Source: Daphnia pulex (lineage: Eukaryota; Arthropoda; Branchiopoda; Diplostraca; Daphniidae). Taken from it: a DNA stretch of 64,000 nucleotides. The stretch lies in NCBI RefSeq assembly GCF_021134715.1, contig NC_060019.1, positions 2,046,001-2,110,000 on the forward strand, read 5' to 3'. The notes below the pieces were generated by a model. That model was given only the letters and a program-made list of their open reading frames with translations, was not told the origin of the DNA and did not search any database. The first letter of the stretch is position 1. Every line of letters begins with the position of its first letter. This document shows positions 1-64,000 of the stretch, one piece after another. A program made the position numbers and the translations under genes.

Positions 1-3000
1 AACAGATTCCCGTCGCCGAGTTGTGGGTAAACGCGTTACACTTGCCGTCATTGATGCAGAGTCTGCCGCACTGTTCTCCCGGGATGGTCTTTCGACTGAG
101 GTCGTAGCCGGGGAAGTCGCAATTCTGCAGCCATTTGACACCGCCGTCACCGGTGTTGTATTCCGGCCAGCGATCTTCCACCCCGAATGGGCGAAGGTTA
201 AGACGAGGGATAGAGCCGGAATCGCAATTCAAAATCGGGTTTCTGATGTAAATCAAACGGGGAATAATTAGCCAATGCTACATCGTAATTTTTAAATTAA
301 TTTGTCGATTTACTTACACGTGAGATGGGGTTTTAAAAATTAGCGGCTGACTGGATTTCACGTTGCTGTTGTCACAGACGAGACGGGCAAAACTAGCACG
401 TCGGATTTCAGTCAGTTGATCTAAAATTTTGTTAAAAAATTAATCGATCAAATCAAAATTTATAAGCTTTAATTGTTTTCATACCTTCGGTGAAACTGCT
501 GGGCTGTCCAGCGAGATCGTAGAAGAAGCGATCGCCCCGTTTGAATTTCAGAAACTGATCGGCTATGATGCACTGAAAAGTGTGTCCCACCAAGGCACCT
601 GGAGCCAATCGCTCTGACATGGCCCCGATGAACAGGTCGATGTCGTCAACCGTGTCGTACAATTTCGCAAATTTATCCACAATCTGTTAAGTATATCATC
701 TCATATAACCTTTGTTAACGTGAATTTAGCGTGAGCTCAAACGTACCGCCGGGGAAATCAAATTAAGAAGGTCGCTGAATTGGCCGGCAGGTGGCAAGCC
801 ACATTGGGTCCGATAGGCATTATAGCCGGGAATACCTATCCAAAAGTGTTATTACATTATTAGCTTAATGGAAAGACGTAGTAAATAGAACGAAATACCA
901 TGATCACGACCGCGTTGAAGGTTAAGTGAAACCAAATCCAAGCCGAAACCCTTGCCTTGCTCTTCAAACAAATGATTTGTCACCTGTGACATAAACATTA
1001 ACACCATCAGCATATTAAAATAAAGATATCAAATTCTAATAATCAAATTTACCTCCTGGGTGAAATAATTTTCCGCATTTTGACTGGGCTGACTGGCCAA
1101 TCCAATGAGAAACTTGTCGAGATTTCCCGGCGTGTATATTTCCTGCATTTTGAAAAAGTGTTGACGTAACAGGATTTCTCGCTCCTTGATCCTCCGCTGA
1201 TTAGTCAAACTGCACAAACATTCGATTCATCAGACCCATAATTGAATAATTAAGGAAAAATGATATGCGTACTGATGTTTCCCTTGGATGAGGGTGTGGC
1301 CGAACCGGAAAGCGGCTGCAGCAAATTCGTTCAAAACGGACGGATTGAGGTTCTTGTCGTAATCTTGACTGGGACCTTGTTGCAGTGGCAGCAGACCGAG
1401 TTCCTGCATTTTCACTCGGCCGATAATGATGGGCAGCCATTCGTTGTAGGTGATGTGCTGCATTTGGGCGGCCAGAATTCGTTTGGCCTCCTGGTAGAGA
1501 CGCTCGTCGTCCCATCCGGGATTCAAACGGGCCAGTTCAGCCGCCAGTCGGTTGTGTTCACGCAAGAAAATTGTATGGGTCACGGCTAAATTGGGGTGCT
1601 CGTTCACTCGAGGTGTATCTCCTATAAGGCGCCAAAAAATGTTTAACATTTTTTCTCCGACACGTACATTTTGTCTAAATTTTATTAACCTGTTTTGAAG
1701 CACTTGACATCGGTGGGTGGATCGATTCCGGACACTGTTTTGGACAAGGTACACGACACCTTAGACTCCTCGTCGGCTGGGAGTAAATCTAATTCGTCCC
1801 TGGGAGTGACTTTCATGCCGCCTTTTTCAAACGTTCGTAATTCCCGCGCTGTTTTGTCGTCGAAACCGTAGACGTTGGATTGGTCCAGAAAGTGCGTGAA
1901 TTGGTTCATCTACCCAAAATTGAGGTGATAATTAATTGCCAAATGAATAAGTGTAATCAACTCACCTGTTCGGAGGCCCCGAATGTGCAATCCAACCTGC
2001 GAATCGGTGCCGAACGGACCAAGGGCATACAACGTTGGCCAAACTTGGAAAAAAAAGAATCGTTCTCCGGAATCTCAATCGGAAAACACTCGGGATGGAT
2101 CAGCTTTTTCTCAATAAATTTCCCATCCGGCATACAGCACGGAATAGTGCTTCCATTGGCTTTTAAAATAAATATGAGGTTTAGAATAAGTAAATGTAAA
2201 GAAACTTGCTATAGTACCCATTTTGAATTCAGGAGTTTTCGTGAAATCGTGATCGATAAACTGTCCGTACTGCATGACCCAAGTCGTGTCGGTTTGGCTG
2301 GGAGAGTCAATATCGCGGGCGACGGTTGTCGACACCAATCGAGCGCTACAATTCAGCACATCACGAATCAAATATTTCTCAGTCAGTCAATTTCTCAGCG
2401 AATGATAATATCCTGTAAATATTTTATTACCTGGGAAGTTCACCGCCATTTTTAGCTCGTCTGGGAGTCCGCACACCTATTGAATTGGTTCATTTGAATA
2501 AATACAATTGGAGCATGACAAAATATTGAAATACCATCAGCGTAAGCAGAAGGGAGAGCTCGTTGGAATTGTGTGAGCGATTTTCCCCAGGAAGGTCGCT
2601 GGATGTTGTTGCACGATCCATCCAGCGTTCTGTAAGGGGAACGGATTGTTTTTTCGTCACAAACAGGATCGGCGGTGCACGTTCCCGACAAAATCGTGTC
2701 CTTTAAGTTGAATTGTCTCAGGGTCCTCTCAACATCTTCCGGCTTAATGTTAAATCTTTTCCGCACCCACAAATTATTGTTGATTAAAATTAATATCATA
2801 ACGAAGGATAGACAAACAAAAAATTACCTTTTGACAATCTCAGTGACGGTGTAAGCTTCGATCATTGCGTCACGACTCATTTTCTCTGACTCCGCTGTGC
2901 TGGTGAAGACCAGCGCGTGTGTAGCGCGAGACGAGCCGGGCAAAACGAAAATGTTGTGCTCGAAAAGTTGAGTCTCTATCGTGTCGGTGACCTTCATCTC

Positions 3001-4269
3001 CAGTCGACCGGCCTCAGCCGCCGAGTTCACAGAGAACTTGTCAATATTTCCAGAAATGAACTGTTGTTTAGGCGAATTAAATACGAGATTATATTGCTTG
3101 GCTTTTTTCTCGTTTTCTTGCAGAGGAGGTGCTCCGTAACCTTTCAAATAAAATTAGAAATTGTAAAAATTCAAGTTATAAAATGTCTAAATTAAAATAC
3201 TGTTTGCAGGAAGATCTGGACAGCAAGCTCCCGGACCGCCATCGGCTAAGGCGCAGCCCGCGTCAGGAGTGGCTAAAACGAGATCGTACCATACAGCGCA
3301 GTCTTTGACCGGCCGGCATTTCGACTCTAATCCGCCAACTGCCGGACAACTGCTGCTGAAAGAAGAATTTGGAGAAGAGAAGTCAAAATCCCTGGATGGC
3401 ACGTAACCACACATGCCACCGTTGATGGGTGTACGGGGAGTATTCAACGAGGTCTTTTTTAGGTAACAGTTCCCATCGCTATGGCGGAAGTGGTTGCATT
3501 CGGGATTGGCAACGCACAGGCCGCCGCATTGCTCTCCGGTAGCCTCGATTTGCCCGATGTCGTTGCCGTAAAAATCGCAGTTGAGAAGCCACTTGACGCC
3601 ACCCTCTCCGGAATTCCAAACGTCCCGAGGTGGTGATTCTGGTACATGATGGTAAATTATACTGTAACGATTGATCAATAAAATAAATACAGGAAACGTC
3701 AAATTACCGGATTTAAACGGGAGATAGCCGCACACGCCACCTCTGGCGGGGGTACGAAAAGTAGTTAACGGTAATGTCTTCAAGTAACAGTAGCCATCGT
3801 CAGTGTAACGAAAATGGGTGCATTTGGGGTTGGCAACACAGAGGCCTCCGCAATTTTCGCCGGAACTCGGCAACCGCTCCAAATCGTTTCCGTAATAATC
3901 GCAATTGAATTGCCATTTGACGTTTCCGTCGCCAGTGTTCCAATTCTCTTTGGCGTTTCTTGCTGCTTGACAGCAAATAGCGTCTCCAATCGTAAGATTA
4001 TCGCAAGCTTGGCCGTCAATCAAGGACGGATTGATTTTGTACAGAGCCTCTAGATCGATTCCGCAAGAGATGGCAATCTCCGAGCAGGTATCCCCACTTT
4101 TAATCGCTTGACAATTTCGGTCGGGTTGGGCGTCAGCACTTAGAAGGAAAAGACATAAGACACTAGTGATGGGCAGCTGTAGGGCCTAATTATTAAAAAT
4201 ATAAATATTTTACCGTATGATTACGTAAATAGAACAGAATTTTTAAAATAAACTTACTGTGATTTTCAT
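1..4269 (-). CDS. LysM / apple-like / animal heme peroxidase, 16 exons, C-terminus outside window
   Basis: Secreted heme peroxidase of the animal (peroxinectin/chorion peroxidase) superfamily, expected to oxidise substrates with H2O2 outside the cell. Exons I can join in frame (minus): 4258-4269, 3708-4185, 3201-3638, 2828-3140, 2535-2755, 2431-2476, 2218-2345, 1966-2159, 1690-1909, 1273-1621, 1053-1209, 899-983, 747-835, 485-683, 318-420 and 242 to beyond base 1. All junctions are GT/AG and keep phase. Order: signal peptide starting MKITALQLP; LysM ([14 protein letters not shown], ending AICC); two modules of about 75 residues with W-N-[TS]-G-[DE]-G-x-V-K-W and conserved Cys; then the peroxidase domain. 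Distal His lies in QFIDHDFT and proximal His in FRFGHTLI. Past the peroxidase C-terminus ([12 protein letters not shown]) a third W-N-T-G-type module begins and runs off the window. No frame break seen. Family call is firm; physiological substrate unknown. Confidence 0.9.
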
Positions 4270-4439
4270 GACGCAAAGATTGTTGGTCACTGCAGAGCAA
4301 ATAGGCCTAGTTTACCCCTCGACAGCAGGAGAGATAATGCACTGCGAAAAGGCGAAAAGATTCTCCCTTGATCAGTTTTTGGAAGGAAGAAGTCGATCCT
4401 CAATCTCAAGGGCAAACGAATAATCAATTCTTCGAGTCT

Positions 4440-4620
4440 TTAGTTAACGGTTGACAGTTTTAGAAAGTACCCTAAAATGGACATTGGGGCAAAGGTATTA
4501 TTTGTTGAGAAGGTCATGTTTTACTGCTGGTCAGCGCCCTTTGCCCTGATTTTGGCCAGTTGAAAATGAGAGCCGAAAAAAGTGAAAGGTGTTTTTATGG
4601 TCGCGGGTTTTCCCTACGGT
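4440..4620 (-). promoter_or_regulatory. 5' flank of the peroxidase gene, conserved in a second copy
   Basis: This block lies directly upstream of the peroxidase start codon. In gene orientation it contains ACCATAAAAACAC, a TTTCAC run, CTCATTTTCAACTG, CCTTCTCAACAAATAAT and ACTTTCTAAAACTGT in that order. The same ordered blocks occur on the plus strand at about 42,975-43,200 with substitutions and indels between them. I see no clear TATA box. That it is a promoter is inferred from position and from the preserved blocks. Confidence 0.35.
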
Positions 4621-5060
4621 TAAGTCAGGCCAATATTTAAATTACGTAATTAGATGGCGCCAGAATCTGAGGAAAGCGTTGGTTATGTAAAGACTTCCGC
4701 CTTTACATTAAAGTTTACTAATTTAATATTTCACCAATTGAACTATTTTTATTGAGTATTATTCGGAAAAACATTTTACATTTGATCAACATGATTACTA
4801 ATTTGAAATAATTTAAATTTGGTTTTCCCAACAGATTGAACTTTCAGTCGTCAGGCCAGTATTGAAATTACGTAATAGGTATAGATGGCGCCAGAATCTA
4901 ATGAAAGTGTTATGTAATCATTGACTTCCGGATTTAAATTAAATTTTACTTATTAAATATTTAACTGTTTAAACTATTTTTTTATTGAATAATATTCGGA
5001 AAAACATTTTACATTTGATTAACACAATTACTAATTTGAAATCATTTAAATTTTACTTTT
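4620..5060 (+). repeat. Two tandem copies (~220 bp) of a block upstream of the MIF4G-like gene
   Basis: The stretch 4,620-4,838 is repeated at 4,848-5,060 with moderate divergence. Shared landmarks are the GTCAGGCCA start, AGATGGCGCCAGAATCT, GACTTCCG, ATTCGGAAAAACATTTTAC and a TAATTTGAAAT end. A single copy of the same block lies at about 47,970-48,190, in the same place relative to the second MIF4G-like gene. It is therefore part of the duplicated unit and may hold that gene's promoter. Confidence 0.75.
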
Positions 5061-5186
5061 AGGACCGTTTAAACTGGGAAAAATGGGGATGCCACTGCTG
5101 CTAGTCAGACGAAAGGTTACTTAAAGGAGACCGAAGACTTCTAAAGTAAATCGAATTTCACAGATCAAAACTTGAATTGAGCAACC

Positions 5187-6272
5187 ATGTCTTCCATCAA
5201 CATGATTATTTCTCTCGTCTCTGTCTCTACTGCTGTCATCTTTGCCGGTCTCTTCGCCAGTTGGTGCGTTCGCACAATACGCACATTGATAAAATCTCCA
5301 TCCAAATCGGAGCTGAAACTGCAAGGATTACCAGTACAACCGACCCACAAAGATGGCCAACCCGAGTCGATGAGATTCCAACGTCGAATCCAATCCACAA
5401 TGGCGGCGTTCATAGAAAACGGAATGGACGATGAAGTGGCACCTCTTGTCGTCTCTCGTTTGGAATGGTGCAACCAAATCAACCGCTATCTGGACATGTT
5501 GAAGAATACGCCAGAGTCAATCGAGAGTGTGGCGAATGGCATCGAGGTCCTGATGAATTACCACCAACTTCATCGATCGGAAGCGGAACAAGACCTCGTC
5601 GATGCCATTTTCAGCAGAGCTTTGAAAAACGGAAGCATTTCTCACCTTTACGCCAAACTGTTGAAGCGACTGAGGAGCGGTGACCAGAAAGGCTGGACAC
5701 AAAACATCGTCCGTCTCTTGTTCCAACTCGCCGTCGAGGAATTCAACCGGCCGCTTGACAGTGACGATGGAAATGACAAGTCGAGACTCGAAAAATTCAA
5801 CAACGTCAAACTGATGGCCGCCATTTTGAAGAGAGAAATGCCCGGAGTGCCGGACGGTTGGATCACAGACTGTGCCGAGACTTTAATCTACCGTCTCGAG
5901 ACCGGAGTCACTGAAGAATCGGTTAAGCAACTCTGCCTCTTCCTGACGACGCTGCTCATCGCTGAACCCGGAGAAAATTGTGATTCGATTACCCCGACCC
6001 GACAGAGACAATTGCTGACCTGCTTCGAGGCTCTGGAACGAGCGGCAACTCCACCCAAAGTCCCTCAACAACCGGACGTGAAAATACAGAAATCGAATGC
6101 AACGACACAGACGTTGAAACCTGAGAGCGGCGAGAGCGACACGGACACTTCTACGGACGAGTCGGACACGGAAGAATATGAGCCGGGCCCGGATTCAGAG
6201 ACTAATGGCCTTCTGGAACCTGCTGAAATCCGCACGAACTCGGCTTCTGCCTCTGACAAACGGATGAATTAG
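5187..6272 (+). CDS. Intronless membrane-anchored MIF4G-like protein, copy A (361 aa)
   Basis: Single-exon ORF starting at the ATG in GCAACCATG. Residues 8-32 form one hydrophobic helix followed by basic residues (CVRTIRTLIKSPSK), read as a signal anchor. Residues about 65-290 are helical. The blocks HLYAKLLKRLRSG, VRLLFQLAVEEFNRP, FNNVKLMAAILKREM and VKQLCLFLTTLLI match, in order and spacing, the helical repeats of MIF4G domains (eIF4G, PAIP1, CTIF). The tail (about 300-361) is acidic and rich in Ser/Thr/Asp/Glu. Compared with the copy at 48,316-49,392 this one ends earlier, because an AAG there is TAG here, and it has a longer acidic insert. MIF4G domains bind eIF4A or cap-complex partners; a membrane-tethered form is unusual. 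Intronlessness suggests a retrocopy origin. The MIF4G call is by eye and needs a profile search. Confidence 0.65.
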   Translation: MSSINMIISLVSVSTAVIFAGLFASWCVRTIRTLIKSPSKSELKLQGLPVQPTHKDGQPESMRFQRRIQSTMAAFIENGMDDEVAPLVVSRLEWCNQINRYLDMLKNTPESIESVANGIEVLMNYHQLHRSEAEQDLVDAIFSRALKNGSISHLYAKLLKRLRSGDQKGWTQNIVRLLFQLAVEEFNRPLDSDDGNDKSRLEKFNNVKLMAAILKREMPGVPDGWITDCAETLIYRLETGVTEESVKQLCLFLTTLLIAEPGENCDSITPTRQRQLLTCFEALERAATPPKVPQQPDVKIQKSNATTQTLKPESGESDTDTSTDESDTEEYEPGPDSETNGLLEPAEIRTNSASASDKRMN

Positions 6273-7487
6273 AAGAAACTGGATAATGCGTAAACTTAAA
6301 CTGAGCAAAGTTCTGATCGTACAATTAATTTCTTTTTGTCTTCAATGTAATACGTTTGAAGCTATGGATAAATTACAAAAAGGCTTTTAAAAATTTGTTT
6401 TCTGATTAATATTTTCTTACCATCCACCATTTGATTATTATTTTTTAAAAGTTATAAAATCTTCTTATTTTCCCTTTAAAAATTAACAAACAATATGCAG
6501 CCGTAAATTTTAGCTAAGCTGAAGCATGATGGGTATGGAGAGATTATCTAATGGCATGGTATTGGTATGGGTAAGGGTATTATCTTATTTGTTAAGTTTG
6601 ATGGGAATTTTCTAGTAAAATCACTGACCTGAATCAGTTAGACAATTTGTTTAACTCGCATGGCAAGTGAGACGCTTCCTGAATCCTGATTCAGAAAATC
6701 CAGAAGTTCTTTATTGGGAGTAATGTGACGAAAGCGGACGAAAGGAAATGAATAAAATTGAGCAACTCATTGCGAAATTATGTGCCTGCTAGTTGCCACG
6801 GCAACACGTCGTGAATTTTATTTTGATTGCAATGGCATATTCATTCTCACGGATTAACTTTGAAGGGGGGAAATCCAGTTTGAAAACAAACATGGTTGAT
6901 GAAGGACGCGGCTGTGATTAGGTAATCTGAAAAGTGAAAACTAAAGTGGAGAAAAAGTTACCAACACTCTGGTTCCGCGTATGGATTCGTGTGCTTTCAT
7001 ACACTATTTTAGATTAAACGTGTTGAAAGAACCCTTAAATAACACGCGACGTAAAACATTTTTGGTTCGAATTACATCCGTCTGAAAGTTTAATCCACGA
7101 GTAATAGCGCACGATTGCGATCTCGATAACTGTTTGGGAATTAAAGGAACCACATCGGAGGCGATTAAACAAAGAGGATTAAATAGCTATTAATTTAAAG
7201 AGTGGGTGGTAGGAGGGGGTCAATCAAAATAAAGAAGGACGGGTGTCGACTGTTATCCATATTTCTTCCCGGATACGCAAAAAAACTTCATCAAATTTTT
7301 TAAATCAAGAAAATCAAAAATTTTGCTATCGGTATTAGGTCAATTTGTGCGATGTGTCAAATGTTTGTTAGTGACACGTAATTTAATCACGTCAGTGTTC
7401 ACCGGGCACGTCGTTGACAACCTTTCGGTTGCTCAATAATCCCGCGCAACAATCAATAACCCCATTAGTCTGACATCATCGCATACA
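6273..7487. other. Downstream flank of copy A, duplicated at 45.3-46.0 kb; no gene seen
   Basis: No supported gene. The stretches 6,340-6,670 and about 7,240-7,487 match 45,290-45,640 and 45,640-46,080 respectively. Landmarks are AAGCATGATGGGTATGGAGA, GGTATGGGTAAGGGTATTAT and CACCGGGCACG. The part between, about 6,675-7,240, is absent from the other copy, so it is an insertion here or a deletion there. Confidence 0.6.
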
Positions 7488-7780
7488 CGGACTGACCCTC
7501 TAGTATGACTTTAGATCAAGTACATCTCATCAGGCACTACACCTGACTACCACCTGATTACCAATTGGGATTCTTAGTCTGAGCCTATACCCGCGGACGG
7601 GACCTCTGTCTAGAATCGCTAGATTCGCCGATAGTTCGATCACCCAACGGATCGCATTAGAGTGGCGTCAGAGCGGATGTATTAGCGACTAACAATGCTA
7701 ATACCTAGTCACAATGTGCACCTTCTTTTTAGTATCGCCTTATCCGAAGCACCCACTCTTCCACAATATTTATTAATCTA
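7488..7780 (-). repeat. tRNA-derived SINE, family 1, copy 1
   Basis: On the minus strand the element starts with a tRNA-like head whose A-box region reads TCGGATAAGGCGATA. It is followed by family-specific sequence and ends near GATCTAAAGTCATACTAGAG. Copies in the same orientation lie at 25,425-25,710 and 46,083-46,372. The copy at 46.3 kb keeps the clearest B box (GGTTCGAACCC). An RNA polymerase III promoter is inferred from the A/B boxes. Confidence 0.65.
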
Positions 7781-8434
7781 AAAAAGGTAATCTTTTCAAT
7801 TTAAGTGGATGATCGCCAAACATGTAATTTGATGTATCGATGACTCCCCAGAATCTGGGGGGTAATAGATTTTACTTTAAAGGTATTGCTGGTATGATAT
7901 AGAGTAGTAACACAAAGAAATATACTGTTACGTTTTTTATTTACATATAATGAAAATACAATTTTTTTCTTAATTTCCTACATAGAAATTTGTTACTGAT
8001 TTCCGCTGATTTCTTATTGAATTATTAAAGGAAAATTGCCACATCAACAACAACAAAAAACTGAAGAATGTTTGTCGGCAGATGATGATGTACTACTGTC
8101 GGTATCATTGATAAATCAAAACCCTATCAAAACCAAAATTAAGCAGTGTAATATTTTGGGCATCTGTTGTTATTCCTAGAATCAATTGTAAGCAATGATA
8201 AATATTTTTTTCTTCTTTGACTGCTGTTAATATGTTGCGGTGTATTACGCGGCATCTCAAGTGAATTTACATTTTATATTCTATTAGAACCCATCCATAT
8301 GTCACAAGCAACTGAAAGCCAAAACGTTGAAGAGGCGCGTTTAAAAATTTAACGAGGAGAATAGTATATATTATATGCTTTCTTTTAAAAAGTAGTTTCA
8401 CATTATACGTACATGACACTTATTTGACACGGAC
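7781..8434. other. AT-rich intergenic stretch, 3' flank of the LDLa/SEA gene
   Basis: No gene recognised. It holds a GATTCCCCAGAATCTGGGG-like imperfect palindrome near 7,845 and AT-rich runs. The 3' UTR of the minus-strand LDLa/SEA gene must lie in the right-hand part. Confidence 0.4.
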
Positions 8435-11400
8435 TTAAATAAAAAATAATTGACATTTTATACGGATACAGATCGAACCGATTTTTTTCACCTCACAATT
8501 TACAATCATATTTGGACCTATATTACACTGTGGCGAATGAAGATTTGCGGTTGGAGCCAACACAGAGAGTCTGCGAAAGAAAATATTGATAAAAGTCTCG
8601 ATTTCTTAACATATCGTACGTATACATACCCTTGACTTTTACGAATTAGCACAACAGAGAAAATAATTGCGAGCGCTAGAATTGGGAAGACAACGCCACA
8701 AACTATCGCAAGAGTCGGATCTATATACGTTATTGATAGTACACTTGTTAAACATTTGTAATCGACTTAAAATGAAGTTAAATATTTTCACCTGATGCCG
8801 AGTTACAACTGATCAAGTTTTGGCCAGCTCCAATTTTTGTTGTTCCAGGCGTCATCATGTCATCTGCGCAAAAATATTTTCTATTATTATTGGCTTCATA
8901 TTAATGCTTATGTGAATGATCATATACGAAACATACTAGCCAATCTCTAACATAGAGTTCTTAGTGAGTAGTAGATAACACCGTTCTTTTTGAGGCCGTT
9001 TATATACTTATACGTACAAATAAAGGCGTCTCCTGTTCTGAAGTTGGCAAAGAGCTGCCGAGGATCGATGAAGCCAAAATGGAGGAGGAAAAAGAAGAAG
9101 AGGAAAATATTTGGGAAGTATAGAACAAAAGGGTGGAGCTAAGAGAAAAAGGGACAGAAAAAGGCGTTCGTGCTGAGTGAAAAGGAGACAGAAAAAACCA
9201 AAATATTCCACACAAAGCACAATAATAAAATTGGTGATTAAAAATGAAATTCGGTCTTACGAATAACGCAGTCGGCTTCGTCAGAGGAGTCGGCGCACTC
9301 GGCGACGCCATTGCACCGCTGAGTGCTGGCGTCGATGCAGGAGCCGTCGCCGCAGCGGAAAGAATTGGACCACACGGACATGGCGGGGTCAAGCCTTTTT
9401 TTTGTGTCACCAAGAAGTTGAGAAAAAAAAATCGTATAAACACAAACAAAGAATAAGAGAAATGTAGAAACGAATAGGACAATAAAGAACACTTCATGGG
9501 TGGAGTTGGATGTTTTAAAAAATGCTTGATTTCTGTGGGGGAGCAGATTTTATAACATTACGTCATTATAACGTTATGTCATTGTCATGACATAACAAAA
9601 GACACAAACATTGAAAAGAAGTTAGTCATGATCGTGCTGAGACGCATATGCACAATCATTACACTGTCACCAGAACAGAAACTTCCACCAGCACTGAAAC
9701 CTCCACCTCTAAATAAATACATTTTGCCTTTTGATTGCGATTGATTAATAACGGCGTTGATTAAAATTAAAAATTGAAATTGAAAAAAAAAACAAAACAA
9801 CAGATTGATTGAAAACGGCGGCTGGATAACACGAAATAGCTCGTCCGACCGATTAACGGATTTGATGAAATAAAAATACAAAAAAAAGTTTGAAAGAAAT
9901 AACATACCAAAGACAAAATTTTCCTTTCGCCCTTCGTTTTGGTTAATTAAAACGCTATTAGGCCTCTTCTCATTTCCCCGTTTTTCTTCCTTCCTTTCTT
10001 TTTTCTTTCTTCTTTCGAGTTATTATAGAAACCCCGTCAAAACTTCCCGTTGGAGTAGGGCCTAATCAAGAAAAAATTGCTCGTAGCAATTCTTCCGGGT
10101 AAAATTGGACAATGAAAGCTGAACAGGTTTTTCCTCGACTTGTTAAAGAAGAATGGTGAAGTGTGCGTGAAAACGAACGGGAGATGAGAGCGCGCAGCAA
10201 ACCGGAGCTCGGGACGGTCAGAGTCAGACTGATGAGAGAAGATTCAGATGATGGAAGAAAAGGCCGAGCGCAGCAGTGCGAGCCCACACCCAAACCAGCA
10301 ATCCGCCTTTTGCTTTTCCTGGGCTGCAGCGCATCTCTCCTACAAATATCCCATTCCTTATTCTTTCTCTATATGTATATTATACTACCGTTTATACACA
10401 GTCGCTGCTGAAAGTACTACTCCACTACTCCGGCGGGGACTCCTTCACGCGGGATATTCTCTCTCTCTCCCGCTTCCCCTCCAGTTTTTATTCTTCTCTT
10501 TCAGCGCTGCCCTTTCGGCTTCTGTTCGGATGATGACTCGGCATTGGAAGCCGCTGTGTTTTCTACGTACGTGACTGCTAGAATTTACTTCATGTCTTTT
10601 CCCCACCAGCAGGCACCTACCACCGAGTGGCATCGACCCGCGTTTCTTTTTTTACACCCAAATTAAAAAAAGGAAGGAGAAATAAATGCTGTTTCAGTTG
10701 CTGACGAAATTAATGGCTACACGCAATTAGGGAGAACGATGGAAAAGATTTTGTTTGAATGGGATTTAGGTGACGGGTGACGTGCGGGCGGTCGAGCGGC
10801 CGTTCTGTCGACTGGTTATTCCATGCTGGGACGCCGGTTCACATCACGGTACTTTTTCCTTTATTCTTTCACGCGCATTCCTCCTTACGTAATTAAGAAT
10901 TTCCTATCGTGTCAACACATTTCAACTTGCTGACTGTATTACCCTATACGAGGCGTGGCTGATTTTAAATTTTCGAGCTTTTATCCGAAACGGGCTTAAA
11001 AAAATTTCACGCAAAATAAGACGAGGGGAATGATGGATGCGAAGAGAAAAATAAAATAAAAATAAAATGATTGGATGTCTACCTGTGACGAGGCAATCAA
11101 TTTCGTCTTCTCCGTCTAAACAGTCGGCCTGACCGTCGCAGAAAACGGAAAAGGGCAGACACCGGCCATCGCAACTGAACTCGTCCTCTTGGCAACCTTC
11201 TCGTGAGCAAAGGGAAGAAGAAAAATGAAGAAAAAATCCAAACGATTTATACAAATGATTCGAGAAAAAAATAAAAATAAAAGAATAATAATCAGCAAAT
11301 GCCCTGAATCGACCATTAAAGGCTAATCAATCAGCTCACACTGATCATTTATAACTACATAATAAAGGCGAGCAGTATAGAGATAGCGGCGGACATGGTC

Positions 11401-14400
11401 CGCAATCATGCTGGGAGGAATGGAAGAGTAGCCGAGAGAACCACCTGACGGTGTTTGATTGATGTAAATCAGTCAGTTGGAAAATACAAAACAATCAATG
11501 ATGGAAGAATTTCGCCATTTACATATTCCGAGGTGCGTCATTTTTTCTCCTCCCCCCCCCTAGCTCAATCGCTTATTCCACGCCCTGTGACAACCGACCT
11601 CGAAATTCCAGTTGGAAATAATATTTCAGAAGGAAACTACTGAGAACTATAAGAGGATGTTGAAATTGAATCAATTACCAACGGGTGGCGGCTCTGGGGT
11701 CGTCGTTGTAGTTGTTATTGTTGTTGTTGTTGTCGTCGTCGTCGGTGCTGGACGGTTGGTGTTGGTCCACGCAACGGAGCAACCCTCCTCGTCGTCGCCC
11801 TCTGGACAGTTGACGATTCCGTCGCACTGATGTTCCTCACAATAAGATAAACCGTTGGGTCCTCGGCATTTGGTTTTGATGTCGCCACGGCAGTCCAGCT
11901 CTTCCGGTGCTGAATCAGAATCTCCCGGTTGAGGAAAGTCCGGCACTACCAATAAAACATCATTCACCACCCAATATTATAATATGTCATTGAAATATTT
12001 AAAAAACCAAGAAATACAACAAAACAAACTGTGTGGAGAAAAGTGAAAAATTATTAGAGATACCAGGCCATGTAAAGAGCGAAGTTAAGGAGGAGTCGAC
12101 CTTTGTCTATTTTATCATTTCCCTTTATACGGCGGGTGTCTGTTGTTTATCTTTTTTTATTCCGATTGTGAGGATCGAGATGACAGCTGGATTTGAATTT
12201 GCTACATATGGATAAAGACTACAAAAAGCTGCTGCTGCTGCATCAACTCAGGTGTGATCGATTGATTGGAACAACAAACACAAATACCGGACGGGTGGTG
12301 GAGGTGTTGTTTTTCTGTGTTAGTAACACAATTAACTAGGCAAACAAATACAACACATAACATAAAACAAAATAACAGAAGAGAGAAGAAAAAAGGAGAG
12401 AAATGATGAAGAAATCCTCCTCTTCCCAAAAAAGGCCATTCCAACGCCCACCATTGTTATGGACGCGTGTGTCGGCCGGTCACGAAACAAAAAATTGGAA
12501 GGGGAAAAAAAACAGGCATAAGAAAGGTAAGAAATCAAAGACTTACCACGGCATCCTTCCTCATCGGATCCATCTTTGCAGTCGTCGAAGCCATTGCAAC
12601 GCTGCTCCAATGTGATGCATTGGCCATCCGATTTGCATTGAATCTCACAATCGTCTGGATACTGTACATATGGAGGAGGAGATGAAAGTGGACTAATGGC
12701 GGAATCTACAGACGACCATTCCATCCGATCGACAGATCAAATTCAAATCAAATCAAGTGACAAAACGAATACTGCTGCAGATCGATTTACCTTCGACGAC
12801 TCGGAACGTGAATCCCTCATCAGACTCGACGTAGAATGACCCAATTACGCCGTTTTGCACGGCTGAACGGAGAGTCGACTCGATGACTTTCACATCGTCA
12901 AAATCTTGCGATTCGATATCGAAATTGACTTTGGTCAACTGTCGTTGACTTGTCCGTCTTAAAAAGAGAAAATAGTCCTTTAAAAAAATCCCAAATAAAG
13001 AAACGTATACGCCAAGTTGAATACTTACTCGAATGTTTGGACATTGGTCGTCTGAGTGCCGGATACGTGCAGGTAAAGATAATCAACGGCAATGTTGAAA
13101 CGGTTCGCCATTTCACTAAAATCGCTGCTGTCTCGGTCGCCCAGCTTCTCATTGTACGGCTCCTGAACCAGCAACGAGCACCGGTACATCTCTGCAATAT
13201 CAAATCAAAAATTGGCGCCATTATTTTCAACCCACATTTTCGGGATAATAAATGTTGTATTTTACGTCGTGTGCCCATTCCAGCTCCACCTGGAAAAATA
13301 GGTGATGGAAGAATAATTTCTCCGTCTTCTGCTGATCCCGATCCATCGCCCAACATCAAGTCTTCATCATCGTCGTTAATTTTCAACACAGCCGGAACTT
13401 TCTTGTGGTTTTTCTTGCTGTGGTTGCTCTTATTGTGATTGTTGTTGTGCTTCTTATGGTTCGGTTCCAGTTGCTTCAAGTTGGCTCTGGCAACAACTTG
13501 ACTCTTCTTTTGAGCAACCGCCGCTTTGTGGTGATCGTGGTGTTGTTTTGCGTCTTTTTTCTCGTCTGTTTCAACGTGCTGTTGCTTGAAGGAGCCGAAA
13601 TTGCATTTCCACTCATCCTTGGCACAAGCTGGGTGGCGAATCATTAATCCAGAGAGAAATTAAAAAGAACAAAATCACATTAGCACGAGATCGTGAACTA
13701 AGCACCGCTGGCCAAAACTGGATGTAACGCATAGAAAATCCAATTTGGCAGCACTTAGCAAAACTGTTTACAGGGAAAGATGTATAAAATGAAATAAATG
13801 TTACCACAAATGATGATTAAAAACAAAACTTTTAGACATTTTCTGTTTTGGCAATAAATTCAATTTTCTTTTGACTGATTGAATGAGGAAAAATTCCGAC
13901 TGTGGATTCAAAGTGTCAAGGAAAAAGTGCTGAAATGTATGTAGCATCTCTTTCTATATTTACACCGTTGGACTTGTTACGAGAACGCTGGAATGAGTTG
14001 GTTAGCGGGGCCGAGGCAGAAAAGCAAATTAAATTTCAGATCCAGAATTTTAGATCAAATTTAAATTGATAAGAAACTGCCGCTCGGGTAAAAATAAGAA
14101 AAAGTTTTGTCACTTACGGCATCCGATTTCGTCGCTTCCGTCTTGGCAGTGCTCTCGGCTGTCACAGCGCTGAGTAATGGCGATGCAAGTCTTATCGATC
14201 TTGCACTGGAACTCGCCGGCCTGGCACGGTTCAGGTCCTGCAATGTACAACGTTGACGCATTTTCAATTCCGAAGTGAAATTTGAGAGTCTTTCATCGCA
14301 TGCTGATCCTCGTCGACAACTTTTTGATCTCACACTTAATCACACCCGACTTCACAGACTCTTAAACTCTCTCTCCTCTCCGTTTCATTATTCTGGTGTC

Positions 14401-15350
14401 CGGCGTCGTATTCTTATTATGTCATTTGAATTTTGGCGCCTCTCACAAACACTCGCCATGCACAAACACATAATACGTGTAAAACACAGCTGCAGCCAGA
14501 GTGCATTCTCTTTCAGTAACAATTAAATGTTGATTGGTTGTTGTTGTAAAGGACTGAGGGATAGGCCGGCGTCGTATCAGGACAGCCGACCATAAGCCAA
14601 GCCCATCCATATTAGACAGAAAAACGGAAATGCAAAACGGAAATGCGGGGCTCAACATTCGCTGAGCTTTTATAAACTTATTTAAACTCTTGATTTTTTA
14701 ATGTAATTTTTTAAGTAGCGGGTAACGTACCTGATGTCGGTGGTTGTGGGCAGTTCAACTCGTCGGAGATGTCGGGACAGTCGGCCCATCCGTCGCACTG
14801 CCCAGAGGCATCGTCCAGGCAAGTCAATCCGTCACTACATTGAAAGCCTTGGCAAGCGGCCGCTGTTGTCGGTGGTTCTGTAATAAACCAGTTCAGAGTT
14901 TTTATTAATTATTAATTAAACGAGTTGTTAATTAATTCAAAACTTTGAGGACACTATACACACACAAACACGACAAGCAAAAAATAAAACAAAATACACG
15001 AGTATGCGATTATCATCAGGACATTTTTTCCGGTGCGGATTCATCTGCAATTCCGCATTGTTGTTTTTTTGTTAGCCAAACTATAATGAAACACGTAAAA
15101 TTAAGACACCACCATAAAGTTATAAATGAGTTGTGTTTGATCGAAATGATCAAAACAGAACGACTGTTTTACTGCGTATATAGTGCGTACATTAGAACAA
15201 AAAATTCCTACCCGATTTAAGTGTGGAGAAAACATTTCTGGGAGAAGAGGATGATGATGTATCAATATAAAGAACATTCCGCCCGTATGCTGAACAATCA
15301 CAATAACATGAAAGGGCCAACACGGCAGTCAACACTTGCACTACCAGCAT
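8435..15350 (-). CDS. Perlecan-N-terminus-like LDLa/SEA protein with transmembrane helix
   Basis: Exons (minus): 15212-15350, 14731-14877, 14118-14237, 13290-13628, 13029-13191, 12791-12957, 12547-12705, 11679-11945, 11083-11199, about 9261-9394, 8792-8863, 8630-8720, 8435-8570. Signal peptide MLVVQVLTAVLALSCYCDC; two LDLa repeats; a partial LDLa start; a His/Lys/Asn-rich linker; an acidic SG site (GDGSGSAEDGE) like a glycosaminoglycan attachment site; an SEA domain; three LDLa repeats, one followed by a Thr-rich mucin-like stretch; a further LDLa lacking its first Cys; then a transmembrane helix (LAIVCGVVFPILALAIIFSV) and a tail of about 45 residues ending in TAA at 8,435. SG site, then SEA, then LDLa is the order of perlecan domains I-II, but no laminin or Ig modules follow. 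Most introns are phase 1. The 11,083 to 9,394 junction does not keep frame with the only acceptor I see, so an exon is probably missing there. Likely a cell-surface proteoglycan or receptor. Confidence 0.8.
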
Positions 15351-15639
15351 GACTGCAACTAAACAAAATAACAATGGTTTCCCGCTAACAACTTTGTGTG
15401 TCTATAGTGTTCAAGATTAACTGTGGAATGGACTCAAGTTTAGCGACTAAATAATACTCGGCGATGCAGACTGTGAAGAGCGAGAGAATATAGATAAAGA
15501 AGTGTGCAACCAGTTCAAAGTTAATATCAAACATAAAAGTTTCGAAAAAAGTTTTTGTACTGGAAAGGAACGTTTTATCTTGGTTGGCTGGGTTTTTTTC
15601 TTTGCTGACCGCTACCGCAATTGATTTGACGACGCTAAA

Positions 15640-16207
15640 CGACGCGATAACTATTTGACAAAATTAATTGGAACATAGTCGGCACGGGAGAAAAACTATG
15701 CAATTTATTTAGAATAATCCCATTGATCATACTTTTTATTAAATATAGTCCTATACTAGATTCAAAATACTTTCGTTTGACAACATTTTGATTTTGACTT
15801 TGAAGGGATTTCCTTGAACGATAGTTTTCCATTTGAGTATCTAGATACTTGCGTGTAACCTGTTGCATCTCAAGAATTTTTTTGCGGATACCGGTAACCG
15901 GGCATTGTTCTTCCGTAAGACAGTGCTGAGTTTCAAACGGACCTTGGCGAGTTCTCTCCAGCGTGTCGAGGTAAGCACAGCTGTTTAAAACGGTTTAAAA
16001 CTAAAATCCCAATAAATGTCTGGGTGGCTTATTCTAATCAAAATCAATCATACACTCACCAATTCCTAAATCATGGACTAAGCTTTGTACATAGAATCCT
16101 TTGCAACAAGAAAGTTCAAATGTAAGCTCTTGGGAGGAGCAAACTCAACAACGGTAAAGTCGTAAGAAGTCACCAATCTTGGCTTCGGACCTACCGGAAC
16201 TCCCTCT
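15640..16207 (-). pseudogene. TruB-type pseudouridine synthase C-terminal fragment (TRUB1-like), frameshifted
   Basis: Two exon-like pieces. The right one (about 16,060-16,207) encodes PRLVTSYDFTVVEFAPPKS in one frame and, one frame over, TFELSCCKGFYVQSLVHDLG. The latter matches the TruB motif in which a conserved Gly-[FT]-Tyr and an R/Q-S-L-x-[HS]-D-[LI]-G segment bind the RNA. The left one (about 15,850-15,980) encodes AYLDTLERTRQGPF, matching the L-x-R-T-[RK]-x-G-x-F block at the end of the family. Frame changes inside the first exon and between exons, and no catalytic N-terminal part, argue for a dead fragment. The family makes tRNA U55 pseudouridine. The assignment is from motif memory. 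Confidence 0.6.
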
Positions 16208-17125
16208 CTGAATAAACAATACCATTCAAGAAATACTGCTTCATATTGCCAAGAAATGATAGTTAACAATAATTTACCTGGCTAGGTCAGACAACTAACG
16301 TTAATTATTACCATATTCCAGCAACCGGGATCAAACCTATCTTGCTTATCACCATAATAATCAATGCTTGACACACTAACCCACGAATCATCGATGTCGT
16401 CAAAGTTTCGCCAAAGGTTACAAACAGGGCCTATGAAATATAATTAGGCAAATTAAACCAAAATTGACAAATCCTGTAATTACTAATATCGGGGTTGCTT
16501 TATAGCCACTAGTTGAAGCTGATAATCCGGCCTAAAATAATACAGAATAAAAATTTATTTTCAAAAATTAGGTTGATCATATTAATGTTTTACAAACTAC
16601 AGAAGTACGCACTATGGGTCTACCAGTCAGATTCAAAAGAGTTCCAAATTCAGGGCTACCTTTATTAAATTTTTAATAAAATTTGCACATATTTTCATTA
16701 AAAAGACATATTTGGAATACCTGATTTATCCATTTCAGAATGATCTGCATAGCATCCATCAAGATTAACATAATCACCACCCACCCATTCAGCAAAAGTT
16801 TTGGAATCAGTTAAATGAGTGAGAATCCCTGGATATCCTGTAAAACATTTAAGTAAACAAATAAATTCACATACAGAATCAATATGAAGTCATTTCCAAC
16901 CACCTCGTCAACAAGTAAGAGTTCCATAGTCTTCATACATTCCAAATTTTAAACCTTTAGAATGAATCTTTAAAAAATATATTACTATGGGGGAAAAAAA
17001 GATGACGGAATATCAAAAAGTATGAATTTTGATCAAATCAGAAATCACATAGTCAGCAAGTGCTTTGATTCCACTATAGGGAATCTAGTAGCATCAGCTT
17101 GGAGTTGCCCGATAATAATCAAGTC

Positions 17126-17311
17126 TGTGATGATATGCCATCTGGCAACACGGCACCCATCGGCTCTATATATAGGAGAGGACCCCCTCCCTATCTCTCT
17201 GTCTCACTCTGACTCCCACTCAGTCTCTGTCTGCTCTCCACAGAGCATTGGTCGTCCCAATATACTGAATCGAGCCGCAATCTCTCTCTCTCTTTATTCG
17301 ACTTCATCACA
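17126..17311 (+). repeat. 5' LTR (186 bp)
   Basis: Starts TGTGATGATATGCC and ends CGACTTCATCACA. It contains a TATA-like CTATATATAGG about 45 bp in, followed by CT-rich sequence. I see no difference from the 3' LTR. Confidence 0.93.
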
Positions 17312-17878
17312 TGGCGCAGTTGGTGGTCGTTTCAGTAAAGGTACATTTATCGTGCAATTCTTGTGACAATTTATTGGCGTTAATTTTTCGACCAGAGTGT
17401 GTGTGAACTGCAGTTTTTGTGTTGTCGCGACAGTTCCATCACGACCGCATGGCTGCGCACGGCACTACCCAGTTGACTAGTGAGTATTGTGTGGCCTAAC
17501 ATTTTTTGCCCGCCATTGTTTCGATTTGATCGGATGAAGACATTCGTGCATCCGTGTTCATCTAAAGCATCTTACATTTAACTGTTAATTGGAGTCGAAT
17601 TTCTCGCTCACGTTGGTCTGTTTCATGATAGCGATCGTGATTTATTGGCCATTGGGCAGTTTTTTGAACATTTTTTCGCCATGCTTTCGTTGGTTCTTGT
17701 CATGGTAGCTATCGTGATTGATGGGCCACTGAGCAGTGCAGTTTGAGTTTTTGTTCCCACGTTACAGTGTTAGTGGCCAGCAACAAGCATCCAATTTGTG
17801 TTTCATGTTTCTCTCTTCAAGCTGGAGAACGAGAATAGTGGGCTTGACATTGGCTGGCTTTGGAGCAATTACTACAAC

Positions 17879-18712
17879 ATGGCGAATGCGGCTTTTAAGC
17901 CGTATGGTAAACCTCCACCTTTTGACTTAGATGAATACAAGGACTCGTTTGAATTATGGCACAAGAAATGGACGATTTTTCTTAGCCTGTCGACGATTGA
18001 TTCGGCGCTGGACGCAGGTCAGCGGGCCGTATACAAGGCTCACACGCTGCTATCGTGCCTGTCAACCGACACACTCCAAGCGGTTCTATCCATGGGCTTA
18101 ACCGACACGCAGCTTGACAACCACACGGTCATCATCGACCACCTCCGTACTCGTTGCAATGCCGGCCGCAACCGCCACGTGTGGCGCCAACAGTTCGCGG
18201 CAAAGACACAAGGCGTGCAACAATCAGCAGACGATTGGTTGTGTGAGTTGCGGGACTTAGCTCGGAAATGTGAATTCGCGACGGATTGTTGTGCGAATTG
18301 TGAAAAAACTCGTATTTTAGGCCAACTTATATTCGGCGTTGAAAGCGATGAAGTGCGAGTGAAACTCCTTGAACAAGGTGCGGCTTTATCGCTGGATCAA
18401 GCGCTGACTATTATTCGGACAGCTGAAGCCTCCAACAAGCAATCAAAAAACTTGAAGACCGGAGATGCAGCAGCGATCCAAGGCACTACTTCAAACTACA
18501 GGCGATCTAAGCAGATGTCGGACCGACCACCACCTCGTGAAACGGACAAACCGTCCGAAGGTGACAGTGAATTGGACTTCGACAAGTTTACGGGCTGCTG
18601 GAACTGTGGCTCAAAATCGCGGTGTAAACCCTTGACGGCCTGCCCGGCCCAAGGTAGAAAGTGTAAACGATGTGGTAAGCCCAATCATTACGCTCAAGTG
18701 TGCCGTACTTAA
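17879..18712 (+). CDS. LTR-retrotransposon Gag (277 aa) with zinc knuckle
   Basis: Capsid/nucleocapsid protein of the LTR element. I start at the first in-frame ATG (ACAACATGGCG); the open frame extends further 5' without ATG. The N-terminal two thirds are helical and capsid-like (FDLDEYKDSFELWHKKWTIF; QQSADDWLCELRDLARKC). The C-terminus holds a degenerate Cys cluster (CWNCGSKSRC) and a standard CX2CX4HX4C knuckle (CKRCGKPNHYAQVC) just before the stop. Gag would package element RNA; with no pol it cannot replicate alone. The frame is uninterrupted, in keeping with a young copy. Confidence 0.85.
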   Translation: MANAAFKPYGKPPPFDLDEYKDSFELWHKKWTIFLSLSTIDSALDAGQRAVYKAHTLLSCLSTDTLQAVLSMGLTDTQLDNHTVIIDHLRTRCNAGRNRHVWRQQFAAKTQGVQQSADDWLCELRDLARKCEFATDCCANCEKTRILGQLIFGVESDEVRVKLLEQGAALSLDQALTIIRTAEASNKQSKNLKTGDAAAIQGTTSNYRRSKQMSDRPPPRETDKPSEGDSELDFDKFTGCWNCGSKSRCKPLTACPAQGRKCKRCGKPNHYAQVCRT

Positions 18713-18758
18713 ATCTACTACCCCTGAACATCCCCGAACGCGCGTTGAACAGTTTATA

Positions 18759-19090
18759 GTGCATACAGCGCTATCGATGTGACTCGTTTTTTGCGACGCA
18801 TCCCCCACGTGACGGACGGATTTGGTTCTCATCGTGCATACAGCACGAACGGTGCGACTCGTTCTCTTCGACGCACCCACACCCTCATCACATGGCGTAC
18901 ATTTAATTGTGCATACAGCATGATTGGTGTGACTCGTTTTTTTCGACACATCTCCCACGTGACAAACAGTTTGTTTTTGTTTTATGTTCGTGCGTACAGC
19001 ACAACAGGGTGACTCGTGTTTTCATCGACACACCCACCCCGTCACAGTTATTTTTTTGGTCCGTTTGTGCATACAGCACCCCCACCACGT
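18759..19090 (+). repeat. ~77-bp tandem repeats (4+ units) inside the LTR element
   Basis: Units start with GTGCATACAGC or GTGCGTACAGC at about 18,759, 18,834, 18,909, 18,990 and 19,067. Each has a TGACTCGT...CGACRCA core and a CCCACGTGAC- or CCGTCAC-like end. Spacing is 75-81 bp. The block sits between gag and the 3' LTR, where pol is expected. It could be a packaging, export or polyadenylation element; none of these is shown. Confidence 0.8.
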
Positions 19091-19566
19091 TGCAGTTTAC
19101 GTGGCGGAAGTTAATTTTTCGTGAGCAGCCTCCCGACGCTTCCATATTTCATCCAGCACTTGGCGCCATCTCGCGTCGAATTTTGAAGTTGGAACCAAAC
19201 GACGATCCTAACATCGCCTGGCTGTTTTCTCACCATGGACCTTCCCGACCTTGATGACAACAACACCATCATCATTCTTCTCAGTGGACGCGGTAGCAAC
19301 CGACACAACGACGACGCCGCCCATCGACGCCAAAACTGGCCGCTGGTATTGCAGCTCCAACCATCCGACGTCGGTCAACCACCTCCGCCAACCGGAACAT
19401 CATTTTTTTTCCCAGCCGAGAAGACACATTGACACCCATCTCATTCGCATGTTTACTTATTCATGGTTATGTGTGTATTGTGTGTTACCAGTTGGTGCAT
19501 GTTTCTTTAAAATCTTAAAGAGCAAAGTTAACTATGCTGTGTTATCTTTGCTCATTGAAAGGGGCG

Positions 19567-19752
19567 TGTGATGATATGCCATCTGGCAACACGGCACCCA
19601 TCGGCTCTATATATAGGAGAGGACCCCCTCCCTATCTCTCTGTCTCACTCTGACTCCCACTCAGTCTCTGTCTGCTCTCCACAGAGCATTGGTCGTCCCA
19701 ATATACTGAATCGAGCCGCAATCTCTCTCTCTCTTTATTCGACTTCATCACA
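19567..19752 (+). repeat. 3' LTR (186 bp)
   Basis: Same sequence as the 5' LTR as far as I can compare by eye. It is preceded by a short purine-rich tract and followed by target duplicate AAGTC at 19,753-19,757. Confidence 0.93.
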
Positions 19753-20299
19753 AAGTCAACAATCATCCAATGAAATTATATTGTAACCAGCACTTAAATA
19801 TCCTTCAGATACCATAATATCAGCCATCTTCACTAAATGTTCAATGTTGAAACTTGAAATAAATCTTAAAAAACAAAAATACTTGTGTAGACCAAAAAGT
19901 AACTGTCTAAAGCAATGCATACCTAAGACAGATTTCAGGATCATTTTTGCAGTCTGAATTACGATGAAAACTTTCCCATGCAAGCAAGCTGATAACATTT
20001 GAAATAAAATCCTATAGCTTGTGTAGCTTTAATGCCAACAACTTACCCATCCCATGGGAGGAGTTTGAGCTAATATCCATTTTCAAGTGCATCTCCACAA
20101 ACCAAAGAGCAGATTATTCCAGCCAAGATGGTTAACTTCATCATAATTATTGCATCAAATTTCTTGATGCTTGCTGTAAATTGTAATTAACAGTAGACTA
20201 TTCTAAATAATAAAACAGCTCAACTAATCTCAACTGATTAAATCAATATTAAATCAAAGAAGCTTACGAAAGGAAATAGTTTCGAGTATTTTACCATGT

Positions 20300-20625
20300 T
20301 TGACACTTGGAAAAATTGAAACTGTTGGTAGCAGACGACATAGACATCTAGCGGCTTAACATGTTTAAGAGGAACGGGTGGGAGAGCATGGCCTACTCTA
20401 TGGTTAAGGCCTGTAGACTTGTATCCACTGCCATGAAGGCGAGAGGCGTGGCCAAATTCCCTAGCCCTGTCCCTGTGAGAGCCAATCAGGCGAAAAATGG
20501 AGGTTACAACTTCGCCATCTGGTGTTTTAAGATGTAAATTTCGTTGTAAACTAAATAACAAATTGTTAGATGCCACGAAATGCGTTTTTCCTACTAAGTT
20601 CAACAGCAGATGTTGAGGAAAACGA
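20300..20625 (+). repeat. SINE family 2 head plus inverted-repeat arm
   Basis: The head GTAGCAGACGACATAGACATCTAGCGG at 20,325-20,355 also occurs at about 58,253-58,280 and inverted at about 27,780-27,808. The following 20,370-20,540 (TGGTTAAGGCCTGTA, TGAAGGCGAGAGG, GAGCCAATCAG, GGAGGTTACAACTTCGCCATCTG) is the inverse of 20,860-21,010. Confidence 0.65.
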
Positions 20626-20744
20626 CTAAATAGGGTAAAAAAGACATTTGCATAATTCCAGCAAAATTTTTCGAATAAATTATTCCGTGAAACACAACCT
20701 TTGTTATAAACTGCAAATTAAAAAGTTACCTCCCAACCAAGAAT

Positions 20745-20805
20745 TGAACGCCGTACCATGGTGTGGTGGCTGACTTCGCTATCCATACGGCTACCATTGC
20801 TATGA
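20745..20805 (-). repeat. tRNA-like sequence, probably SINE-derived
   Basis: On the minus strand it reads like a tRNA body with an A-box-like stretch (GGTAGCCGTATGGATAGC) and a B-box-like CGTTCAATTCT. The flanking arms do not form a clean acceptor stem, so I do not call a tRNA gene. Confidence 0.35.
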
Positions 20806-20859
20806 AATACGTTGAAAAATTTATTATATCAAGCTACCTAACCATTCTAACGAGATAGC

Positions 20860-21085
20860 AGTATTGAACGACAGATGGCGAAGTTGTAACCTCCATTTTT
20901 CGTCTGATTGGCTCTTGCCCGGGGAAAGGATAGGGAATTTGGCAGATCCTCTCGCCTTCATGGGGCAGGATTCAAGTTTACAGGCCTTAACCATTAAGTA
21001 GGCCATGGGGAGAGTCGACTTAGGCGTCAGTTGGTACACATGTTACATTTGGACTCCGAGTTCGATTCCACATCCGGGCAATACT
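20860..21085 (+). repeat. Inverted-repeat arm and SINE family 2 tRNA-like part
   Basis: 20,860-21,010 is the inverse of 20,370-20,540. It runs into a tRNA-like segment with TTAGGCGTCAGT and B box GAGTTCGATTCC followed by ACATCCGGGC. The same tRNA-like tail occurs at 58,300-58,385. Confidence 0.65.
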
Positions 21086-21089
21086 AATT

Positions 21090-22600
21090 ATTAATGGCTA
21101 TTTAAAACTATTGATATGTTCTAGTGAACAAGGGGTACCAACTCCTTTCTGAAGAGGCGAGACAATCTTAGGCGGTGATACCGTAAAGGTTTATCTCGCA
21201 ATACTCGACTTCATTCAACAGTAATAGAAAAGATCCCCACTTTCATGTGGGTAATCCCATCCTCAGGGGTGGGTGTGTAGGCCCGAGTCTGAGAGGAAAA
21301 AAGAACTCGATTTAGGATTGAAGCACTTCTATAACTGAAAGTGTGTGAACACTGGGTTGCTTGCAACGAATATAGTTTGAAAAGTGTATTACTCCCTTCC
21401 TAAATTGATGTACATCTGTGAAGTGTACCGGCTCAGCTGATGTCAGGGATTGATTGTCAGACTACTGACCCACCTGACCTCGTAGGGTTGTTGAAGTTTA
21501 GCATTAGAGATATCAATACTACTAATACTTAGTAAACTTTTGTTTTTCTAAAATTCTAGTAAAATAATAAAATTAAAAAAAAATAATATAGAATTTTTCA
21601 GTGATTCTCAGGATCTGATTATCAATGTAGCAAAAAAAATAAAGATGTTGAGAACGAAAAAGATCTTTATAGAGTACTACCAAAAGACAACATGAATGAT
21701 GGCATTTAATAACCTTGTGATACCTTCCATATGGAGATTCATTTTTTCAAAAGAATCGAAGGTAAGATAAGAGAACCTATTTATGTTTTTTTAAAGAAAT
21801 TCGAGTAGCACATCGAAGACAAGAAAAGTTACACAGTCTAGTCTAGAAGATTTAATGGAGAAATAATGAGCGCGGTCAATTCTAACTATTTAGACATTTT
21901 TCGTTAAGATTAAAGTCGACGATAAAAGCTGGGTTAATAAATCGCACGAGGTCATGTCATGTGGTCTCTTTTAACTACTCGTCGCGTCTTGTACTTCTTT
22001 ATATGCCATGATTTCTGCTGTGATTTGTTTGCATGTTTTCTGTTCCTGGAAACATAAACGAAAAATGGCAAAATTGCAAACAAACCCCACCAATTTGAAT
22101 TAGTTCATCTTCTTAAGGAAATAATACTCGCACGTATAAGCTCACTTTCCAGGATGCAATTTCAGAAAAAAAAAAGATAATAATACTACACTGTCAAATA
22201 CAGCTAAGAATCAGCGTCTATAAGTCGTTACCCATTGAATACAGATTGCTTCGTGTGTGATTTACTGATTTACATTGAGTCTCCTACGTCATGCAGTTTG
22301 CAGGTTACAGTTAAATTTTGACGACATCTAAAACAGTTTGAGAGTATGGGTTTTGTACTTAAACCGACTTAAACAGAGGGCTAAAACATTGTATTAAATT
22401 TTGCAACAAAACTAAATCGAATGCGGAATTTGTTGTCAAAGCATGCGGAATGCATGGTCATTTACTGGTACTTTCTCATTTTTAGCTAAATTCGTGAACG
22501 CATTATCTTGAAATATTTTTGGATATCTGAGGGAGGGGAGGGGAGGGTATAGGCTAGTAAAGATGATTTTCGGAATTCATGTTAAGTAATTCTGATTCAC
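21090..22600. other. Intergenic, repeat relics; no gene seen
   Basis: Contains fragments repeated elsewhere: 21,450-21,520 (ACTACTGACCCACCTGACC, CGTAGGGTTG) recurs at about 28,090-28,150, and a GGTGATACCGTAAAG piece near 21,175 recurs near 28,255. About 21,760-21,815 is the inverse of 27,955-28,030. No coding signal that I trust. Confidence 0.45.
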
Positions 22601-22715
22601 ACCGGTTCCTAAAATTATCTAATTTCGGAGTGTTGTGATAGTAAAACGTAAAATTCTTTCATTTTGTTAAGCATGGCTATTAACAAATTCACATTGTGAA
22701 TCCTCTGATGTGTAC

Positions 22716-23085
22716 CTTGGTTTTGTTGATCCCTCAAATTTTGCAAAATGTTAAGACAGTGTCTCTGAACTTCCCTTCGAGGCTTAGCAAAGCGAACAGA
22801 TATAAACAGAGAAGTAAAATATAAGAAGCTGAGATTTTCATTGAAAATATCATGAGCTCCTTTAAAATAACAGAAAGGGAAAATCGCAGCGCGGCATCCA
22901 TAAGTCGGGTTAATAAGAACGACGTCGTTGATGAAACCTGGAACTATCAACGAATTCAGTGTACCACGCCTGCAGTAAAATGGGTTGTCTATGGTCCGGC
23001 AATAGTCTCCGTGAATCATGGCAAATCTGTGGTTAGCAAATCCTGGGAGATCAATACTTTCAAACCCTTTTTTATCTGCAAAAAT
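22716..23085 (-). CDS. Possible internal exon of an unrecognised gene
   Basis: An open frame of about 120 codons on the minus strand is bounded by a plausible acceptor (TTTTTGCAG) and a plausible donor (CAAG|GTACAC). It encodes ESIDLPGFANHRFAMIHGDY, then LIVPGFINDVVLINPTYGC with several Cys, and a basic end (KPRREVQRHCLNILQNLRDQ). I recognise no family. No convincing partner exons lie nearby, so it could also be a chance frame or a decayed gene piece. Confidence 0.25.
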
Positions 23086-23459
23086 TAAAACCAAAGATAA
23101 GTCGATCAAATATGCAACAGCTTGTTATATAGATACATTTTCACTTAATCGTCAATATCACAAAACTGATTGCTCAACTGACTGAATTATTGTTATCGAC
23201 GCGCTACAGAGTTAGCGGACAACTCTCTTAACAAGTTAACAGGCAAGACTGGTCACAACCGCTCTGCATCTACGGGATTTGTATAGGTATTAACCGTAGA
23301 AATTTGGTCTCAAAGTCTAGAAGGAAACTTCCTTCGATTATCGACTAAATATGCCTTTCGATTTCCGCAAACAATGTATGAATTATGATACTGAAATGCC
23401 ATAATCTTTGATCTTGTTCTTATCTAACAATTAGGATCTTGATCTCTATTAAAGGAGGA

Positions 23460-24450
23460 GTTTACTTTGATTACAATTTCAAATGAAAACACAGAAAAAC
23501 AAAAAAAAAGAATGTCTCACATGATGAAAATTGCCTCAAGGAACGAGTCCCGAAATGGCACAGAGTGCGAGAACTGCGAGATCAACGAAACTAGAAAGCC
23601 TCTTGGTCTTGGTGCAACGCACAAACTCAGGAATATTCAGTTTGTGATTGGCTACACAGCGGTAGGAACTTTAGACATGCCATTGGCAGTGCCTAGAACA
23701 TCGACTGATGTTGATTATACAAATGCAAGAGCACACTTGACAAGAAATAAAAAAGAATGTTAAAGAGCAAATATTGCCGCCAGCTACACCAACCAAAAAA
23801 GGATCAAAGATACAGCCAACGCCATCCCACAATGGCACAATTGTCACGATAAAAACAAAAATATTGAAACAACGGCCGAGAGAAAACGGATTGGAAAACA
23901 ATTGCCATTCAACTGTCAATAGTCACTATCGACTTCACGAAAAAACAAAGCAGCACGACAACATTTACCAGAGCCGACATAGATAGCCTAATTCCGCCGA
24001 CACCTTTTTATTTCGAAGAGAAAAATCTAACAGAAACAAACAGATCAAGGAGAGAACAACAAAAAAGTGGCCAAGGCGCGAATATTTCAGATAAATCGCG
24101 GAACCCGTGACAGTTTGGAATGGCTCCCACTGTGACAATTGCGTTGCTCTAAAGAGTATTGACGAGAAAAATGTTGCGCGATTGCAACATCACTTCAAAT
24201 ACCGTTCCACGTATTGCGTCTTTTATCAAGTGATGACAGATGAACAGATCTCGAGAAACGAATCGTGTCAAACGGTAACATTAACAAAACGTACAAGAAA
24301 GAACTGTGTACTTCCAGTCGAAACAAGCTCAACACCTGTGCGACTGTGCGAGTTATCAGCAGTAAATCCGCATGAATTCACGTCTCCAGAATCGGAATTA
24401 TCTGAAAGGATCAGTCACTTATTCGAAAGAGCCGCCAAGTAAAGTGAAGA
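23460..24450. other. AAC/AAA-rich stretch with broken plus-strand frames, unrecognised
   Basis: Several short plus-strand frames (for example 23,467-23,763 and 24,107-24,442) follow one another, separated by stops. The base composition is purine-rich and unlike the AT-rich surroundings. It could be a decayed mobile-element ORF. I recognise no motif. Confidence 0.25.
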
Positions 24451-24789
24451 GCTAACTGGACCAGCTGAGACTGACTGAATCGGGTGAAAGTAGTTTTTAA
24501 ATCCCCACAGAATGTAAAGCAAAGTGTCACGGAATAACATGAATCGAAATCTATCAAACGAACTAACGATGACTTCCTAATACCAAATTAACTTCGAAGA
24601 CAAAATTATATTTTTTAAACTTGTAACATAACAAAAACAATAACGGACAATTTTAAATTCCAAAGAACTTTAAGTGGATCTACACAGACCATTTCATTTT
24701 TTAAATGTCAATACTTAAAGGTTTTATCTCCAAAACGGATGGCGATAAAACTTCATGTTTTTTTTTCAATTGTAAAATCTAGTCAAGAA

Positions 24790-25290
24790 GGTGGCAAGAT
24801 ATCTGAACCGGGGAAATTTGGTTTACGTTTGTTTTAAAAAAATAGCAAAAAGAAAAAAGTTTTCGCTTTATGAACGACAGCCTAGAGAGAATTCTCAGTG
24901 TAAGCTGAAGGAAGGCCAACTAGCTGTTGCCAATAAAAGTCGTCAAACATTACAAAACAAACACAACGTTTTCTACTTTTCTAAGGAGAATGGCAATCTT
25001 AAACATTGCAGCACTTCTCTCCTGGTGGAGACTGTCCTGGAACGATACCAGTAGAAAAACCGTTTGACGCAACAACCGGCAACAACGACTAATCGCAGCC
25101 TAGAGGGGATTATAACGCTATAAGGACGATGGAAACTTGGGAATAAAATTTCGGGATTATGGCTATCTTAAGACTTGTCGGCAATTTACATAACTCTTTT
25201 CCATTGAGGGAAGAACAATGAAGATGTCATCAACAGATGACCTTCTATCGCAACAATTCAACGCACGGAATGGATATTCACATTTTTTTA
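24790..25290 (+). repeat. Dispersed repeat X, copy 1, left part
   Basis: Landmarks GACAGCCTAGAGAGAATTCT, CTTTTCTAAGGAGAATGGC, GAGACTGTCCTGGAACG, AATCGCAGCCT, GGGGATTATA and GTCATCAACAGATGACCTT recur in order at 28,925-29,202 plus 32,579-32,760, where a hAT transposon splits them. No coding capacity recognised. Confidence 0.7.
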
Positions 25291-25424
25291 TTTTAAAATT
25301 TCAATTTGGACTTGGTTCATGTTAGACTTGACTAAGAAAGAGGTAATACAATCAAAGTTAAAAGCTCGCGTAAAAGAATTCGAGAAAGAAGTGCTAACAA
25401 TTTTAGCCAAAAGTAATATCACTC

Positions 25425-25710
25425 TAGCTTGACTTTAGATCAAGCATCTCTTCAGGTACTGGATTTCTGAAGCGCCTGATTACCAATTGGGAATCTAGGT
25501 TCAATGAGAACTCACCAGAGGTCATCACTCGGGAGGCGAGAACACAATGCCTGGATTCACTAGATTTGAGACACCACAGTAGCGCCAGAGCGGGTGTGTG
25601 AGCCACTTCTAATGCTCACTGGAAGATTTGAACTCCCATACCCCAAGGCAAGGCACACCTGTTCACAAGTGACGCCTTATCCAACACATCCACTCTTCCA
25701 CAATAACAGA
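25425..25710 (-). repeat. tRNA-derived SINE, family 1, copy 2
   Basis: Same landmarks as the copies at 7.5 and 46.1 kb: GACTTTAGATCAAG, GATTACCAATTGGGAAT, AGTGACGCCTTATCCAACACATCCACTCTTCCACAAT. It lies inside dispersed repeat X. Confidence 0.65.
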
Positions 25711-25984
25711 CAGTAAAAATAAAAATGTATTTTTAATTTCAGTGGATGATCGCCATAAATAGAATCTTGTGTATCGATGATTGATCGATACTGGTAAAAT
25801 TTTAACACACTAAATTTCAATGCGTTTTGGTTTCGTAGTCTAATAAAGTTCTGATAAAACATCACGAAATAAAAAGTGGAATACGCGAGTTATTGAACGA
25901 AGTAACGAAGACAAATTCTTGTATTGGGAATTAAGCAAAGAAATGTCGGAGAAACGTGAAATTAGCGTCACCTAATATATACAT

Positions 25985-26110
25985 CACCTAATATCTGTAG
26001 TAACCGCAACTAAATATTTCGTTGCGCCAATGCGCTAACTAGCCATTCAACGAAATATTTCGTTGCGCTTACTACAGATATTGACTAGTGCAACGAACAA
26101 TTTTTTAACA
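25985..26110. repeat. Palindromic foldback around CAACGAAATATTTCGTTG
   Basis: Two inverted arms share ATATCTGTAGTAA and AAATATTTCGTTGCGC around a short GCGCTAACTAGCCATT centre. The core recurs at 58,085-58,150. Likely a tiny foldback MITE. Confidence 0.55.
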
Positions 26111-26269
26111 CTATAAGACAGCTGATGTATACGTTCGATTCATTTAAAGTCAATTGCTTATTAATTACCAGAAATACGAACTTTCTCTTTTCAGTTTGCG
26201 ATCTTACCCACACATGTAACATAATAGCAATTAATTTGATCGCCCTTTTGAAAAAACGCTAGAGGTCGC

Positions 26270-26690
26270 GCCATAGAACGATACGAACAAGAAACGAAGT
26301 AACCAAAGCCAGAAGAGCATTTTTGCCCTCCAACAGGACATAACATCTTCCAGCAACAAAAGAAAAATGGGAAAGTAACCGTTTCCTTTTATGTCACACC
26401 TTCTTTCCCGTTAGTCCTAAAACATAGGACATAGGCCTACCGAGAAATGAAAAAGTACTAAGATAATGTAAACTGACATTCTCCATGTAGCACATTGGAT
26501 CATTTCTACACTGAGAACTCAGACTGTGCAAGCTCGGATGACGCATGTGCGACACTTCGTCTTCATGAAAATGCGCCCAACCACAAACGAACAGGAATAA
26601 TGTCCAAAAAGTGAAAATTGCAACTGTAAATGGTCTCCTACCTTTACGATCAACTCATCAGGATGCAGGAGGATGCATGATGTCGAACAG
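26270..26690 (+). repeat. Dispersed repeat X, copy 1, right part
   Basis: Matches 32,780-33,110 over CGCCATAGAACGA, GGGAAAGTAACC, TTTCCCGTTAGTCCTA, GTGCAAGCTCGGATGACG and CAACTCATCAGGATGCAGGA. No gene recognised. Confidence 0.65.
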
Positions 26691-26699
26691 CCCTTATGC

Positions 26700-27630
26700 A
26701 AACATTCAAAATAGATGTTGAGACACCAATGAAGAAATAGTTTCGCAAGGTGACGAACTGTAAAAAAAATATGTGATTGATTATTATAATTACTGCTTTA
26801 TAAAGTGAATGCAACATCGACAGATGGCAGTTCTAGAGACCAAAAGTGAAGCCGCTAGAATATCAGAAAAAATAATTTAAAAAAATGTGAGGATATCAAG
26901 AAAGAATTCCTTTTCTTAAATAATCCTTAACAAGCCATAAGCAAATCTGTCTGGCATCAAATAAACACAAAGGCAAGAAAAACGCACGGTTATTATTTAA
27001 AAAAAAGCGGCTGATTTTGGCGGACAGTTTTATAGGGCCTACTGAAACGGCAACATTCAACTGCAATCGCTATGAAGAGTAGATGACGCTATTGCTGGAT
27101 ATTGCATGATAAAATTATTCAAAAACGGCTGAACAGAGAACTGATCGATAAAATCGAAAAACAAATCGAAGAAAATCGAAGAAAAAAAACTACAAACAAG
27201 GAACTTCTTGAAACCGTTCAGCCATCAAACCCAGGTGGACGATGAGAGTATTGGCGAAAGATTATATGTAGAAGACCCTCGTTTGGGTTCGTCAGGAGTT
27301 TAAAAAAAAACATTGAACAAAACTTTTCTTTAATTTAGACATCCGTTAGGAGACGAAGAATTTGGCAAAAACTTGAAATAAATTGTCGATCCGAAAAGAG
27401 GGGAAAAAATTAAAATAAATGCTCATATGGTAAAACAAGTAATCTTCACCAGATTGACAGCACATCTTTAGGTTATAAACCTATCGAGTGCGTTAAACCA
27501 ATGTGGGACTCTAGGACAACTGAGGGGGTCCCCTATCGGGGTCTCGTGAATCTAGAACGTATAACGAATTACTTGAATGGCTTGTCGGTTTCGCACCTTG
27601 TTCCTTGTTTGCGTCACTTCAGCCTAAGAC
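26700..27630. other. AT-rich intergenic, no gene seen
   Basis: No ORF with recognisable content. It holds A-rich runs and scattered fragments of nearby repeats. Confidence 0.35.
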
Positions 27631-27639
27631 TAAGACTTT

Positions 27640-27830
27640 CTCGACCTCTTTACAAGGGAGATAATGGTAATGCCCGGAGGTAGAATCGAACTCGGGGTCG
27701 AGTTATTAGTACTGATACTAACTGACGCCTTATCCGACTCGCCCACTCGCACTCCCACAGAAATGTTTAGCCGCTAGATGGCTATGTCGTCTGCTACCAA
27801 CAGTTTGAAGTGTAAACATGGTTCTATACT
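27640..27830 (-). repeat. tRNA-derived SINE, family 2 (minus orientation)
   Basis: Minus strand: head AGCAGACGACATAGCCATCTAGCGGCTAAAC, A-box-like GGCGAGTCGGATAAGGCGTCAGT, and B box GAGTTCGATTCTACCTCCGGGC. Same family as 58,250-58,390. Confidence 0.7.
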
Positions 27831-27949
27831 ACTCGGAACCATATTCTCTTTCGTAAGCTTCAATGATCTTTAAAATAATTAATTTAATCAGTTAATTATT
27901 TATAAGTTGCTATTTAATTATTCAGAATATTCCACTGTCATTAACACGT

Positions 27950-28500
27950 CCATTCACTTTGTCTTCGATGTGCTACTAGAATTTCTTTTTGAAAAAAAAA
28001 CACAAATAGGTTCTCTTATATGACCTTCGATAAATTTCCAGGCAAATTCTTGTGGCAGTTCCCTAGATTCAGTTCCTAAATTGATCGTCAAGACTACTGA
28101 CCCACCTGACCTCGTAGGGTTGCTGTAGTTTGACATTAGGATATCAATGCACGATTTAGCGAATACGATGATCTAGTGATTAAGGGATTTGTGTCTTGGA
28201 CAATACTCCCTACCATTCATGGGGGCGGACCGGCGGAAGGATCTTAAACGGAAATGGTGATACCGTAAAGATTGTTCTTACTGTGCACATGACTTCATTT
28301 ATCCATTTAACAGTCGTTCATTTGGGTGCAAATCAGTTGAGACGAAAAATTTTAATGGGCGCTTTTTTTTTAATGCCGAAAAATAAACCAAATTTCTCCC
28401 TTATTGGAGTAGCTGTCGGTTTCGCACCTCTGTTTCACATCATTTCAGCCTAACTTTAATACATAACGTCGGCATCATATACAGTTCTTTGACTTCCAGA
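27950..28500. repeat. Cluster of repeat fragments shared with 21.1-21.8 kb
   Basis: Contains ACTACTGACCCACCTGACC, CGTAGGGTTG, GGTGATACCGTAAAG and an inverted copy of the 21,760-21,815 segment (GGTTCTCTTATATGACCTTCG). No gene seen. Confidence 0.5.
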
Positions 28501-28924
28501 AAGGACGATCGACGATGGCGTTTTAGGGTATCTTTAATCGCATTATTGCTTACTGTATTTGAGTTTGGTGCAGCTTTACCGTCCTGAACTCCGTTCTAAA
28601 ATTATTACCGAATTGAAGATCAAATAACTAAATTCAATTTATCGAATTTTTTAATTAAAAAAAAAATTAAAATGACATGTTTACTCCTAGCGGCTGTTGG
28701 CAGTAACTTTAAGAAAAAAAAAACAACTACAATTAAAAAATAGAACATGTCGGGTTAAAAGGAATTATTTTCTAAAATTGAATAATAATATCTACATATG
28801 AAAATCAATTTATAACATGAGGGTGAATTAATGCAATAATGCTTCTCCGCTAGTGCGTAGGCCTAATATTGGTCACAGAATCATCAAGTTTCGGGTGGGG
28901 ATTCGATGAGCTGCATTTATGTTT

Positions 28925-29202
28925 TTAAAAATCGTATTATCTAGTCAAGAAAGTCGCAAGACGGGAAGTTCGGTTCAGTTTTGTTTAAAACAAAGAAAAT
29001 TTCGCCTTGTGAAAGACAGCCTAGAGAGAATTCTCTAATAGAAGTCCAGCTTGGCTGTTGCCAAATATATTCCTAACATACACCCAAAATCTCCAACTTT
29101 TCTAAGGAGAATGGCCATCTTTGAATTGCTGAAAACTTTCTGCACTCCTTTCATGGTGAGACTGTCCTGGAACGTTACCAACAGAAAAACCGTCTGGCGG
29201 GA
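28925..29202 (+). repeat. Dispersed repeat X, copy 2, left of the hAT insertion
   Basis: Homologous to 24,780-25,065. It continues at 32,579 after the hAT element, which allows the insertion point to be placed exactly. Confidence 0.7.
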
Positions 29203-29210
29203 CAAAACGA

Positions 29211-32200
29211 TAGTGTTGTTCCGTTGTGCTTTTTTGGATTCGTTTTCGTTATCGTTAATCGTTATTTTTTCAATTTTTCATTCGTTGCGTTCTCCGTTTC
29301 GTTAATTTAAACGTGTCGCATTTTTCTTTTTTTGCGACCCGTTATCGTTTAAAATACAATTTTTTTTAGAACCTAGTTTTCTCTGAATCAGCATGTATTT
29401 CTTAACATAACACGTTTAAGCATTGAAAATTACTGAGTTTTAAAAAGAAACAGTTCGCTGTAAAAACTTAAAGGTAAACTGACAAACTCGTAGACAAAAC
29501 ATATGCCTATTTTATAATAAAAGAGGACGCAAGATGTCTTTATTACAGCTAATAAAAACTTTGGCAGCTAGATTATCCTTGTCAGTACGATTTTTTCTAC
29601 CAGCACAATGCCAACCAGCAATAGAAAATTCTCTTTCAGATGGGGCAGAAGAAGCTTGAAGAGCTAACAAAGTGAAAGCTAGCTTGGATAAATATGGAAA
29701 ACGATGGCGTTGATTTTTCCAAAATGTGAGGGAGTCAATTTTTTGGCGGATTCCCTCCACCCATAAAACATGAACCTCCAAATCCATTGTGGTATAATCT
29801 AACAGTTCTAACTGTATCTTAGATTTACTTGACCCAGGGTTTCGAAAGTGAGATTCGGGAGTAGCACTCACGGTTTTTGCATATAGTAACTTAAACTCGT
29901 GTGAATCTAGATTCCTTGGACCATCAGTCCCCGTTTCTCTCTCTTCCTCTTGAACTTTCTCGTTATCCTCGTAATGACCTGTCTCAAGACCCTATATTTG
30001 AAAAGAAAAAAAATTAGTGAGACGGTGAGACCTCATTAAAAACGATATTTAGCCTAATAGCCTACCAAGTCTTCTGCAGTTTTATTTATATTTCGTGTGA
30101 CGATGTTTTGCACGGCAGCTTCTCCAGAAACAAAAAGTCGATAATTAGGGTCCAACTCAGTTGCAAGGAGATACAGGCAGTCGAAATTGTCCATAGTTTC
30201 GTCAATCATGAAATCAAATCGATGATTAAGGTCGTTTTTCATAGCATCGCAAACTCCTGCGAACGACGGGTTTTCATCTGAGAACTGAAGTAAAAATTTG
30301 TTAAATACAACGCAAGAAGTTTAATTTGCATAAATATGAAAATTTGTTACCTTTTCTAAATGAAGTCGAAGCTCCTCGATACATGGTACTATTGCCGAAA
30401 ACGTAACAGTTTTTTCCGCACTGACTAACTGCGTGTATGATGCGAATGGCTCGAGAAGGTTAACAATTTTTTTTAGAGCAGCCCACTCCGTATTTAATAG
30501 CCCGTCCATGTCCAGTTCCTCGCAAACAATTGTAACCGAATCTCGAAGCTCAAGTAGACGTTTAAGTAGTAGATAAGTAGAGGACCAGCGAGTTGAAACA
30601 TCTCCAACAAGTTTTTTTTTTGAAAGCTCGATGAGCCTAGGAGTAGCTTTGGTAGAACAATTGAATTTCTTGACTAATTTCTTCGCACGGGCGATTACTT
30701 TTAAGAAGAACGGTATGACTGAAGGATTGTTCAAATGATCCACTCGATACTTGTCGAAAGTTGCCATAACAAGCTGAAGGGAGTGTGATAGGCAGGGAAT
30801 ACGTCTCATACGTTTTGATTTTTTCTGTGCGATCATAATTTGGCTGATGGCATTCTCCATTTGTTTCTCGTGTTCCAGAAACTGTAGAACATCTTCATCG
30901 ATGTTCAACTTCTCTAAAAGCGCTTCATTAGGGTCGACCGTTTGATCCATAGGGTCCTCACTGATGGCAACAGTTTGGGATTCAGGCAGCAATGGAGTGA
31001 CTATAATCACTTGATCTTCAAGAAAGTTGTCTTCAAATGATTCGACATCAATGTTTGGCATCAGGGCACAGCTATCGTCAGATTCATCAGAGTCTGAGTT
31101 TGAGAAAATACTTTCCTCTTCCTCGCTATCTTCATTATTGGATTCAGTCCTTCCAGTGGCAACGCTATCAATAACTGCTTCGATGTCCTCTTGTGTTGAG
31201 ACGACCTGGAACGCCTTGACCATGTTGGATCCATTATCGGTTACAATGATTGGGACCTCAAAACCCCATTCGGTAATCACTTTCTTCATCAAATCACCAA
31301 TTACAGCCCCTGTGTGTGGTGATGGAAAATGGAGCAACTCAAGAACAGCATGTTCGATTTCGTGTTCTGCGTTCACATAGTGAATCGTTGCACCTAAATG
31401 TTTAATTAAGAATTACTTCCCTAATCAAATTTCATAAAGCAAATTCGTTTTATTACCTAAGTATGAAGAACTCATCCCAGGTTTCGTCCAAATGTCAGCA
31501 GTCATATTAGGCTTTGACACTGCATTCTTAACTTGAGCTTTCACAAACTTTCTGGCCTGTTTGAATAATCTTAAAATGTCCTTGGCCAATGCTTTCCTTC
31601 CTGGTATTACATGTTTAGGATCCAGCAGCTCAACATATGCTTTCCAGTCTTTGTTGTCACTAATGGAAGTAGTCATCGAAGTAGTTGCAACAACAAAAGC
31701 AAGCTTTTTCCTGAGAAGAAGCTGCTTGGTGTTTTTTCTTGAGTATTTTGCCTTTTTAATTGCAATCTGAAATGAAAAAAGGGAAAGCATTAGAAATTGA
31801 GAATAATAAATTGCACGATAAAATTTCAAACCTGAGGAAGTGTTGGTTGCAACAAAGATTTAGCTTTGGCCACGACAAATTTCTTAGAGTTACATGTACT
31901 TGATAGTGCTGCATTTTCTTTAGCTTCCAGATATTCCAAGTATTCTTTACTTTTGTGTTTCTTAGTCTTTAAATGGTTTTCGAGATTCGTTGTATTGCAA
32001 CCCTTTACAGTTGCCGGGCAAGTATTGCATTTGCTGGTATCTTTTGTTTTATCATAGATGAAAAATGAATGTACGATGCTTTTTTTGTTACTGCTATTCA
32101 GAAGAGATTGCTCACTCTCTGAATCCAAATCTTCGTCTCTTTCCATTTTATTTAATTCTGCCAAAAAGCGATTTACTGAGCTGGCTTGTGTCGCTTCTGC

Positions 32201-32570
32201 CACATTTGTTCTGACAATTGCTTCTAATGAAGTAGAAGATAGAAGGCCTGTTAGGCCGAATGATGTAGCGAAAATAATGACCTAATTGGTTAATTCCTCG
32301 CTAGGGGATCGCTAAGTCGCTAGTAGGTGGTCATCCCAAAATTGAAAATTCCAAATTTTGAGGGGAAAAAAAGTTCCCCCTGGTGGTCAAAAAATTTGAA
32401 ATCTCTGCGGTTTTGATACGAAAAATTTAGCAAGAAATTAACGAAAACAACGAAAAAAACAGCCATTTCGTTATCGTTAACGAAAAAAACGAGCATTTTC
32501 CAAAAAAGTCGATAACGAGGCTCGTTAATACGTTATTTTCGTTGTCGTTATTTAAACGAGCACAACACTA
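29211..32570 (-). mobile_element. hAT DNA transposon, complete, 8-bp TSD CAAAACGA
   Basis: Direct duplicates CAAAACGA flank the element at 29,203-29,210 and 32,571-32,578. The ends are TAGTGTTGT and ACAACACTA, with subterminal TTATCGTTAA-like motifs on both sides. An 8-bp duplication and short TIRs are hallmarks of hAT. It carries a full transposase gene on the minus strand. The uninterrupted target is visible in the related repeat copy at 24.8-25.3 kb. The copy may be active, as I see no stop or frameshift in the transposase. Confidence 0.93.
29512..32203 (-). CDS. hAT transposase, 5 exons
   Basis: Exons (minus): about 32,203-31,832, 31,766-31,457, 31,393-30,351, 30,284-30,066, 29,991-29,512, roughly 800 residues. 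A BED-type zinc finger lies near residues 45-85 (CNTCPATVKGCNTTNLENHL, then KKHK). The RNase-H-like core begins with MTADIWTKPGMSSSYLG and IIVTDNGSNMVKAF. An acidic insert follows, then CLSHSLQLVMATF and RWSSTYLLLKRLLELR. The C-terminal dimerisation region has LALQASSAPSEREFSIAG. All junctions are GT/AG. The exact start is uncertain: the open frame runs 5' of 32,203 without an in-frame ATG, so a 5' exon may exist. It catalyses cut-and-paste transposition of the element. Confidence 0.88.
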
Positions 32571-32578
32571 CAAAACGA

Positions 32579-33120
32579 CCAATCGCAGCCTGGAGGGGAT
32601 TATAAGGACTGTGGAAACTTGGGAATACAATTTTGGGATTATGGCTATCTTAAGAGTTGTCGGCAAGTTACAGCACTCATTTCCTTTAAGCGAAAAACAA
32701 TGGGGATGTCATCAACAGATGACCTTTTATCGCAACAATTCAACACACGGAATGGATATAGGCTTTTGAAAACACGCAAGACGTTGCGCCATAGAACGAC
32801 ACGTCGAAGAAAAACTAGGAAAAATGGGAAAGTAACCTTTTCTTTTTTGAGGAACAAAAAAGAAACACTTTTGATAGAAGTCACCCCATCTTTCCCGTTA
32901 GTCCTACAACGTAGGACTACGAAAATGTAAACCGACACTCTCCTTGTAGAACATTGGATACACTGAGAACTTGGACGGTGCAAGCTCGGATGACGTATGT
33001 GCGACACTTCGTCTTCATGAAAATACGCCCAACCCCAAACGAACAGGAATAACGTCCAAAAAAAGGAAAATTCAATCTCCTACCTTTACAATCAACTCAT
33101 CAGGATGCAGGAGGTGACAA
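32579..33120 (+). repeat. Dispersed repeat X, copy 2, right of the hAT insertion
   Basis: Continues the repeat broken at 29,202. It matches 25,085-25,280 and 26,270-26,690 in order, without the SINE and foldback found in copy 1. Confidence 0.7.
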
Positions 33121-34647
33121 TCAAAGCACGAGAAAATTGAGTGGCTCCTTAAGAAGAATCAACGATGGTCTAATTAAAACAGAAGAGGGAAAATTAGCAC
33201 ATTGAAGACTTCAAACGGATACAAAGCAACTTATCAATATCAGTAAAAAAGCTAGATCAAATACCACCAGGGGATATTTTTTCAAATTCGTTCGGCTGAT
33301 TTTCTTGTTACAAGGTTTTAAACATTATTTTCGTTATACCCCATTTTAAATTTGATTTAATGACAGAGAAAATGTTCAAAAATTAGATATTATTCAGATC
33401 GCAAGATCCGCCTTCCATTAATGTTTTTCTTTCGTGATACTTTCTCAATCTGTACGCGCACTAGAATTTAACGAAATAAACTCTGAAAACCGAACGTCTA
33501 ATTAATTATTTTTCTTAAAAAACTCAATATCTAGTTTAGAGTTTACCTTTTCTGACGGAACTATTTCCGCTGGACTTTACTGACGCCCATGGAAAAAAGA
33601 TTGAATGACGTGAAAAAGTATGACGTCCTCGTGAATACATCCACACTCACATGGATGTACACGAGGAAAATCTGAAGGGAAATTCATAGGAGGCGTTCAT
33701 TGAGGATTATCGTTTCAAGTTTCGACGTATTTTCACCAAGCTGCAAGTTGCTGGGCTGGGCAAGTTTGAAACTGATATTACTACAATTACCAAAACCAGC
33801 AATAAAATTGAAGTACATCTTACTTTCATTCAGCTCGAAAGATAGCATTGGCAATGTTGATTGACAGGTGTGATGATTGACACTGAGTTTCCAACAGAGT
33901 GGTCTTGGAAATGGAGGCTGTATTTTGCTACCACAAAAATCATGTCATCGAGTTGGCTCTCAAATGATTACACCTAGGAAAAAAAAGCCTTTGTTAAAAT
34001 TGTCATTCAGATTAAAACTGTTCTGCCTATTTTATTTAAGTAATGGAGACATAGGGGTCTAATATTCAACTCTTAACTGAGTTACAAGAATTATTTAAGA
34101 GTACTTCTATGCCATCATCACATTCTTTGGTTCTCGACAAGTACTTTGTTTTAACTTTCAACAAACTGAAACAGTGCTGATGTAAATCACCTTTTCTTAC
34201 TTTGAAACTTTTCTTTGCCTACATTTGGAATTCTTTCTTAATATCGATAATAACATTGTAATATAAAGATCCGTGCACGTACAAAAACGATAATAGTTTC
34301 TTTAGAAATTCACCTGAATACGCTGAAGATAAGAGAAGTGCCATTCTACTATGTAGGAATCTATTTCACAAGCAAGAATGAAGCAGAGACCTACTTGGTA
34401 TTTTCGTCCAGATTACTATTATCTGGACTGTTTCTTTATCTTATTAGAAACTGCTTTTCATAAACTCGCGAGTCGGATGTAGCACGAGCATTCAAAGAAA
34501 CCATGATGCAAACAGAGTCTGTGATGCAAACGAAAGAAATAAAATAGAGGGGAAAAAAAAAGTAAAAAACAGAAACGACGTCTGCAGGAGACGTGCAAAA
34601 ACATAAAACAAAAGAAGGACGTGTTCCGTTCACGATGTCAAATTCTG
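33121..34647. other. AT-rich intergenic with one hairpin element; no gene seen
   Basis: No supported ORF. The only structured item is the CCTCGTG...CACGAGG hairpin at about 33,625-33,666. Confidence 0.4.
33625..33666. repeat. Hairpin CCTCGTGAATACATCC...GGATGTACACGAGG
   Basis: The arms CCTCGTG(A)ATACATCC and GGATGTACACGAGG pair around ACACTCACAT. A variant with compensating arms (ATACCCCC / GGGTGTAC) lies at 42,089-42,127. The two copies keep pairing while differing in sequence, and flanking bases are partly alike. Confidence 0.55.
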
Positions 34648-34789
34648 AATTGTCGGTAAATTCGTTCGACATTGACTGTGTGCGACCTCTATATTTAGCT
34701 GCTTCTCAGCAAACAAAAAAGAACAACAAAACGGGGGATAGGTGAGAGATGGCGCTCAGGTGGGCGGATCTCCCCCTTAGACACGTCAG
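34648..34789 (+). repeat. Left inverted terminal repeat of DIRS element
   Basis: Starts AATTGTCGGTAAATTCG and ends CCTTAGACACGTCAG. About 120 bp of it is the near-exact inverse of the right repeat. Confidence 0.9.
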
Positions 34790-34819
34790 ATCTCTTTTCG
34801 CTCTCGTTGTGCAAACATC

Positions 34820-37612
34820 ATGTCGGATCCTGATCAGTCAAGCGACTCTAGCTCAAGTTCTAGTAGTTCAGGCTCCGATTCATCAAGAGGGGGAGGCGTA
34901 AAGAAATTTCGTCTCTCAAGTGAAAAGTCAGCTACCTTAGCCGGCTGGGTTGTATCGGGTTTAGATGACACTCGAGCGAAAAGTGCTAGAGAGGCCTTTA
35001 GACCCAAGCTAAAGAAGAACGCCGACCTGCTGATCAACCCCAATCTAGATGAGGCTTTCTACATCCGGCTGAAGGCAGTTAAGTCATCTTCGGCAGCTAA
35101 GGCCAACATCGACCCAATCGAGAAGATCTACAGAAACCAAACCTTCAAGATCCTTGACTTAGTCAAGCCCATCATGTTTCTGGCGAGTCGAATCAAGAAA
35201 AAGAAGAAATCCCGAGCCGACGCCAAGGCGGTTAAGACGGCTCTGAAGCTCTGGGCGGTGGTGTACCACGACATCACGAACGCGCGACGCCGCAACATTC
35301 TGGCCCAAATCTACCCACAGAATATCGGGCTACTGGACGACAAGGCTATCCTACCAACCGGCGGAGAACATCTCTTCGGTCCGAAGTTTACCCAGGCCCT
35401 GGTCGAGCAGGTGAAGACACTGAACGCTCTTGAAACCGCGGGAGCCCCTCGCGCGTCTGGATCCAGCGGCGGTCATGGTCAACGCCAATCGGGTCGCAGT
35501 TTCAGCAATCCACCGGCATCTTCAGGCGGTCGCTATTCAAATCCCGGATCCCGGTATGTCCAAACTATTCTTGCCTTTCACGATTCTTTTGGGGGTCGCA
35601 TAGCGCGTTTTGCGTCTGAATGGTCAAAACTTACTCTCGACCCGTGGATTTTATCGACGGTGTCTCAAGGTTTACAACTAGACTTTATTTCTGAGCCCGT
35701 CCAATTTTTTATTCCACCAAACGCCTGCATGGACACGCATCAATACGATTGCTGCAAGCAGGAAGTGAATTCACTCATAGAAAAAGGAGCGATTGTTAGG
35801 GCCCGTGATCAAGGTTTCATCTCCAGCATTTTTCTAATTCCGAAAAGAACAGGAGGTTATAGGCCCATCATTAACCTGAAAGCACTTAATCGTTTTCTGT
35901 CTTATCAAAAATTCAAGATGGAGGGCATTTCATCAGTGAGACATACGATTCGGGAAGGGGATTGGCTGACCAAGTTGGACTTGAAAGATGCATATTTGAC
36001 GGTCCCTATTTTTGAAGGCCATCGGAAATTCCTTCAGTTTAAATGGGAGGGCGTTTTATTCGAATTCGTGTCCCTCCCCTTCGGTTTAAGCTCCGCGCCA
36101 TGGGCGTTTACCAAGCTTTTAAGGGTAGTGGTAGCCTTCCTGCGGAAGAACGGCCTCCGTCTCGTGATCTACCTGGATGATATTCTAATCGCGGCTAGCT
36201 CCCAGTCGGAAGCCAAGGTCGCTGTGAAAAGAGTAAGATCGCTGCTAGAGTCCCTAGGCTTTGTGATTAGTGACGAAAAATCATCGGAAGAGCCCTCTCA
36301 GAAATTAGAATACATAGGCCTGTTCATCGACTCAGTCAAAATGAAACTAATCTTGCCGGACAGGAAGAGACTTGACATTTTTCGCCTTTGTAAATCTGCG
36401 CTGAAGGAACCTCAAATTTCCCAAATCGATCTGGAAAAGATTATCGGAAATTTGAATTGGGCAGCAGCAGCCGTTAACTTTGCCCCAGCCCATTTTCGCG
36501 GTCTTCAGATCCTCCTGAACTCCCGGCCAGAGGGCCGTCTGATTAGGTCAAGTGAATCCTTTACCCTGTCAAAAGAGGCGCGTAAAGACCTACTTTGGTG
36601 GCTTTCAGAGGCAGATTTTTTATCTGGCCGACCGCTCATTTTTCCGGCGCCGGATCTGTCCATCGCGTCGGATGCATCCTTATCAGGATGGGGGGCAGTA
36701 TGCAAAGATTTGAGAACGGGGGGGCCATGGACAAAGGACGAAAGCAAGGAACACATCAATTTTTTAGAGCTCCTGGCAGCACTCAAGGCCCTTCAATGCT
36801 TTACAGCAACGGCCCACGACACCACAATCGAATTAAGGATGGATAACACCTCAGCTGTCAGCTACGTGAACAGAATGGGGGGTTGTAAATCAGCGAACCT
36901 TTGCAGTATCGCATTGGAAATTTCGAAATGGTGCGAGTGCCGTAACTTGTCTCTTTGTGCCGTATTTGTGCCCGGCGTAACAAATATTCTGGCCGACGCA
37001 GAATCTCGGAGGCCTCTGTCGTCGGGGGACTGGAAACTGGACCCGCAATCGTTCAAAACAATTCAGGCAATTTGGGAAGTAGAAGTGGATCTCTTCGCGA
37101 GCTCATGGAACGCTCAGTTACCGATTTTTGTCAGCCGGTTTCCGCAACCGGGAGCCTGGAAAACAGACGCTCTGTCGCTGAGCTGGAAGGCTCTCGCGGG
37201 ATATTGTTTCCCCCCCTTCAACTTGATTCCCTTCTGTCTGACGAAGGTTCGGCAAGAACAAGCCGAGATTGTACTAGTGACACCCTACTGGCCCAGCCAA
37301 TGCTGGTTCCCGTCCTTGATGGAACTAGCAACGGACATCCCGCTCCTTCTCTTCCCATCCAAGTCGTTGCTGACGTCCCCGTTGGGGGAGGGTCATCCAT
37401 TGACGAAAGACGAGTCCATCCGTCTAATCGCCTGGCGGCTCTCCGGAGTTGTCTGGAAGAGCGAGGCTTTCCGGAAAAAGTTATCGAGCTCATATTGGGA
37501 GCAACTCGTTCAAATACACACTCTGCATACCAGTCCGCTTGGGTCGCTTGGAGCAGTTGGTGTAGTCAACGGAACCACAATCCCCTGTCGTCTGGCGTCA
37601 AGGAGGTATTAA
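34820..37612 (+). CDS. DIRS polyprotein: Gag-like, reverse transcriptase, RNase H (930 aa)
   Basis: Starts at ATG 34,820, 30 bp after the left terminal repeat. Residues 1-230 are Gag-like: a Ser-rich start, basic stretches, a Gly/Ser-rich end. RT follows from about residue 325: SIFLIPKRTGGYRPIINLK, WLTKLDLKDAYLTVPI, FVSLPFGLSSAPWAFTKL and the catalytic VIYLDDILIAA (YLDD). RNase H has SIASDASLSGWGAV, INFLELLAALKAL, ELRMDNTSAVSYVNRMGG and VPGVTNILADAESR. The last part (SSWNAQLPIFVSRFPQPGAW) is typical of DIRS/Ngaro proteins. The frame is open throughout. It overlaps the recombinase ORF in another frame by several hundred bases. Confidence 0.92.
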   Translation: MSDPDQSSDSSSSSSSSGSDSSRGGGVKKFRLSSEKSATLAGWVVSGLDDTRAKSAREAFRPKLKKNADLLINPNLDEAFYIRLKAVKSSSAAKANIDPIEKIYRNQTFKILDLVKPIMFLASRIKKKKKSRADAKAVKTALKLWAVVYHDITNARRRNILAQIYPQNIGLLDDKAILPTGGEHLFGPKFTQALVEQVKTLNALETAGAPRASGSSGGHGQRQSGRSFSNPPASSGGRYSNPGSRYVQTILAFHDSFGGRIARFASEWSKLTLDPWILSTVSQGLQLDFISEPVQFFIPPNACMDTHQYDCCKQEVNSLIEKGAIVRARDQGFISSIFLIPKRTGGYRPIINLKALNRFLSYQKFKMEGISSVRHTIREGDWLTKLDLKDAYLTVPIFEGHRKFLQFKWEGVLFEFVSLPFGLSSAPWAFTKLLRVVVAFLRKNGLRLVIYLDDILIAASSQSEAKVAVKRVRSLLESLGFVISDEKSSEEPSQKLEYIGLFIDSVKMKLILPDRKRLDIFRLCKSALKEPQISQIDLEKIIGNLNWAAAAVNFAPAHFRGLQILLNSRPEGRLIRSSESFTLSKEARKDLLWWLSEADFLSGRPLIFPAPDLSIASDASLSGWGAVCKDLRTGGPWTKDESKEHINFLELLAALKALQCFTATAHDTTIELRMDNTSAVSYVNRMGGCKSANLCSIALEISKWCECRNLSLCAVFVPGVTNILADAESRRPLSSGDWKLDPQSFKTIQAIWEVEVDLFASSWNAQLPIFVSRFPQPGAWKTDALSLSWKALAGYCFPPFNLIPFCLTKVRQEQAEIVLVTPYWPSQCWFPSLMELATDIPLLLFPSKSLLTSPLGEGHPLTKDESIRLIAWRLSGVVWKSEAFRKKLSSSYWEQLVQIHTLHTSPLGSLGAVGVVNGTTIPCRLASRRY

Positions 37613-38455
37613 ATTTCCTTTCGGATTATTTTCATTCCGGTAAAAGCTACAGCACGGTAAATGTAGCCCGTTCAATGCTCTCATCCACCCTAAGCTTATC
37701 GTCAGAGAATCTAGAGGTCGGAAGGAACCCCCTGGTCGTTAACCTTATGAAAGGAGTTTATAATGAAAAGCCACCTGAGCCCAGATATACGAATACATGG
37801 GACCCTTCTGTAGTATTGACACACTTAGACGTATCCGCAAGCGCCCAGGACAGCCTCTCAATCTTGCAGCTAGCCCGCAAGACGACCACTCTTCTTGCCC
37901 TCACCTCGCTTTCAAGATGCGCCGATCTAGCTGCCATCCAGCTCCATTCCATCAGCTTCTCGGAAGGAGGAGTAAAGTTCGTTTTGAGCCGCCCAAGGAA
38001 AGCCCAACATTCCGGCCCGCTTCACGTGCTGTCAGTCGGAGCTTGGCACCAGAAACCCGCCATTTGCCCAGTGGCCTGCATGCGGAACTATATGGACCGC
38101 ACGGCTCCGCTTAGGAACGACTCAAATAGCGAGTCACTCTTCATCGGTTCAAACAAGCCCCATAAACCCGTATCAAGCTCGACGATTGGACGCTGGATCA
38201 AGGAGCAACTCAAAGAAGCAAGTATCGATACGTAAGTTTTTTCGGCCCATTCAGCAAGAGGAGCAGCCGCTTCTAAGGCGATGAATAGAGGCGTTCCAAT
38301 CCAATCGATCCTGAATTTAGGCCACTGGAGCCGGGAATCTACCTTTGCTAGGTTCTATAAAAGAACCGTGCCAGAAAATACCGATTTGGTGGGCGCATCC
38401 ATCTTACGCAGCCCAGAAGTTTCCAGCGAGCGTCAAATTCAACTCTCCGACTAGT
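36955..38455 (+). pseudogene. DIRS tyrosine recombinase with in-frame TAA at 38,233
   Basis: Lambda-integrase-type recombinase, expected to insert the circular DNA. The open frame begins near 36,955 inside the RT/RNase H ORF; I place the domain from about 37,400. The N-terminal core-binding part includes SAYQSAWVAWSSWCSQRN. The first catalytic Arg lies in LTSLSRCADLAAIQ. Directly before the HxxR motif a TAA at 38,233-38,235 interrupts the frame. After it the same frame continues with the HxxR box, a G-H-W box and the Tyr-containing FARFYKR, to TAG at 38,453-38,455. A single base change could explain the stop. Start codon and expression route (overlap, reinitiation) are uncertain. Confidence 0.85.
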
Positions 38456-38491
38456 AGTAGCCGTTGACCAGAGGGTATCTTGCTTTTAAGA

Positions 38492-38602
38492 CACAGTCAA
38501 TGTCGAACGAATTTACCGACAATTGGTAAATTGTTCGAGCGAGCTTTAGCTCGCGATGAACAATTGGGATTGTTGGGGGAATGGAGTGAAGACATTGACT
38601 GT
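38492..38602. repeat. Internal complementary region of DIRS element
   Basis: The left half is the inverse of 34,648-34,680; the right half is the inverse of 39,046-39,126. They meet at a shared AATT. Short inverted arms (GCGAGCTTTAGCTCGC) lie inside. Confidence 0.9.
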
Positions 38603-38934
38603 CTTCTAACCACCCATCCCGCCCACGTCATTCCCGTTTTTCATTATTATTTTTATCTTATATTTAATACCGAGCTATTTCTAACTATTTAAATACTTAA
38701 CTCGAATTAGGTGCATCCATTGATTGTCGACGGCCCACTAATTCTCCTTCATTTTATCTTTTTACTAGATACAACAACGGTGGCCAAAGATCAAATCACG
38801 GCCGCGGCGCAGCCAATCCCGCCAATAAAGGCGACGAGAACAACAACAACAACAGAAAATAGACTATTTGAACCGTGGATCGCTTTAAACTCTTTCCGTT
38901 AAGCCAGACCCACAGTTATTATATGCTTCCAATG
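38603..38934. other. DIRS spacer between the internal region and the right ITR
   Basis: No recognised domain. A 63-codon frame at 38,711-38,902 has no motif and is probably not coding. Confidence 0.4.
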
Positions 38935-39126
38935 CTGACGTGTCTAAGGGGGAGATCCGCCCACCTGAGCGCCATCTCTCACCTATCCCCCGTTTTGTTG
39001 TTCTTTTTTGTTTGCTGAGAAGCAGCTAAATATAGAGGTCGCACACAGTCAATGTCTTCACTCCATTCCCCCAACAATCCCAATTGTTCATCGCGAGCTA
39101 AAGCTCGCTCGAACAATTTACCAATT
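38935..39126 (-). repeat. Right inverted terminal repeat of DIRS element
   Basis: Begins CTGACGTGTCTAAGGGGGAG and ends AATTTACCAATT. It is longer than the left repeat because it adds a unique outer end matched only by the internal complementary region. Confidence 0.9.
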
Positions 39127-39284
39127 CTCCCTAGCTTTTGTACTTTTTAAATTTTCTTTTACTCTTTTAGCTCAATTTTATAACGTTTGCAGAAATTATA
39201 ACCTAGATTGAAATAATAAAAATGTATTTCAATCACTACCATTAACCTACATAATTATTTTATACAGTTATAGCGGGAAGAAGA

Positions 39285-39375
39285 CACTGTGGAGGGAGGG
39301 GGAATAGAACCCGGAAACCACCAGAGGACATCTTATCAACACTAGGCGCCATAACCATTAAACCATGGTCGCACA
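39285..39375 (-). repeat. tRNA-like SINE fragment, family 3
   Basis: Minus strand: A-box-like TGGTTTAATGGTTATGGCG and B-box-like GGGTTCTATTCCC about 50 bp apart. It is not a canonical tRNA, as no clean acceptor stem forms. Confidence 0.45.
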
Positions 39376-41225
39376 ATCTGTTTCATAGAAATTCTCACGA
39401 AAATGCTTACTGTTTCATATTGCTTTTAATTTTCAACATTACTATTCAAATCCATAATAAAATGTAGTTTAAGCATTTAGTTAACAATTTTACCACTAGA
39501 TGTAGCATTTTTGCCTCAGTTGAACACACCCAAAAACGGAAAAACTTTTTCGACATTTTTTTTTAAACGGACAAACCCAGACCCAGTAAGTATGGGTAGG
39601 GAAATAGTGAAATAGTTAGTTTATACTAAAAAAATGAAAAAAAAATGAGAATTAATGAAAATTTTTGATTCGTAAGGAAAGCTTTTCGTTTACATATTTT
39701 CAGCGCAGATGGGTGAGGCGGATTCGGCCGTCATATCTGAAAGAGTGGGCCATTAAATAAAGTAAATAGTAAAATTAATGATCAAATGAAAATTTTCGAT
39801 TACAATGCGTAAGCAATGAAAATTTTAAGGTTATATTAGCTGATCACCGGAACGCTGTCCAGTTTCCAGATTGACTTGGGTAGGGGCTTCCGCTTCCCAT
39901 GTTGAATGGCCTAATTTGGTTTTGAAGGATATTCGCTCGTGGAAAACGCGGCTGAGCAGTGAAGGTTTTCTTGGCCGGTTCCCTAAATGGTGGGCGTGAA
40001 GGATCCTGGGCGCGATGTGTGAGTTGATGCGCCAATTCTTCCAAGAGAACCGAAGTCTTCCCCAGCAGAATGATTGACTCGATGATCCAAGATTTAAGCT
40101 CGGCATCACTTCATCGAATTCCAAATCTTAAAAAATTAAAAAGTAACAACATAAGGAAATCAGAACTGAATTTTCAAAAAAGTTTCGATTGGTACGTTTG
40201 AACCAACCAATTTTAATGGAAAAACACGAGAGAATTTTCCTGGCGCATGTCAATTTTTTCAACCGGATTGACTGGGGGCGATCTAGGACTACTCTAATAA
40301 GGAAGGATCGCAATAAAAATGTCTCCAACTACTTTCTGCCGACTCGTTCGATATTAATACGAGAAATGCTGTGACTTCCGTTTATTGAGAACAGAAAATG
40401 AGAAAAGCTATATTGCTGCAAAATAAGATAGATGACTTGATTGTGATTGGGAACTCAATTAGATCATCTTTCAATTTTTAGATCATCTAATTTAGATGAA
40501 CTAATAATCGCCTCATTTCGTTCCCATGTGATGAAAAATGAAAACTAACCAAAACCATACACATTATCACATACACCCAGACACCTATAATGGTTACCGT
40601 CGTATGACAGTTGAGAGAAATTCACAGCACTTTGAAGGAGAACTTTTCTTACTTGCTCTTACACGATATTGGGAGGGCTATTCCTCTCAGCATGATTAAC
40701 TCAGTCTCACACACTGAACAATTATTACTTTCCAGTAAAAATATGGTAAATTATTGGTGAATTTATTCCTCTACGCTTAATAATTTTTCCTCAATTGGTT
40801 GAAAATGATGGCGAAACCAAAGTAAAAGAAAAACGCAGCCCTTATTATAATAGGATTCAGATAGCAGCTCCGAAGGTACCTGAAACGAATTCGTGTGAAA
40901 AATTTAATCAATCGTATTGATCTAATATGTTTAGTAATTCGATTTACCATTGAATTAATTAATAAAAATAGTAATTTTAACAGCTCAGTCTCGGGAGAGT
41001 CGCGATCCGTCGTCCGGACAACTTCATGTCGTCTCCACACATTCCCAGCAGGTAACTAGTACCACCGGATTACATTAAAGTATTTTGTCGTTGAGCTACG
41101 AGACCGTATACGTAATTCGTTTTTCAGGGGTTTTGTTGGTGTTCAAAAATCATGTCGGAAATGTCAAAATGAAGACAAGAAGAATTCAAGGAATCATTTT
41201 GGGACACAATTAGAGAATATTCGCT
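39376..41225. other. Intergenic; no gene recognised
   Basis: Mostly AT-rich. Minus-strand frames at 39,831-40,124 show no motif I recognise. 40,777-41,060 is also unassigned. Confidence 0.35.
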
Positions 41226-41228
41226 AAG

Positions 41229-41300
41229 GTTAATTATTACCATATTCACAATGAGATCAGGATCATTCCAATGGCCAGGGGTAGCAACATTGAGGCAATT
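41229..41300 (-). pseudogene. Alpha-galactosidase (GH27) exon relic
   Basis: Minus strand encodes NVATPGHWNDPDLIVNM followed by a GTAATAATTAA donor. The GHWNDPD motif is diagnostic of GH27. The same AATATGGTAATAATTAAC end occurs at about 16,310 in the other relic, which has lost most of this motif. No further GH27 exons are found nearby. Confidence 0.65.
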
Positions 41301-42970
41301 GTTGATCAAGATTCGACTTACAAATTGGATTTCAGCGTCAGGGAATATCGGCAAAACTTGGAGATGACGCAGAGCAAAAAGATTCTGACTCTAGGGCCAT
41401 GCGACAGCATTAATATTCCGGATGTGAGGGAATTTCGCCGCGAACTACTCCACCTGGTGGAAGAGTTGTCGAACAACAACTGACACTCGCGAGATTGAAA
41501 CGGCCGATAATTCCGGATTCTCCAAAGTGATTCGAGGTAATCGCGAGTGGCCGTCATTTATTGCCCGGTTCACCCGTGGCCCTGGACCCGTTCGTATCCA
41601 ACAGAAGTGCTTCTTTTTGACCCGATTTTGGTGGAGTTGATCCTATTCGATCGTGACATCGAAAAGATACGCGAGAATTACGATCGCACCTATCCGGACT
41701 TGATGGTGGACGCTTATGTCGAACTCTAATCACTGGAACATCTTTTACGAAAACCTGAAAATCCGCTGGATCCGTCACGGTCGACAGTTCCGCATCAATG
41801 AACACCTCGGAACTCTTTCTCTGAAGCACGAAGTTCACCGCCTGATACAAAAAGAAAATCTTCTAAAAATAAAATTTTGTGCTGATTGATCAAAATTTAA
41901 TTCTGATAATAAACATTTCATTAAAAAAAAAGAATAACCCGTTTTTATTTCTGTAGCATACGACTACCTCGTGTTTGTTGTTCTAACAAATAACCAGGAA
42001 GTGCCAGTGCAGGACTGCAGGTCCCTCTTAGTCATGAAATTTTGAAATTTAGTCAAGAATTTTTCACCAGACAGGATAAAAGGGTTGTCCTCGTGAATAC
42101 CCCCACACTCGCAGGGTGTACACGAGGACATTTAAAGATAGGGGAACTGGGGAGGAATACGTTACTCATCGGCCGACATTGGAGATTTCTCTAATCAGGA
42201 TGATGTTTATCTAAATGATAAATAAAAAATTGGGATACGAAAAATATTTGTAGGAACAAACAAGCAAGGAGAAGTTGAAAATGAGACAGTGGGTAAACTC
42301 AAATTGTTAATAAACAGGAGAATCAAGGTTTCCACATCTTCATTTGTGCAAGGCATGCATATTTTGAATAATTAAAATATCTAGCATATTGTGGGAATAA
42401 AAGAAATAACACAAATCATATAATCCTAGCAATGATACTGAAATTGTTGCTAATGACAGGTAAATATAACACCAGCACAACCAAAACTGGCATATCTTGT
42501 GGATATGATATAACGATGCTCAGGCCTCAGATCTTCACAAGGGAAAAGGTAACATCATTCTATTTGTATTCTTCGTTTCATATTTACCTGCTGAACTGCA
42601 TGCTGTGTGTATCAAGCGATTTTATAAAAAGTTGCGACCAGAGTTGACACATGCAATATTTTTTGTTTTACCTTTACTTTTTGTTCGTGCAGCCAAGTAT
42701 GTTTCCAAAAACGCTATCGTTCCGTTTTCTTTAGAATTCGTCTCTTTTTTCGAAACTTTGACACAAAGTGAAAGCAGACGACACTAATATTCTATTCTAA
42801 TTAGCCGTTCTTAAGAATCGATAGAAAAATCGAGCATCCCCGCTAAAAAAACGATCAAACGTTAAATCCAATGAAGGACTCTTTTGCTAAAAGGATCAAA
42901 AACAACTTATGCTAAAGAGAAGGTGTAAAGGCAGGACAAATAATAAATTTCGATTCAAAAATTTACTTAA
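41301..42970. other. Unassigned stretch with broken frames and one hairpin
   Basis: 41,300-41,730 has coding-like plus-strand pieces (VREYRQNLEMTQSKKILTLG; VELILFDRDIEKIRENYDRT) broken by stops; family unknown. A hairpin like that at 33.6 kb lies at 42,089-42,127. The rest is AT-rich. Confidence 0.35.
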
Positions 42971-42974
42971 TTCA

Positions 42975-43200
42975 GCCTGTGGGGAAAAACCGAGACCATA
43001 AAAACACTTTCACTCGCTTTCACTTTATTCGTCTCTCATTTTCAACTGAGCTGGCAAAATAAACCAGAGGGCAAATGGCATTGAGTCCATTGACGGGCAA
43101 TCAATCGGGCCGGCAATAAGACGTATAACCTTCTCAACAAATAATTAACACATTTTGCTCCGTAGTCTATTTGAGGGTATATACTTTCTAAAACTGTTTA
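42975..43200 (+). promoter_or_regulatory. Copy of the peroxidase 5' flank, now without a peroxidase gene
   Basis: Blocks GACCATAAAAACAC, CTCTCATTTTCAACTGAG, CCTTCTCAACAAATAATTA and ACTTTCTAAAACTGTTTAA appear in the same order as in the inverse of 4,440-4,620. No peroxidase coding sequence follows on the plus strand. Confidence 0.45.
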
Positions 43201-43429
43201 AAAAACCACGAGTAAAAAAAGCAATAAACAATTAAGTTCCGATGAAAGTAAACTTCCTCGTGAATCGTTTTTTTAAATTATTTAACGCATGATTTGATTT
43301 TACTCAATTTCCATTTTACTGCTTCGAGAACATGAAAGGTTTTGAGAGGGCTTTGACTTTCGGCAATATTTTCACACAGGATGAATACCACAATTTTTTG
43401 GGTCAGTTCACCCGAAATTTAATCGACAT

Positions 43430-43850
43430 TATAGTACTCCTGCAATCCAACCACTCTGCTGAATGAATAAAGGAATAAAGTTATACAGAATCGCGGGGTG
43501 TCAAATGCGCTTAGGTCCTAACAATTGTCACTCTAAGGGGGCTGGTGGACACGACAGGACCGGACAGGACTGATTGATAAAATCAAATGATCATATGCTG
43601 GTATTCAAATTTTATGAATTTAAATTTTCAAACTTTCTGAGAAATGAGAAATCATAATTCTGGTGAAAAGAAATATCAAATTTACTGGATCTTATAAATA
43701 ATTTAAGAATTGTAATATTTTTTTCCCCTCTTTAAGTGGAGTCCAAAATGAATCAATGAAAAATCAATAATAATTAAAATTAAATTTGATTGTATTGTTC
43801 CGAAAGTATTACACAGATATCGCATCAATTTCAAATTACATCGTATTACA
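43430..43850 (-). repeat. 3' flank of the lysine-rich ORF, inverted copy at 60.9-62.1 kb
   Basis: Landmarks ATATCTGTGTAATACTTTCGG, GCGCATTTGACACCC and CAGAGTGGTTGGATTGCAGG recur on the plus strand at 60,957-61,320 and 62,035-62,070, where a MITE separates the last block. Confidence 0.75.
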
Positions 43851-44552
43851 TCAAATCACATCTTCACTCTTCAGCTTCACAATCTCATATTCAGTTGACG
43901 AGTGGATTTTCGAGGCCTTCAGTCGTATAGTTAACTTAATCGAAGGCTGGGCTGCAGGTGTTGTAAGGACTGATGAGGTAGTAGATGTCCAATTCGCCTC
44001 TTTCTTGATAGTTGGTGCTTTCGATTTTATGGCCTTGGCGATTTCAGCCGCTACTGCCGCCTTCGACTCGGTCTTCAGGACTATTCTATTAGGAAGCTTA
44101 TTCTTCTGGACCTTTGACTTGGTTGGTGTCGTACGTTCTTTTTTCAGTGACTTGATGTCAGTCATCATTTGGTCCTTGAGAAACGGCTTCTTTTTCTTTC
44201 CTTTCGGCACAAGGTGCATTCGACTGATCGATGGCATCACCAGGTCAACAACGGGAGTTGTGCTGCATCGCATGAACAGCGATGGCGGTGCAACAGCGGT
44301 GACAACTTTATTTTCTCTCCGTTTGTATGATCGGATCCTCTCTGGCCTGGTCGGATTTCTTGTTATAAACTTTTCAATGTCATAGATCGCGTGGGCAGGG
44401 ACATAGTACGGTGTGCGCAACGGCTTCAACAGTGTGTTCGCGGGCAGTGTTGGTTTAGCCAATGTGACCGGTCTCCGATTGTCGATTTTGGATTTGACAA
44501 AAGGAAATTCTTTTTTAGCTCCAGGCAGTTTTCGAATTGGTTGAGTATTCAT
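43851..44552 (-). CDS. Lysine-rich 233-aa protein of unknown function, copy 1
   Basis: Intact single-exon ORF from ATG (AGAAATGAATACTC) to TGA. It is strongly basic, with K/R clusters (PKGKKKKPFLKDQMMTDIKS; SKVQKNKLPNR), an Ala-rich stretch (KAAVAAEIAKAIKSKA) and proline-rich segments. A conserved block (LRTPYYVPAHAIYDIEKFIT) is shared with the copy at 60,319-60,926. There is no signal peptide, membrane helix or known domain. Charge suggests nucleic-acid binding or nuclear location; this is inference. An inverted, frameshifted duplicate 16 kb away shares its 3' flank, so it belongs to a duplicated segment or an unknown mobile element. Confidence 0.6.
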   Translation of the reverse strand: MNTQPIRKLPGAKKEFPFVKSKIDNRRPVTLAKPTLPANTLLKPLRTPYYVPAHAIYDIEKFITRNPTRPERIRSYKRRENKVVTAVAPPSLFMRCSTTPVVDLVMPSISRMHLVPKGKKKKPFLKDQMMTDIKSLKKERTTPTKSKVQKNKLPNRIVLKTESKAAVAAEIAKAIKSKAPTIKKEANWTSTTSSVLTTPAAQPSIKLTIRLKASKIHSSTEYEIVKLKSEDVI

Positions 44553-45039
44553 TTCTGACTTGGAGTTCGTATTCGTAGGTTAATACAGAACGTATAATTT
44601 GTATAGGAGCGGAACACTCCCTACTTATAACCTCGCTATCCCGAAATTGTTCAGCAAAGCCCTGTCGCCACTGATTTTGCTACTTTTTTAAATTAATTGT
44701 TTAACGAAAATTGTTTTAAATCAGATAATATCAACACTTACTATTTTAGCAATAATGTTCATTCATATTTAAAAGCATTAATCTATTTCAACTTAATCTT
44801 TATCTAAAATTAGTTTTCGTTGTTTCGGCGATGCAAGAAGTCCTGTACTGTGGTCACTCTAAAGATTGCCGCAAAAATAAGTGGCGCCAGGTGTTTGCTG
44901 TGGCACTCTTGGGATAGCTGATAGATAAGTATGGGCAATCCTCCTATTCCATTTCCAATTTATACGTTCTGCATAAACTTTCACCGTAAATACTGAAGGT
45001 GAAATAATTAATTATTTTTCGTCGGTGTTTTATTTAACA

Positions 45040-45200
45040 ACCGGCCGTTACAATGCAGAAGCTAGAACCTGACAACGAGGAAACGGAAACGAAATGAGAA
45101 ACTGGCTCGTCGCAGTCAGAGTCCCCCACAGTCTCGGACACGGACAAATATGAGTCCGGGCACGGATTCACAGATCGACCCGGAACCTGCTGAGAAATAG
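45040..45200 (+). pseudogene. Relic of the MIF4G-like gene C-terminus, copy B
   Basis: Encodes a degenerate acidic tail (LEPDNEETETK, stop, then SESPTVSDTDKYESG and a PEPAE-like end) resembling the last 60 residues of copies A and C. It is followed by the same downstream flank as copy A. The N-terminal and MIF4G-like parts are missing. Confidence 0.6.
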
Positions 45201-45289
45201 GAGATCTAACAGCCAAATTAGATCTTTCATTTTAAAGGTAAATCAGAAAAAAACCACACTCTTTTTTTTTTTTCGTTGATTTAATTTCA

Positions 45290-46080
45290 ATATAATATGT
45301 TTGAAGCTGTTTCGATGAATTACAAAAAATCAGTTTTAAAAAATGTTTTTCTTAATAAAATTTTTTTACCATCCATCGATGTTTTTATAACTTAAAAAAA
45401 TTATAAAATCTTCCTATTTTCTCTTTTGAAATTAACAAACAGTATATAGCCGTACATTTGAGCTAAGCTTGGAGCTTAGCCGAAGCATGATGGGTATGGA
45501 GAGATTATCGAATGGTATGGTTTTGGTATGGGTAAGGGTATTATCTGATTTGTTACAGCATGATGGAAATTTTTTAGTAGAATCATTGACCTGAATCAGT
45601 TAAACAATTTGTTTAACTGGTATTGCAAGTGAGACGCGTGTCGACTGTTCTCGATCTTTCTTCCCGGAAGCTGAGATAGTCAGATACCTCTTAACCCGCT
45701 CTTAACATCGATGAAGGATGTCGAGGAAAAGAAAAAAGTCACCAATTTATAGGAACTTGTATTTATAGAATAATTGTGGCCGAAAAAAAAATTACCGTAA
45801 AATTACCATACCTACACGAAAAGTAGAGAAAAAAATCCCACAAAGAAATGTCTGCTTCATCAAATTTATTAAATCAAGAAAATCAAAAATGTTTCTATCG
45901 GTATTAGGTCAATTTGTGCGATGACTTGAATGTTCTTTAGTGCCACGTAATCGAATCACGTCACTGTTCACCGGGCACGCCGTTGACACAACCATTGGGT
46001 TGCTCAATAATCCCGCGCAACTGAGCCCATTCGCATCTTTTCTGCCCATTCGGCATAGTCTGACATCATCGCATACACGG
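45290..46080 (+). repeat. Duplicated downstream flank of the MIF4G-like unit
   Basis: Homologous to 6,340-6,670 and 7,240-7,487 (AAGCATGATGGGTATGGAGA, GAATCACGTCACTGTTCACC). It continues into SINE copy 3, exactly as copy A continues into SINE copy 1. The SINE was therefore present before the duplication. Confidence 0.7.
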
Positions 46081-46082
46081 AC

Positions 46083-46372
46083 TGACCCTCTAGTATGACT
46101 TTAGATCATAACATCATCCGGCATTACACCTTCAGCAGCTGATTTCCAATTGGGATTCTAGTATGAACCTAACCCGCGGACGGGACTTCTGTTTTGAACC
46201 GCTAGATTCGCCGATAGATCGATCAACCAACGGATCGAATTACAGTGGCGCCAGAGCGGGGGTGTGATCAACTAACGTTGCTCACTAGGGGGTTCGAACC
46301 CTGGTATTGATAGGTGCAACTGTTCCTAAGTGACGCCTTATCCAATACATCCACTGTTCCACAATTGTAATA
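46083..46372 (-). repeat. tRNA-derived SINE, family 1, copy 3
   Basis: Minus strand: A-box-like TGGATAAGGCGTCACTTAGG and B box GGTTCGAACCC. It shares 3' sequence with the copies at 7.5 and 25.4 kb. Confidence 0.7.
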
Positions 46373-47960
46373 ATTTAAAAAAAGGTAATGTTTTTAATTT
46401 TAGTAGATGATTGCCAAACATGTAATCTATTGAATTTATTAAAATTTGAAAAAATTCAATTTTTCGTATAGTGGCAACAGTGCCACTGCAACTTGTCATG
46501 TTTCATTTTCATTTCAAAACAAACAAATAACTTCGTCTGCAGCAACACCTCAAATAAAAAATAAAGAATCGAACGTTTCGTTGGTTTCGTTTAGGAAGTA
46601 GTAATTTAGTATAAAGATTTCACTTTTATCAGAAAGACAGTAGTTGAAAAAAGATGAGTAACAATGGAGTTAATCTTATCAAAGAATTAAAAACTTGTAT
46701 CAAACTAAAGCTAAAAAATATTGTTTTAGGCCTGCAACAAGCCACAATAGCCCATTCTTCATTCTTCTCCAGGCGGGGAAGAAGTAAAATTTATCCCCAA
46801 GTGTCTAACAGGGAATAACCATACCATGGCAATTGTTTTGAAAAAAATTTGGATTTAAAATGTTAGTTACTTAAAAGCCATGTAAGGAAGTGTGAGTGAT
46901 ACTTGGGCTTGACCTTGAATCGATGTAGTAAATTTCAACAGTTTCAGAATTATTTCTTTACCTTATTATTTTATCACATCTCGTTTTTGGCATTGGGGAG
47001 GCCCAAAAGACAGGAATAGTGTAAAAAATAAGTAAGATAAGTAGCAAGAATGGCCGGCTTGAGAGAAAAAAACGTTCATTTGTGGAGGCAATTACATTGT
47101 AGGCTACTGCAACCGAAACTGTAAGAGTAGAATTTATAGAATGAAATTTGGGATCGCTAGTCGCTACCTCCATCAAGTTCAGGCGAGTTCAGGCATGGTC
47201 AAGGTCAGTAATATTTTGTCACGGTGTTTGCTATTGGATGACACCGTGCAAAGAGCTTACCTTCATATTCAGTTCACGTTCGTCCCGTCCAATCGTCAGT
47301 AAATATGCGTAAATATGGAAATTTCAACCTAGCATAAGAATTAATTTCATTGACCCATAAAATTCTTATTACCACGTTTAATTATGTGTCATTTCTACTG
47401 TTCCGACATTTCTAATTTTTTTTCATTTATTTCCTTGTCCAAAACAGATTAACCCTTAACGTCTCCCTGCGTCTCCTTTGCGGCCTGATCAAAGAAGAGA
47501 AAGCTGATGGCGAAACAGACGTATGTATGCTATCATTTCGTGCCCTACAATCATAAGTTTTTGTTGCACACAACTGCAAACTGGATAACGACTTTATGCC
47601 CAATCTCCGGTAGTGAATTCAAGAAATTCCTGATTGTCAGTAGTCTCTGCTGTTTGACCAGTGACGCGCGTATCATTTAGACTTAAAAAATGTGATAGGC
47701 TATAATTTTTCGATAATGACGATGGCAATAGATTCATTTAATGGGGAAAGAAAAGGTTGCTGGGCTTGACTTGACAACAGCTGAGCATTTTCAACGGACA
47801 CCTTTTTGTTTAAGAGCCAATTTTTTTTTAACGTAGACTGTGACCGAACATGAATTCAGGATTAAATCTTTTTGTTTCCAATGACACATTATGTTCTGTT
47901 GAGATGAGAAGCTAAGTTATTAGATATGTTGGTTATGTAAGTTAGTTATGTAAGCTTTGA
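46373..47960. other. Intergenic; no gene recognised
   Basis: AT-rich. A 72-codon minus frame at 46,958-47,176 is hydrophobic but has no supporting motif. I see no repeats shared within the window until the duplicated block at 47,970. Confidence 0.35.
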
Positions 47961-47969
47961 CATTTTTCA

Positions 47970-48190
47970 GTCGTCAGACCAATATTGAAATTACGCAATA
48001 GGTATAGATGGCGCCAGAATCTAAGAAAAGTGTTATGTAATCATTGACACTGACTTCCGCATTTAAATTAAATTTACTTATTTAATATTAAACTGTTAAA
48101 ACTATTTTTTTATTGAATAATATTCGGAAAAATATTTTACATTTGATTAACATGATTACTAATTTGAAATCATTTAAATTTTACTTGTAG
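47970..48190 (+). repeat. Upstream block of MIF4G-like copy C
   Basis: Single copy of the block present twice at 4,620-5,060 (AGATGGCGCCAGAATCTAAG, ATTCGGAAAAA, TTTACATTTGATTAACATGA). Confidence 0.75.
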
Positions 48191-48315
48191 GGCCGTTTAA
48201 ACTAGGAAAAATGAGGATGCCACTGCTGCTAGTCAGACCAAAGGTTACTTATAGGGGACCGAATTTTTTCTAAAGTAAATCGAATTTCAGAGATCAAAAC
48301 TTGAATTCAGCAACC

Positions 48316-49392
48316 ATGTCTTCCACCAACATGATTATTTCTCTCGTCTCTGTCTCTACTGCTGTCATCTTCGCGGGTCTCTTCGCCAGTTGGTGCGTTC
48401 GCACAATACGCACATTGATAAAATCTCCATCCAAATCGGAGCTGAAACTGCAAGGATTACCAGTACAACCGACCCGCCAAGATGGCCAACCCGAGTCGAT
48501 GAGATTCCAACGTCGAATCCAATCCACAATGGCGGCGTTCATAGAAAACGGAATGGACGATGAATTGGCACCTCTTGTCGTCTCTCGTTTGGAATGGTGC
48601 AACCAAATCAACCGCTACCTGGACATGTTGAAGAATACGCCAGAGTCAATCGAGAGTGTGGCGAATGGCATCGAAGTCCTGATGAATTACCACCAACTTC
48701 ATCGATCGGAAGCGGAACAAGACCTCGTCGATGCCATTTTCAGCAGAGCTTTGAAAAACGGAAGCATTTCTCACCTTTACGCCAAACTGTTGAAGCGACT
48801 TAGGAGCGGCGACCAGCAGAAAGGCTGGACACAAAACATCGTCCGTCTCTTGTTCCAACTCGCCGTCGAGGAATTCAACCGGCCGCTTGACAGTGACGAC
48901 GAAAATGGCAAGTCGAGACTCGAAAAATTCAACAACGTCAAACTGATGGCCGCCATTTTCAAGAGAGAAATGCCCGGAGTGCCGGACGGTTGGATCACAG
49001 ACTGTGCCGAGACTTTAATCTACCGTCTCGAGACCGGAGTCACTGAAGAATCGGTTAAGCAACTCTGCCTCTTCCTGACGACGCTGCTCATCGCTGAACC
49101 CGGAGAAAATTGTGATTCGATTACCCCGACCCGACAGAGACAATTGCTGACCTGCTTCGAGGCTCTGGAACGAGCGGCAACTCCACCCAAAGTCCCTCAA
49201 CAACCGGACGTGAAAATACAGAAATCAGATGCAACGACACAGACGTTGAAACCTGAGAGCAACACGGACACTTCTACGGACGAGTCGGACACGGATTCAG
49301 AGACTAATGGCCTGGAACCTGCTGAAATCCGCACGAACTCGGCTTCTGCCTCTGACAACCGGATGAATAAGAAGAAACCGGATAATGCGTAA
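48316..49392 (+). CDS. Intronless membrane-anchored MIF4G-like protein, copy C (358 aa)
   Basis: Near-identical paralogue of 5,187-6,272. The signal anchor, helical MIF4G-like core and acidic tail are all kept. I start at the ATG in GCAACCATGTCTTCC; the upstream in-frame codons lack ATG. Differences from copy A: one extra Gln (SGDQQKGW), a few substitutions (for example INM to TNM, AAILK to AAIFK), shorter acidic tail through in-frame losses, and a longer C-terminus (MNKKKPDNA) because the TAG of copy A is AAG here. Indels in multiples of three and few core changes suggest both copies are or recently were under coding constraint. Function unknown; possible translation-factor binding at a membrane. 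Confidence 0.65.
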   Translation: MSSTNMIISLVSVSTAVIFAGLFASWCVRTIRTLIKSPSKSELKLQGLPVQPTRQDGQPESMRFQRRIQSTMAAFIENGMDDELAPLVVSRLEWCNQINRYLDMLKNTPESIESVANGIEVLMNYHQLHRSEAEQDLVDAIFSRALKNGSISHLYAKLLKRLRSGDQQKGWTQNIVRLLFQLAVEEFNRPLDSDDENGKSRLEKFNNVKLMAAIFKREMPGVPDGWITDCAETLIYRLETGVTEESVKQLCLFLTTLLIAEPGENCDSITPTRQRQLLTCFEALERAATPPKVPQQPDVKIQKSDATTQTLKPESNTDTSTDESDTDSETNGLEPAEIRTNSASASDNRMNKKKPDNA

Positions 49393-50933
49393 ACCATAAC
49401 TGAGAGCAAAGTTCTGATCGTACAATTAATTTCTTTTTGTCTTCAATGTAATACGTTTGAAGCTATCGATGAAATACAAAAAGTCTTTTAAAAATTAGTT
49501 TTTTCTTCTTTTTTTCAACATTTCACCGTAAATAATAAAGGTGCATTACATAATTATTTGTCAGTAACAACACATTTTTACAGTAACAACCCATGTATTT
49601 TTCCTTCACGAAACAACAAACATTTGTTGACATTTAACTAGACCAAACAAACAAACAAAAAAAACAACTTGTTGAGAAATTATTCTACACGATTAATTAG
49701 TAATAGCGTGCAATTGTGAACTAAATAAACAAAGATTTACTAATTTGAAAAAAAAATGCCATCTTTCAGTTGCTGTGGGTACGCGATTTAAATACCGTGT
49801 TGACAACGGTCCCCGCTGTATCCAGGCTGACAAGTACATTTACGATTGTTGGAATTGCAGGAGCCTCCATTTAGACAAACCGTATCGCATTGAGATTCGC
49901 AAACCGGAGGCTGACCTGTCCATTGGCCGTCTGCCTGGCAAACTAATATGGCACTACTTCCCTTTAGATGGCGACCTGCATAATCAACGGCAATCGCATA
50001 TGTATTACTCAAATAAATATTTTTAAGGGCAAGTTTACCATGTTTGCAGCTAACAAGAAGTCGATCCTCGAAGTGGTACTGTCCACTTCCAGCATCAGCC
50101 TCTCCACTGATGACGACCACAGAAGCTGTTCCTTTAGCAACTGGATGACTGCAGTGCACTCCTAAATGAATCAAGTGGCCCAGTTTAATCATCTATGATG
50201 GCCTTTATTTAAACAGAAGATTAGAAATGTTTTTACTCTTGCATAGCCCTTGACAGTGGACCACTGTTGATTGTGCAAACACTGAAGCGTCATGTCACCG
50301 ACCGGTGTGAACCCTTCCTGGCAGCGAAGAATCAATTGCGTTCCGGTGTTTATTGGCTTTCCGGATGCCGGAGCTATCGTGTGGGGAACGGTTGGAGGAG
50401 GCGCGAAGCAAGTCAGAGCTGGCTGATGGAAATTTGCACATTTAGGATTTAGCAAAGCCAGTCCGCAAACGGAAAGTATTTGAATCATTTATTCGGGGTG
50501 ACGCTATACCTTCACACTGAGGCGACACGGTCGACCAAGTATTCCATCCGCCAGGCAGGTGGAATCGTCTGCGCCGATTAACCGATAGCCGGTGCTACAA
50601 GCGTAGCGAACCCCGTCGCCAATTCGCCATATTGCCGGCCAGTTCCCATCACAAATCCTTGCAATGGCGCTTGAGGTTCATTGCACCATACTCCTATAAT
50701 TTTTATTTGGTTTTATTATTTCATAATTAGGGTCAATTTTGTAATCAGACTTGATAATACTTTGACATTGTGGTCCTCGATCGCTCCATGTTCCTTGGTC
50801 CGTGCAAGTCCGTTGACCCGGGCCAAAAAGTTGATATACACGATTGCACGTGTAGTGAGCCGTAGAATGATAACTGGAAATCAAACCAAACATTAATGAC
50901 ATCAATCTAAATGAATTCCTTGAGAAATAAAGT

Positions 50934-52202
50934 TACACAGCAGCGGTAGAATACTTACCTTAACATACTTTAGTGGGCCAGGATTACTTACAAGACGAAA
51001 CTACTTACGAGCTTAACATACTTAAATAGTTTTTTCATACTTACATTTTGTAAGTAACGAGTAAGCATGTAAGTATGTGCCTCCAACATACTTACTTGAA
51101 TAAAAGAAAAGCCTTCTGTAGGAATCGAACACGGGTCTCTCGCATCACAGTCAGATGCTGATCCGCTGTGCCATTCTTGATATGATTTAACTAATTAAAT
51201 AACCGTTATGAATCAACGGGGGGGTTTAGGACTTAGAGATTTTTATGTCCAAACATTATATTCAATTTTCTCTCCTAAAGCGGCGAGCATGTGCCCTTAT
51301 TCATTTTTTTCACAAAAATGATTTACAGGAAAGCTGCTTTAAACTCGGTACTACCAGTTCCTTCAGTAGATATAAATAGGGCAGCAAATTTTTCCTACAA
51401 TTAATGAAAAAAAGGAGTTATATTCCTTAAACAAGTGGTTTACATGTATTCTAGAGTTCTACCTGAACGATGGCCATATTTCTTGAATAATGCTCATGGA
51501 TGGACTGAGAAACAAAGAGCAGGGCCTCGTAGGTCAGGAAATATCTTTGTCGCAACATAAGTAGCAAGCCAGCCTCCCATTCAAATTCACTAAACGCAGC
51601 ACCATGAGTGAAAAGGAGGGATTCAATTTCACGATGAGCAGCAGGAACCAAATTTTGCTGGCCAAAATGTTGGGGTTGTTGTTCGTGATCAAAATCATGC
51701 CTATCTTCAGCTGATGATTGTTCAAGACCAGCCCTGACGCCATCAGTTGTGTTACTACTAGCAATAACAACATCTTCAATGGACGTGGGATCACTAGCCT
51801 CGTCGACTAACAAGTTGAATCCAGTAGTCGATATATATAGGCTAAGCTCAATCAAATTTCAAAAGTGAGCAAAAGTACAAGTACAAAGTACAAGTATGTT
51901 ATTAGCTGTTTAAGTATGTATACGACGAAAATAAGTATGAAAAATAGGTATAAGTATGTTCGTCCAATATACTTACAAATTTACAATACTTACAAATAGT
52001 TGAACATACTTACAACTCCCTAAACTACTTGATATTTAAAACAGATAGTGCTTGCAAGTATGAAAATGAGTTGTAAGTACGTTAAAAAATATTTCAAGTA
52101 GGAAATTTTCCAAATTAAGTATGAAAAAAGCCCTACTTGACAAATTCAGTACTTTTAACCTACTAACATACTGGAAATTAAGTATGTTACCGCTGCTGTG
52201 TA
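50934..52202. mobile_element. Non-autonomous hAT-like foldback element in a sushi-gene intron
   Basis: Terminal inverted repeats TACACAGCAGCGGTA at both ends. Arrays of AAGTATG/CATACTT motifs fill both subterminal regions, as in hAT elements, where they bind transposase. The centre has a minus-strand frame (51,451-51,855; FEWEAGLLLMLRQRYF) without a recognised domain and a tRNA-like segment. I find no 8-bp target duplication. Confidence 0.75.
51115..51185 (-). repeat. tRNA-like segment inside the foldback element
   Basis: Minus strand: GGCACAGCGGATCAGCATCTGACTGTGATG-type body ending in B box GTGTTCGATTCC. It resembles a tRNA 3' half with an A box. Probably a SINE fragment nested in the element; not called as a tRNA gene because the 5' arm does not pair. 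Confidence 0.45.
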
Positions 52203-55200
52203 CCCCACGGCCAGCTGTTGATTATTGAGCTCTTGATTGTCCGAAATCCAATTGGTCAACTGGACAGTTCCATGTTCCGGATCTCTCAAAGGCGGACAAG
52301 TAATCAGCTGGCAACTAGGCGGGCGATCGCTCCACGATTTGTCCGTCAGACACGTTACAGTGGCCGAACCGACCAGGTTGCAAAACCCGGTTTGCATTCG
52401 AAACGAATGGTGGAGCCCGGAACGAAACCACCTACTGTCCAGGATCCATGTTCCAGGGCTTCCGGTACTGCACAAACGACCGGATCACAGGCAGGATCTT
52501 CTCCCGACCACCGACCGTTACTCAAACATGTTCTAGATTCGACTCCTAAACATAAGAAAATTGAAACAAAGTCAAATTTGCAACAGCTTAAAATTTAAAA
52601 TAATTAATTTCATTTCATTTGCGTACCAGAAAGGCGATGTCCGGTCTGACAGGAGTAGGAAATCGTATCACCGACTCCTGTGCCGCGGACGACGGCAAAT
52701 CCATTGTCGATATTCGGAGGATCGCCGCACGAACGAGTCGCACAGACGGGCATTGCTGGATGCGACCAAGTGCCGTCCGGCCTGCAAGTGATTTGCTCCT
52801 CCCCATTCAGTTGATATCCTTCCTGGCAGCTGAAAGTAATCCGGCTGTCCAGAATTGAGCTCGTTCCGCTGACAGTTCCATGTTTCGGCACCTGGACATC
52901 TGGGCAGCGAATGGGTTGACAAACTGGAATCTTCTGCTCGTCCCATTGTCCATCATCGGCGCAGGTTAGTGCAGACATTTGGGGGTCTTCCAGCACATAG
53001 CCCAGCCGGCAACTGAACTGGATCGTCTCGCCAAACCCGTACGAACTTTTCAGCGGTTGCTTGAATTTGAAATCACCGATGACTGCTTTCCCAGTTGACA
53101 GTTGTTTCGGAAGAGAACACAGCTGAGCTTCACATTCCGCTTTTCCTTTCCAAATGCCGGCCGGACCACAAGTCAAATTGGATCCGAGTAATCGAAAGCC
53201 GGGATCGCAACGGACTATCGCCGTGATGATATCCGGTCAAATGACTTTCGATTGGATTTGACTATTCGGTGGGATCGGCGGAGACTCGTACGGCCACGGA
53301 ACACAAGCCGGAAACGGATGATTCCAGTCGCCCGTCGACGTGCATTCGGCCAACGCGCTGCCCACCAAATCGTATTCGTCTTGACAGGAGAATTTCAATG
53401 CCATTGGGCGCTGTTGGCGGCCCGTCTTCTGTCCATCCGACGGCGGATAGACGGGCGTGATGATTCCGTCTTCCAGTATGTCGACAGACAGACAAATGGC
53501 TCGGACGCACGTCGGTATCTGATCTTCCCAATCTCCCGAAAAAGTGCACGCCACCCGGTCTTCGCCCGTCATGCGGAATCCGAAATCGCATTCGTATTTG
53601 ACGGAATCCAAATTTGAATATTCCTTTTTCCCGTTTCCGTCCAGTTTGCCGGTCTTGACGACGGGCGGTTGAGGGCACCGAATCAGCTGACACGTGGGCG
53701 TTTCCGAGACATTTCATTTGCCCGTCTCCAGACATTTGGCCACCTTGGGGTTGTCGTCGGTCAGCTGGTAGCCTTTTTTGCATCCGTAGTGGATGATTTG
53801 ACCAACCATGGCCGCTTCCTCCGTTTCGTTGACGTTGGTCACTTCATTCTGAACGGGACGAGATGTTTACCCATTCTGAGGGATGACGGCCGGCGGGCAG
53901 GAGACTCTGGAACAGACGGGCGGTTTGGAAGACCAAGAGCCGTCGGCCAAGCAGCGCCTCTCCACGACGCCGGAATCGTTGTCGGATTTGACAATTACGT
54001 AACCTCTTCGGCAGGTGTAAACCAAAATGTCGCCGTAGGTAGGTAGGTAGACTTCCGGATCTAATCGAACATCCGCTTGTTTGAGTGAAACAACGAAGTT
54101 GGCAACGAGGCCCGGATTGGGACACTCCACCGGGCGACAGGTGGGCATTATTCCGCTCCAATTTTCGTCATCTTCGCAGGACAAACGTTCCGGGCCGTCT
54201 AATTCGTATCCCGGATGGAAAACGAATTGAACGACTGAACCGTAAATGTTCTCCTCGGCCCACGTGACAGTCCCGTGCTCCATGGTGCTGGGCAGACGCT
54301 CGCAAAATATCTGATGGCACGACGGCTCTTGGTCCGTCCAATCGCCGGATGGCAAAGAGGATTGTTCCCGCGCTCCGACTAATTTGTATCCTTCCTCGCA
54401 GTCGTAGAGAATGACAGATCCGGTGCCGAGACTGGTGGCCGATCCGCCCACTTCGAATCCCATGTATCCGTGCTCAATGATGTCCGGGATGGAACACGTT
54501 CGAGGAACGCATTTGGGCTTGGCTCCGCCGATCCATTCGCCATCGCTTCCGCACGTCCTCTGCTGCGATCCGCTCAGCACGAATCCTTGGTCGCAGCGGA
54601 AGAGCGCCTTCAATCCGAAATTGGTGGACGTGAAAGTGACGGACCCGTTGGCGGGAGTTTCCGGCTCGCTGCACACGTCTTCCTGGCACCGGAACGGCTC
54701 GTTGGAATTGGATTCCGCGTCGCTAACGCTCCAGGTCCCGTCCGAATTGCAGACCAAAGTTGCCGGCCCCGAAGTGGCGCCGGCCTGGAAGCCCGTGTCG
54801 CATTCGTAGGTTACCAGTTGGCCCGTTTCGAAACCTTCGACAACAATTGTCCCGTGATCCGGGTTGTCCAATGCCGGACACGTGATTCCGGAAATCGATG
54901 CCAGAGTCCGGCATTAAGGTAGACCCTGGGGCATCCAGCCGACTGTTCCAGCACATCTTCGTCGTGTTCCACCCTCCAGCAGGAAGCCCTCGTTACACGA
55001 GTAAACCACTTCAGCACCTGTCGATTAATCGATTCAATTCAAATTTTAAAAAATAAGGAATGAATTCTTATTTGTCTACTCTGATTGGACTTTTAAAATA
55101 TTCACAGACTGGATGGACACTGTTCTTGCCCGTGTAGAAAACGGTTTGGGCGTTGACCATTTCACCGTCAACAGCTGACGTGTAGACCCAGGCGCCATTG

Positions 55201-57542
55201 TCGATCGCATCCGGCGGAGGACACTCTTCCGGCAAGCATTCGGGAATGTTGCCCGACCAGGAGCCATCTTCCAGGCAAACTAGGAGGTCGGATGACGTGC
55301 TGTGGAATCCATCTTGGCAAGCGAAATTCAGCTCCTCTCCGGCGACGAACGGTTCGGCGGCCGATTGGGTCCCGTTGCAAACGAGCGGGGCTTCGGCGCA
55401 AGCGACGGGCAGACACTGAGGGGCGACACCCCATCGATTATCGGCTCCGCATTCGATCCAGCTGCTGGCGCCCATCAGTTTGAAGCCGGAATAACACGTA
55501 ACCGGGGCTTTGCTTCCGAAAGTCTTTCTCTTCCGCATAGACTCCGCCGTTGTCGACGGTCGGCGGGGAGCCGCAGTCGACTGGCATGCAGACGGGCAGG
55601 GTGGCTTGTTTGTTGCGATCCAGCCAAGTGCCACTCTCCGTGCATTCGAGCTCGGCCGGACCGAAATGCTCGAATCCAGACTGACAGACGTAAGAGGCCA
55701 CCGATCGGACACGGTCGTTATCTGGGCGAGAGAGCTGGACAGTGGCGTGATCAATTTCCGGAGGCGTTCCGCACTGGATGGGCACTCATTTGGAAATTTG
55801 GCCGATCCAGAATCCTTCGTGACTGCACTGGACCTTGGCCGAAGATTCCAGCTGGTAACCAAAGAGACAAGTGAACGTCAAGATGGAGCCGGGCACAAGA
55901 AAGTAGGGCAGATCTTCCGGCCACTCTGTTGGTGACGATGCCGTGCTCGACGTAAGGTGGGCGTGTGCACGCCAGAGGCTGGCAAACCGGAAGAACGTCG
56001 TCCCATTGCCCTTCGTCTTGGCAGGTCAAGGAATACGTTCCATCCAGCCGGAAGCCGGTCGAACACGGAAAAGTAATAAGGTCGCCAACGGCGTAAAATT
56101 CCTGCGACACGGGCGGCTCAATCTGGGAGCCGTTGACGGGCGGAATCGGTGGCTCACAAGTGACCGGAACGCATTCAGGCGGATAGCCGCTCCATTGGCC
56201 GTTTCCTCGCAAGTGCGTAATCCGTCGCCGGACAGGCGGAAGCCTCTCGTGCAGTTGTAGGAGACGGTGTTGTCGTAGACGAAATTGGTTCTGTTCACCA
56301 ATCAGTTGAGAATGTATCCGGGAAATCCGCAACTGACCCGTTGGCATTCCGGATCGGGACCGGACCATCCGCCGTAGACGAGACAAGATCGACGAGACGA
56401 CGGAGTCGAGAGGAGGCCCAGTTCGCATTCATAGACGGCCTCGTTGCCTTCGACTTTGACTCCGCCGTGTTGCGGCGGAATTGGATCGGAGCATCCGCGG
56501 CAAAAAATCGACTCCTCCACTCGAATTCCGCGGCGCAGTCCGTGCTTGAAATCGGCCCAGGTGATGAGGTTGCCACGATATTGGCTGCTGGACTCGCTGT
56601 CCAGCTGGTGGCAGGAGAGGGTCAGGCCGGCGATTTGTTGGTCGTCCAGGACGGAATCCCACAGTTTGACTCCGTACAGCTGGCCGACGAAGGATTCGGC
56701 ATTGCTGAACCCTCCGGCGCGGACGTCCTGCTCCTGGCCGAGGATGACGGTCCCGTTGGGATGGATCGACGAATTGCTGGCCAATCCGAATCCCTTGTCT
56801 TTGAGCTCTCCGTCCGAGTAGATGCGCCACTGTCCGTCCGGTGAATTCCACGTGGCGCAAATCAGGTGCCAACGCCCGTCGTTGGCCGTCACGTCCGTCA
56901 CCACTTTGGCGTCGTTGACGTAGAGAACGAAGCCGGAACAGTCCGTCAAGGTCAGCGAATTGGCTTCGTCGTCGGTGGCGTAAGAGAAGACGGCGCCGTA
57001 GTTCTGCTGGTCCGTCGTCTTGATCCAGGCGCACATGGTCATCTGTCTGAGCGGCCTGGCGTTCGTCCGAAGTCCGCCCTCCCAGACGGCGTAGTCCAGT
57101 TGGCCGGCGCTGGTGAATTCTAAACTGAAATCGGAATTGACGGCCGTGTCGCAAGTCGATCTGACCACTCCAGGCGGGCACAAACAAGCAAAGGATCCCA
57201 GTCGGTTGACGCAGGTGCTTCCGGCTGCGCACGGTTCCGGCAGGCATTCGTCAACGTCGTTCTAGCAAAGTGGGCCGTCGTAGTTGACCGTTGAGCGGCT
57301 GGTAGAATCCGACCGGACAGGAGAAACAGGGGGCCAATCCCGTCTCGGAAACCAGTCCTCGTGGACAGACGGACTTGCAGTCGTCCAGACGACGGGCGCC
57401 TCGGCGCCATGTGGTCGAACCCGACGGGCAAGGAAGGCAGTTTCGCTGCGAGGACTCGGTCTGGTACGTTCCTTGCGGGCAAGTGCTGCACCGTTCCAGT
57501 CCGGTTGTAGATTAACTTCCAGCCAAACATTGAGCTGAGCAT

Positions 57543-58230
57543 TCAAAAAAGAATTATCATTTTGCTGATTGATTTCATGGCGGCAAGGATGATTTCTTGG
57601 TCGTCAAATTTTCTGGATGCACTTTGCTTGAAGAAATTAAAGTTAAAAACACTTCTGAATGTGAAAAACATTCAACAATTTCAATTTTGAAACATTGGTT
57701 GTTATTTGTCGTCAAATAATGTCAGTGTTGTTCCTCCAAGAAAATCAAAACGTTTAAAATTACAAACAGCAAAGTAAAACTATTGAATTTACTTACATAA
57801 ACTATTAAACTTAATGCTGTAGCATGAAACAATTCAATAAGACTTACAGGAATATATGAAATTTAAAGTTTACCACTTTCTACTATCAACGTGATTGTTT
57901 TTCACATTGACATGGTTGCCTATTTTTCTGCAGGAACAACACTGGAACGATTTCCTAACAAACAACTCATGTTGGATTCACAAAAACTTAGTTTATCAAA
58001 TGATTTCCATTAACTTTTATCTCTAAAAGCATAGAGAAAATAGGAAATTTTGTGTTTTCCGAGATGTCTTTGCTATGGTGAAATCTATTGCAACGAAATA
58101 TTTCGTTGCGCTAACTAGCCATTTTGGCTATTGCAACGAAATCTTTCGTTGCACCACGATGATATGATGATCCCATGACCACCTGTCCCCAGAGAATATG
58201 GTTTCGAGAAGTTTAAAAGTTTGTTTGTTG
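57543..58230. other. Intergenic; no gene, one foldback
   Basis: AT-rich. The palindromic CAACGAAATATTTCGTTGCGC foldback lies at 58,085-58,155 and is related to 25,985-26,110. Confidence 0.5.
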
Positions 58231-58249
58231 TTGTTTGACACTTTAAACT

Positions 58250-58390
58250 GTTTGTAGCAGACGACATAGCCATCTAGCGGATTAACATTGCCATAGGGGA
58301 ACGGGTGGGGTAGTCGGATAAGGCGTCAGTTAGTAGTACTAATGTACTAACAACTTGACCCCGAGTTCGATTCCACATCCGGGTACATCC
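58250..58390 (+). repeat. tRNA-derived SINE, family 2 (best copy)
   Basis: Head AGCAGACGACATAGCCATCTAGCGG; A-box-like GGGGTAGTCGGATAAGGCGTCAGT; B box GAGTTCGATTCC then ACATCCGGGT; A-rich tail. Relatives lie at 20.3 kb, 21.0 kb and, inverted, 27.7 kb. Confidence 0.75.
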
Positions 58391-58689
58391 ATAAAAAAAA
58401 GAAAAACAATTAAAAGAGTCTTTGACCGTAGCGTAATTGCTGCAGTATGGGGTCAGTCTCAAGACGATACCTGTGCGCTTCAGGTGAGATTTGACTGCAG
58501 CATGCTCTACTCAGGATTTCAAGGGGAATTCTGGGCTGCAATGGGTCCTTAAGTGTAAATTGCCCAAATGACGGTCTGCGATTGCTCACGCAGACGGTCC
58601 CACCCCCCACTGACGGGGAAGCGAGTGGCGGAAAAAAACCGAGCCAAGGCGAATCTATATAAGATAGAAAAGCAAGCTTATCAGCTCGC

Positions 58690-58905
58690 CGCGAAGGGAT
58701 GGTTGCCACCCGTTTCGGCCCTTTTTTTGGCACTTTGAATTTTGGTGGTTTCGGCACCAATTTTTTCCGTTTCGGCACTGCGATTGTATTTTTCGGCACC
58801 GCCACCAGAGGTGGTCCTAAGTATTGGTATTTCGATGCATGTTTTCTTAGCCTTTTTTGTCCGTTTCGGCACTATTATTGTCTGTTTCGGCACCGTCCCC
58901 AAAAT
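58690..58905 (+). repeat. Degenerate minisatellite of TTTCGGCAC / TTTCGGCCC units
   Basis: At least seven CGTTTCGGCAC-, TTTCGGCAC- or GTTTCGGCAC-type units at irregular spacing of 15-60 bp, separated by T-rich spacers. In one minus frame it reads as PK-rich repeats (VPKRKKLVPKPPKFKVPKKG), but there is no supporting gene structure. Confidence 0.55.
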
Positions 58906-59044
58906 TCGTAAACAATAAATTCCACTAGGTGTCGTGTTATAATATATTGTGAAATTTTGCCCACTTTGTTCTTAGACGCTTTATTATCAAGTGCTATATA
59001 CATTTCTCAGATGTTAGATTATCCATATATAATAAAAGAACAAG

Positions 59045-59107
59045 CTTATTGGGGGAGGGGCTTATTCATGTGTCAACAATGTGTCAACACAGGCTCCTCC
59101 CCCAATA
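59045..59107. repeat. Hairpin with GGGGGAGG...CCTCCCCC arms
   Basis: GGGGGAGGGGCTTATTCATG...TGTCAACACAGGCTCCTCCCCC. A near-perfect version lies at 59,747-59,793 (GGGGGAGGAGCCTGTGT / AACACAGGCTCCTCCCCC). Confidence 0.6.
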
Positions 59108-59119
59108 GTCGTAAGCCAG

Positions 59120-59735
59120 TTGAAAACTGTCTTAAATGACAAATTCAGGGCCTATTGTTAAGTCGGACATATTCACAATTCAAAATTTCCTACACAGACT
59201 TTTTGGTCTTAAAACAGGATTTTTCTGTCACAATTTAATATCCTTGCAAGTTATTTACGTTTAGTTTGCTCAACTCATATGTTCCTATTTTTACAAATAA
59301 AGTTCAATAATTGAAAAAAAAACCATCTTTTAGTCAAATAACTACAAAACATATATGCAAATATGGTTGTTGCGTCTAGGTTGGGTCATCAATTATTGCG
59401 TCATCACGGCGATGCTATGGACATCTGATGGTGATTTATTTGACCTAAGGTGTAAAATTTGTAGTCGCAACCGCCAGATGTCACTAGTCGTGAAGCAATT
59501 ATTTTAGCAGTTTTTCATTTATTACAAGAGAACTAATTAAGTAAATGCAATTATTTTTGTTCTGGTCGCACCGCATATTTTTTGTTTAATTTTTAAGACC
59601 AAAAAGTCTTAAATCTGTCGTAAAACGCACGAGCTATGGAGCGTTACATACAGACAGACATACAAAGTGACATGGCTTTTTTTTTCTGCGTATGCGATTA
59701 TTAGCTTCGCCCTTCGGGCTCGCAATAATAAAACA
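59120..59735 (+). repeat. Long dispersed repeat Y, forward copy
   Basis: Landmarks: AGCCAGTTGAAAACTGTCTT, GGGCCTATTGTTAAGTCGGA, GACTTTTTGGTCTTAAAAC, TATCCTTGCAAGTTATTTACG, GCATCACGGCGATGCTATGG-type block, GCACCGCATATTTTTTG, GAGCTATGGAGCGTTACATAC, CTGCGTATGCGATTATTAGC. Inverted copies lie at 62,390-62,945 and 63,410-64,000. Confidence 0.75.
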
Positions 59736-59742
59736 ACAAGCT

Positions 59743-59795
59743 TTTGGGGGAGGAGCCTGTGTCTGTGTCAACACAGGCTCCTCCCCCAAAATGGA
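59743..59795. repeat. Near-perfect hairpin at the end of repeat Y
   Basis: Arms of about 20 bp (TTGGGGGAGGAGCCTGTGT and its complement) around a loop of a few bases. It lies just outside repeat Y. Confidence 0.7.
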
Positions 59796-59939
59796 ACATG
59801 CCCAAAAAAGTCACCACCAGATGTCTAAAGCATCGCCGTGATGACGAAATCTTCAAGTAAGTTACTGGACAGATTTTAAGCGATAAAATCTTTAACGGGC
59901 AGATGATTAAGCTACAGAAAAGCGAATAGTAAAACAGTC

Positions 59940-60130
59940 CGACTTTATGCTAGACCAAAGTTCCCCGGATTTGAACGGGGCTCAGGTTACTCGTTTGAGC
60001 AAATAAAAATGAATAAAATTCGCCGGACGGTGTACAGACTGCACGGGCAATTGACCTTCTGACCAATTGACCTGCACGGCAATTGACCCCTCGGGCAGAC
60101 TGCACGGCATTGACCTTCTTAAGGATGAAC
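59940..60130. repeat. tRNA-like B-box fragment and short tandem GACTGCACGG..ATTGACC repeats
   Basis: The minus strand at 59,960-59,985 reads CCCCGTTCAAATCCGGGG, a typical T-arm, but the 5' half of a tRNA is absent. Next to it CTGCACGG(G)CAATTGACC recurs about three times between 60,038 and 60,116. Confidence 0.45.
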
Positions 60131-60318
60131 AGTCGCGCGTAGTCCTAGCATTACGTGGTATCCATTGAAAGAAATCGTCTTACCAAGTTTGTTGTCGCAA
60201 AGTTTCAACGCTGAACTACCGATATCTGTCGTCGTAGCTAGGTGAACCACTCCGCCAATTAAACTTGCCACCGACCTTCCGCCTTTCCAAGCCTAATTCA
60301 CGAAAATAATTCACGAAA

Positions 60319-60926
60319 ATGCCGAGGTTGCCGATGAGGCCGTTGAAGCCGTTGCGCACACCGTACTATGTCCCTGCCCACGCGATCTATGACATTGAAA
60401 AGTTTATAACAAGAAATACGACCAGGCCAGAGAGGATCAGATCATACAAACGGAGAGAAAATAAAGTTGTCACCGCTGTTGCACCGCCATCGCTGTACAT
60501 GCGATGCAGCACAACTCCCGTTGTTGACCTGGTGATGCCATCGATCAGTCGAATGAACATAGTGCCGAAAGGAAAGAAAAAAAACCGTTTCTCAAGGACC
60601 AAATGATGACTGACATCAAGTCACTGAAAAAAGAACGTACGACACCAACCAAGTCAAAGGTCCAGAAGAAAAAGCTTCCTAGAGTAGTCCTGAAGCACGA
60701 GTCGAAGGTGGCAGTAGCGGCTGAAATCGCCAAGGCCATGAAATCGAAAGCGCCAACTATTAAGAAAGAGGCGAATTGGAGTCCTACCTCATCAGTCCTT
60801 ACAACACCTGCAGCGCAGCCTTCGATTAAGTTAACTTTACGACTGAAGGCAAGGGCATCTCCCTCGAAGATCTATTCGTCAACTGAATATGAGATTGTGA
60901 AGCTGAAGAGTGAAGATGTAATTTGA
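60319..60926 (+). pseudogene. Lysine-rich protein, copy 2, one-base frameshift
   Basis: Homologous to 43,851-44,552 from LRTPYYVPAHAIYDIEKFIT to IVKLKSEDVI. A base is missing in the poly-A run after PKGKKK, so the frame 60,319-60,602 ends early and the rest continues in another frame from 60,603 to 60,926. The first 40 residues of copy 1 are replaced by MPRLPMRPLK-type sequence. A +4-codon insertion (ARASP) lies near the C-terminus. Confidence 0.75.
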
Positions 60927-61329
60927 TGTAATAAGATGTAATTTGAAATTGATGCGATATCTGTGTAATACTTTCGGGACAATATAATCAACATTTTATT
61001 TTAATTATTATTGATTTTTCATTGATTGATTTGGACTCCATTTAAAGAGGGCAGAAGAAACAGTCAGGGGGGGAAGAAACAATTCTTAAATTATTTTTCA
61101 GATCCAGTAAATTTGATATTTCTTTTCACCATTAATGGTGAAAATATTGAGAATTATGATTTTTCATAAAGTTATTAGTTTGAATTCCAGCATAGGATCA
61201 TTTGATCGCATTTGATTTGATTATCCAGTTTTGTCGTGTCCACCATGCAGCACCAGCCCCCTTAGAGTGCCAATAATTGTTGACCTAAGCGCATTTGACA
61301 CCCACTCCCCGAGATTCCGTTTAACTTTA

Positions 61330-62027
61330 GGGGGAGAGGGGGGCTAGTTGGCAGGGTCACTTTTTGTGAATTTATTTGAATTTTTTTACCACACATTTTG
61401 CAAATTGAATGAATGAATCAGATAAAGATTTCTATTCTCTATGAATTGATTGTATTTGTTTACAATGTTCATTTACACGAAATTGTGAAATTGAGAAAAA
61501 CTGCAAAAAAAGTCTGCCAACTTGCCCCTTCTACGGGTAAGTTGGCAGCTGACGATTCTCCATTGCCCCAAAATTTCTAGGTCGAATTTTGAAAACTTGC
61601 AACTCAGCATCTCGTGAGAAATCTGTATGCCAACATGCCCCTAAAAATTTCTGCCAACTAACCTTACAGGGTGCTTTTCGAACAAAAAAATTGATAACTA
61701 AATAACTTTTTAATATAGAAATGTCGGGTTTCTTTTAAAAATAAGACAAACATTAATTCTTTTTTCCTTGGGTTTTCTGACACTCTTAGAGTTTTATACT
61801 ATGAGAAAAATAAAAAGTGCTGAGAGGCCCCAAAAAATTTTTTGCCGTTTTTTTTTCTTTTTGCTATAACTCCTGTTGGGGAAGTCGTATACTTTTGAAG
61901 TTTTGTATGAGCAATCTGGGTGTTGTCTTTCATATTTGGTGTAAAAGGCTTGATTTGTTTTGGTCTGTAAGGGGTCTAACTAGTTAAATGCAAACTTACC
62001 CCACCTGCCAACTAGCCCCTCTCTCCC
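61330..62027. mobile_element. 0.7-kb MITE with ~26-bp TIRs and TA target duplication
   Basis: Left end GGGGGAGAGGGGGGCTAGTT, right end inverse GGGAGAGAGGGGCTAGTTGG. GTTGGCAG motifs recur inside (61,540, 61,625, 61,655). TA flanks both ends. The uninterrupted target is visible in the inverse of 43,440-43,500, which lacks this insert. No coding capacity. Confidence 0.85.
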
Positions 62028-62389
62028 TATTTATTCAGCAGAGTGGTTGGATTGCAGGAGTACTATAATGTTATCCCATGGGATAACCCGGGATAACCAT
62101 GAAGAGATAAGATATTTCAGCGATCTAATCCGCTCTTGTCTAGTCAATTCAAAAGTTACCATCACCTTTATAATCGCATTTTTCATTAATGAATGGAATG
62201 CACGATTTTATTCTTTTGATGGAAGGAAATTTTTTTACCCGTTTTTTTTTCATCGGTTCTATAAGTGCTATAATAGCGCCGCGTTTCCTTGTTTTGTTCT
62301 TCCGTAAACGCTGAGACATCTCATTGCGGACTAATGGATAACGTCAAGTATGCCCGCTATCCATATGTTCCTTCCCCAATATTGATTGC

Positions 62390-62945
62390 GAGCCGGAAGG
62401 GCGAAGCTAATTGCGAGCCCGAAGGGCGAAGCTAATAATCGCATACGCAGAAAAATAAAAACCATGTCACTTTGTCTGTCTGTCTGTATGTAACGCTCCA
62501 TAGCTCGGGTATTTCACGACAGATTTCAGACTTTTTGGTCTTAAAAATTACACAAAAAATATGCGGTGCGACCAGAAAAAAAATAATTTCATTTGCTTAA
62601 TTAGTTCTCCCGTAATTAATGAAAAACTGATAAAATAATGGTTTTACGACTAGTGACATCTGGCGGTGGCGACTACAACTTGTTTACTTTAGGTCAAAAT
62701 AAATCACCACCAGATGTCCATAGCATCGCCGTGATGACGCAATCTGTAATGTCCCAACCATGACGCAACAATCAGAATTGCATTTAAGTTTGCAGTTATT
62801 AAACTAAAGAGTGGTTATTTTTAAATTTCAAAATCACTGAACTTTATGTGTAAAAATAGGAAAATATGAGATGAGCAAACTAAACGTAATTAACTTGCAA
62901 GGATATTGAACTGTGACAGAAAAATCCCGTTTTAAGACAACAAAG
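62390..62945 (-). repeat. Long dispersed repeat Y, inverted copy 1
   Basis: Inverse of 59,120-59,735. It begins with two tandem GCGAGCC(C/G)GAAGGGCGAAGCTAAT units. A partial extra piece of Y follows at about 62,985-63,040. Confidence 0.75.
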
Positions 62946-63409
62946 TTTGTGAAGAAAAGTGTGAATAACAGATTCACAACAGATTTCGGACTTTTTGGTC
63001 TTAGAAATTACACAAAAAATATGCGGTGCTGCCAGAACAAAAATAATTTTATTAACTTTGATAATGGATCGAATTAGAAGACAAAAAATAGATTGTTGGT
63101 TATAGCGCTGGCATGATAATGAAGAGGGCCATGGTTCAAGTCTCATAATAGATTTACTTTTTTTAGAATAAAAATATTGTTTTGACCCATGCCCTTTGTT
63201 AACCATTACTCAGACAAATCAAAATTTCGCGATAGAAGTTTTTTCCAGAAAATTTCAGAGAAAAAACATAGAATTTACAGAAAAATTCTGAAAAATTAGG
63301 AAGGCATTAAGCAAAAAGTCCGACTTAATAATAGGCCCTGAATTTTTCATTTAAGACAGTTTTCAACTGGCTTACTTTATCCCTTCGTGGCGAGCTGATA
63401 AGCTTGCTT

Positions 63410-64000
63410 TTCTATCTTAATCGCATACGCAGAAAAAAAAGCCATGTCACTTTGTCTGTGTGTATGTAACGCTCCATAGCTCGTGTGTTTTACGACAGAT
63501 TTCGGACTTTTTGGTCTTAAAAAAAAAAAAAATGCGGTGTGACCAGAACAAAAATAATTCCATTTAGTTAATTAGTTTTCCCGTAATTAACGAAAAACTG
63601 TTAAAATAATTGTTTTACGACTAGTGGCATCTGGCGGTTGCGACTACAACTTTTTCATTCTAAGATTTTAAAAAATCACCATCAGATATCTATAGCATTG
63701 CCGTGATGACGCAATCTTTGATGTCCCAACCATGACGCAACAACCAGATTTGCATTTATGTTTTACAGTTATTTGACTAAAAGTTGGTTATTTTTAAATT
63801 CAATTATTGAACTTTGTGTGTAAAAATTGGAAAATGTGAGTTGAGCAAACTAAACGTAAATAACTTGCAAGGATATTGAACTGTGACAGAAAAATCCAAT
63901 TTTAAGACCAAAAAGTCTGTGAAGAAAAGTGTGAATTTTGAATAAGTCCGACTTAACAATAGGCCCTAAATTTGTCATTTAAGACAGTTTTCAACTGGCT
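63410..64000 (-). repeat. Long dispersed repeat Y, inverted copy 2, runs to window end
   Basis: Same landmarks inverted, ending with AAGACAGTTTTCAACTGGCT at the window edge. 63,350-63,420 also shares CGAGCTGATAAGCTTGCTTTTCTATCTT with about 58,660-58,690. Confidence 0.75.

Follow-up and report, generated by a model that had tools for sequence, protein, structure and literature searches.

The window, a 64,000-nucleotide stretch of Daphnia pulex DNA (C3:2046001-2110000 of the genome searched, which comprises 133.19 Mb in 13 contigs), carries two members of an amplified protein family. The family combines intact open reading frames (ORFs), a MIF4G sequence match with the corresponding predicted fold, an N-terminal hydrophobic segment, and constraint on the coding sequence. 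We tentatively read its members as single-pass membrane proteins whose MIF4G core would dock a DEAD-box ATPase at an organelle surface to tune local translation, a reading that we hold to be plausible, if short of probable.

Both window genes (c1 and c2; Table 1) begin with ATG, end with a stop codon at the coordinates listed, and translate with no internal stops. They are 97% identical, in agreement with the original prediction of two near-identical intronless genes. Here "intronless" refers to the coding frame only; a 5' UTR intron is possible.

Table 1. Family features within the window (window positions, forward strand numbering)
Feature	Position	Strand	Description
Copy c1	5187..6272	+	Intact intronless ORF, 361 aa; predicted N-terminal anchor, MIF4G core, acidic tail
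c1 predicted membrane-spanning segment	5202..5258	+	Residues 6-24; model helix residues 4-34, pLDDT about 43-55
c1 MIF4G core	5364..6047	+	Residues 60-287, ten helices; Pfam match residues 102-293
c1 tail, acidic and Ser/Thr-rich	6057..6269	+	Residues 291-361, pLDDT under 50
c1 unit common to array copies c2, c3 and c4	4842..6401	+	ORF, about 345 bases upstream and 129 downstream
Relic of another copy's 5' region	4710..4842	+	Directly upstream of c1; 81% to c1 upstream DNA
Decayed 3' end of another copy	45036..45351	+	Upstream of c2; 61% over 348 aligned positions
Copy c2	48316..49392	+	Intact intronless ORF, 358 aa; architecture as in c1

Recent multiplication had also been predicted, and it proved more extensive than proposed. 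A protein search for relatives within the Daphnia genome of the window returned at least 11 matches, and a second search with member f as the query recovered the same places. Five copies form an array within about 120 kb of C3 (c1 at 2051187, c2 at 2094316, c3 at 2138436, c4 at 2155719, and c5 at 2169772). Outside the array, d maps to C3:1217731 and e to C5, and C2 carries f and g, separated by about 6 kb. A distant C10 member and a C9 fragment complete the list. Eight frames (c1-c4, d, e, f, and g) are full-length with both anchor and core. Copy c5 lacks its first six codons, with retroelement-end DNA abutting codon 7. The C10 relative (L041 3863-5569, reverse strand), 569 amino acids long in a 573-residue frame, contains two or three hydrophobic stretches, ends in a basic tail, and gave no Pfam match at E 0.1; it may be a diverged branch of the family.

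The Pfam MIF4G profile (PF02854; curated cut-off 30.8 bits) matched residues 102-293 of c1 (32.4 bits, E 1e-7) and 102-294 of c2 (33.9 bits, E 3.3e-8). With the same program, e scored above the cut-off (35.2), and d (29.8), f (30.2), and g (25.0) below it; in the genome search, d (31.3) and f (31.1) both exceeded it. The predicted model of the core is a helical HEAT-repeat fold that matches solved MIF4G domains. The proposal of a MIF4G-fitting helical core is therefore upheld by profile and predicted fold alike, and neither a missing MIF4G hit nor a different fold was encountered. As judged from sequence, the family belongs among the MIF4G proteins without being an eIF4G, because the eIF4E-binding motif (YxxxxL[hydrophobic]) expected ahead of MIF4G in eIF4G is missing there. 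The motif was absent from eight of nine members, and the single match in e, at residue 95, falls inside the core region. No other domain, including RNA-binding domains, exceeded a Pfam cut-off in the seven members scanned. An NCBIfam scan of c1 and f gave a best E of 0.43 for c1 and nothing for f, and anti-phage models searched against c1 alone gave no match at E 0.01. Among viral contigs, two peptide patterns matched 53 stretches, none of which was confirmed as a relative by a five-member family profile. Comparison with the other MIF4G genes of the genome gave weak scores that did not single out a parent gene; the best (5.6e-5 in a small search space) was to a gene that we take to be eIF4G2-like (L009).

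These features suggest how the proteins might work. The N-terminal helix of about 20 residues would serve as an uncleaved signal-anchor, and the Arg/Lys-rich stretch behind it (residues 29-44) would keep the remainder in the cytosol. A juxtamembrane segment (SKSELKLxGLP) would then hold the helical-repeat core near the membrane. If it behaves like the MIF4G domains of eIF4G, PAIP1, DAP5, CWC22, CNOT1, and Gle1, the core could there bind eIF4A or a related DEAD-box ATPase. The helicase and its mRNA would thereby be placed on the ER or the mitochondrial outer membrane and local translation tuned, with the acidic Ser/Thr tail as a putative regulatory, fast-changing part. eIF4G, PAIP1, and DAP5 are reported to bind eIF4A via MIF4G-type regions (PMC6262856). 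AKAP1, targeted by its N-terminus to the ER or the outer membrane of mitochondria, is reported to bring mRNAs there to be translated locally (PMC11668292, PMC12650760). Taken together, eIF4A binding by MIF4G regions and mRNA docking of the AKAP1 type favour a membrane-docked helicase adaptor as the simplest account, a decoy being its main rival.

As a membrane-tethered decoy or antagonist, the core would sequester an eIF4A-type helicase and repress translation, acting as a dosage-sensitive or antiviral brake, and conflict would drive the multiplication and rapid evolution. The domain inventory fits this proposal, since the helicase-docking MIF4G is the only domain type found, accompanied by neither an RNA-binding domain nor, in most members, an eIF4E motif. 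Fast evolution and recent copy gain fit it as well. However, no conflict partner is known, whole-gene dN/dS never rises above 1, and helicase binding is itself putative; we consider the decoy somewhat unlikely. Alternatively, the proteins could be mRNA-metabolism adaptors of another MIF4G branch (UPF2, CNOT1, CWC22, or Gle1-like), sitting at the nuclear envelope or ER and engaging some other DEAD-box protein or a deadenylase. In the fold comparison several MIF4G branches come out level, and the fold therefore does not single out a partner, a point against our preferred reading. Identity to solved relatives was nevertheless highest for human eIF4G (21-22%), and the five-member profile ranked eIF4G types first (eIF4GII/eIF4G, E 3.3e-4), both of which weigh against another branch. 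A nine-member profile ranked two designed repeat proteins above eIF4GII, which also counts against our preferred reading. On balance, membership of another branch is unlikely.

Coding constraint was assessed from Nei-Gojobori dN/dS, which ranged from 0.30 to 0.84 in 35 of 36 pairs, those with changes; c4 and c5 were identical over the compared part. Ratios were 0.30-0.71 among array pairs and 0.73-0.84 among the array, d, and e. The latter values are high for a core translation adaptor and count against our preferred model. Synonymous divergence did not exceed 0.036 inside the array; it was 0.16-0.17 in comparisons with d, 0.33-0.36 with e, and above 1.2 with f and g. All 38 gaps in six pairs were multiples of three, one of them being the terminal truncation of g and those of the array pairs not being independent of each other. 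As for a dN/dS near 1, which together with a lack of transcripts had been named as an argument against function, all 35 pairs with changes fell below 1, and indels were in frame.

Could these nonetheless be recently duplicated genes that do little or nothing, are under relaxed constraint, and are becoming pseudogenes? The range of dN/dS, the loss of the c5 start to a retroelement, and the relics within the array would suit such decay. In simple neutral simulations of the last branches, the probability of staying stop-free was 0.50 for c1, 0.11 for f, and 0.12 for g, so that these open frames alone prove little. In contrast, the open frames of d (0.03) and e (0.001) are improbable under neutrality, and none of 3000 simulated runs kept f stop-free along its long branch. 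The eight full-length frames and the in-frame indels argue in the same direction. Furthermore, the array ORFs are 98-100% alike, compared with 91-96% for the 345 bases upstream (c1-c4), pointing to constraint or conversion focused on the ORF. That the copies are functionless or nearly so is decidedly unlikely.

The predicted N-terminal membrane anchor is supported by hydropathy: the best 19-residue window was residues 6-24 in both c1 and c2 (Kyte-Doolittle mean 2.27). All nine close members have a hydropathy and charge pattern that would suit a signal-anchor, with the more positive flank behind the helix. A simplified insertion-energy sum was favourable in seven of ten members, the exceptions with unfavourable values being c5, g, and the C10 member. 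We regard the N-terminal anchor as a good prediction and its topology as a moderate one. Counting against the adaptor model here are the three unfavourable sums, the C10 member, with its opposite charge bias and lack of a Pfam match, and the low confidence at which the N-terminal helix of c1 was modelled. A cleaved signal peptide, which would make the protein secreted or lumenal, had been named as a refuting outcome. Potential cleavage places do remain after residues 20 and 24 (IFA/GL and LFA/SW), and two N-glycosylation sequons are present. The charge pattern instead fits an uncleaved anchor, in that a basic n-region is absent and basic residues lie directly behind the helix; the model shows, at low confidence, one long helix (residues 4-34), and the domain type is cytosolic. 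A secreted or lumenal protein is very unlikely.

The acidic excess of the predicted tail stood. Beyond residue 290, Asp/Glu outnumber Lys/Arg by 16 to 7 in c1 and 13 to 9 in c2. As a correction to the prediction, the tail is the least conserved part of the protein (1 of 71 residues invariant among five divergent members) and is almost absent from g.

The flanking DNA indicates how the copies spread. Copies c2, c3, and c4 have about 3.4 kb in common, the match between c2 and c3 continues over most of the next 9 kb, including a sushi/pentraxin gene, and c4 and c5 have additional downstream DNA in common. These larger blocks of c2-c5 arose by segmental duplication. Copy c1 matches the rest closely over 1.56 kb only, and the array still contains degraded 5' and 3' remnants of additional copies. 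Similarity among the array, d, and e extends only about 240-270 bases upstream and 130-170 bases downstream of the ORF, with AATAAA read from the alignment shortly before the downstream boundary in d and e. Such boundaries and the intronless frames fit retroposition of a transcript; no poly(A) tract was evident in the flank alignment of the array, d, and e. Queried against the genome, the upstream DNA matched nine places (one on C9, where no MIF4G frame was found in the 2.8 kb examined, and otherwise the family loci), and the downstream DNA matched 13 (the array, C8, and four C3 places lacking the family gene). At the C8 place lie the final 192 bases of a family copy. A PAN-like frame, read by eye, adjoins this remnant (L051) as a similar frame does in the c4 flank, and we therefore take the C8 place for a segmental duplicate.

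Other genes lie near the copies. A PAN-domain gene is found near c1 (window 3187-4023, reverse strand). The pentraxin/sushi-domain gene at window 52201-58654 was duplicated along with c2 and is 98% identical over 5 kb to C3:2142426-2147458, beside c3. A retroelement at window 34649-39126, with an RVT_1 domain, inverted terminal repeats, and a second ORF lacking any Pfam match, is probably DIRS-like; it is 84-89% like pieces of a second copy (C3:2167017-2169777) whose end interrupts c5. That the family is cargo or a helper gene of a mobile element, as the original prediction had also suggested, is extremely unlikely: the short shared flanks would fit it but equally fit a retroposed transcript, upstream matches are confined to family loci and the C9 place, downstream pieces occur at C3 places lacking the family gene, the array grew through segmental duplication, and the sole retroelement found beside a copy is the one that disrupts c5.

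The genome contains a second multiplied intronless family, with a MIF4G and a KH domain, at L010-L015 (one locus on C2, one on C8, and four on C7) and L016 (C3:4135831), the last with an internal stop. Frames span 987-1125 amino acids in five of six members (668 in L014). MIF4G (E about 1e-40) and a C-terminal KH domain were detected in all three members scanned, and GxxG in all six. A coiled-coil-like stretch is present, along with an eIF4E-binding-like motif (YDRAFLM) in five of six, and most members start with a weaker hydrophobic stretch. We know of no described MIF4G+KH protein, and none from arthropods was found in the open-licence literature. It is conceivable, though quite unlikely, that this lineage has rebuilt its translation scaffolds as membrane proteins, the anchored MIF4G family and the eIF4G-like MIF4G/KH family together forming a fast-evolving organelle-surface translation set, possibly specialised by sex, stage, or defence.

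To our knowledge, known MIF4G proteins are soluble scaffolds. No membrane-anchored example was found in the open-licence literature, judged mostly from titles and the starts of abstracts, and one paper that names both MIF4G and Daphnia concerns only zebrafish mif4gdb. The closest counterpart is the middle domain (MIF4G, HEAT-1) of eIF4G and eIF4GII, which shares the fold and an alignable motif region. Unlike eIF4G, the family generally lacks the eIF4E-binding motif and any additional Pfam domain over cut-off, and it has gained the putative anchor; its proteins are about a quarter the length of eIF4G1 chains (listed at 1310-1404 residues). It also lacks a 27-residue insert before the NIKF helix. 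We know of no membrane anchor in PAIP1 or DAP5/eIF4G2, nor of one belonging to Gle1 itself, whose C-terminal domain shows 8-12% identity. AKAP1, as described in the papers cited above, is an analogue in working, combining N-terminal targeting with mRNA for local translation, but through KH and Tudor domains instead of MIF4G. A membrane-tethered MIF4G would offer a direct test of whether a DEAD-box helicase on an organelle suffices to promote or prevent translation there, and with recent copies present at several loci, old and new versions could be compared in one animal.
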